Part shown: positions 1 through 64,000 of the stretch, piece by piece
How the letters are laid out: each line of letters opens with the position of its first letter
How positions within the stretch are numbered: position 1 is the stretch's first letter
Source of the DNA: Strix aluco
Lineage: Eukaryota; Chordata; Aves; Strigiformes; Strigidae
Direction of reading: 5' to 3'
Assembly (NCBI RefSeq): GCF_031877795.1
Contig: NC_133946.1
Coordinates: 8,407,144 to 8,471,143 of the forward strand
DNA length: 64,000 nt
Notes under the pieces: model-generated
What the model was told of the DNA's origin: nothing
Database searches by the model: none
The model's input: only the letters and a program-made list of their open reading frames with translations
Made by a program: the position numbers and the translations under genes

Positions 1-1870
1 TTAGCATTCTAGTTAAGTCAATGATTAATTCTTGAGGAAGACGTGGTGGTAGAACATTTAGTCTAATATCTAGTAGCAATATTACAATCAACTCAAAATT
101 CCAGATTGTATCAACACATGCATATGTAATATAGGAGAAACTTTCAGAGCCTAAACTTTAAAGAGAAATCAGAATAAACATGTGCTTATTTGAATATTTA
201 AATGTAAATTCAAACTAGCTACTCTCCACAATTGGCTTGTAGATATCTGCTCTGTCTGCAAATAAAGAGGTCACTAGAGTATTCTGCTGACTTTAAATGG
301 CTAAACTGGAAGAGCAGGATAATGGCACAGCAGCAGCAGAAATTATTAATTCTGAAATAAATCAGCAAATAAGTCAGAAAAGTTCATATGATCTCTAGTG
401 GGATGGTGAGAGACACTACAATGGTGTCTTTTTTAAAACATGACTAGCTGCTCTGTCTTGGACAATCTGGACACGATGAATGTTGTAACAGAGCTTTGAA
501 TACAGGTTTGATGGGTTTTTTTCCCCACTGATAAGAGTTCTCCATCTATCAGTAAAGATTGCAATAACACAAACCATTACCCAGCTGGGAGCCATAAGAC
601 CAGCACTGGAGAGAAAACTGAAACCTTCTGCAGAAGGTCAGTCTTTTCACACTGACTCAGAAGAGAGGAAACTGAGCTTTTCCTCTTGGGAACCGTGAAA
701 GATGGTATGAGATGCCCAGTATGGGATTAAGAGGTGAGCATGAATGCCTGAGAAAAGCAGCTTTCTACAGATTTTAATTAGTGGCTACAGCAGCGAGGGA
801 ATTCCTTATCTTAGCAGGCCAGGAGAGGAGGACTTTCAATATCCAAACCAAGAAGCAGAGAGGACAGCCCTTATTTCCCTACTCCAACTCTGTCCTTAAA
901 TATGCAGTACTCCAGTGTCTTGAAAAGGCTGTTGGCTTACCTCCCACAGGCTCATTAACAGTTCTTGCCCTCTCCCTGATTTTCTTTGCAAGGAAAAAGA
1001 AGTTAACTGGGAAGGTCCATGGACAATCTTGTGGCTACAGAGATAAATCATTAAGATAGAAAAAAAAAATTTCCTTGTGTCCCAATAGTAACATCTGCAT
1101 CAGTTTTTGTGAAGGTTATTCTGGAGTGTTGGATTTTGGGGTATTAATTTCAGTAATGTTACTAAAGGCTTCCATAGGTTTTAGATTGTAATGGAAACAG
1201 AAGCAGCTGAGTTCATCTAGAGGCTCCAGCTAGAAGCTGGTAGGCTAAAATATTCTCCAACTGGATAAAGCCCTAAGAAACCTGGTCTGATCTCACAGCT
1301 GACCTTGTTCTGAGCAGAAGGTAGGACTAAAGATCACCCAAAGACATTCTAACATGAATCATCCTATCATCATATAAAAATAAAGAATATACATTACAGA
1401 AACCAGTGCAGATGGTAGGACAGAGAAGATGGTTCCCATCTAGAAAACAAACAATACATTTTGAAAAGATTGCATTATACCAGTTATTTTACAGTCTGAG
1501 GTTACGTAAACCTGATAGAGGAACTTCTGTTTTCCTAATAGAAGCCTATGGAGAGAGCAGTATGAATCTTTCAACACTGATGCAGTCCTACAAGATTCAG
1601 CTGGATTTAACCAGGACCACATTTTAATTGGGGAAGCACAAAGACTGTGAATAGAAGATTAAAAACATTGCTAAGAAGTTTTTACATTAACTCTGTTAAT
1701 ATGAAAGAGATTATTTTTAAAAATGGGCATTTACAACCTCACGTGATCTGTACATCAAAGTATTTGCCTCGATTCTAAGGCAAGTTTATATGACTACAAA
1801 AATCTTCATGAACAGGTGAGCTAAGGGACAAGAGGAGAGAGGTTGTGGGTTCACATTTTTGCTTTAATAT

Positions 1871-2000
1871 TAGTATTTTGCACTTCTGTAATCTCTTTCA
1901 TCTAAGGATTTCAAAGCACTCCACGGACATTAATGAATTAAGCCTCACAGCAGTCCTGAGAGAAAAGGTAATGATTTAAAGATTGAAATTCAAAGAGACG
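1871..2000 (+). repeat. Ancient MIR/CORE-SINE-like or LINE-tail fragment
   Basis: The words around 1905-1950 (a 'caaggatctcaaagcac'-type phrase, then 'cattaatgaattaagcctca') resemble an old amniote interspersed repeat related to MIR or LINE tails. The copy is diverged and its borders are estimates. The assignment rests on remembered consensus wording and not on an alignment. Confidence 0.35.
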
Positions 2001-3954
2001 AATGGATATAAATGGGAAATAGCATTCCTAAAATTTCATATACTACTTAGACCATATGGAAAACCCACTATTTTCCTCTTCATTTATATCCTATGAGCTT
2101 TCAAGGCAATTTATAGCACTGAAAAAATTAAGAAGTGTTTACAACTGCTTACATACAGAGTTTGGTTACGATGACAAAAGTAGTAGCAAAAATGAACAGG
2201 GAATGGATCAGACTGCAAAAAATGGGTTGTTTTGCACATGTTAAGCTTAGTTTCACCCTATGGAAGTATTGAAACAGATTTGCTTTACAAATTACAACAT
2301 TTAGGATTGTATGAAATAACTGAGACAGCAGAGTTAGAGAAATACTCTCCTGCTCAGAATCAAACCCAAAGTCTCTGAACACAAAGGCCACAGCAGAAGG
2401 AAGGTGTCTTGGCACTCACTGGAATGGAGGCAAGGAAAATGCACAGTATACAATACATTAAAATGCATTTACATCTTTAATGACCAGCCAAATCCCAGTG
2501 CCTTTGCTAACCTGACAAGTTTTGTATATAAATAATTCTATTATTAGTTAGCAGAATTCATCCCAAAGGATGCAATATCAGGTGCAGTGATAAAAACAGT
2601 ATCTTTCAGAAAGCAAGCTAAGCCCTTGATGCACGGGGACATGGCATTTCAGGGAGTGAGCAGGTATTCTGTGAAGTCCTGCAACTTTTCTTCCCCTTTT
2701 ATGTTTCCACTGGTTGCAGATATACTTTCGAGCAATTTTGCAGTTCTCCAAGCTGTAGAAATTCATAAGCAAGACCCAAAGGGAAAGTGCCTTGTGTCTT
2801 CCAGGGAGAATATGTGCTGTAATCATGTAATGAGAGATCTCTCTTGATGTACAGCTTTCATTCAATGAAAGAGTCAACAGTTGTGTTAAGGGCATGTAAT
2901 TTCCTAGCTCAGAAGTTCTTGCTGTCCTGGGGCATTAGGAAATGAACCTCTTTGCAATTCGATTTTTTTTTTAAGTTTTTTTGAAATTGATTATTCATAC
3001 TTTGAACAGAGCTTGGAACTGAGAAGTATCTGCTTGCAGAGAAAATAGCTTCACATCAATCAAGAAAGCCTGCAAGTACAAGTGGAAGCTCACTTCACCC
3101 TCTATAAAAAGCAAACAAAACCTGAGTTATAATACACACACATTAGCCTTTATTTACAATTATGATAATCAAGCTTCAAGATAAACACCTAGGAGCACAT
3201 ATTTCTGAAGGAGGGCGCTATTCCAAGTGTTCAACTATAAGAGCTGCTGAGTCGCTTTGGCCACCAACCGTTTGGTTCAAAAGAGGACCACCATTTATAG
3301 GCCATCCTCCCCTCTGCGTGGTGCGGCTACATATCTCCGCCTCTTCAGAGTATGGCAAGCTGAAAAAATGTCCAACCCCAAAATCAACATCACTATGCAG
3401 ATTAACCAGGAATAGCAGTGTTACAGCAAATCCAGCTGCATCTATCCCTCTAAAACTATTCTAAGTCTTAGAAAGTAAAAGCAGATGTACAAGTCATGCC
3501 AAAACCCAGTTTTGTTCAATAACCTATCCCTAACAGTGCTCAGTAGCCAAAGACTGTGATAAGATGCAAGAACAAACCAAACACAGAGTTATATTTCTGT
3601 ACTGTATGCTCCCAGCTTCCAGCAATTTGTGGCTCATAGCCTGAGCCAGGCAATGCCTTCTTGTTCTTCTGTTTGAACTGAGAGTAAATAAATACTTACA
3701 AGTCTTCCTCTGAAGATAAACAGCTGGGCAGTGATAGGCACCTGGGCATCCCACACAATTTCCTCATCTGTTTACAGTAAAATAGGTAAAACTGTGTATG
3801 AATTCTCATAAGGATGTGGGTAGAAGACAAAGCAAGACCCTTCTCAGTGATGCCCAGTGAAAGGACAGGAAGAAATGGGCACAAGGTGAAATACAGAAAA
3901 TTCTGTTTAAATATTTTTAGTCTTTTTTTCTTTTTTTTGTTTAATTAAAGTTTA

Positions 3955-4118
3955 AGGGTAATCAAATGCTGGAACAGGTTGCTGAGAGAGGCTGTGTAGT
4001 CTCCACCCTTGGACACAATCCTGGGCAATTTGCTGTAGCTGACCCCAGTTGAGCAGAGGGTAAAACTAGGTGATCTCCAGAGATGCCTTCCAACCTCAGC
4101 TACACTGTGATGGTGTGA
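3955..4118 (+). repeat. CR1 LINE 3' fragment, old copy
   Basis: The segment carries decayed versions of the CR1 3'-end phrases: 'ggaacaggttgc' at the left, 'aggtgatctccagag' and 'ccttccaacctcagc' at the right, ending in a degraded form of the 8-bp terminal repeat. The sense strand of the element is plus. It is truncated at its 5' end, as nearly all avian CR1 copies are. Confidence 0.75.
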
Positions 4119-7100
4119 AATACCCTTGATTAGCAAGTAGTAGTCTGTTGCAAAAGATCCATATCCAAAGGATTTCTATTCTTCCTGGCTTGAAGCAAGA
4201 CTTGAAATTTCATCTTCTATAGCCCAAACTCTTGTATTCTTATGAATAACTGTCTGCTGTCAGGCCAGAAAGTCACACACACTTAGTCATTCTATATAGC
4301 TTACCAGTTAAGACATTCCCTCAAAATATGGATAAGACAATTATCTGATACCTTTATCTTTAGTTGTCTTGTATGAACAATCTCTCATATAAGTCAACAG
4401 CGAAAGTGCTACCAGCTTTAAAACAGAGACTGTCCCAGCAAAAACATATATATTTTTTTTAACCTTCTGAGTTGCAGGTGCTTATGCACTAATGGTTTAT
4501 CATGAATGGAACCTGAATTTTTCAGCTCCACAGTACAAGTAAAAACTTGAACTAACAGTTTTAATGACTGGTAACAAATATAAGATCAAAACAAGCTCTC
4601 TGGTCCTGCACTATGTAAGTAGGCAAAAGCATACATTTCATCAAGGGGTCATCCATCTCACAGAAGACATTGAAACATTTGAGAGGTCTGCAAAATTCAA
4701 GCTCCAAGACTGGGCTTCATCTCAGAAATCTTCACGCACACATCATTAACAGATTAAGAGCTTAAACCTCCAGTTTCTCAGCACAGGCATCTCTCATTTG
4801 AAGGTTATTTTCTCTTTTATGAGTAGCAACAGCCCTTATCCTCTCTATGGCTTAGCCATTAAGATGTGACATTTATTTCAGTAACTATTAATGCATCTGG
4901 ATGAACAGCAAGATTTTACTTTCTAATCCAAATTCTATAATGATGTGCAGCATCAAGATACATATAGCTCTTTCTTTTTGAAAAGCAGAGGCAGTAGGTT
5001 CGCAGACTCCTATAGAAGTTAAGTCATCAGGACTCTCTCAATGTTCTTTATGTGCTGCACACAGACCACTGCTTTTTAATTTTCAGTACCCAAAGTTTGT
5101 GTTTATCCCAGGCTAACAGAGCTCAGACACCCCCCATCAGATCAGGAAAGCTCTTTAATCCAGAGCGGGAAAAAACATTAAAGGTAGAAGATTTTTAGAT
5201 CTCAACTGTAGTTTGTTCTTATATGTGGAAATGCCTTTGGAGTGTTTAAGTGCTAAATTCTTACTTTCTGACAAGCTGTTCCCTTACCTATGTTTTTCAC
5301 TTTCAAAATCTCTCCCCTAAAGCACGAAAGCAAGGGTATTTAAACTATGCATCTAAACTGAATAATGTCTACTAAAAAAAAAAAAGTGTAAGGAAGCCTA
5401 AGGATGGCTGAATCTGTCTTTCCTGACCCATGCTACTTATATCCAAGACGTCAATGTTTCCTCTGACAAAGTGCAACATGTTCTTCCTGTATTATTTAAT
5501 AAAATAGAGTTTAAACCAAATTCCCAAATCCAAACATACAGACTCCAGAAAGATCAGATTTCCAGATTAAAAACAGTGAATAACACCTTACCTTGTATAA
5601 CACTTTCAAAATCAAGCTCTAAGTCCACAGGTTATGCTTCTGTTCATTTATTACTAAGATTGGCTTCGCCGTTAGCCTGTACTTGTAGGAAGCTGATGAA
5701 CATGCATTGCCTTTGCTTGCAGTACTCACTCAGAGAGCTAATGTTCTATTATAGTTTAATTATTTCCGTGACACTGACACTACCAAGTACTAATTCAAAT
5801 ACTAGTTTTAAAATGCAAGACATTAAAAGTTCCTCTGCTGCCTTGGGTGCCCCAAACTGGAAAAGCAAGCTCAAGAAAGAAAGAATAAGACTAAGATTAG
5901 AATTCAGGTGGTTCTTAGTCCCAGCTGAGGCATTCAGTGTCTCAGCGAGGCATGCAGCTTGGCCGCTGGCTAACTGTGTGACCCTACACCAGCAGGTACA
6001 AATAACAGCAATGTTAGATGCACACCAAAGAGAGTTTTAATCAAATAGAGTTTTAATCCCATGAGGAATAAAGGAAATGTGCTTGTTCCCAAGACAGGTT
6101 AGCACAATATTGAGTTGTCTTCTTGTTCACTTTTGCTGTTGTCAAATCAACCTGCTATGGTCTCTCCCCACTCTGTATACGGTAAAACTAGCCACAATCG
6201 CTAGTTATCACATATTGTCCTATTTAAACACCACACAAACAAATTTTCATTGCAATTACCAGGAATCGTCTTTATTTTGTTTGCAAGTGTCTGGTCCCAT
6301 GCTAATTTAATCAGTTCAAGCAGTTACAAAAAATTAAAATCCATCCTAAAGTTAGCCAAAATTTACTGGAGTGCAAAACAAATCTAATACATTTATTTCA
6401 TACTGGCAGTCCTAACCTGACACCTTGAAAGACATAAAATATTTTCAGGGAAGGGAAAAGACAGGGAGAAGAACAGTTGGAGATGAACCACAGATGCGAA
6501 ATCTGCAGCTAACACCTTTCTATATACACCAGTTGTTACCACAACTCCTGAACAAAACAGGCAAGAAATAGCATGAGCCAGCCCTGCCACTCCATAGTGC
6601 TCGGTGGCTGTGGATGAGCCAAAAGAGGCATCACTTTGGTGGCAACATGCACCTCAGGTGAACATCTTTCTTCCTTTTTACAAACTCTTAAAGCTGAAGG
6701 AGAGTAGAAACAAAACCTGAAGAACCAACATCCAAAGTAACCACAAATGGATGATGTTTATTTTGGCTAATTTCTTCTTTACATTCAATGTATCCTAGGC
6801 TTCTTGGAGCAAGGAATCCTTTTTTGAACATTGCAATAAAATTAATACCAATAAAAGGTCCCTATATTTTTTGGCAATTTCACCTGAAACCTAGCTGCTA
6901 CTGCTTATGCCTTGTAAGAGAAATTTCTCCATGGGAATTGTGTGCAGAGATGAGGTACTTGTAAAAAGGAAAAAGGTTCCATACCAAAAATACTCTGGAT
7001 CAATCATGTAAATAAAAACATGCTTCCCTTTCCTACTTCCTAACTTTATTTATTTACATTTAAGGTTTTTTTTTTTGGTCTGAGTGGAGGAAAGAGGGAG

Positions 7101-10100
7101 TTGAGCAAAGAATGTTATGACTATTGACCTGAGACAGTCTCCTGGAAATAATCTAACAGCAGGGAACAGCAAGGCCTTTTCAAAACCAATGAAGCAAGAA
7201 AATGCTGTTGACCAAGCTATTGTGTCAGATTGGAGGGAAGGGAGAGGGAAAAAAAGATGGAGGAGAAGGAAGAGAAAGGATGAAACTATGCCTTAGACTC
7301 ATACTTACTATTTCCTTTAACAGAAAACCACATATTTTCAAGGCCATCACTTTTATGCTATCTCTACTGTAACTAACTCCTGTTCCAAACAAGACACTTG
7401 TTTTTAGTGGCAGTCAGGCTGTGTGTTTAGGCTTATGACTGCAGGATTTTTGCTTGCAGCATGTGGTGCTACACAGCCTTGGATTTTCCCTGATCTGTCT
7501 CTCTTTATATGCCCTATGGTAGCTTTGAAAAACAAAGAAGTATTTCTGTAAACTTAATACCGGTTTATGTCCTTCTTCAGGAACTCTCTTTTCAGTAAAA
7601 AGCCAGAGACATACGAATTCTGAAATCTTCACATGTTTATTTTAAAAAAAGCTAGGGAAAAAACCCAAAACTCACCAACCAAAACATATTCCCCGTCCTA
7701 ATGAGATCAGTAGCAGTCAGCATTGCCAGCACCACTTTCACTATGAAATCATGGCCTTACAGAGACCTTGAGGGTGAGGAGGACCTTGCTGGCGTATGTT
7801 TTCTGTGTGTCGCTTCAAGATGCTACTACCAGTACCAGCTGGGTCAAGCACTATAGCAAAGTTGGCCTTAGGAACTGAGATAGTGCACATACTATTTGCT
7901 TTCTACAGATGCTTTTTCTCTACAAAACCCCTTCTGTTTCAGAATTACAATGTACAATATTGATATATTGTTGGATCTGTACCTAATGGTACTTAAAAAC
8001 ATAATAAAGTGCTTATATGCCCTCTCAAATAAACAGCCTTCACCATCTTAACTTAAGAATGAATGTAGATGAGACACGGTTGTGTTAGAGAAATTTCCCA
8101 CTCAGGATTTGAGTTTAGTTTGTGTTTAACAATCTTTGGTTCTTTTTGCTGATCTTTCATTCTTTTTGTGCAGGCACACAGAGTGGTTTCTCACTGAAAT
8201 ACAAAACCCTCAACGTTAATTCATCTTTTGAGTTAATCCATTTACACTGAAAGTCAAGAGACTGAAATTATTATTGTTGTGGACTGACAGTTAGGGGCTC
8301 CACTGGGAAGCCATAGCAGTGGATTTGACTTTCCCGGCTGCTCATCATTTTCCCACATCAAGTCTGCTAATCTAAACTGTACATAAACAAAGCAGGGTTT
8401 ATTGTCTTTGAGCGTTAGGAAAGTCAAAACTGAAGCTGTGTGTGAACTCTGGCTTTTATTTATGTCATTTGTTGGTTAAACAGATGCATTTTTCCCACCA
8501 CATCGTCAGGGAGAGTGGAATCCTGCTCTAAACCATCAGAAATCATCTATTCTTATTACTCAGATATGTGTAGCCACTATTCACACAGGGCAATTTCATG
8601 AATAAGTTAGTACATAAATACATTTTTAACCATGATATCACACTTCAGGATTCTTTTTTAAGAAAGAATTCCCTGGTTATTTCAAGAAGTAAAAACCAAA
8701 CCAGAGCAGGCAGGTTTTCAGAACTTTGAATACCTATCCATAAAATAAATTTCCCCTACTATATCAAAGGCAGATGTTCTGCAGAAGCATCAACACCAAT
8801 GTGCAGGAAAAAAATAATCTGAACCATTGATGAAATAATGAAGATACTTTTCCACATATTTAGGTATCAAATAAAATAGCCAAGAAAAATGTAATGAAAG
8901 AATAAAGACTAAACAAAAAAGCCACAAACCACCTTTTGGGATGAAAGCAAGCATGTGTAATGGGAGCCCAAAGGGTAATATATTCAGAAAGCTGTAAGTG
9001 CCTGGAAATGAAGGCTTAGAATGAAAGCTCCTCTTCAGCCATAACTCGTGTCACTAACAGAAAGCCATAATCTTTTTTCCTATGTTCTCACTATTATCCA
9101 AGCACTAAGTGTCACTTAAGAAGATGTAAGAGAGCAGGAATTTTCAGTGGGGTGGAAATCTTTTGTCGCCTGTTTTCCTATATATAGGAATGTTAAGAAT
9201 AAAATTACAATTTTGTTATAGCTTTTAACTAATCTTTGGTTTACTGCTGCTGTGACAACCTTTTAAAGAGGTAGACTGTGAAATGAAATGATACTTTAAC
9301 ACTCTAATACACTGAAAGGGTTTTTTTTTTAACCAAAAATAGCAGTTTCAATATTAACACTTGAAAGATTAAAGCCCTGATGAAAGTGGGAAAGAAGCAA
9401 ATTTGTTAGCAAGCAGGAAGGGATAGCAGTTCAAGATTTTTCATATACCTTTTTTGTATTTTGAGGGCTGGTAGATAAAATGCAACTGCCTGGAGTCAAA
9501 GAATCCCTTTGCTTTACAAATTTCTTATTAGTACCAGGAAAAATACAGCATTTTTACCTAACTATTTTTACAGAAGAGAAAATAGAAGCATTGCAAAGAG
9601 AAATTATTTATGGCAAAGGTCCTCCTCATCCACAATCTGTCATTCTTTCATAATATAGCTCCTATAAGAATAGTCACGGTGTTGTTTGCAGCACTGTTTA
9701 AAGAATAAGATACTAATCAGAGCAAGCAAGAAAGCCGGATATATCCGTGAGTTAGGAGTCAAGCTCAACGTACTGTTTGTTTCACTTCATAACTGGCTAT
9801 TTACAAGGTTTCAGACTTAAGGCAGACTGTGGATTTGACTGGAATACCTGAATTTTGAACTGACTCACTCCCCAAAGAAGGAGCACAAAGAAATTTGGAT
9901 TCACGGTATTCATTACTTCCTCTTAAAGTGAAAAGACTCTTCAGCTGCAATTTCTAGTATGTGCACAACACCTTATTCTCTTTTAAAAAGTAATTTATGT
10001 AGGTGATAAATATATATATACTGAGGTATTTTTAAATTAAACAGTATTTATTCACTGTTTCCATGAGACATAGATGTAGGTGACCAGAGAGGGAAAAAAC

Positions 10101-12894
10101 AGCTAAGCCTGTCCTAGAAGGATACAAAGTTGGGTTTACACAAAAATTTGTCACTCAAAATATACCATAGGCTGCTTGCTCCAATAGGCAGGCTATAAAT
10201 GTCTTTGGGGTAACTTCTTACCAAGTTGCTACATCGAGGGTCTTCTACCTTGAATAACTGGAAGATCAGATACAACCCAGCTCAGCCATGCCCTCTAATC
10301 ATTCTCTCTCTCTTTTGGCATGCTGACATACGGACTGCTGAACTGATTTTCCCAATTAGAAAGGATCCTGCACACTGAGTCATTTTCAGGAAACAGTTTT
10401 CATTTTTTGAGCTGTAAGCACCTTATTAACACAAACCAGTCTATTACCTTTTAATACAGATACTAGATTTTCCATCCAGTATTTAAGAACCTAGTGCACA
10501 AGAACGAATATCTCATTGACAGGAACTCTGTTTATTGATCAAACTTATTTAGTGCTATCTTACAAGGCTTTTAAAGTGACAAGGGACAACTCCTTCTTCA
10601 TCCCTCTCCCTACAACTGGAGAGATGATTAATAGAGAAGACAATTTCCAAAAAGAAGCTCCTCTATGTGGGAAGAGCTCTTCAGCCACTGCTTAGTGCGA
10701 GATGGAGAATTAAATAACCCAGTTCCCATTTAACCACAAACATTTTCTTAGGAAATAGCCCAGATCATTATATTTGAGTTTTTAATCCATATACGCCATC
10801 ACTCATACAAGAAAAGTTACACTATATCTCTTCCAGAGAAAGTAATTAAAAAATATCATCTGTACAGTTTCAGCCATGGTAACAGCAAGACCTAACTGCT
10901 TATTATACCATTAATCAGTCTTACACAGGGCTTTGGGGTGGGTTTTTTTGCTAGCAGTAAGACAAAGAAGTGAAGTTTAGGACCCAAAGTGTTCTCATCC
11001 CAAAGTGTTTCTGTACTCTCTACTCTGAGGTAACTAGGCAATAAAATGCTTCAGTCACCCACAAGGAAAGCACTCAAACTGCAGTCATGCATCCATGCAT
11101 TTGGGTATTGTCTTCTGGTTCCTCAATTTCACACTTTGCTAGAAGCACGCAGTAGCAGCAAGTTTCAATTACTCACATCTAAAACACTTACCAATATTTA
11201 TGAGCCAGAACTGGCGGCATTTGGATCCCCGCTTCTGATATAGAGACAGTATCCTTTTGAATTTTCTAACGCTGTCTGGTTATCATTATTTTGAACATAG
11301 CTTTCTGCATCCTAAAGAGACATATTAAAGCAGGAATATGGCAACTGACACATTACTTACTCAAATCACATAAGTGCGGTAGCTTTTCTTAGCAAAGAAA
11401 AAGCATTTCTTCCTTTAAACTTAGAAGAAATGAAATGCATCCCCTGCTGCCATAAGTAATGACAGAAAGCAACCTTTTAAAATACTAAGTGGTTGCTCTA
11501 TTTATTCATACCACAGAAATTACACGTTAGCTTGCCATGTGCACAGATGGATTCACATCTATAAATCACAAGTAATTCAGTAAAGTTTACTGCAGTACAG
11601 TTAACTTAATTTTTGGGCTTGTCAGTTCTGTTAGCATCACCCCCATTGCCTCAGAAGAAGATGGGAATCAGTCCAAAGGAGCGTCTAAGAAAGCATAGTC
11701 ATATAAGGTATTACTACAGCAACTCCTCAGTTGATATAGCAGCAGCTAACTAGTATAGACTTTCACCCTGGAGCCATTTCTAGGTGAATACGTGTCTGAG
11801 TTATTACAGTCTGAGTTAAACTCGCTCTTACGTCACCCAGAAATAGCTAGTGACCAGGAAATCTTAGGACCAGGGCTAGGTTTTCTCTTACTTTATGTTC
11901 AGAAAAAATAATAGCCATATTCAGTATTTAGTGATCATCTATTTTCTCCCATTTGACCCCTTAATCCAGGAAAACAAAGAAACACTGAAATATATCTGCT
12001 GCTGGAGTTCACTCAACATTTCTATAATTAAGCCTGCTGAGAAACTCATTTTAGAGAGGGTTTTTTTTTCCCACAGAGAAGGGAAAACAGATTAATTCCT
12101 TGGCAACAAAATTCTAATTAATCAAAAATGTGTCTCTATTCATTCTTAGCTTCTTCATTACAATAAAATATCAGATGTTTACTGCTGAAATTACAGTCTT
12201 GATTCAATGCAAAATCAGGTGGCTCTTAAGATTTAATTATAAAAATAAAAATTAGGTTTATTGACTCTGCACAAGTGTTTATCTTGATCTGTGATTCACT
12301 GATTAGAGAGAAATGATTTAACATGAGGCAGGACTTTCTGCAAACAACTGTAGAAACATGCTTATCTCCAACCCAATAGACTGTCAATCATCCCAGCAAA
12401 CTGTCCCCATGTCAACAGCAGAGAACTGGCTTTGTACCTCCTCAGCCTTATTCAAGCAATTATGTAAAGGAAAACAAAATTTTCAAGAGCAATCTGGGGC
12501 CATATATAAAGGCCACTTAAGGGACTACTTGCGCTGCCACCAAGGTCATTGCAGAGAGGTCTACTTTCTAGTACATACAAGCTTCCATCATGTCTTTTCC
12601 AGTATAAACAGTAGTTTTCCATGGCAATACCCCATCCATCATCTGATTCCATTTTCTTTGTGAGCCACATCTCTCTTCTGTTAATGACAATGCTAATATT
12701 CCCAGAATGGGGAGGTTTTGTCTTTTCGTAATTGGATGAACCTGACCCTGCCTTCCAAGTCCACCCAAATCTCCCATTCAAATCAGGACATAACCCAGGG
12801 TTTGATTCATGTATTTAATTGCCTAAAACTTGTGTCTCAATGCTAGTTTGTGCATACTGACATTTCTAAAGGAACAATAATGAACCTTACTTAC

Positions 12895-13059
12895 CTGATA
12901 GTGTCTCTTTTTAATCATGTTTTGATATGAAATCCAGTCGTTGAGACATGAACTAAAAACCAGCAGTGGTGCTGGCTTTTCTGGTTTTCCATAGATTTCT
13001 TGAATCTGGTGGAATGGAGAACATGGAGATGTGTCTGAACCTTTCACTTTTTTCCACTT
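12895..13059 (-). other. Unidentified exon-like segment (55 open codons)
   Basis: On the minus strand a T-rich tract ending in 'atctag' is followed by 55 open codons (start KWKKVKGSDT, end NMIKKRHYQ) and a perfect donor, CAG|GTAAGT. The length is a multiple of three, with phase 0 at both ends. I do not recognise the peptide and found no convincing partner exon. It could be an exon of an unannotated gene, a lncRNA exon, or a chance open stretch between good splice-like sites; at this window size chance is a serious option. Confidence 0.25.
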
Positions 13060-16000
13060 CTAGATAAAAAACACGCCAGATTTTACCTTTACTTGGTGTA
13101 AAGACAATGATTTGAATAGACTAAGAAAGCAATGGATATGCTGGCTAAATGCATAAAGGGAACATGTTCTTGCTCCTCCAAACTCGAGACAGTGAAAAGA
13201 TGAGCTGTTAACATATTCAACAAGCTTCACCCTGCTCAGGCCTCTGTAATTTTGATAATCCCCTCGGGATTTTTTAGTCTACACCATCACAAATCAAGTA
13301 GCTACCTCTGCTCTGTCCCACAAAATTCATCTGGAAGTCCTTGTAAGATGCTCGAAGTTCTCCTCTACACAACGAGATTTGAACTTCTCTGCCCCATCTC
13401 CTTAGCATGGCCTTAACCACCAGGAGAATATTCCCAACTCTTCTGCTGAAGCTCTTTCTCTTGTAGAGCATAACCGACTTTTTATTTAATTTAAATTTTT
13501 AAACATTTAAACAATTAAACACAATTTAAAAGTGAGGGCATCCACCTGCCATTCTTGCCCTCCACTAGACAACATACAGATATTCTGTGTGAAATATTCA
13601 CTGGAGACACCAGGAGTACCTCCTCACAGATGAATGTGCTGTGACAGATTCTAGTTCTTTTTCGCTCTTTGGCCCAATAAACGTGCATTATGCAGAAAAT
13701 TTAGAATAGTCCCAGGCATAGCCAGAGGCAGCCATCTGGGTGCCTGGGGAAGCTGGAATGGGCTTGGCTAGCGGGAAGGGACTCAGTATCTGAAGTCTAC
13801 AATCAACCAAGTGAGGCAAGGATTTTAGAAAATCTAAGCCCAGTTTTCAAATAAGCACCCTAATTACTGGAAAATCCTTCCTTGTGTATTTTGTAGTTGT
13901 GAACAGAATATCAAAATAGTCTTTGTTTCAGCTGATGCTCCTGGATGCTACTGTAATTCAGACAAGAAACGGCACTAGCAAATAGGTGTAAAACGAACTG
14001 GGTGCAGTCCCACCCTATTGGCAAACCTTCACCCCCGGTCTCAGACCACCACGGAGGAGCTGGATCTGCCGGGCGCAGGTACACACCACGGAACATCATT
14101 TCACATGACAAAGTTCTCAAAAGAGGAGGCTTCCCTCTTTTAAACTAACAAGGAAAAGGCATCCCTTACTTGAGAGTACGCACAGCAAGCTTCCGTCAGG
14201 ATAAATGGCCCCTGAAAAAGGTGCCTACATGACTGTTAACAGCCTATTATACTTCATCTCCTGAGCGCAGCCTGCCCAGTGTCTTTCCAGACCCCTGTCA
14301 TTTTAATGGACAACTCTCCATTGTGGCTAAACACTGTATCAGTCCCTTCAGGGGAAAATGGAGCAAACTCTGCAAATCGTGTATACCTGACTGACAGGCC
14401 ACGTTTTGGAGTACAGCCAGGAGGGAATTCACAGTGAAAACCCCAGTTCATCATAATCTTCACTGGATGCAAAATTTTCCCGTGTCAGATTATTCAGAAG
14501 AAAAAAGGCTCTTTGTTAGAGTACCACACAATTTCCTGCATTCTCTGAGGGGGGAGAAACAAAACAGAACAAGATAGCTAAGAAATGAATATTCAAACGC
14601 ATTTAAGTATCTTTTTTTCCTTTGTATCTTCGCAAGAAAATATCCTCAGAGAATTACCGTTTCTGTGAAGAATTGGTGAGGCTGCCAAGCAAAGCAAACT
14701 GGATTTTATTTTGATGGGCATACTGCACTGTGTGTTTATCATCCTCTGTGCCTTCTTGGAGCATGAGTATTGCTGCATTGTACTATCTATGCCAACAACC
14801 TCATCTGGAATATTATAATGCCCAGAGAACACCCTAAATGTATTTGTCTAGTTATTAGCCTTAATTGCTAGGCTTTCAGCAGGAATACACTGAAAAGGTA
14901 ATAAACACAAGTTTCCTTTAATAATAGAGGACTGTAAATTGTTTTTTCATACAGTTCTAGGCTAATGTATATTTGACTACATACTTTTTTCCCAATAAAA
15001 ATATTTCAAAAGAGTGAAACATGGCTTTTTTTTTTTTTTGGAAAAGAACCTCACCTTTAAAAACTTGATGTTCACAAAATTTTTCATTTCTCTTGACTTC
15101 TCTGATATTTTAATCAAAGCCTTCATTGTAAAGCTCTGGTAAGTGACATTTTACAGGCATTTTAAGTAACAAAAATTGTTAATTAATCACAACATGAAAT
15201 TAAACCTATTTAACAAGACTTACAAATAGCTTTTGAAAAATAGCACTTGAAATATTTTGTCTACAAAATATTATTCAATTATTTTATAAACTGAAACCTG
15301 GAGGGCTCAGGAGCCCATTGCTGGGGGGTGGCATATCTTTGACAAGTCTATGAAACTTAAAGATCAATTTAGCCATTTTTCTTACTCACTGTCTTCACTC
15401 TGCCAGTTCTTCTAGTTAAAAGTACAGCTCAACTGTCATTAGAATTTAAAGCACTAAGTATTTTCTATTAATAACACAAAGCTTTGCAAAAAATCTCAGT
15501 CTTCTTGTAGGTTAGAATCACTTTCTAGGAACAGCCTAACAGGCTTCCAAGCAGAGTGTATGCTCAGCTGGGATTTTAACTAGAACAACACAGACTAGAA
15601 TTTGTGAGCAAAACCCTCCTGACCATCTTCTGTTTGCAAGAGTGGACACACATGTCAGTACTTGCTATGCCAGCAAATGATACCTTGATAGATTTATGCA
15701 GCAAGAGATTTAGTGAGAAAGTTATAATGAAGCTCAGAGCATATTTAGGGAAAAACAACTGCCAGAGAATAAGGCAAAGATAATTACTGTTGACATGTTT
15801 AATCCCTTTGTGGCAGATGAAATAACTTAGCTTGGTTAAAATGCTATATACAGAATATAGAGGACTGTTTCAATAGAGATGGCATTTGGAACAGAAGATG
15901 GCAGGTGCAAGTAAAGTTTATTTCAGATATTATGGGCTTTGTGGTGGATTTACTGCACTCAAGCAGCATTCTCTTAGGGGAAGAAAGAAAAAGGTTATCT

Positions 16001-18825
16001 GGGCAGTACTGAATAACTCCCTCTACACACAAAAGACACAGGAAAACTAGCTAATGGAAAGAAAAGTCTGTTTTCTACTCATAACAGAATTTTGCTTTTA
16101 ATTGCACACAGAAGAAACTCAGAATCCCCTATTCCCTTTATGGCATTATAATGCATGCCATTTCCAAGAAGTAAGGAATTTTTATTACCCTTTCCACAAC
16201 GTGGAATCCACAGCACAGACAAACTAATTGTGCTTTCAGATGTACAAGGAGGACTGGATACAGGGCATATGGTGCCGAGTACCTTTGAAAAAGCCAGACT
16301 TCTCAAATTGCAGAAGGTCAATCGGTAAGTAATCCTTTCAGCTAGAAAAATGCAGAAAGAAGGAAAGGAATGCCGAGTCCTTGTTCAATGTGTTCATCAG
16401 TACATTACAAACTTAGAGGTAATTATAATGCACGCTCATGTCCCCGTGCAGGTGCCTATCACGTGCCCGTCGCTGTGGGACCTGACGGCCGCAGAAACAC
16501 ACCGCTTGTGGAGGGGATCACCCAGGAGCAGCCTTAAAAGAATCAATGTGGAACAAATGAGCTATCAGAAGTTAGAGCAAGAGAACCTACAGAGCAAGTA
16601 GCACCTTCAGATGAAAGGGTGGCTCAAGTTAGAAAGGCAGAGCTGGCCAGAAGGTTCAAAGCAAGACATGTGAAGAGCCAACACAAAGAAACATCTTTCA
16701 AATATATTATCATACAAAAAAATCAGGGAAAAGAGAATCTCACTGAAATGGAGAAAAGTCTTCAAATAGAAAATACTATTAACATTCTTGAACCAAATTC
16801 ATTCCTGATGTAAAAACCTCTGAAAACAGTCATTTACACTAGAGAAAAAATTTATTCCTTAGTGTGAGATGCAACATTCTTCCAACCTGATGAGTTAAGC
16901 CAAACACAAGAATATTGTGAATCTGTTCAGTTGAACTAGAGGAGTGAAGTGTATCTGTACAGTGTCAGTGTAGTCTGTTTTGTTAATCCTACGGTACAAA
17001 GTGTTCTGCTGTTGACATGCCATTTCACATTACGTGTGTCGTTTCTCAGCGACAGCGCTGCGGGGAGATGGAATTTGTGTAAGAATCTGCATTTTGAACG
17101 AACATTAACTTTTGGATGTCTGTGCAGTAGGAATTCTTCTGAACAAGAACTTAGATGCTCCTTGTTGGCAAGAACCTAATGAAATCAGGTCTTAAGAAAA
17201 ATGCTTCATAGGCTGCTTTAAGAATCCATGGTAGATTCCACTATAAATACGTGACAGAAGAAATACAAAATAAATTATGCAGTTTCAGTAGCATGATCAT
17301 GTAGGGAAATAAGATCTTCCAGAGGCTCCTGCCAATAACTGCATAATAGCAAACTTTTTTTTTTACTCCTTATGCCAAACATTTTGACAGGGAATTAACC
17401 TCCTTTACTGCATAGTCATTCCAAGGTTTTGGTCAAACAGTGATATCAGCTACTACTTAATACTATCATGTGTGCTTGACCCATATGCAACAGCAACCTC
17501 TGCAATATCACAACAGAGCTTGTGACATTATCTATAACAACACTGCTTGGTGCTATCAAAGTAGCACTGAAAGGGCACTTTTCAATAGATCCCAACTGAG
17601 GATGAATACCATCGCAGCCCCTTGTAACCGCCTGGTTCATACACAAGCACTATTGACACTTCCCATCTCTTCGACATTTATCCACCCCTCGTTTCTATCG
17701 CTCCTGTCTCATCCTCTCTGAGCATTCATCTTCCTATCTTCCTTTCAATCATCAGCAAAGGGCAGTGCTGGGAGAATATTTAACACAAAGAAGCTTGGGC
17801 TGATGGACACCAAAGCTTGCAGTATAGATCCCTGTAAGACCAAGATATGCAGTGTGCAATGGATCTGCAGGTTCTGTAGAAGTGCTATTTTTTTTCATGT
17901 GGGTTCACTATTATAATAATCTCTTTTCAGTAACAGAGTTGACCCTGTGTTTTAGCTGGCCCATGAACTTCTGACTTCAGTGAGTTGGGTGGAATGCACA
18001 CAAAGTAGTAAAAAATAATATAAATCTAATCCTCTAGTTCAAGGACATGAAGCAAACAGACCTTTGCTCCAACTTATACTTTATATTTGGATCAGGAAAT
18101 AACATCTCCATGAAAGACTTGTCTGGATGTTTCTTTGGCAAGCAGAATTCCTCATCATTTCTCAAAAAAAAAAAATTATTCACTTAAATGGCCACAAGTC
18201 TCAACTCAGTAGAGATAGCTCATCTCTGAAACATTGCAAGATTAAATTTACAATGCACTAAATTAGGTTAGATGCTATTACCTGTAAAATGTTTGACTAT
18301 AGAGTAGAATGCATCTGAAGTAGAAACATGCTCTTTACCGAGTACTCTACACTCTTAGCTCTATATGTTCAGCACCAGTGCTAAGGAAGTGTTCAACATC
18401 AGATGCGTTTGATCTTGAATATACACACATTTCTGTGCTGTTATCTTCTTTTCCTAATAATCAATTTTAACAGAAAGAATATACCTACAGAAGTGAAGCA
18501 CTGAAACGCTACATCTCTGTTTCTCTTTGTACCATGCTATTAATATTCTTGCAGTGTAGTTTCTGGTGCATGCATTAAGTTTTAATTAGCATTCCCTGAA
18601 ATTAGCATGCCTGAAAAAGGCATTTGTTTGTTTAGGAATCCAGGTTTCCATAATGGTGCTTTTTTGTTTGTTTCCTTCCCAGCTTTCACTGCAGAGTTTG
18701 ACCAGCTGATTTAATTTGCCTAATTTTAAAAGATAATGTAACAACTGAAAGCAAATAAACTGAAGTTAAATTGGATCAACTCATTCAATAATACGCCTTA
18801 ATATGATTTAATTTTATGCAGTCTA
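13060..18825. other. Intergenic, no recognisable gene
   Basis: AT-rich sequence with no supported gene. A possible tRNA-derived SINE remnant lies at about 13.35-13.46 kb on the minus strand. A small GC patch at about 16.44-16.52 kb contains a CACGTG E-box (16,460-16,465). At 18.55-18.83 kb there are clustered TAAT cores typical of homeodomain sites. None of these can be assigned a role from sequence alone. Confidence 0.5.
13350..13462 (-). repeat. Possible tRNA-derived ancient SINE remnant
   Basis: On the minus strand, a phrase resembling a pol III A box ('ggtggttaaggcc') is followed about 35 bases later by a B-box-like 'agttcaaatctc'. This is the order and spacing of a tRNA-derived SINE head. 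The copy is diverged and its borders are approximate. Confidence 0.3.
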
Positions 18826-19110
18826 ATGAATACAAAAAAGGGAAGGCTCGAGCAAAGCACTCAGCAGCGCCTGCTGGACGAGGCTCTGCCACCTCCTGAC
18901 CCCGGGGCCGTGCCGCTCCGCCGAGGCCTGCTCCCACACCCAGAGCTGGGGCTGCCACTTATTGCTCCCCCACCAGCACCCGCACCAGCTCACGGGCAGG
19001 CAAGTGGCACAGACGATTCCTTTGGGTGCCTACCTGCCACTAAAACTGTGTATGTCTACTGCAGAGCTGAGCTTGCTGCTCGCCCAGGCCATGCTGACAA
19101 CACGCCACTG
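18826..19110. promoter_or_regulatory. Short CpG-rich islet in AT-rich DNA
   Basis: About 250 bases rich in G+C and CpG sit abruptly inside AT-rich flanks. A 146-codon plus-strand frame (18,826-19,266) runs through it, but its proline-rich translation resembles no family I know and the frame is probably kept open by base composition. The islet may be a CpG-rich enhancer, an alternative or lncRNA promoter, or an old insertion. Confidence 0.3.
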
Positions 19111-21980
19111 TCTGTGGAAATACGGGTGGCAAAAATACATGAGATCGCTTTTAGACACTGTGGTTTTTTAGTCTGCCGTATATCACTTTGTTTGCCATCA
19201 CTTCCCCACTGTAGATATTTATTCTTTAAAAGTATTTTTTTAAAAACTAAATCAAAAGCCATTTAGTGCTGTTATACACTGTACAAAGCTACACACGTCA
19301 TTTTGCTGGGTAAACAATATGACGTGAACACAGCCTGCACGCACATCTCCGTGACTTAACGGCAGTCTCGTCTTGCAGATACAAACGAGTAAAAGAAGCC
19401 TGACCTCTAGTGAGCCCAAGTGCTCACACCACTTTTGTGAGAGCCAGAGTCAAGATATCTTCACTCTCTGGAAAACTTCATTTGTAGCTCTGAAACGAAG
19501 ATATGTAACAACATAACCCAGAGTGAAGATGAGGACAACAAAAGGATAAATATTATAATCTAATTACTACAGAATTTTGAAGTGACTGATGAGATTAACA
19601 TTACAGAAGCATCTGAATAAGGAAAAAGCTGTGGTTGCAGACTACTACATCATACTTCTGAATTTACTCTGCCTTCTTTTAATTTTTATTGAATAATTTC
19701 ATTATCTATACTTAAAATATAAGCATATCAAATATTTAACCCGATCTACTGAGAGACTTCTGAGATGTTTCAGGGTCTGTTTATATCATGAAGTTCTCTA
19801 CTAGAAGTACATACCTGTGGAAGACCGCAGTTTCTTCTCAATACACATCAGACATTAGCATTAAGGTATAATAAAACAGAGATAATTATTGCCTTTAAAA
19901 TTCACTTGAATAAAAGAAATATTACAAGAAAACATGATAACTGAGACGTATGCAATAAATAGCAGTGCTTGCGAGGATTCCCACAAGCAGTATTTCAACA
20001 ACGAAATCAGATGCCTAACTTGAGGCACTTTCCTGCAAGTCTCCTGCAGGCGACTATTGCTCACAAATCCTCAGCTCCAGTCCTAGAGGAATCGCAAATT
20101 ACTTCCTCGAGGAAAGCAACCTAAAATACTCTGAACAATCAGGCATGAAGGCAGAAAGCTATGGAAAGTTCAGTTTTCTGAAGGTTGTAAAAACCACAAA
20201 ATCTTTTAAATTCACATATCATCAGTGATTTTTACAACAGATTCAGAGACATCATCATGATACATCTCACAGAATGGCTGAGGCTGGGAGGATTCTTATA
20301 CACAGAATTACCTGATAAGAACGATTTCAGTAAAATTCTTTATGCATTTGGTTTTTTGTGAGCCGTTAATTACAATTCCGCTTGACAGAAGTACAGCATC
20401 GTATCCATGAAGCACACAAGCACAAGATGTTGAACTTTGCTGCCTTGTGATCATGCAAAAACAAACCCATTACTGACAACATGTTCATACAAGTGCAACT
20501 CTGAGCAGAGCATGCAGAGCAAACCAGATTAGTGCTTTCTCTGGCATGGCGCATCGCTAATGCTGTTACAGGAAGAGGAAAACTTCTATAGGCAAGATAA
20601 GGAGGCATGCTTAACTAGAATACAGGCACTAGAAGCACTTCAGTTTACATATTCTTGATTTATTTACCACCTTACATATAATCCTAGCTTATCACTCATT
20701 GGATTTGGCTAAACCACTAGGATATATCACACATACTCTTTAATCTACACGATGATGCTTCAAGTAACTCTTTAGCTGAACTGGCATAGATAGCATTACA
20801 CACCCCTCTCCACAATTGATTTCTGGCATCAGGTGGTATCTTGATTCAGCACATTACTTGAAACTAGCAAACATCCCATGTGAGAATCATCATGCAAAAG
20901 GCTTCAAGGTTGTATATTAAAAGACCTATTCTTAACTTGGTCCTGGTGCCTCTGGTTCCCATGTCAGGGCCATACAATTTACAATCCTTATGCTTTTCTC
21001 TTTAAAAGGCACCTAGCAGAGAATGTAAGTGCTGCTTCTTATACCTAGGGCTACAGAGAGCAACTCAAGCAAGAGCAGAAGGAAATACAGTTTAAATTGA
21101 TGGCTGCAGCTGAGCACGCCAATTGATTGCTCCATGTATTTCTATCATCTCAAAAAGGCAAAGACAGTAGCATAGAAGGAAGAGCACAGAAGAGGCACAC
21201 AAGTTACCAATAGAATAATTATTTCAATAACTGTAACAATGTTAGCAATACTTTTAACCTTTACTTTAAAACATCTAATACTATCAAAATGTACAGATTG
21301 TAAGGCTAACTTTGAGACTAGGAAAGATCTCCCCAGAACAAAGGGCACGAGAGATACTATGATGTGTTTGAACAGAGATAATGGCTTCTTGATTAGGCAA
21401 TAAGGGTAATTTTCAAAGCTCAGTATAAATAAAAGAAGTAATCAAACGACAGCTTGAATGTAAAAGTCTGATTTTTTTTTTCCAGTTTGATTTCTGAAAT
21501 ACATGAATGCATTTACTCTTCATTTAAGTAACTCAAATCCCTGCAACCATGGTAATGCATGTGATCATCCCTGGGGAAAAAAAAAGTAAAAACCACCACC
21601 ATTTTTTAGTATTTATAATTGTACTTCCTGTGAGTCACACACCAATTCTGGGTTATCAGAACACACAACAATTACACCTTCTAGTGCACATTTTACAAAA
21701 AGAAGCCAATATAAAGTAATTATATCAAAGCACAAACAAGGAAAAAGAGCAAATGTCCACCCAATCCTAAACCTTGCTTTTTAAGGTGAGGCATGTATGC
21801 ACTCCAAGATAACAAACTTTAGCTGTCACATGGTTGGCAATACCAAGGACTGAAGATTACTTAGACAATTTTTTCAATTTGAATTTACATGCTTTCAGAG
21901 GCTTCCTTTCAGAAAATTACACAGTTTAATAAAGGGTTTTGTCTTTATGCAATCCTAGCTCTAGTATAAGAAAGTGCCCA
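19111..21980. other. Intergenic, no recognisable gene
   Basis: AT-rich sequence upstream of the E2F8 CpG island. A terminal scrap of a minus-strand CR1 may be present at about 20,268-20,296 ('cacagaatggctgaggctgg'). Nothing else is supported. Confidence 0.5.
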
Positions 21981-22135
21981 AATCATAGAATGGTTTGGGC
22001 TGGAAGGGACCTTAAAGATCATCTAGTTCCAACCCCCCTGCCATGGGCAGGGACACCTTCCACTAGCCCAGGTTGCCCAAAGCCCCATCCAACCTGGCCT
22101 TGAACCCTTCCAGGGAGGGGGCAAGTGGTTTTGAA
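21981..22135 (-). repeat. CR1 LINE 3' end, minus orientation
   Basis: Reading the plus strand, it opens with 'atcatagaatggtttgggct', followed by the 'ggaagggacctt', 'agatcatctagttcc' and 'ccaggttgcccaaagcccc' phrases of the complement of a CR1 3' end. The match is close, so this copy is younger than the one near 4 kb. It is truncated at about 150 bases and lies some 200 bases before the E2F8 CpG island. Confidence 0.88.
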
Positions 22136-22914
22136 TCCCAAACGTCTCCCTGCAAAATAGAAGTGTTGTAACATCTGTGATAAGCAGTACAGCCTGTCTT
22201 AATACCAGACGGCTACTGAAATCTTATCTCCGGGGGCACTAAGAATACCCCTTTGCCAGAAAGTCAATAGTCAGTGATCCCATCCCACAATAAGCCATGC
22301 AATCAGTGAATTATTAAGCTTTTTCTTTTTAATATGTGCTTTCCCTCACCGTTAAGAACACATGAGTCATTTGAAGCTGTTGCCAGGAGCAGGCTGCACC
22401 CACGTAGGTGGGGAAGCTTTCCCCAGCGTCTGGGGGTGACGCTCAGCCTGGAAGGCCGCCGGTGTCCCCCCCCTCCCGCCCCCGGGCCAGAGAGTCCTCT
22501 GGGGGGGAGCGGGGCTGGGGCACCGCCACCTATTAAAAACCGCCACGGTTTTAAAGACCGTGAGGGCCACGGGACGCCGCGAACGAGCACCAGAGCCGCA
22601 GGCAGCGGCCGTGAGAGGCGACCGACCGACACGACCCCTGACAAACAGGGTGAAGCGGGGGCAGGTAATTAGCTCCGCTAAGCCAATTAGTGCCCCAATT
22701 AGTGCTCGCCCTGCTAATCCCCTCCCTCCCGCTCCCCCTCACGTCAGCAGCCGTTGGGTGGGGGGGGGTGTGAAGCGGCGCGCGCCCTCCCCGCGCGCCC
22801 CGGTTCCCGCGCTGCCAACGCGCCAAAGCCGCGGCGCGAGCCCCAACTTCCCCCGGCCCGCGGCGGCGGGAGCGGGAGCAAGAGGAGGGAACGGCCGGGC
22901 AACGCCGCGCTCCC

Positions 22915-22951
22915 ATTGGCTGCGCGGGGCGGAGGACAGCGAGCTGATTGG
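22915..22951 (-). promoter_or_regulatory. Two NF-Y (CCAAT) boxes 32 bp apart
   Basis: ATTGG at 22,915-22,919 and again at 22,947-22,951. Read on the minus strand they are AGCCAATGG and AGCCAATCA, both perfect NF-Y contexts. Tandem CCAAT boxes about three helical turns apart are typical of G2/M and DREAM-regulated promoters. Confidence 0.7.
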
Positions 22952-22988
22952 CTGAGCGGCCCCACCCCTCCCTCGGCGGCTCAACCGG

Positions 22989-22999
22989 TTGAATTCAAA
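22989..22999. promoter_or_regulatory. CHR-like palindrome TTGAATTCAAA
   Basis: TTGAATTCAA is a perfect palindrome whose minus strand reads TTTGAATT, containing the canonical cell-cycle homology region TTTGAA. It lies 38-43 bases after the second CCAAT box, a usual NF-Y to CHR spacing. Function is inferred. Confidence 0.45.
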
Positions 23000-23177
23000 T
23001 CGGCACCGGGAGCGGCCGCGCAACGGGACGGGACGAGGCTGGGCGGGCGCGGGCAGCGGCAGTAATAACGATACCAGCGGCAGCACCGCTCCCGGTGGGT
23101 GCCGCTTGTCACGCGTGGCGAGGTGGGGTGAGCGGCCCATCAGCAGCGGAGGGGAGCCGGTCCCGGGGCGCGACAGT

Positions 23178-23194
23178 GGCGCCAAAGGTTTAAA
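23178..23194 (+). promoter_or_regulatory. E2F site fused to CHR-like element
   Basis: GGCGCCAAA (23,178-23,186) is an E2F consensus. Two bases later comes TTTAAA (23,189-23,194), a weak CHR variant. The arrangement GGCGCC-AAAGG-TTTAAA closely resembles the CDE/CHR tandem of G2/M promoters. E2F8 is a known E2F1 target and represses E2F genes including itself, so this is the likely site of S-phase induction and feedback. Confidence 0.6.
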
Positions 23195-23229
23195 CCGGAT
23201 CCCGGAAGGGCCCCGCCCGCCGTTGGTGG

Positions 23230-23234
23230 CCAAT
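23230..23234 (+). promoter_or_regulatory. Third NF-Y (CCAAT) box
   Basis: GGCCAATCGG is a perfect NF-Y context on the plus strand, 36 bases downstream of the E2F/CHR composite. Confidence 0.5.
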
Positions 23235-23436
23235 CGGCGGCGCTGCGCTGTCAGCGGGCGCGGGGGGGGGCCGGGGCGTGGCCGGGCCGTTGGGCGGCGG
23301 GCGCGGGCCGCCGGGCGCGCGCGGGCCGGGCCCAGAGGCGGGAGGCGCCGAAACGTCCCCGGCGGCAGCGAGGGCGGCGGGAACCGGCCGAGGTGGGCGC
23401 CGCCGCCCGGTCTGTCACGGGGGTCCCCGCCGCCTT

Positions 23437-23472
23437 CCTTGCTAACGCTTCCCTCCCTCTCCCGCCCCGCAG
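23437..23472 (+). other. E2F8: 5'UTR intron 3' splice site of E2F8
   Basis: An exact branch-point consensus, TGCTAAC, precedes a clean C/T tract and CCGCAG, with exon sequence starting at 23,473. The first coding exon therefore probably begins here and at least one noncoding exon lies upstream. Candidate donors are at 23,094, 23,128 and 23,393; the last would give a very short intron of about 80 bases. Confidence 0.55.
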
Positions 23473-23489
23473 AACCGGCGGGACCTGCG

Positions 23490-23540
23490 ATGCGGAGCGC
23501 GGCGGCGGCGGCACCGGCACCGGACAGGGTCGCCTCCTGA
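23490..23540 (+). other. uORF in the E2F8 leader (16 codons)
   Basis: An ATG with G at -3 opens a short alanine-rich frame (MRSAAAAAPAPDRVAS) ending in TGA, 20 bases before the E2F8 ATG and in a different frame. If the 23,473 acceptor is used, it lies in every such transcript and could lower or gate E2F8 translation. Confidence 0.4.
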
Positions 23541-23560
23541 GGCTGCGCGGCGGCGGGAGA

Positions 23561-23599
23561 ATGCAGCAGGCGGGCGAGGAGATGGGGACCGGCGACAAG
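23561..23599 (+). CDS. E2F8: E2F8 coding exon 1
   Basis: Encodes residues 1-13, [13 protein letters not shown], and ends in phase 0 at AAG|GTAAAA. A second in-frame ATG (23,582, G at -3 and +4) is an alternative start. The last codon supplies the K of the KEN degron. Confidence 0.85.
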
Positions 23600-26500
23600 G
23601 TAAAACTCCTCCGTTCCGCCGCGCTTGCTCCGGGGGTGGGGGGACACGCAGAGAAGCAGCCGACCCCCCGCCCCGGGGCCGCTGAGGCGCTGCCGCCTGG
23701 GCCCGGCGCCGTGACAGCCCCGGGGAGCCCGTGCCGGCCGTTTCAGCACCGCAACGTCTCAACGAACGCGTGTAGAGAACGTTGGACGGCAGCAACCCAG
23801 CGCGTTGCACGTTCGCTTTCGTGTCTGTCCTTAACAAAATTACTTAAAACTTGCCCTGACGACCTTTGTAACGAACAGTACTTCTTCCTGCTCACCTTTT
23901 TCTCCTTAATAAAAGGTGTTTCGGTCGTTCTTTATAGCTTTCTGCCACGGATTAACATTCATTCTGACTATATTTTCCCTAGAGGGAAAGAAAACTACCT
24001 CAAGAAGACGACGGGCCCCATGCCTTAAGCTAAAGGCACGGTCAAAGAAATAGTTTCAGGGACGGGATTCACTGATCCAGAGTAAAACTACAACCTTTGA
24101 CTTGGAGCTACCCAAAAAAATGCAATTGATCTCTCTTCCACTCCGACTATTATCAACAAACGGATTGTAGTGCTTCTGGTTTTTAACATCAAAGTTTTTC
24201 TTTTTTTTTTTTTTGGTGCGTAGGAAAATCATTCTTCTGAGCCATACAGAAGTGTATTGAAAACCCCTTTGAAACAAGCAGCTACCTCACATTCGGTATT
24301 GACAGAGATACAGCCTGACTGTCAGCCTCTAACCACACCCCCAAAACCTAAAGAAATCCTTCCAGCGGATCCATGGACACCTACTTCGAACCTGAAAATC
24401 CTAATTAGTGCAGCTAGTCCTGAGATTAGGAACAGAGAACAAAGAAGGGAACTGTCAAACAGCACAAGTGAGGTCCTACAGGCAAAACACTGTTTGCAGG
24501 TATGTTATAAAGATGTTGTCTATTTACTTTTTTGTTTAAGTTAGCTGGAGATGTTTATTCAATATAAAAAAATTATACATTAACATACAACAACTTTTTT
24601 TTTAAAGTTTTGATTTTGGAGTGTTTACAAAATATAAATAAGGATATGGTCTAGTTACACACAACAGGTAATGTTTTGCTGGCTTTATTTCACAGCTGTT
24701 GAGGACAAAGGGAGAATACCAGGCCTTTGACAGTGCTCACAATGAAGCTGTTAAACATCTGTGTTTACATATTGTCAAAAATTATAAATTCTCTTTTTCT
24801 TATTCCTGTGTAGGAGCACTTATCAGGAGATGAATATGAAAAATCTCAACCAAGTCGCAAAGAGAAAAGTCTAGGATTACTGTGTCATAAATTCTTAGCT
24901 CGATATCCTGATTACTCCAGCACTGCAGAGAATAATTACATTTGCCTTGATGAAGTAGCTGAAGAGCTTAGTAAGTTGGTGTATATGCTATTATATATTT
25001 CTTCATACAAATGTGCCAATAGCCTACCATTTGGGTTAGTACATTTTTGCTCCATAAAATTTTGAATGCTTACTGTGTGCTCTCAAACTCATTTAAACCC
25101 AGCTTAAAACTATTCATTCTTAGAGCAATTATTTTTAAAAGTTAAAGTTTCTTCAGTGAAATGAATTGAGAAACTCAGAGTCATGTTTAATATTAAACAT
25201 CTAAATTATTGCCAATACCACAAATAACCAGTTGCAGTTTTTTGAATCTAGAGATGATGGCTAAGATTAGTGGTTGGATATTTGCGGCAGGAACTAGCGT
25301 TTCTCAAGCTGAACCCTCAACTTCCTGCCCAGTCGTGACATCAAAGCAAGAAACTACTTTCTGCTCTCTATAATTTAACTTTCTCATTTTATATAACTAT
25401 TTTTATATCGCACCAATAATCTATGGAGAGTCTTAAGTTGCTAACATTAAGCTGAGGCTTTTTTTAATCAAAGAGATATGAAATTATTCTACAGGTTATA
25501 ACACTGATAATAGTTATAAATCATACCGCTATAAAATTTCTGGTGTCATATCTTCAGAATATGTTGGGGGACACAGAAGAGGGATGAACTGCAAATTAAA
25601 CAAAACATCTATTCTATTTATATATTATACAAAATAACATCTCTTTTAGAAAATACATAGTCAAAACCAAGAATTCAACAGACAGATAAGGACAGTGTGT
25701 TAACAGAGTAAGATATAAAAACAAGTTACCAGTTGTCTACCATGAGTTTCCAATTATATTTAATGATATGACCTAAAATCAATGCAATAAATAATTAAAA
25801 ATGCTCTGGTTCTTTTTAAAGCTGCATTGAAACCCATCTAATGGCTCTTCTGGCAACAGTAAGTTTTATTTCTTAAGGAATGCTGTAAACCAAGTACAAC
25901 TGTGGAAAAGCAAGTCCTTCCACATCTAAAACAAGAATTGTTTTCCTTGCTGGCAAGATCTGAGGGCTATTTTCAGAAACCTTTGTAACAAGAAATTGGC
26001 AAAAATGGCTTAGAAGTATATTAGGATGTATTAGGAAGTATAGGAAACTGATTCCTTCTCTGTGCAAACCATGTTTCAGGTAAATGTATGATGAAACATA
26101 TTTTATGTAGTAGTGATGTCACATTCATTTTTTTTTTCCCCAGATGTTGAACGTAGACGCATATATGATATTGTGAATGTGCTGGAGAGCCTACACATGG
26201 TGAGCCGCCTCGCCAAAAATAAATATGTTTGGCACGGGCGACATAATCTCTCCAAAACCCTGCAGGCTTTGAAAAAAGTTGGAGAAGACAACAAATATAC
26301 TCAACAAATTCAGATGATCAAGAAACGAGAGTATGAGCATGAATTTGATTTCGATGGTGAAAGAAATGAAGAAATGGCAAGATCTCTTGGCTCAAATGAG
26401 CACTCAGAAATGTCTTTTGTTGAGCTCCCAGGAATGGAATTTCGTGCTGGTAATAACTGTCTATAATGCCAAGATTAATATGTGCTTGTAATGATAAATA

Positions 26501-29500
26501 TCTATGAACTTGGAAAAAACATTTATTGGACTATTTTTTTTATGAAATGCTACTGTCTGAAAGGCACCGCAACTGTTTGTGGTGAGAAGAAGCGTTCTGC
26601 ACTCTTTCAGTTCTCTTATTCTTTCTATTCTTGCACATGTATTTTGTTTTTACAGTGCAAGAACGAGGGGGCGTTGGGTGAAACCATCAAACATACCCAA
26701 CATACAATCCAATTTGCGGGATTTGATACTACTGAATGTTATAGAAGCCAAAAGTATAAATGAGTCCATTAATTTTTTTCTTAATTTAGGTTTGATTCGT
26801 AACAAAGAATTGTTAATTAAGGATTGTTAAATACATTGTCTAACCTGCAGTTAAGCATCTTTAAGGGTACAAGTTGTCAGACAATAGGAAATGCATACAG
26901 GGAGAAACATCGCACTCTCCTTGTAGTTAGACTTGGTATCCACCTAATTATCTGATTCTTGCCATGTAGAGACAGGATTCTGGAGTCCACGTCAGCCCTG
27001 CCTAGTTGCTGTGTTGTTTGTTCTTATAATAATTGTTACTGACAAATTTCTTCATTTTTTTAAAAACATTTGTAGCTGGTGTGTCACTTAACACTGTAAT
27101 CCTTTCTCTTGACTGCTGCAGCATCAGTAAATAGCAGGAAAGACAAGTCTTTACGAGTGATGAGTCAGAAATTTGTGATGCTGTTTCTTGTATCAACTCC
27201 TCAAATAGTAAGCCTTGAAGTTGCTGCTAAAATCTTGATTGGAGAAGACCAGTTAGAAGACTTAGATAAAAGCAAGTTTAAAAGTAAGTAAAATGCTGCT
27301 GTTGCTGTCTGCTTTTTGATCTTACTCTAAATAGAAGTATCAAGTGTAAGCTAAATGGATTATTCTAGTACAAGTTTATATAGTGTAAAATACTATCATC
27401 TTTTTCTTGCCATAAATATATTTGAGCCTCCAAAAACTCACTAAACACCTTGTGCAGTTTTTAACAGAGACCCACTTGTGCATAGTCATTGACACATAAT
27501 GACCACATGAGAGAAAAAGTCCATTACATCCTCTCTCCTGAAGTAATGTCACAAGGCTGCTTATTGGTAAAAATTTCTCTTTCCTCAAGCAGTCTGTCAA
27601 AGATTTTCACATCATTTCATCAAAGACACCCCAGAATCATGCAAATCTGTGTTCTGGTCATATAACTTACTTGTTGGAAATCTAAAGAAAGTCTGTAAAA
27701 GTCCTGTTAATAACTTACACGTGAGAGGAAGTGAAACCCCATGCTGTAACTGCCAATTATTTCTCCATTCTTCTACCCTGCTCTCAGTTCCCTGCACACT
27801 TCCTCCTCTTCCTCTCCATTCAAATGAAAGGTACTTCTAGGTCTAGGCCTGTATATCTATAATAATAAAAAATGTGCCTGTTCTTGAGTGATTAAGAATT
27901 AATTGTGGGTGTCATTGAAAATTACACCCTTCCTTGATTCTCAGACTCCATTGCTTTTTTTTGTGGAATGGTATGTATGCAAAAGGAAAACTGATCCTTG
28001 CTGGTTTCAGTTCATAATTTCCTTTCCACTGCATCATGGTAACGTAGAGGGGGTGGGTGGGTAGTCAGTAAGGGAGGTTTGTTTGTTATCATTCCTCCTT
28101 CTTCCTCTGTAAAGTCTGTCTTGTAATAAAAGCAGTTTTGGGGCATTCCATCTATGTGTCTGTATTTCAGGTATCACCTGTTTTACTCTGTTCTTGGTGA
28201 AGAAGCACAGTCCCAAGTTCCATGACTTGCTAGACTTGAAGTTTTCAGTAGCAGAAGCTTTGGCCTAAGCACATTCACTCTGGTCCAGAAGTCAGTTGTA
28301 ATTTGACTGCTGCCTAAAACTTTTCCCTAATAGCACAACCTGAAAACAGATAAGAACATGCAGGATGATTATCCTGTTGGATTTTAGTGTATCTCTTCCC
28401 CCTAGTTCTCATGTCTGCCGTTGCATACATGTACCTGCCTTTTAAGCTACTTATTCTCACTACAGAATTTCTATAGGTTTGGTCATTGCACAGAACCGAA
28501 CTTGTTTGGCAAGGTTTTTTCTATATTTAGCATAATATACTTAGCAGTATTTTCTTGTTTAGATCTGTATCTATGTCATTCTGTTTTACATATAAACTTT
28601 ATATTGTGATATGTTATTTCATAGTCTAAATGCCTGTTCCACAAAATTGTTCTTATAAAAAAATTAAAAAGGTCTTTTCTTTTAGCTGCTAAAAGGGCCT
28701 TCTAACATTTCTAATCTGGTGTATGTTAACTTGTTAATCAGAATTGTTCTACTTCACATTTGTTTATTTTATTTCAGCCAAAATTAGGAGACTTTATGAC
28801 ATAGCAAATGTTCTCAGCAGCCTGGGGCTTATCGAGAAAGTTCATGTTGCAGAGGAGAGAGGTAGAAAACCAGCATTCAAGTGGACAGGACCTGAGGTCT
28901 TGACAGATAGTCAGGGTAGGTGTATGTGTCATTTCCTTTTGTTCTCCTGATGATTTTGATTCTTCTTCTCTGCTAGAATTTTTTTTTTTGACCAAAAGAC
29001 AGTAGACTAAGCAGAAAGTCTTTACTAGTCACTGTCCTTGGTCCTTGACAGCAGAGAGCACCCATATGTATTCCCACAGAGTGGATGTACTCATACTGAC
29101 TCTTGCATTTCCATTTTTGCTGCTGCTAGTACTTCAAAAATTATAAGCCAGGCTCAGATAACTGCTTTTAATTACTGAATCTGCATATATGTATTTACTC
29201 TTTGTGGTTTTTTCTGCTTTTTAGATACAAAACTTGAAACAACTTCTACAACCTGTCCCCCACCTATGTCAGAATCCATAACTTCCAAAGAGCAGTGTTC
29301 AAAAAACCTTTTTCCTTCAAGAGGAAAGCAAAACTTCACTCGGCATCCTTCTCTAATAAAGTTAGTTAGAAGTATAGAAAACGACAGAAGAAAGATCCAA
29401 TCTGCTCCGACCAGTCCTGTTAAAATAAGTGCAAGTAAGTAGCTGGAAAATATATTTCTGTATCTTTTTCTGAGTATGTTTTTAACTCAGATGTAGTTTT

Positions 29501-32500
29501 GCATTAAATATTCAGGCTTACCACCTTCTTATAGGAGATGCAGATGTGTGGGTATGCCTACCTAAACCAAACTTGTCTTAAAAAATGTCAAAAATAGACA
29601 AGATGGGGAAAATACATGTTGCTTGTAAATCGAGGCCTTACAAGATTGATAGTGAAAACAAAGCTAAACTGATCTGTGTTCAGTGCATAAGATCTGCAAT
29701 TAATAGAAGTTCTTTCCAGTCACAACAAAGTAAATATATTCATTGAGATCTGGACCAAATTCAGCCCACTGTAGGGAACTCTAGCCTCCTCTTTCACACC
29801 AAATACACAAGTCGTCACATATTACCTTTTTGGGTTTAAGAAGAATATTAAATCCCTTTTTACATATCACTATCTTGACTTTGTCTTACTGGCTACAAAC
29901 TTCTGTTTGTGTAGGACAGCTGATTCTCTGGATATTGCATCTTCCTCTAGGAACTGCCCTAGCCTTAGTTGTGGAAACTGTGCTTTAGATCATACTATCT
30001 AAGCAGTTCTGTATTCTGTAAAATTGCCGGAAAATTACCTAGCAATGCTCACGTTCTTTGGAAGTAAAAAAATGGTGATGAGGCTTTAAAGTTTGTTTGA
30101 TGTAAGCTGCCATCCAGTTGATCAAATCAAGTCTGGGCTGCAGTTTGAGGATACCGTGGAGTCTTAGTATCTTCTCATTAAATGCGTATGCCACATTAAA
30201 TAACACCATCTCCTCAAGACAAAATTTAGCTTCTACGTTTGATGCACTAAGTTATGTTTTGTTTTCCCCCTCCAACCAGGCACTGATCAAAATTTATCAG
30301 CTTTCCCAAGTAAAATGGCTCAGGTTCCAGCAATGGCCAAACATCAGCTAGAAGGACAATCAAAGTAAGTTTGCACAAGTGTTAAGGTGAGAAGCTTTGT
30401 TTTGTCACTGGCCATTAAAGTAAAGCTCTGCTCAGTTTGAGTTGGGCAATAGTCTGCAAAAAATGGTAACCCCTGATACTGCAGGCTGTTTTTTTTCACT
30501 TATTTTCTGTTTAGTGGATTGAGAAGTACAAGTGTTTCAAATTTCAGAAGATAATTTGTCAGGGCATTCATTTCTGCACAAAGGTATTAAGATATGTTTG
30601 GGGGTGTTTGTTTGTTTGTTTGTTTGTTTGTTTCTAAGGAAAGTGAAAGAGATGAAAATGAAATTGTCAGGATCTGCTTTGGAAAGTAACCTGTCCTCCC
30701 CGGAGGTAGTCCCCAAGCCTGACCTTCCTCACACCACAGCACCCTCTCAGCAGCCAGTTCTCACCCAGCCCCTGGGTGTCAGTCCTCTGAGCCACAGTCC
30801 AGTCTCACCAGTAATGCTACCTCAGACTCCTTCTGGTGTTTCATATGCAATCTATCTGCACCCTTCCCAAGCCCACACTGTGACAACGTACAGCCCAAGC
30901 TTCATGTTGCAGCCTCTACCATGTACTAATGTAACTGAAATAAAGAGTATTAATTCAAAAGTATTAAATAGAATAACCACTGAGGAAGGGGACAATCAGA
31001 TAGCTACAGATGATCTAACCAAGTCCTCAACAGCTAAAGAAAGATCAACTATAAAATCAGAAACTTCATCACAGCAGTGCCTGAAAAGATCACAAGCATT
31101 ACAAGACAGTAATTTGATTAAAAGATGTAGAAGTGATGAGGAAAGCCTTGATACTTCTCTGGTAAGTTAAATTATTTTTTAAAATGCTATTTTATAGGTT
31201 AATGATGTTGCCACCTACTCATTTTCAAAGTGATTTAGGAGCCTATCAGTGTGTGTAGGCGTTTTCAATAACGTTACGCTCGAAGGGATGATGTTCATTT
31301 GTTGTGCTTGCTGATGTTTGGGGGGCTGGTTTTTGTTTGTTTACATACATATATATATCTATATCTATCTCTATAGACCTCAAATATCACATAATCTTGC
31401 TGGTATTTGCAAAGCCTCAGGCAGAATATATAGTATGCAGTATAACACATCTTTGAAAGGCCACCCCAGGAGCAGGCTGTATTTTTCTCCTTGTTCCACT
31501 CCTGTCCCCCTCCAAATATTTCCAGGAAGACATGTCAAACTGTACAGATGTTAGTCAAATAAAACAACTCCCAAAACATTATGTCAGGACTTAACTATTT
31601 ATACAATGATTCTGGAGTAGTTCAGGTAGCTCATCTTGCTGGCATTCATTCATTCTTGGCTTCAGAGGTATTAGGAGGGAAAGTGGACACATAGAAGTCA
31701 CTGGACAGGAAATGTCCCCAAATCCTGATACCTTCTAAATATTTCTATCCAATCTTGTACACTGTTAATGCTGGATTGTTGTAGGCATAACAACACAGCA
31801 CATGAAGAAAGTACGAGGTTCAGATAACACTTAATACATACAGAGAAACTGGGTCTGCATTGCTTTCTACTCCTCGATTGCTGAATGTTTTAGTGTCCCT
31901 GTAAACTATTAGGCTGCTTTAAACTGTCCTTGCCAAAACACGTCGTGAAATGTTATCGGTGTTTTGTGACAACGCGTGGCGTCAAACATCCACTAGCTGT
32001 GAAGGAGCAAGAGGGGATAACATGGAACTCATCTTACTGACTAGAAAATTTTATAGCACAAACTTGGGAATAAGGAGAAGGGAGAAATCTTGCTTTCCTA
32101 ATTTTTAAAATGCATAAATACCATTGCAGACCTGTAATTGCAAGTGTTAAGTCTTACAATGCCTGCCCTTGTTTTCGTATGTACTTATTTTAAAGGGGGA
32201 ATCCATTAAAAATGAAAGACCACCTTCCAATAGCTCACAAATGAATCATGAAATGGACAGTTCCCAGGAAGACAGACAGAAAAAAGCCAAAATGTTAGAT
32301 CAAGACATGGCAGGTTGCTGTGACCAATGTAAAAGAGAAGATATTCCAGAAGATGAGGACAAAATCAAAACTAAACAAGACATACCTGTAGCATTTGCCA
32401 TTCCTGCTCATGAGGTAAGCTTTGTCAGACACCACAGCACATCTTGTCATCACCTGGGAAAACACCACATGTAGTCTTGGCAAAAGAAACAAAACTATAA

Positions 32501-34698
32501 CGAACTACACATACATAGATTGTCTTTGATTGGATTCTTTTTAATGTCCTTTTAAAACCCTATTTCGTAGGAATATAGGACTTGAATTTCTGCCTTAAGT
32601 ACACAAATAGGACATGAAGTGACTTTCAGGCTTTGATTGGGATGAAGATCACAACTAAGACTAAGCTGGTGAAGGCATTGTTGAGATCCCTTACCTCCCC
32701 AGTCCTTTATGTATATTTATTTTCAAATACTTTGAAACAGAATCACATGAAACTCTTCATCGACAAAATCTGGCATTCTACAGTTAAGACTTGCTACTAT
32801 ACAGAACGTGAATAAAGAACAGTTCTTCCAATATTTGTTTTATGAAAAACACAACCTAAGAATGTGGTGACATGATCGTTACTGGGTCCAGATGTTTCTT
32901 CTGGGGGAAAAAAAAAAAAAGTATTCAGTATCAGGATTTCTCGTGTCTAGTCTAATTGCACTGTGTTAATTCCAGGTGCATTTCCAGTTCCTCACTGAGG
33001 AGGATATCAGCTGGAAATGGAGCTAGCTGACTTCTGTGCAATCTTACTTTAAAGAGTGTGTCCTTGAGTCAGTTGTGTCTAATTTTAGACAGCAGGAAGT
33101 ACAGACATGAAATAGAGCATGCTGGGGATATGGAGGATAAAGAATAGGAACAAGGCAAGGGGCATGCAACTTCAGAGAAAAACTTCTTTTTTTGTTTATT
33201 AGGTTGGGGTAAATGTGTATTGTTTTCTTTTTCAGACTTTTTTTCCATCTGGCTATCTTATTGCTCTTACTCAGTGTACCCATGGCAACAAGGCAGGCTT
33301 TTCTAATAAAGAGAAAGCTGGGGTATGTTCATTACAGCACACTACCTACAGCTCCCCCATTGCTGGTGAGTATTAAATAAAATAGGCACACAGTTGCCTG
33401 GCTTAAGGGATTGTGAACTTCCTACCAAGGTAATGAAATCACAACACAATGGCTCGAGTCTCAATTTTTTATCTCCTTCAACACTTGATTTTTCTATTTC
33501 AGGTGTCATTCCAGTGACAGCATCTGAACTGAACGCAGTTAACATTCCTGCTTTTCATATAACACCCTTGAATATAATGCTGTCACCAACTTCTATAGCT
33601 GCTGCACCTGTACTGAGCAACCCCTGTCTCAATTCAAGCAATACCAGTTCTGCCCAAAATCCAAGTTCTTCAGTTCTAAACTTTACCCTGCAACATGTAG
33701 GACTAATACCTGCTGGTGTGCAAGTTCCTGCAAATCCTGTTCTTCAGCATGTGCCGGTCTCTTCACAACCAGAAAATGTTAGCCATAGCTCAGAAAACAG
33801 GAACTTGCAAGAGGAGAAGGTAAGTAAAAATATATTGCAACTTCTTGACCGTGGTACAAGTTCAATAATTCCCTTACAGCAGGTAAAATGTTTATTTAAA
33901 CAAACATTTTTTTGATCTTTTTAAATCAGCACTGCCCAAAAAGAGCTGGCAGTGAATGCCAGCAGAAGTACACTAAAACTGAGAGGTTAGAAAAGAAGAA
34001 CAAGTATCTTCTTTGTTGTGGAAGTGGAGACAGCTGGAAGATGACAAGATGCGAAGAGACACAAAACTGTTTTAGAGGGAGGATTTTGCATCATCTGAGA
34101 GGACACTTATTAACAAATTGTCCAGTTGTTACTTTATCTTTCTTTCTTGTTACTCTCCTAATCTACTCTCAAGTTCTTGCATTTAAAGTTAGCTTTTCTT
34201 AATAGGATATGTTTGTAGAGGATTTTAAAAGAATATTTTTTTCCATGGGAAGTTTCTCTGTATATTTTATGTAATACTGTATTGCCTAAGATTGTATTAA
34301 AAAAGGAGTTAGGAAGGGATTAGAGAAACCATATTTTTATTTTGCTATTTTTTAATATATATTTATAGATATATGAAGGAATATGGGTATATTCTTCTCA
34401 GTAAAAAGTTAAGTTTTTAAATCTCAGGCAAAAAATGAGTTTGCTAACATCCTGCAGAAATGGAAAACTAGAATTCATTTTTTTTCTTCCCTTAAATGAA
34501 AGTAACTTTCTCTCTTCTCTTTAGCCTTCTGTTCCAAAGGAACCCCAAGAGTCCCAGACAGTTACAGAAAACTTTTTCCGCACACCAGGAGGGCCAAACA
34601 CAGTATCTTCACTATCTGCAAATTCAGATGGTACCGACAGAATCTCTCAAGGAACTCTGTATATTCCTCAGCGAAAACTTGAAGTGTCAGAAGATTAA
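23561..34698 (+). CDS. E2F8: E2F8, atypical E2F transcriptional repressor (13 coding exons)
   Basis: Joined exons: 23561-23599, 24224-24499, 24814-24970, 26144-26449, 27122-27283, 28778-28915, 29225-29434, 30280-30364, 30639-31161, 32196-32414, 33236-33365, 33503-33819, 34525-34698. They encode 911 residues (human E2F8 has 867). E2F8 is nuclear, binds E2F sites without a DP partner through two tandem winged-helix domains, and represses E2F1 and S-phase genes. Domain 1 is at about 122-190 (RRIYDI at 162-167); domain 2 at about 266-351 (RRLYDI at 317-322, FKWTG at 347-351). A KEN degron is at 13-15 and KTPLK at 26-30; the conserved tail FFRTPGGP is near 871-878. There is no DP-dimerisation or pocket-binding region, as expected. 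The start is the first ATG in this frame, with A at -3. Exons 9-12 diverge most from mammals. A longer exon 12 would give 932 residues. Confidence 0.96.
24224..24499 (+). CDS. E2F8: E2F8 coding exon 2
   Basis: Follows a long T run and GCGTAG; 92 codons (residues 14-105) in phase 0, ending CAG|GTATGT. Encodes the [10 protein letters not shown] start, KTPLK, and the conserved LTEIQPD and PWTPTSNLK stretches of the E2F7/8 N-terminus. Confidence 0.95.
24814..24970 (+). CDS. E2F8: E2F8 coding exon 3
   Basis: Starts after TGTGTAG, ends CTTA|GTAAGT in phase 1. Encodes the first half of DNA-binding domain 1 ([22 protein letters not shown]). Confidence 0.96.
26144..26449 (+). CDS. E2F8: E2F8 coding exon 4
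   Basis: Starts after CCCCAG and completes Asn158, then [15 protein letters not shown], the recognition part of DNA-binding domain 1. Ends GCTG|GTAATA. The FVELPG motif between the two domains lies near its end. Confidence 0.96.
27122..27283 (+). CDS. E2F8: E2F8 coding exon 5
   Basis: Starts after GCTGCAG, ends AAAA|GTAAGT. Encodes the start of DNA-binding domain 2 ([19 protein letters not shown]), nearly identical to mammals. Confidence 0.97.
28778..28915 (+). CDS. E2F8: E2F8 coding exon 6
   Basis: Starts after ATTTCAG, ends CAGG|GTAGGT. Encodes [15 protein letters not shown] through FKWTG, completing domain 2. Confidence 0.97.
29225..29434 (+). CDS. E2F8: E2F8 coding exon 7
   Basis: Starts after TTTTTAG, ends GCAA|GTAAGT; 70 residues including the conserved [11 protein letters not shown] segment C-terminal to domain 2. 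Confidence 0.95.
30280..30364 (+). CDS. E2F8: E2F8 coding exon 8
   Basis: Starts after CAACCAG, ends TCAAA|GTAAGT in phase 2. Encodes about 28 residues including FPSKMAQ. Confidence 0.93.
30606..30633 (+). repeat. (GTTT)n microsatellite at the exon 9 acceptor
   Basis: About seven uninterrupted GTTT units end five bases before the AG of E2F8 exon 9, so the array itself forms the polypyrimidine tract. Confidence 0.9.
30639..31161 (+). CDS. E2F8: E2F8 coding exon 9
   Basis: Starts after a (GTTT)n tract and TTCTAAG, ends CTG|GTAAGT. Encodes 174 full codons of the serine/proline-rich middle region. [16 protein letters not shown] is the part most clearly shared with mammals; the rest is diverged. 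Confidence 0.93.
31343..31376 (+). repeat. AT/ATCT simple repeat
   Basis: Alternating AT steps pass into ATCT units in the intron after E2F8 exon 9. Confidence 0.8.
32196..32414 (+). CDS. E2F8: E2F8 coding exon 10
   Basis: Starts after TTTAAAG in phase 0, 73 codons, ends GAG|GTAAGC. A hydrophilic, acidic, lysine-rich segment with little similarity to human; it is assigned because phases match on both sides and both splice sites are good. Confidence 0.85.
33236..33365 (+). CDS. E2F8: E2F8 coding exon 11
   Basis: Starts after TTTTCAG, ends GCTG|GTGAGT. Encodes [13 protein letters not shown] and TYSSPIAG, both conserved in E2F8. Confidence 0.95.
33503..33819 (+). CDS. E2F8: E2F8 coding exon 12
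   Basis: Starts after ATTTCAG and encodes [13 protein letters not shown] and the FTLQH region. The drawn end uses AAG|GTAAGT. A second donor, CAG|GTAAAA, lies 63 bases further on and is also in frame, giving a 21-residue longer exon that would end at 33,882. Confidence 0.9.
34525..34698 (+). CDS. E2F8: E2F8 coding exon 13 and stop
   Basis: Starts after CTCTTTAG; 57 codons and TAA. Encodes the conserved C-terminus: FFRTPGGP, then [11 protein letters not shown]. Confidence 0.96.
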   Translation, partial: PSVPKEPQESQTVTENFFRTPGGPNTVSSLSANSDGTDRISQGTLYIPQRKLEVSED

Positions 34699-35205
34699 TT
34701 CTGGGATATCAAATTGCTGAATGTGTTAGCAGACATAATTACTGGTAACACACTGCACAGATCTTGGACTGTATGATGGACACTGGGTTTTGGATATGTA
34801 TTGGCAAGACCTCAATACTGGAATAGCCTTAATTAACTCTTTAGAATTAAAACTGGCCCTTAATGAGAAAGTTAATGTCTAATAATTTTTCCAAAAGGCT
34901 TACCTGAAGTATTATAGTGAAGAAGTTATGTATCTAGTGGTTTTTTGTGTTGCTTTTCTGCTATGCAAAATAAGCTGAAATTGTCTTTGTACAGTAAGGT
35001 ACAGTCTATCAGTCAGTACATATTTTGCACAAAGAAAAGTACTGTGAGTGTGTACATATTTTGTCTTAACAAAAAGGCCATAGTTAAAGTGTCTTGCTCC
35101 TATGTTCAATAATGCTCTTTTGTAAAGTTAGAAAAAAAAAATTCTTAATCGTTTTATATAAGTTAAGAATTATTTATACTGTATTTTTAAATCGATTTTT
35201 TTCAG

Positions 35206-35211
35206 ATTAAA
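35206..35211 (+). terminator. E2F8: Candidate E2F8 poly(A) signal ATTAAA
   Basis: ATTAAA about 510 bases after the stop, followed by T-rich sequence. Another ATTAAA at 34,846-34,851 would give a short 3'UTR. No AATAAA is seen nearby, so the true end is uncertain. Confidence 0.35.
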
Positions 35212-37629
35212 CTTACATCAAACTCAAATTTTGACCTTTTTTTTGATCAAATTGAACTACCTGAGTTAAGTAATATATTGTATATTCACTGGCATCTCTT
35301 CATTCTTTTTTGTCAGACAGGGATGTCTCTCTTTTGAAGAAAGGGAAAGTGGTATTTGATCAGAAAGGGATTTAAGTAACTCAATCCGGCTTCTGAACTC
35401 TATCGCTAGAGATGACATCTGCTAGTAACTACCATTAGAGAACATAGAGTTATGAGGTTTGGCATTCAGAGTATCCTTATCATGCTGGAGTAGTCTGGAA
35501 AGTGCCGTCCAGATGTCACAGAACTGAGAATTTACATGGTTTGGGCCTCAAACTAAACAATCGTAGCAAGATTTCAAGATGAACACTCCTTACCTTGCCT
35601 CTCTTCTATTAATCTCAGAGTTTGAGCCAGGTCTGTGCTATGCTATACACGCTCTATAGGCTCTCTTGCCACTGGAGAGGCTTCAAGCCTAAGAGAAAGT
35701 TTCCATAACATTTGACCTGAGGTTCTGTAGGCGTCTAAAACAGTGTGTGGCAGAAATCCCACCTGCAGTTACTGAAGCACTAACTCTTCACTGTTGCAAA
35801 CAGCGGAAGGTCTGGCTCCTAGAAGGAGGGAGCCCCGTGTCTGTGGGACACACCCACACACCCCACAGAGGCTGTAGGGTGAGTTTCTGCTTTCCAGCTA
35901 AGGTCAAGGTCAGCTTCCAGCTGCTGTTTCTCCCTCTTGCAATTCCGTATCAATCAGATTCAGTTAAACCAACTGAATTTAAATACATACAGTGGAGTCT
36001 TCCATGGTGAAGGAAGAAAGATGAAGCGTCCTACAGCTCACACTCAGATGACAACGAATAACTAACAGAGAAAAATACAGTATATCTGCCTTCCCACCTG
36101 AAATGTGCCTGGTTGTCCAAATTAGGACAGGAGAAAAGCTAGCAAGGCCCAAGATTCAGGCTTGGACTGGGTAAAAAAGCATAGCTGAAACAGCCAACAC
36201 AGTAAAACTAACTCACTTGCTCTTTGAAATGCAAAATTATAATACAAAATGCACTCGACAGAACAGGATGACTTCAAATCTTCCTACATGACAGGAGAAG
36301 AAGAAAAGCTGGAAAGTGGAGGAATTCTCACTGCAGCAGTGAGTAGATTTTTTTTCTTCTCCAAAGTAGTAATTTAATTCTAGAAGTATAAAGGCAAAGA
36401 CTTACAGAAACTTGCATTACTCAAAGGAAACAAACTACAAACCTTTCATTTCTGGACATTGCAGTTGACAGAATAAGAAACTACAGTAATTAGGCTTGGA
36501 GAAACGGTCTTCTCATAAACCATGCTCTATTCTGAAAACCTGCACGTATATTCTGATTTGCTGCCTGGTGTCCCTTGGCTCCTGTCAAAAGACAGTTGCT
36601 TCCTCTTTCACGTAGGCTGTATGACACCTAGCACTTTGTTCTTGTTCATTTTTCCAGCTGACAAGCTACTGCGCCTCTGCCCAAAGGATCCTATTCCCCA
36701 GAAGTTCTGCATTTTGCTCTGACTAGCTGAGCTCACTGCCCTTCCCACCTGCCTCACCCGCCCTTAAGCGTGACCCGAGTACCCGACGTGCTCTGCTGCC
36801 AAGCTTTAGGAAGGTCACTCTGATCCTTGGGCTCGCTTCGCTTTCGACACAGTGTGTTCCAGTTCTCCAAGCAGTGTTTTTTAATCCCTACTTTTGATTT
36901 ATAGAAAATGCCACATTCCCACTCCACCAGGAATATAAAAATTCATGCTTGGTACACTCCAGTTGCATATTTCAAGTCTGGTCTTCCAGTCTCAGGTCCT
37001 GATAGCCACAGTGGACCAGGGACTGTATGAAATGCCAACTAACCCGTATGGATCTGACTGCTCCTTTGAGCTGTAAAGAGCCTCTCAACAAGACTTGATT
37101 CCTTATAGGGGCACCCAGTATCTGGGGCAGCACAGAAGTACAGAAATGAAGCAACAGCTAATGCCAGGAAACTAAAGGTTGTTCCCAGCCTTTTCCCCCT
37201 TCAATTCTCTGACAAACTCAAAAGGAAAATACTTACTGACATTTTGGGGCAAAATCTTTTCCACAGATTTCCCTGCAGTTCATTATGGTGCAAATCCAAG
37301 TACACAACCTACATGATGCGAGTGACGATCAGTGAAGATGCAGTTCCCTCAAATGTCAAAAGTTCTAACTTATAAATCACTAAATGTGCAAAGTTGTTAC
37401 AAGTTTCTCAGCACTTTCTCTGTACCCCAACAGTGAGCTCAGTCCCATCCCAATCCCTCCTCGCTGCCATCTTACAAGAAATATTCATACCACATACACT
37501 GCACTGTCACCTCTGCTTTTAGCCTTATTTGATACAGGCAGAAGAGTTCTGTTAACTATCCGGGGAGGACTAAGAAGAGACGGAGTCCAGCTCTCTGGCT
37601 CAGGAAAACATAGTTCTCCAACTTCACAG

Positions 37630-38044
37630 CAAGGACCCTTATGAGGACAGGCTGAGAGAGTTGGGGGTGTTCAGCCTGGAGAAGAGAAGGCTCTGGGGAG
37701 ACCTTAGAGCAGCCTTCCAGGACTTAAAGGGGCTACAGGAAAGGGGGGAGGGACTCTTGATCAGGGGGTGTAGGGATAGGATGAGGGGAACAGTTTTAAA
37801 CTCAAAGAAGGTAGATTTAGATGAGATGTAAGGAAGAAATTCTTCCCTGTGAGGGTAGTGAGGCCCTGGCACAGGTTGCCCAGAGAAGCTGTGGCTGCCC
37901 CCTCCCTGGAAGGGTTCAAGGCCAGGTTGGACAGGACTTTGGGCAACCTGGGCTAGTGGAAGGTGTCCCTGCCCAGGGCAGGGGGGCTGGAACTAGATGA
38001 TCTTTAAGGTCTCTTCCAACCCAAACCATTCTATGATTCTGTGA
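37630..38044 (+). repeat. CR1 LINE 3' fragment, about 0.4 kb
   Basis: A clear CR1 tail on the plus strand: 'ttcagcctggagaagagaag', 'ggttgcccagagaagctgtg', 'ccctggaagggttcaaggcc' and 'aactagatgatctttaaggt', ending in the 8-bp terminal repeat ATTCTATG/ATTCTGTG. It is 5'-truncated and shows no coding remnant of reverse transcriptase. Confidence 0.93.
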
Positions 38045-41000
38045 CCTGTCTCTGCATTATAAATTTTTTCCTGGACTCAACATTCATCTATAGGCTCCTA
38101 AGAGTTTTCAAAGTAGCCTCAGCAAACAGACCCCTAAAATCCTGAAGTCTGACACGGATTTGGCATCCAATTTCTTTAGGCTCCCATGAAAGTGCCAGAG
38201 TTGAGACTCTCAGCTTCAGACATCTGGTGTGTAACCTCTCAGCTGTGAGGGCTCAGCCCTTTCACACACAGCAAAGTCCATGATACTGAACAAAGTTTCT
38301 AAATTCTGACATCCCTTTAGAAAACGAGAATTAGCTTCTAAAATCTTTAAAGCACTTCATGTTCACTTTTTACAGGGTTTTATTTTAAGTGCTTCATACT
38401 TTTATCTCCACTTCTTTAATATGTCTGCAGCATCATCCAGTTCCAAGGGGCTCAGTGAGGCAGGGCAAATATAACTGCAATGATTAGGTATGCTAAACAT
38501 TATACATATTAATTAGCCATCTTAATGCCTAACACCACTTTAATCTTTTAATTTTTACTAGAAAGCCTAATTCTCTGCACCTTAAGACAAACCAGATGTA
38601 TCTATCAAATCATGAATTGCTGAATAAAATTCTATGTGGTTTAAAACTGTTGAGTTCCAGCAATTCTTACAAACAGATTTTGACTTCTTTTTAAATAATT
38701 ATGTTGGTAAATTACTTTTGGCAATGTCACCATTTATGAATAAATCCTCATTTCAGAAACCAATATTTTTATGATTGGCATTTAAGCCATGCAGTAGCAA
38801 GTATAAAACTTTAATCTTTATTTCTGATCTATTAGACTGCATTTAGGAATGGCCTCTAGGTGTAATCTGAGGGGCTGCATTGTTGTCCACCTACTCACAA
38901 GTGGACATAAGGGAACAAAATTCCAGGCTTTTGTCAGAGGTTATTTTCAGCTTGGTGATAGCAATGGCATTGCTCAGATCCCTGAAACTCTCTCTCTTTC
39001 CCCTCCCCTCCCAGCTTATAGGGCCGACAGTGGTGGCCACTGCATTTAAAGAGTGCAGGAATCCCTCGCGTTCAAACCCTTCGAGCCTTAAGAAAATACA
39101 GAGAAACATCAAGCGACTCTGGTAAGTAGAGTGAATCAGGTTCTGCCAAGACTGTCTGATATAAGGCTTGGGGATTTTTGTTGTTTAGTTGGTTTTTTTC
39201 CCTCCTAACAGGTGGTAGAAACAGCTTGTTGCTTGACAAACAAAAATGCGTAGATATAGCACAGAAACGCAAGTCCTGGAGAGCTGAGAGCAGTATTTTA
39301 GGTTTAGAGTAGCCAGCTGATAAGAGAGATTCTTCTGGGTTTTTGAGCCTGTTGAGTACAAGAACAGGGCTGTGGGGATCCTCGTTAATGATACACATCT
39401 TTTGACTATATGCAGAACTGAAGTTTCAGAAGCTTTTAAAAAATTTTGTCAGAAAGCTACAGAACTATGTTTTCCATAAATAGTTTATCTTTGTACATAA
39501 ACTTTTTAAAGAATACAAGTTTGTGTGCTTTCATAGTTTCTCAGATAATAGTATTCTAGAAGTAAAACTGAAAAACCCATAAGAAATCCTCAAAATATTT
39601 AGTGTCAGTGATCAATTGATTTTATGTCAAATGAGAAGAAAACTTCTATGCAGAGTCGACAGAAAATGGCTAGGTAAGAATGCAAGATGAAAGAATTCAC
39701 ATGTCCATCACTCAAGCATTACAAGGCAGCATGACTGGTCAAGTCTCCTGAAAAGCCTCAATAGTTAAGAAAAAAAAATACTTTGAAAAGTTTTCTACGT
39801 AAGAGTAAAATTATGTCAAAGAATAAAGCCTTGTATGTAGATAAAATAATTCTGTGTCTGATCTCAGTCACCATGGCACCATTTCACAGTCTGGAACAGT
39901 TCTGCTTGGCACATAAAAGACTTCGTGCACGGATAAGGATTTCGAGAAGGATCTTGTGGAAGGACAAGTGAAAGTTGATAGCCCAGGATTAGGTCTGGAA
40001 AAAGGAACGGGTCGTTTGTACAGCAGGATGCAGTTTCCTACAGGCACATGAATCAAACTTAACTCTGAGCTTGTATGTGCAAGCATGTGTGGGGAGGGGG
40101 TCGTTTTTTAAGTCAGAACTAAGTACCTTGTTCTAGTCTCAGGGTATCATGGTTTTTGGAGGCGCAATCTTAAATTTCTGCGGAAGTGTGCATCAAGGAA
40201 GTTATAAAGGAAATGTGGCATTAGTATGCTAGGAAATAATAGGTACCTTAGAAGGACAGAGATGAAAGCAAAGGACTCAGAAAAACTCAGCGTTGGCTGT
40301 CTATCAGCTTTGCAAATCACATGCTTGATATCAAGTCACTTAAGATCTTTTGTTTCAAAAGGGCTTGTGTGTCAATGAAAAAAAAACAAAACCAGTATTT
40401 CCTTTCTTGTGTAGTGTAGAACTTCTCATCCCTTGATCTCTATGTCTTGGTTTACTGCAGAAATAAAGGAAAAATGCTAGTCATTATGAGATTGTGGTGA
40501 AGACTAAATGTATGACACTAACTCATGAACTTAAAATTTACCTGTATCCATAGTCCATTGAATGCATTGGAATATAAGAAATATGATTATAAATAGATAA
40601 CAATAGTGCTTCTTCATCAAATTACCTCAATCTTCAAACAAACATTTTCTGTGTTGTGAATCTCTTCTGCTGAGAGAGAATGTTTCAGCCACGGATCGGA
40701 TTTTGACAAAAACACCTTCAGGCTTTTTGAGACGCAGCGACAGGAATTGCACTTTACACTGCAGACACATCAAGATAAAACCTAACAGTGAGCGTTAGTT
40801 GCAGAGAAAGAGGAAAACTATAGCAGCATTTTATTGCTACTTTTATGAAAGAAGCTGTATCTCCTTATCCCCATGGTGCTGGGGACAGTCGAATGAGTCA
40901 CTGGTGGTCACAGGACAGGTCAGCAGCAGAGCTGTGATTAGATACCGAGTGACCTCCTGGCTGCCTTGGCATTTCCTGCTGACTTCAGCTGGGAAAAGAG

Positions 41001-42787
41001 TTTCAAAAGTAGCCTTGATACTTGCGTTTCAATGGAGAGAGTGATTTAATTTCATATTATTACTGTTTATTTATTAGGTAAGGAATCAGGATTCTTAGAC
41101 TTTTAACTGAATCTGGACTGAACAGCTAGCTGGGACTAAAATAGAGGGATTCAAGGCACTTCCTATCCATTGGTCCTGATTCAGCACTTCTACCACCATT
41201 TCTACCAGTTGTCACCAAGGCCAATGCTTCCCGTTCTGTTTATGCCCTCCAAAGCCATCCCCGAGCACAGGTGGCACCCTGAGATAACCCTCCCAGCCAC
41301 ACAATACGTAACTTCTGCAGTCCGTTCAGATACAACATGAGCTCTAGACTATCAAATGCATAAGAATTTAGAAGGGAAAAGTTCACATTTAGCAAGGAAA
41401 CACCAGAATTACTTTCAACATCTTTTTCACCTGCACCACGCTGTCTAGCACTAGTGCTGCCTTTTACTCCTCCACACAACTTCATCGGGCCAGTACTGCT
41501 TCCACTTACCATTTAGATCAAAGGATCTAAACATATTTTTGGATTATACTCTTATCAATAGCACTCTGATTAGTGAGACACACGCTGTGACAGTTATGTG
41601 ACATCCAGATTTGTACAGTATGACTAACAGCCCAACAGAAGACGGCTCACACTTTTTCATGCCTTGCAGAGCACAGAAACACTTCAAAGGCTTCCTTGCT
41701 CTGAGGCTAGCCTACCTAGTAGTGTTACAAGCTCTAACAAGAAGCGTGTATCCTTGGCTGCACAGCTAACGTGTATAAATTCTACTCCAGACAGTAGCTA
41801 CATTTTGAAGCTGAACAATACAAGCTGCTGAATACTATTAGAACAAGTCCAAGAACACTCCTCCAGTTTAACAGTGCCGTGAGTGCCTGCCAACATGTCG
41901 CAATACTACAACACTCAAAAGTTTCTGTCACATGTTTAATACATTTAGAATAGGTCCATTCTACTTCCCACTAGATCACCAAAATATAACAAGTTCCATT
42001 TAGCAGTCACTGCAAGTTAACCAGATTAAGGCAACAAAGATCAGGGAATTTCAAGGGGGTTTAGATACTGACACTCAATGAAATTAAGTGGCATTAAGAC
42101 TTTGGGTATATTCTTTTCTTATGACACATAGGAGATTGAGTTCTATTTGTACATTATGAGGATGGAGCTTTATCCACCATTATAATTTGGATGAGTAGAA
42201 AACTAGGAATGCTGTGTACCCTGTTGGATTTACTTGCTCCTGGTAATACTGCTGCACAAGCAGCATCCACAGGGGTGGCCACTGCGGTTCAGTGTTGGAG
42301 AGATGACCAAAGCAAGGACACAAAGAGCACGGACTTGCCCAGGTACCTCAACTCGCTCTCGAGCCAGCCAGCGCAGACATTGGGGCACACGCTGATGTTC
42401 TTACACCAGTATCCTTATGGGAACGTTTTTACTGTGACTTCTTTCTCCTAGAGCTTTGCATCAGGTGATGCCAAAAAAACATGGAAAATGTGTATACACG
42501 CCCAGTCATGTTGCTATAATTAGTCACAGGAGCAATGGCTCTTTGAAGAGCTCCAACCACAGCCCATAACAGCACAAGGTTCACTATCACACGTTGTCAG
42601 ACTTTTTCAGAGATTTTTTTTTTTCCCTTCAGCTAATGATGTAATTAGAGCTACTTTCCAACAAGTATGCTGTTGCCACAGACTGAGATGCTGGGTGTGC
42701 CTCTGAGGGGAGCTGAAACAGCAGAAGGAGTTTACAGAGAGTGGAGGTGCAAACCGCTCTGCTCCCAGGCCACTGTGCGTGCTGCTC

Positions 42788-43016
42788 CAGCTGGGAAGTG
42801 ATTCAATTGGAAACTAGATTTGAAGGGGAACATTGTGAACACCAAAATCGCATTTTAGTTTTCAAGAAAGTGTCACAAACCTGATTTTTATCTCCTGTCA
42901 CTCCTCCTCCTCTTAAAAATGTTTGAAGCATTACTTGAACTATTTTTGTAAGAGGAAAAAGTGACACCAGTAGAAAAGTTCTTTAAAAATAGAAAAAAAT
43001 ACAGAATAGTGGAATG
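42788..43016 (+). promoter_or_regulatory. Muscle-type site cluster upstream of CSRP3
   Basis: Within about 230 bases there is a CAGCTG E-box (42,788-42,793), a perfect MEF2 site TTAAAAATAG (42,983-42,992), further MEF2-like A/T words, and a TEAD/M-CAT core GGAATG (43,011-43,016). MyoD-family, MEF2 and TEAD factors drive striated-muscle genes such as CSRP3, 2.4 kb downstream. Such short words also occur by chance in AT-rich DNA. Confidence 0.3.
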
Positions 43017-44314
43017 AGACAATAAGATTTTACCGATGTGAAAGATTTCTCCCTGTTCCTTTATATCCCATTTAAAAGAAATGGAAAAGATACTTTACCA
43101 GTGCTGCTCAGTAAAGCCTTCACTGAGTAAGAAGGGACCAAATTCATAGTCTGTTCTTCGCGTGCAGTTATTTTTGTTTCTTATTTCAGCTACATCAGAT
43201 TTTTGCTTCTTACTCATTACATTACAGATAAAGAGTTAGAGGCAAGCTGAGTTTTCTTTTCTTTTCTGTATCACTACTGTTTTCTAACTGTCAGAGCAGT
43301 TCAGCTCGTGAACAGCCTCCCAAGACAACTGATAGGGTCTGAAAGAGATGAACGACACGGTTGCTGTGTGACAGCAGAGGATTAGGCTGACTGAGCTGGG
43401 GAGGTTGTTCAGCTGAGTGTAAATCAACCTTGCAAGAAGAAGGAGAGATTGGATCTTGCACGAGGATGATGGGTATGCTGTCTACTCCAGGTGACAGTCA
43501 CAACAACGAATATGTAATTACTCAGGGTTTAAGGCTATACTAATAACCTCAGTACCAAAGCAGAGGTGGTTGGATATGCTGGTATCTGCGTTGTTATCAA
43601 ACACTGATTGTAAAACGTGCCCATGTTGTTGTATCTTCAGTGCTATTGCTTCAGTGTGTGCCCATGCTCCTATGCCACCTTCCTTTTGCTGGGCAGATGT
43701 GTCTTTTACACCAGTGCATGATTTTTAGTGTTAGTTGACAGAAAGAATGTCCTTCAGGTTCAGCTTGCAGAGCTGGCATGTAGAAATTGGTCATTTTATT
43801 TTGAAATTCAGAAGATACGGTACTGAAGTCACTGAGATGATGATAAACATGGGACATTAGTGTCCAATGTACAGACGTACTAAGATGTTAGTCTAAAATG
43901 CAAGCTGTTGAAAATACCAGCTATGTGACATCACTGATGCGATAGATTCCCCTCGCTCTCTCACTCGACCTCAGAAGAAAATTCTCAGGTAGCAGGCCTG
44001 GTTCAGCATTCAAAATCCTTTTTTTAAGTTAAGGATATCTCATGGTGAATTTAATCAAACACAAATAGCACAAGCAGGCTTCGAAAGAACTATAATAAGA
44101 AGGTGACTGGCTTTCCAAGAAGGAGAAGAAAGGCCTGCGCCAGGAGCTTGGAACAACCGATAATGCGATGTGCAGGTGACAAGATGACGTCCCAGTCTTT
44201 CCAGAAACGATGACTCAAACAAGAAAACAGAAGGGCAAACTGTCGGCTGGGGTTGTTTCAGATGCATGATAGCACAATCATCAGGAAGGGCACTTACTGA
44301 GCTGGCCGTCAGGC

Positions 44315-44385
44315 GACCTGAGCTGGGCTCCTGGCTCCGACACTGCGCTCCTGTGTGACCTTGGGCAAATGACTTCAACAGTAAC
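44315..44385 (+). repeat. MIR/CORE-SINE fragment
   Basis: 'ctcctggctccgacactgcg' followed by 'gtgtgaccttgggcaaatga' matches the most conserved part of MIR ('tgtgtgaccttgggcaag'). About 70 bases are recognisable. Confidence 0.6.
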
Positions 44386-45304
44386 TGGAACAGCAAGAAC
44401 TGGAACAATAACCACAACCCTTTTTTTTTTTTTTCCTCTCTCTAATGTTTAGATTTTAAAAACAACTGACAAAAAAACCCACACCTTAAGCACCTTAGGA
44501 ACCTGTCTATTATTACTTTATAATAGCTGTACAGCACAGTGATCTTGCAGCTGTTTTATGAGGAATTCAGAAAAGCAAAGACAACTTGTTTCTATTAAAG
44601 TGTCCCCTGAAATAACATTGTACATTGGTTAAACTTCAAGGTGGAATTATCCAGGTACAAACTGTATAAAATGATATCATACTGACACAGAAAATTGCCT
44701 TTATACTTGTCACTGAGGAAGCTCATGTGGCACTGGATGAACCAGCACTTGATTTGAAGAGGTATAAAAAGTACTATACACTGTCTCTTACCAGAGAGTC
44801 TAGGTAGAATATTGTTCTGTAGGAAGTTTAACGCCAAATACTGTCCACACTTTCGCTTAAACTCCAGTAAAGCTTCAGAGTGTTTGTTAGCCTCTATTAA
44901 AAATTGCCTCACAAAACCAGATCAACACACATAAAGCAAAAACTGAGGGGAAAAAGGCTACATTGGGATACATGGGAGGGCAGGATTGAAAGAAAATTAC
45001 TATTTGTTGGAAATAAATCCTAGATCCACTTTTCCAGAAGAGGTTTGAGTGATCCTGGCACCTTTTCACTGAAACACCTCACAATCATTTCACATAATTA
45101 CCGTCACAATACACCAACCTAAGGAGTATCATTATTTACAAAAGATAGTCACACAGGACAGAGGATTCAGACTGCCCCTGCCCCCTGAAGCACCAGGCCA
45201 GCACCCTTACCCACAGGTAAGAGACATTCCTGCTACTGCACAGCCATGTAGCATATTGCAGGTATGAAACTGCAGTTGACCGGAGAGGGGGGGAAAGATA
45301 ATAA

Positions 45305-53581
<8,277 letters not shown>

Positions 53582-53793
53582 GAAGAAATGGATGCAACTG
53601 ACTCAAACTGCTGTTGATGCCACCAACCAATAGCTGCCAAGTAAAACATTAAACATCACATACTGCTAAGAATATAGGGCATTTGTTTAATATTTTCCAC
53701 GTTGCAGGAAAAACTTGTGAGCTTTTATCATAAGAAATTCTTTGAATAGCTTAAAAAGATACAGTGATAAACTAAGATTCATGTTTTACAGTA

Positions 53794-53799
53794 AATAAA
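53794..53799 (+). terminator. CSRP3: CSRP3 proximal poly(A) signal AATAAA
   Basis: Canonical hexamer 213 bases after the stop codon. Confidence 0.6.
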
Positions 53800-54172
53800 G
53801 ATTAAAAAAGTCATGGAACATTATTGCTTCTTGAACTAGTACTTACTACACTTTAGAATGGAATTTTAAAAAGTCAGCATACTGTCCCATTAAGATAGAG
53901 ATACCCCATGGAGCATAAGGGGTCAGAGTGTTCCAATTTAAGCTGTATTTTCCTTTGTTCAGAATGTTATGCCATCTATATTTCTACCAATCTCCTAGTG
54001 GCGTTTTGAACATGTTAACATTTTTTGTTAGGGCAAAGTAGATATTATTTGCTTTGAGACAATTAAAAAGGATTTCAAATTCTTTCTTTCAAAGGGAGAT
54101 ATGTCTGAAGAAAAACAGCATTTTATTAGAATACAGTGTTGCAAGTTTTGTTATCGTATGTTTTCAAGCTAC

Positions 54173-54178
54173 AATAAA
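54173..54178 (+). terminator. CSRP3: CSRP3 distal poly(A) signal AATAAA
   Basis: Canonical hexamer about 590 bases after the stop, followed within 30-50 bases by a T/GT-rich element ('ttgcttgtgccttta'), as expected of a cleavage site. Confidence 0.65.
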
Positions 54179-54742
54179 GTACTGAAACTGCTTCACATTA
54201 CTTCTACTTGAAATTGCTTGTGCCTTTATGTTCTACAATGTCTCACATAAACGCATTTCACCAAGATCAATGAAATGCTCCATTTCTTAACTACAAGAAT
54301 CATGTTTCATTACACTACCTTACTCTTATGTTGTCAGTTCTATATGGTATTTAACTTTAATTTTCTGGTCTGTTTCCATGCTGGTTTTCATTATTCCCTA
54401 CTTCGACTTCCATTCAAAACCACACTGCCCAGCTGGCCACTCCTGACTGATGTTATAGCCTTTTCTTGGGAACACAGCTGACATCTAGCTATTGAAGATC
54501 TATGCATGGAGCTGGGAATAATTCCCTCTGTTTGCATACATTGCTATCTTCCATCATCATCTTACCCATTTTCATACACTAACAGGGCATATATACATGA
54601 AAATATAAGGCAGAGAGTCAGGCTGTTTCTTATGGTTTTGTGCTTACCTGTTCTTAAGTACCTCACTGGTCACTTAAGCATGTCATTCAGCATGAATCTA
54701 TTTCAGTGTGTAAAAACACACTTACAAGCATGAAAGCTCTAT

Positions 54743-54748
54743 TTTATT
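54743..54748 (-). terminator. ZDHHC13: Candidate ZDHHC13 poly(A) signal
   Basis: TTTATT on the plus strand is AATAAA on the minus strand, with GT-rich sequence just beyond it in the minus direction. Others lie at 54,877-54,882 and at 55,133-55,138; the last is only about 40 bases after the stop. Which is used is not known. Confidence 0.4.
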
Positions 54749-55177
54749 ACATGTAAACCCTCCAAACACAAAGACTAAACAGAGCTTTTCACAACATAAA
54801 CAATAAAATTACAGGGTAATTGTAATATTAAATTTTAATAATGAACATACCCCTTATTTTTCAAATGTAATTTTCTTTTATTATCTGCAAAATAAAGGGT
54901 ACCAGCACAGTTTTGAACCTCTGCCCTAAAAACTTACCGTTGAAAAATATATTCTTAGTGTCATCACATAAAATTTCAATTCATTTCAGCTCAAACTATA
55001 TATACACAGACATATAGTGATTGTTCCATATACAAACCTGCTGTAGCTTATGCAAGATAGGTTTAATATTTGAAACAATAATAAAACCAAGCAACTTCAT
55101 AAGAATTTGTAAAAAATAACAAAATATCCAGTTTTATTTAGCTTTCAGCTCAACTGTTCTCAAAATTAAGCAAAACT

Positions 55178-55313
55178 TCAAACAGAATGAACATTTTTCT
55201 CCTTTGCCATGGGAAAAAGGTTGTATTGCTTGGTCCAGTCAACTACATTGGGTTTGAACATACCAAAGCAACTGCACTGAAAAAAGTCCGCAAGATTCTG
55301 GAAGCATCCAAGA
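55178..55313 (-). CDS. ZDHHC13: ZDHHC13 last coding exon
   Basis: Acceptor [25 protein letters not shown] and [13 protein letters not shown], ending KNVHSV and TGA (55,178-55,180). Confidence 0.95.
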
Positions 55314-58300
55314 CTGAAAAGGAGAGAAATATCCATTAACAAACCTAACTAAAGAAGACTGCAAGCATCAAAAATACACGTTCACTGTGAGACAGTACTT
55401 AAGATATAAGGCTGTCAATGAAGACAGCTCTGGGAGAAGAAACCTAAGGATAGTTGTCTATCGAGCATTATTCCTTTGTTGAACTTTTACAACCTGTACT
55501 ACATTAAAGACTGAGAGCAGATTAAGTTCAACTCAAATATTTAAGAGTTAGTACGATCTCATCTGTTAACACACATGAGGAAACATGGACTTCTACTGTA
55601 ACAGGGAAACTGTGGTACTAATTTCTCTACTGAGCTAAATGCTGCAAGAGAAGTCAGAAAGGGAGCAGTTCATACCTTAGTTCTCTTTCTGAACCTACAG
55701 AATGGGCTCAGAGATTGATGAAAACATTGGACAACACCCCCTCACACCCAAAATTGGGTCTACTGATTAATGCTATGGACTGATTTTGGCACATCTTTTT
55801 CCTATGTGCACAGCCATGCAGAAAGAACACCACTAGCTCTCATGCTGGCTGTTTGTTTCCTAGGGCAAGAGTTCTCAGCAAAGAAAATGAGGTCCATTTC
55901 CTCGTTTTAGCACAACTCATAACATGCACGAGTAGCACATCCATAGACCACTGTTTTTTTGCATTAATGAAGTAGCGAAGCGAATCCACACTGAAAAGAT
56001 ACAGGCTTAAAACATGCTATTCATTAATACTCACTTGTATGGAGTTCTCCTGAGCGAAACAGGATGCTTAGAAGATTTTCTCTGTATCAGGAGGTTCATT
56101 CTTTCATGCGAGGTCAATCCCAAGAATGCAATCTTACCAAAAGGAAAATGTAAGTAATGGTTAAAACATGACGATCACAAATTAAAATTCTAAAAGACAC
56201 TATTGAGAAGGGAGGGAGGGGAAGAGGTTGGCCATATCTAATAAGTAACTACTGCCACAATTATTGACTGAAAAGTATGTTTTTAAGTGTTACTTGGACT
56301 AAACCAGAACCCAGCAAGCTGTAACATTAATGCTTCCACTGAAGAGGCAGGCTTAATCAGGATGACCATAAAGACTGTACTTTTAGAGATGTCTGTAGAA
56401 GTATAAGATCTATCCCCCGAAAAAGACAAAACAGCTTAGCAAAAAAGATAAAGGAGATGTCAGAGACTCAACAATAACTTCGCTGTTTTCTTGATTCCAT
56501 GTCTTCTTTCACCAAGTTTCACAATGAAATTTAAGGGTTTTTTCCTGCATTTTTGCTTACTTAGTCCTTTGTCCATCTCCTTGGGTTTTTATAATCAACA
56601 TAAATCTTATAGGCCCTTATAAATGGCTGCAAGGGTCCTTTGCTGAATGACATGCTAAATATCATAAAGCAGGACATTTACAAATGACTGTGTATGAAAT
56701 ACAGTAATTAATTGTAAACATCCTACCTAGATCCTTTTTTTTCCCCCCCAGCACGGTATCTCAGTGCCTTGGACATTACAGAAATCTAGCAGTACACATA
56801 ATTGTGGGTTTGTTTTTTTTTTTAAATAAAATGTAAAACAAATCTTTAGCTCAGTATGCTTCACACATATTCCCACAACACATCTTTCCTAAAACCTGCT
56901 AAACAAGCTGTTTCCTAGATGTTTTAAGACAGTTCTTCTCAAGCTTGTTTGCACAGCCAAGCTCTCTCCGAGAAAAACATAAACAAGAAATTTGACAGTC
57001 CTCATCAGGATAAAATCCGGGTCATATATTTTTATTGTAGCAATGGGATTTCATACCATCTAGTGACCCACTACTGAGCTCTACCACAGAAATTTTGGTT
57101 TGGGACTAATTGTGCTATTAAGCTTTTGTGCTGTTTTGGGGGCAGTAATACCAGTTCTATTAGTCAAATAAGTTTATTGCCTTTAAATATACCTTTTTAT
57201 AGGTCTAGTATTTTCAATGAGTAGTAAACCCAGAACTCAGTTATAGGAATGATTTGCAGACTGTGATCCTACTTTTAACACTGGAATGTTGAGTGCACAA
57301 GTACCCATGAAACTTCAAGGGCTGCCCTGAGATTTAAGAAAAGCACCTAGATATGAATATTAATTAGTCGAGGAAAGCAGGCACAAAGTTCTTATTACAG
57401 CAAATCATCTAGGAAAAAGTTTTAATACGATAACTCTTAAGGAGAGGAGCATAAACTGAAGCAAAATAATACCTGATAAAGCTGAACCATCAGCCACAAT
57501 GAAGCCCATACAGTATGAAAACAGGCTACTGTGAAGATGTAGAAAACCCAGGGAGAACAATGTATTATCTGTGTGAAGTACGTCCATGCTCCATCTTGAT
57601 GATAACTTGTGATGCAATGATTTGACCAATCTGACAAGATACATAATCAGTTAATCACGTTTTTAATTTAGGCCGCTTAAGAAACGAACAAAGATTATAT
57701 GCATAGTATGAATATTACGTAGCAATATGCTCTAAAAATACCATGTTTGATATATCATGTTCCCACTTACAAGCACCCACATCGACATGTGACTGCTTGC
57801 TATTCTGGCTGCATAATCTTCACATCATATGTTCATAATCCACAACAGGAACATTCAAGGCACTGGGCTAGGCACTTTTTTATAGTTAAATAGTGATGCT
57901 GAAATAAGCCATCATCTCTCATTGTCAAGACTTCCAAAATTTTGCTTCATGCTTATTTGTAATTTTAGGACAGAATATATCATTTCTCTTAAACATCACC
58001 ATCAACAAAAGACCACATTACGGTGACAATGCCAAGAACGCAGTATTTTACCACTATTACATAGACATAAACTGGAATGTCCAACTTCTGTAGATTTATT
58101 AAGAGATACTTAAAGCCTACCACATGTGTCTAACCTATAAAAAAACCCCAAACAACTAAATGCAGAGCAACTTTTTTTTGCCTCTATGTCAGTGGAACAA
58201 TAAAGAGGTTTTCCTCCCATGTTCCTTCACACACAAAAACCAAAAAAAATAATATGCTTTTTGTATATGTAAGACTACTACTGAAACACAGGAAAGCAAC

Positions 58301-61300
58301 TCATGTTCACAAGGGTCCTGTGTCCTCCACTGCCACAGCTCGCTCACTTTGACTCATTTCAATATAATGTGAAGTGATATAAAATAAAATGAACTCTCTC
58401 TACTTTTTAGTTAAAAGATTAGTGCTATGTTAATTCATTCTCAGAAACTATATTATAAGGGCTCTCCTCCAAGAAATTTCTTAATTTTCCAAAGTAACAG
58501 CTTGGATTTATTAATGAGATACACAGTTCTGCTGTTTTCAAAGTCATCACTACATTAAAAACAAAAGTAAACTTTTGCAAGTGTTCAATATAGATATTTC
58601 TAAATAATAAAATCAATAAAGCCTTTGCAATAATGTATTAACAAACTTTATTTCTACTGCAGTAAAGGGTATCCAGACTAGAACCTGAAACCTGACCTTC
58701 CTCCACACGACTACTGTACTTCTCAATGGACATCCCACTAGAGCTGTATCTTAGTTTCTACTCAACACAAACATAATCAGATATTTGACCAAAGACTCAG
58801 AGATGATATATTTTCATGTAAAGACAGAATTACAAGATAACATCACTGCTGAAATACAGTATCATTTGTGCAGGTATAATTACACTTGCTAAAAATGAAA
58901 TGCTGAAAAATAACAACCATACACGTGCATCCTTGAAAGCTAAATTAAAATAAATTAATGGATACATACACAGAAGAGTTCCGTGAAGCAGCCAGACACC
59001 GGTCATCGTTAGGAAAGACAGGAACAATAGGTAGTAACGATGGTTCCCAACGCCTGTATTCGAGTCAAGGAAAAAAAAAAAAATGACATTTTAAAATCCA
59101 GCAGTATTTGCATTTCCCCTAAAGTCAACAGGAATAAAAAGAATCAAAACCACTTATTATTACCTCTGCTATCCTCAAGAGAGTTTGGCAAGACTGATAT
59201 CCTTCTCAACTTTCTCCTGTAAGCCACCCCAATTGGTATAATAGAATTAATTCTGATAGTGTCAGCCAGGATTTGTCTCCTCTTCAGAGCATGCATTCAG
59301 CTGTTTCAGCTATATGAGGACTAATTATGCAACTAGAACTCTCACCATGCACAGTACAACTGTCTCATATGACTGAAAAATCTAAGCTATTCAATTTGTT
59401 TGACCTTTGTGTGCTTCAGAATTGCACACATATGCATAAACACCCCAGACTTCTGTCAGAGAAACTGTTACAGGAAGATATACAATTATTTTTCTTTAAA
59501 TTACAATCAGTATTGCTCAAAGCTTTGAAACAATATATCAGAAGGATGTCTCACCACCGTGTAAATAGCAAACACTATAAAAGCATTTCCAAGTATTTAA
59601 CATTACAAAAAAGCTACTGGCAAAAGAATTTGCCAAAAATACATTGCTACGGATGTAAAGCTCTAACCTTTCTAACTTGAGCATCACCAGTAATGAGACA
59701 GAAAGGAAGAACAAGGGAGTTTCTCAAAGAACACAAGAACATAAAAAACGCCCTGTGGGGTTATCTCAGTGGTCCAGTTGCTCCACTTCACTGTCTCTAA
59801 CAGTGACAACAGGCAACATCAGCTCAGGAGGACACATGAGCTTGGCCACTTTAGAGTTCACTCTCCTCATCCACAGTTACTGCATAACAATGTCCGTGTG
59901 CATACCTGACGAGTTCTTTCAGTATCTACTTTTGGACACACTGTCCAAAAGTTTGTCTAATCCCTTTCTGAACCTTCTGATACTGCCTTTATCTGCAAAC
60001 CCTTACAGCAGCAAGTTCCAAAATTTGAGTACGTGTCATGTAAAGACATGTTTTCTTCACCAATTTTAAATCCAATCGCTATTCTCACTGAGCCTCCCCC
60101 AGTTCTAGTATGATGTGCCTGGTGAATAACAGTTCTGTGTTCACTTTAGCCATTGTCTTCATTGATGTTTGTTTGGGGTTTTTGTAAAGTCTCAGTCATA
60201 TTCCCTGTTCCTTCTCCTCTCAAAAGTCCTAGACTTTTCAGTCTCTACTCTTAGGGTGACCACCCTTTTATCATTTTAGTTGCCTTCTTCTCTGCCATCT
60301 AATTGGTGTCTCTGTCTAACTGGGCCCTCTGGCACCTATCAGTAACCCCTTCAGCATCAACTGTGTATTCTTATACCAGGTGTGCTCTCTCTCTAAGGAG
60401 ATAAAGGTTATTTCTGCAGCTTTTAAAATATGTGGTATTTTCAGATTTGATGAACACTCACCTATGCACTGTCCAATCCACAGAGAATGCTGATCGCATC
60501 TGGCTACACATGACTCACAAGCAAGGCAATGCATAGATCTCAAAGGCTTCCTTACCTAGTTGAAGATGAAGGAAAAGAATACAGTCATGGCAAAAGCATC
60601 TATTTCGCTCAAAATTTAGAGCATCACCTCATGGGCACTTTCATATTTTGTACAACTACTGTATAAGAGACCTCACGACACAGAACATAGATGAGAACTG
60701 TACATCTTAATTTTACAAAACAAGAGATGGAAATAATTATTATTTTATTCAGATTAGAGTCCAAGGATCTCAAAGCATCTCTTTTGTTGCTGTAAAAGAA
60801 GAAATTTAAGTAAAATAGAACAAACCATGCATGACAAGCAATGAGGAAGTTTTTTATAGCAGTATCGAGTAAAAGCCAGATTCAAAAAGAAAACAAATAC
60901 CAAAGCCTCACTTACAAGACACGATGTGCAAAACGTCCTGAAGTCCAAGCAACCTGCTTCTGCAAGAGCTACAATGTTCTGAAAGACAAAGTAGTCTGCA
61001 CTTACATTTGGATCACATTTTCAGGGGGATCTATGAACATTTTTACACTAGGCCTTCTGCAGTTCACTAGCATTTTGAGTGCCAAGCACCAATAGGACTA
61101 AATACTTGCTACTTAAAAAGGTTCATGAGAAACACAAAACAGCAAAGACTAATGCAACTTCACTCATGCAGGATTATCCAGAAAAGTATCTCTGTGTTGC
61201 CAAAATTAATAAGTAATGTGAATGAAATATTCTTCCAAAAAATGAGATTGTGTTAAGATACAAGGTACCTCTCATATAGTCACACTTCAGAGAGATGAGG

Positions 61301-62162
61301 AGAGCCACCATATTTACTGTTCCTTTATGAGTACTAGGTAAGACAGCATTTACTAGTTCTGTGGTAACAAGGTAAAATTGCAGTTTATTCTCCCTGGCCA
61401 TCTGAAGAAATACACCCTCATGGAGAGCAGTGAGATCACAAACAAAACGCTTCCCTTAATCCACAGGTTGGAGAAACCAAACACTAAATTCTTTACTGAT
61501 CAGTTGGCGATGAGTCTTTTTGCCATTCTACAATAGAGCTAGGAAATGGCATGTCATTTACACGATGCTTAAGCACAAAAATCAAACCATTATACACATC
61601 TTCAATGTATCTGACATAATTTAAGTAATTTCTAGCCTTTGGTATGCCTTACGAGCATGGAGAATTGTAGGAAAGCATTGTGAGTATCTCTTTCTAACCT
61701 TAGACAACTGGAGTGGAAACCATAAAAAATTTATATTTATTAAGTGAAGTTCTATGTGCATTTATATCACAGATAACTTCAGGGAGTCTGTATGATGTTT
61801 GGCCAAAGCTCACATTTCAGTGAGATGGAGGGAAGCAAATCACGGCAGGATTATGAAGTTAAGGAAACAAGCAGTAGGAGGAGAAATTCTCTATGATCTA
61901 TGCTGTTCAATGACAGAGCTACAAACTCTTAGAAGAACTGCTTTCAAGTTTAACAAAGCTGCACATGGTGACGAACAAATCAACCATAAGCTTATGTGTT
62001 ACACCAGGTTATCCCTTCCATTCGTTTTTATGAAATCACCTACCTCTTTTCTTTCTTTTTCTGAAGTCTTAACATATCCAGGATCAGATCTCCAAGTTTC
62101 ATAGAAATAATAAACAAGACCCATCATGCAAAACACGACGGTGATTTCAAGAATTCTATTGG
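55178..62162 (-). CDS. ZDHHC13: ZDHHC13 (HIP14-like), 3' part: DHHC-family S-acyltransferase with DQHS motif
   Basis: Exons in coding order (minus): 62162-62044, 60978-60916, 60555-60462, 59053-58970, 57630-57473, 56132-56035, 55313-55178. They are phase-consistent and give 249 residues plus a partial codon, matching roughly the last 250 of the 622 residues of human ZDHHC13. The family is Golgi/ER multi-pass ankyrin proteins that palmitoylate substrates such as huntingtin. Visible features in order: a membrane segment, DPG motif (RSDPGYVK), cysteine-rich domain ([12 protein letters not shown]), DQHS where the family has DHHC/DQHC, GNHRYY and two membrane segments, then TSHE at the TTxE position. 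Zinc ligands appear intact but the nucleophilic Cys is Ser. The ankyrin repeats and first membrane segments lie beyond the right edge. Confidence 0.95.
56035..56132 (-). CDS. ZDHHC13: ZDHHC13 exon with TSHE (TTxE-like) motif
   Basis: [15 protein letters not shown] through SLRRTPYN; acceptor GGTAAG, donor ACAA|GTGAGT. Confidence 0.95.
57473..57630 (-). CDS. ZDHHC13: ZDHHC13 exon with luminal loop and a membrane segment
   Basis: [18 protein letters not shown] and [17 protein letters not shown], ending LMVQLYQ|GTATTA. Aligns closely with the human TTFKEDGLWTYLNQ region. Confidence 0.95.
58970..59053 (-). CDS. ZDHHC13: ZDHHC13 exon with GNHRYY and a membrane segment
   Basis: [19 protein letters not shown] then VWLLHGTLL; acceptor ATACAG, donor GT|GTATGT, phase 1. 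Confidence 0.94.
59735..60335 (-). repeat. Ancient CR1/L3-like LINE 3' fragment
   Basis: Reading the plus strand: 'gaacataaaaaacgccctgt' and a 'tctctaacagtgacaacagg' part, 'gtctaatccctttctgaacc', 'agttctagtatgatgtg' and 'atcattttagttgccttctt'. These follow in order the complement of the 3' end of an old amniote CR1 family better known from turtles and crocodilians. Heavily mutated; same orientation as ZDHHC13. Confidence 0.75.
60462..60555 (-). CDS. ZDHHC13: ZDHHC13 exon with DQHS active-site motif
   Basis: 31 codons plus one base, [20 protein letters not shown] then [11 protein letters not shown]; acceptor CAACTAG, donor ATAG|GTGAGT. The active-site codon reads TCT (Ser). Confidence 0.96.
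60916..60978 (-). CDS. ZDHHC13: ZDHHC13 exon with CTSC
   Basis: 21 codons, [20 protein letters not shown] and one Leu; acceptor TTTCAG, donor CTT|GTAAGT. Carries the first zinc-ligand pair of the cysteine-rich domain. Confidence 0.95.
62044..62162 (-). CDS. ZDHHC13: ZDHHC13 exon with membrane segment and DPG motif
   Basis: Encodes [20 protein letters not shown], then [15 protein letters not shown]. Donor GAG|GTAGGT at the low end. The acceptor (ATGTAG) has a weak pyrimidine tract, so the start is the least certain boundary. Confidence 0.85.
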
Positions 62163-64000
62163 CTACATGTAATGTTCAGGTTAAGGAATATATTTTTGTA
62201 CCACTACATACAGTTGTTTGCTGCAAGTTCTCTGGCAGACAAATTATTATTATACATGAGGGAGGATATACAGTCATTAGGAACATAACTTTTACTATGG
62301 ACTAAAAATACCTGTAAGTCAGGTGAAGGCAGGGGAAAACCACATCAAGATTAACTATCTCCATACAGCAACAGGAATGTGGGATGGGACAGGTTTCATA
62401 TCAATTAAATTCAAGCATCAAACTTGAGAGCTTGAGCTTTTAAAGAACAGTCCATGATGCCACCAAGGAGCAGAGAGCCCAATCTGGGATCCCATCGCCA
62501 GTGACCACCAAGCCACTATAGAACTGCAGTATGAATAATGCTTAAAAATCAAGTACTGCAACCTCAAGGTTGTTTTGTCTTATCAACTAAAAACACTGCA
62601 AAATAGCTCTAATTAAAATCAAGACAATAAATTAGTAAATATTGGCACTGTCTATGACCAGTCTTACAGCTGGGTTTGTTACAAGGCAATTGTAGGGCAC
62701 ATTAACGTAAGTCAAAATGATTTCCTGTGGATACTGCTGGACTATTTGCATTTCTACTCTTTTTTGGATCTGAGAGTAATCCTTAATTAGAACGGCTAGA
62801 TTTTCATTCAGACATAAATACAGGAAACTAAAATACTGAACGTTTCTATGACACTCAGATCTGCGGCCACCTCCAGAAGGAAAAGATATTCATGAGGAAA
62901 ATGGTTAGACAGTGAAGTGGAAAACTATTTCCCCATCTCACCAAGCTATGGTTAGACCTTCAAGAATATTGCTACGCTATCTTCAACAAAGTGTCTGACT
63001 CAAACCCCTATCGTTGAGTTTTTTTTTTTTCTTTTAATTTAGATGACACCAAGAAAATCTTAAAACTTCACAACCCACCACTGAATAACATGATTTTCAT
63101 TTAGACAAGCATATGCGTGTATCCCTAGCGGGAATATACTTGATCAGTTCATCAAAATTAATCCTGATAATTCTATTAAGGACATCTTAATTTGAAACAG
63201 CACAAAGAAAATGCCACTTAAAGGATGAATTAAAAATTAATTGAATTTGTGTAGCAATATATTATAGCTGGTTTAGTACAAAATTATTTACAGTTCTAAG
63301 TATCTCCCTAAGGCCTTTTCACAAAGCTTAATCAATAAACAGATGCCCCCTGTGTAACAGAAGAGCAGGGCACTGAAAATAGAGTAAACTACTAAAACGT
63401 TTTTGTACTCAGTGCAAAGCCTCTTCAAAGAAAGTAAATCTAAGGTAGACTTTAATCCACTGTACACAAAGGATGCAGCATAACCTATGAATAAAGATGG
63501 GAGACTGGAAGATCTAATTCAGTGGGACATGAAGAAATTTATTCCTTGTTTTTTGGCGGGGGAGGGTGTTGTTTTTAAAAGCAGAAGCACAAATATCACT
63601 TACTGTCAAATTCTTGACATTTTAGAATGAAGAGATGCTTTGAAAATTATTATTAATGCATGTGTTGTCTAGTTATACTACATGCCAAAATGTATTACTG
63701 TTTGCGAGTCTCAATGAGGAAGATTAAAGAGTCACATGGAGATGCTAATAGAGATAATTAGGTTTACAGCAAAGACATTTTCATTTTGATATTCCAGTAA
63801 CTTAAGTAGTTCAGAACTGTACACAAATACCCGCTAAAGGTAAAAGAAGGTACACATTTTTATTCTGTATATAACTTGAAATTTAACTCAAAGTTATTTC
63901 ACCCCAGCCCAATGGAAGTAAACCAATCTTACCAGATGTTAACAGTCATGTGGAATTATCTGGGACTGCTCATTACTATTTACAGGACCAGGCTGGGATT
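62163..64000 (-). other. ZDHHC13 intron reaching the window edge
   Basis: I looked for the next upstream exon (the preceding membrane segments and the ankyrin region) on the minus strand and found no segment with matching peptide and splice sites. This is therefore read as a single intron continuing past the right edge. Confidence 0.55.

What the first reader, a model, noticed from the sequence alone, without database searches (positions are those of the whole stretch)
60462..60555. ZDHHC13 active-site cysteine is serine: DQHS in place of DQHC
The exon reads [13 protein letters not shown]. In human ZDHHC13, as I recall it, the motif is YDQHC, and in other family members DHHC, whose last Cys forms the acyl-enzyme intermediate. 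Here the codon is TCT (Ser), one base from TGT. Cys-to-Ser at this position is the standard inactivating mutation in the laboratory. The zinc-binding Cys/His residues, the DPG motif and TSHE are kept, and the frame and splice sites are intact, so the gene does not look like a pseudogene. The residue before the motif has become Cys (CDQHS versus YDQHC), so a shifted nucleophile is conceivable. Either this bird keeps ZDHHC13 as a non-catalytic ankyrin adaptor or chaperone, or activity has moved.
Basis: partly seen in the sequence, partly recalled or inferred. Interest (0 to 1): 0.85.

Follow-up and report, generated by a model that had tools for sequence, protein, structure and literature searches.

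The report
ZDHHC13 without its catalytic cysteine
In this genome, apparently a bird's, an otherwise intact gene for a fat-attaching Golgi enzyme has serine in place of its catalytic cysteine, so the protein probably works as a binding platform rather than as an enzyme.

Summary
On the minus strand, exon 60462-60555 reads [32 protein letters not shown]. Sixteen coding exons, from exon 2 to the stop, join into an open 612-codon frame; exon 1 is only a candidate. The eight zinc-ligand positions checked, Asp453, DPG and TSHE are kept. The exon is found once in the assembly. All 15 of 21 other DHHC-family hits whose motif can be read have DHHC, the paralogue ZDHHC17 among them.

Best reading: a natural DHHC pseudoenzyme. 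The ankyrin domain still recruits clients to a Golgi membrane anchor, and ZDHHC17 does the chemistry. C456S impairs human ZDHHC13, and mammalian ZDHHC13 already binds some clients without acylating them. A fly precedent exists (GABPI, Cys to Ser), so the kind is known; I met no vertebrate or ankyrin-type case in capped searches.

Not settled: read support, fixation, expression, and how many birds share it. No other bird sequence was reachable. Constraint after the change is not shown. A shifted nucleophile at the neighbouring Cys is unlikely.

The parts
60462..60555 (-). ZDHHC13 coding exon (13th by my numbering) holding most of the cysteine-rich domain and the motif CDQHS
   Evidence: Pfam DHHC hit C16:8467600-8467698
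60484..60486 (-). TCT serine codon at the position of the catalytic cysteine (human C456)
   Evidence: human numbering agrees with C456S in PMC12646662
60496..60498 (-). TGC cysteine codon where recalled human ZDHHC13 has Tyr452
62044..62162 (-). ZDHHC13 coding exon 11 (hydrophobic stretch before the CRD, DPG motif)
60916..60978 (-). ZDHHC13 coding exon 12 (first zinc Cys pair, FCTSC)
58970..59053 (-). ZDHHC13 coding exon 14 (GVGNHRYY and following hydrophobic stretch)
57473..57630 (-). ZDHHC13 coding exon 15
56035..56132 (-). ZDHHC13 coding exon 16 (TSHE motif)
55178..55313 (-). ZDHHC13 last coding exon, with stop codon TGA
45407..53557 (+). CSRP3-like exons, convergent neighbour that supports orthology
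   Evidence: tblastn with recalled human CSRP3

Best explanation
This is the only ZDHHC13 gene found in the genome, and it encodes a DHHC-family pseudoenzyme. Shown by sequence: the acyl-accepting cysteine is serine, while the zinc-binding and structural motifs, the ankyrin domain and the reading frame are kept, and the paralogue ZDHHC17 keeps DHHC. Inferred: the protein folds as a Golgi membrane protein; its ankyrin domain still binds clients that carry the zDABM motif; it cannot form the acyl-enzyme intermediate; it therefore acts as a tether, scaffold or competitor, while ZDHHC17 and other zDHHC enzymes do the acylation.
For: Ser codon and an open 612-codon frame over 16 exons, GT-AG at the 15 introns between them (I chose the borders to fit GT-AG, frame and homology). 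Ankyrin domain 78% identical to recalled human ZDHHC13, residues 278-622 58%. Y59, N92 and W122, the counterparts of ZDHHC17 Y67, N100 and W130, are kept; Y67 is in the substrate interaction site by PMC7586229, the other two are recalled as contacts. Polarised against ZDHHC17, bird and human copies have 37 changes each over residues 43-622, so the bird copy is not the faster one overall. ZDHHC17's DHHC exon is 32 of 32 identical to recalled human. All 15 of 21 other PF01529 hits with a readable motif have DHHC. Human C456S impairs CTNND1 palmitoylation (PMC12646662). The same change occurs naturally in Drosophila GABPI, judged likely without activity in vivo (PMC4192757) and called non-enzymatic (PMC9374236). 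zDHHC13 binds SNAP25 and CSP without acylating them (PMC9800311), and acylation-independent roles of the ankyrin domains are argued (PMC4571948). Chains 6bms and 7khm read DHHS in the alignments, so the fold tolerates the change.
Against: One assembly, no reads, no second individual, no other bird, no expression data. If the change is young, the equal-rate result and the kept zinc ligands say nothing about function after it; constraint on the pseudoenzyme is not shown. Mammalian ZDHHC13 is an enzyme for some clients (HTT, ClipR-59: PMC8059564; CTNND1), and mice with a truncated or missing ZDHHC13 are ill (PMC10268010; PMC8059564), so loss of activity might be costly. The passage also says the truncation that keeps the ankyrin repeats is worse than the knockout, so an ankyrin module without catalysis could be harmful.
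Confidence: 0.6

Rival explanations
1. Sequencing or assembly error, or a rare allele of the sequenced individual; the species has Cys.
For: A single base decides it, and no reads could be examined.
Against: No frame break in 16 coding exons, so local indel quality looks good; this says little about a substitution. The exon is found once, with no second copy that might have been collapsed or mixed in.
Confidence: 0.13
2. Relaxed constraint: ZDHHC13 catalysis has become dispensable in this lineage and the catalytic half is starting to decay, with no new function.
For: In residues 398-466, 9 of 43 sites identical in human13 and both ZDHHC17 copies are changed in the bird, against 1 of 35 with human as the odd one out; Fisher p=0.014 for 9:1 against the rest, 28:36. 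ZDHHC17 keeps DHHC and is nearly unchanged.
Against: The excess is not significant when every 64-residue window is scanned (274 of 1000 permutations reach it). The eight zinc-ligand positions, DPG and TSHE are kept. No stop in the frame.
Confidence: 0.14
3. Activity retained by another route: direct transfer from bound acyl-CoA to the client without an acyl-enzyme step, O-acyl-serine chemistry, or a shifted nucleophile (Cys at position 452).
For: [quoted passage not shown] The new Cys sits four residues away.
Against: Human ZDHHC13 C456S is impaired (PMC12646662). The position of the new Cys is Phe or Met in the four solved enzymes shown, so it probably packs in the core (inference). ZDHHC13 already lacks the first His of DHHC (DQHC; PMC8059564).
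Confidence: 0.11
4. RNA editing or alternative splicing brings the Cys back.
For: None found.
Against: TCT to TGT needs C-to-G, which neither A-to-I nor C-to-U editing makes (general knowledge). No second exon 13 was found in the 103.6 kb around the gene (next hit 45% over 20 aa, E=0.32) or in the genome.
Confidence: 0.02

Closest known systems
ZDHHC13 / HIP14L of mammals
   Same: Ankyrin repeats, DHHC domain, Gln in DQH, TSHE, neighbour CSRP3 (neighbourhood in mammals recalled)
   Different: Human has DQHC with Cys456; this copy has DQHS, and Cys at 452 where recalled human has Tyr
Drosophila GABPI (CG17257)
   Same: Natural Cys-to-Ser in the DHHC motif of a DHHC-family protein, thought to act without transferase activity (PMC4192757; PMC9374236)
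   Different: Lacks the ankyrin domain; named as pilot of a glycosyltransferase; not a ZDHHC13/17 orthologue (recalled)
ZDHHC17 / HIP14
   Same: Ankyrin repeats and DHHC domain; recognition residues shared
   Different: Complete DHHC motif; in this genome 564 of 579 compared residues identical to recalled human
Laboratory Ser mutants (chains 6bms and 7khm)
   Same: DHHS in the alignments, solved fold
   Different: Engineered (the DHHC15 mutant by PMC8059564; the other recalled)

Membership tests
ZDHHC13 (HIP14L) orthologue | Ankyrin repeats N-terminal to a DHHC domain | tested here: met
   Pfam Ank_2 160 bits and DHHC 93.6 bits in one spliced protein
ZDHHC13 (HIP14L) orthologue | Matches ZDHHC13 and not ZDHHC17, with Gln in DQH and TSHE | tested here: met
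   383 of 579 (66%) to recalled human ZDHHC13 over residues 43-622; a separate ZDHHC17 lies on C5; residues. No tree was built.
ZDHHC13 (HIP14L) orthologue | CSRP3 as neighbour | tested here: met
   CSRP3-like exons at 45407-53557; human order recalled
ZDHHC13 (HIP14L) orthologue | Six transmembrane helices | not tested
   No topology predictor run
Active zDHHC S-acyltransferase | Catalytic Cys of the DHHC motif | tested here: not met
   Ser codon TCT at 60486-60484
Active zDHHC S-acyltransferase | Autoacylation and transfer to substrate | not testable with these tools
   Needs an assay
DHHC pseudoenzyme (GABPI-like) | Motif Cys lost while zinc ligands and frame are kept | tested here: met
DHHC pseudoenzyme (GABPI-like) | Maintained by selection as a non-enzyme | tested here: inconclusive
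   Bird and human changes equal overall, but the age of the change is unknown and no sister species was reachable

The most novel reading that the evidence does not exclude
A vertebrate lineage has fixed ZDHHC13 as a dedicated pseudoenzyme. The ankyrin/zDABM hub is selected for holding clients at the Golgi, perhaps handing them to ZDHHC17 or competing with it, so the acylation-independent function proposed for mammalian ZDHHC13 exists alone here.
Probability: 0.35. Interest if true: 0.75.

Novelty: new variant of a known kind. Interest (0 to 1): 0.55.

Why it matters
How far ZDHHC13 works as an acyltransferase and how far through its ankyrin domain is an open question in mammals (PMC4571948; PMC10268010). 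A natural Cys-to-Ser orthologue in an intact gene would be a ready-made separation-of-function allele, and its spread among birds can be tested directly on public genomes.

Tried and rejected
Second ZDHHC13 copy or alternative exon with Cys: none found (outside this gene the best protein match was 47% identical). Other vertebrate sequence in genome contigs and viral contigs: no relative confirmed. Literature: 'ZDHHC13' with 'DQHS' gave 0 papers. Broader searches listed no natural vertebrate Cys-less ZDHHC13, but I saw only titles and abstract starts of capped lists: 20 of 21,957; 6 of 6; 1 of 1; 12 of 98; 12 of 23; 10 of 9,241; 15 of 21; 7 of 7; 15 of 17. Fourteen papers were opened, by passages only, plus one section of PMC8227752; that avian DHHC paper has 0 occurrences of DHHC13 in its held main text. 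PMC8535770, PMC11722789 and PMC5643561 had nothing of use; PMC5655499 supports the ankyrin-binding view and adds nothing on Ser. The original Swf1/Pfa4 paper is not held; its result is taken from a review.

Faster evolution of the bird CRD looked significant when that segment (403-466) was tested alone (p=0.021; one of six disjoint segments and two larger unions), but not in a window scan (274 of 1000), so I do not rely on it. Structure prediction was not run: it takes contiguous translations of held DNA, and a 32-aa exon is uninformative.

Dropped before counts: 6 of the 21 other PF01529 hits, with no readable motif in the stretch fetched. In one search, columns with gaps, and columns where the two ZDHHC17 copies differ, were left out of the polarised counts.

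Full report
Observation. The exon at 60462-60555 (minus strand) encodes [32 protein letters not shown]. The codon at the catalytic position is TCT, 60486-60484; the residue before DQH is Cys, TGC, 60498-60496.

Gene model. With the neighbouring DNA of the same contig and a recalled human ZDHHC13 as guide, sixteen coding exons from 71149 down to 55178 (window numbering, extended beyond 64000) join into an open frame of 612 codons and a TGA stop. The 15 introns between them are GT-AG with borders chosen to fit GT-AG, frame and homology. Exons 11-17 by my numbering lie inside the window. Exon 1 is unresolved: two candidates were printed, of which MAGGGPA, from 71736 downwards, is the likelier. 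The donors after exons 9 and 10 (gtttgt, gtactc) look weak. The product matches Pfam ankyrin and DHHC models well above their cut-offs. CSRP3-like exons lie next door, in convergent orientation.

One copy, paralogue with DHHC. The exon is found once in 1.41 Gb; protein searches find no other close copy. ZDHHC17 is on contig C5 with its DHHC exon identical in 32 of 32 residues to recalled human. Of 22 PF01529 hits in the genome, one is this exon; 15 of the other 21, ZDHHC17 included, have a readable motif and all 15 read DHHC; six have no readable motif in the stretch fetched.

What is kept. Against recalled human ZDHHC13, the zinc-ligand positions C428, C431, H441, C442, C445, C448, H455 and C462 (roles recalled), plus D453, Q454, DPG and TSHE, are unchanged; C456 is Ser. 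The ankyrin domain is 184 of 235 identical, residues 278-622 199 of 344, and within these the CRD segment 403-466 45 of 64. Counting only sites where both ZDHHC17 copies agree, 37 changes fall on the human and 37 on the bird ZDHHC13 over residues 43-622. In the CRD segment 9 fall on the bird and 1 on human (p=0.021 alone; Fisher p=0.014 against the rest), but a scan of all 64-residue windows with permuted labels reaches this excess in 274 of 1000 cases. So local relaxation is a hint only.

Mechanism. The motif Cys carries the acyl group between acyl-CoA and client (review PMC8107437, passages). C456S in human ZDHHC13 'significantly compromised' CTNND1 palmitoylation (PMC12646662, passage). Mammalian ZDHHC13 has the unusual DQHC motif and reduced autopalmitoylation relative to ZDHHC17, yet can palmitoylate HTT and ClipR-59 (PMC8059564, passages), and binds SNAP25 and CSP without acylating them (PMC9800311, passage). 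Lemonidis and colleagues argue that many neuronal functions of the pair probably come from ankyrin binding, supplementary to or independent of acylation (PMC4571948, passages). A copy without the Cys but with the ankyrin domain, frame and zinc fold is what that view predicts could survive. Shown: sequence, single copy, open frame. Inferred: loss of activity, expression, client binding, Golgi location.

Rivals. A base error or private allele cannot be excluded without reads. Early decay cannot be told from a maintained pseudoenzyme without sister species; the two collections searched gave none. Cys-independent transfer is reported in part for yeast Swf1 and Pfa4, but human C456S argues against it here. 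The new Cys at 452 sits where the four solved enzymes shown have Phe or Met, probably a packing site. The known kinds of RNA editing cannot turn TCT into a Cys codon.

Novelty. A natural Cys-to-Ser DHHC protein is already known, Drosophila GABPI (PMC4192757, passage; PMC9374236, passages). A vertebrate, ankyrin-type case was not met in my searches, most of which showed capped lists, and which cover open-licence papers only. I rate it a new variant of a known kind.

Noticed in passing
G000:C10:14542141-14542287 (+) and C10:14585237-14585383 (-); loci L030, L029: Two inverted copies, 43 kb apart, of a DHHC-family exon (98.6% identical over 909 bases, identical 49-residue peptide): a recent inverted duplication or an assembly artefact.
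   Followed up: partly
window 45407-53557: CSRP3-like exons on the plus strand, convergent with ZDHHC13.
   Followed up: partly
G000:C5:45752434-45806246: ZDHHC17 is almost unchanged against recalled human (564 of 579 compared residues) while ZDHHC13 is at 383 of 579: a strong rate contrast between the two ankyrin DHHC paralogues.
   Followed up: partly
window 60462-60555, 60916-60978 and the 3' part of 62044-62162: Nine bird-side changes in residues 398-466 at sites shared by human ZDHHC13 and both ZDHHC17 copies, against one human-side change; not significant in a window scan.
   Followed up: partly
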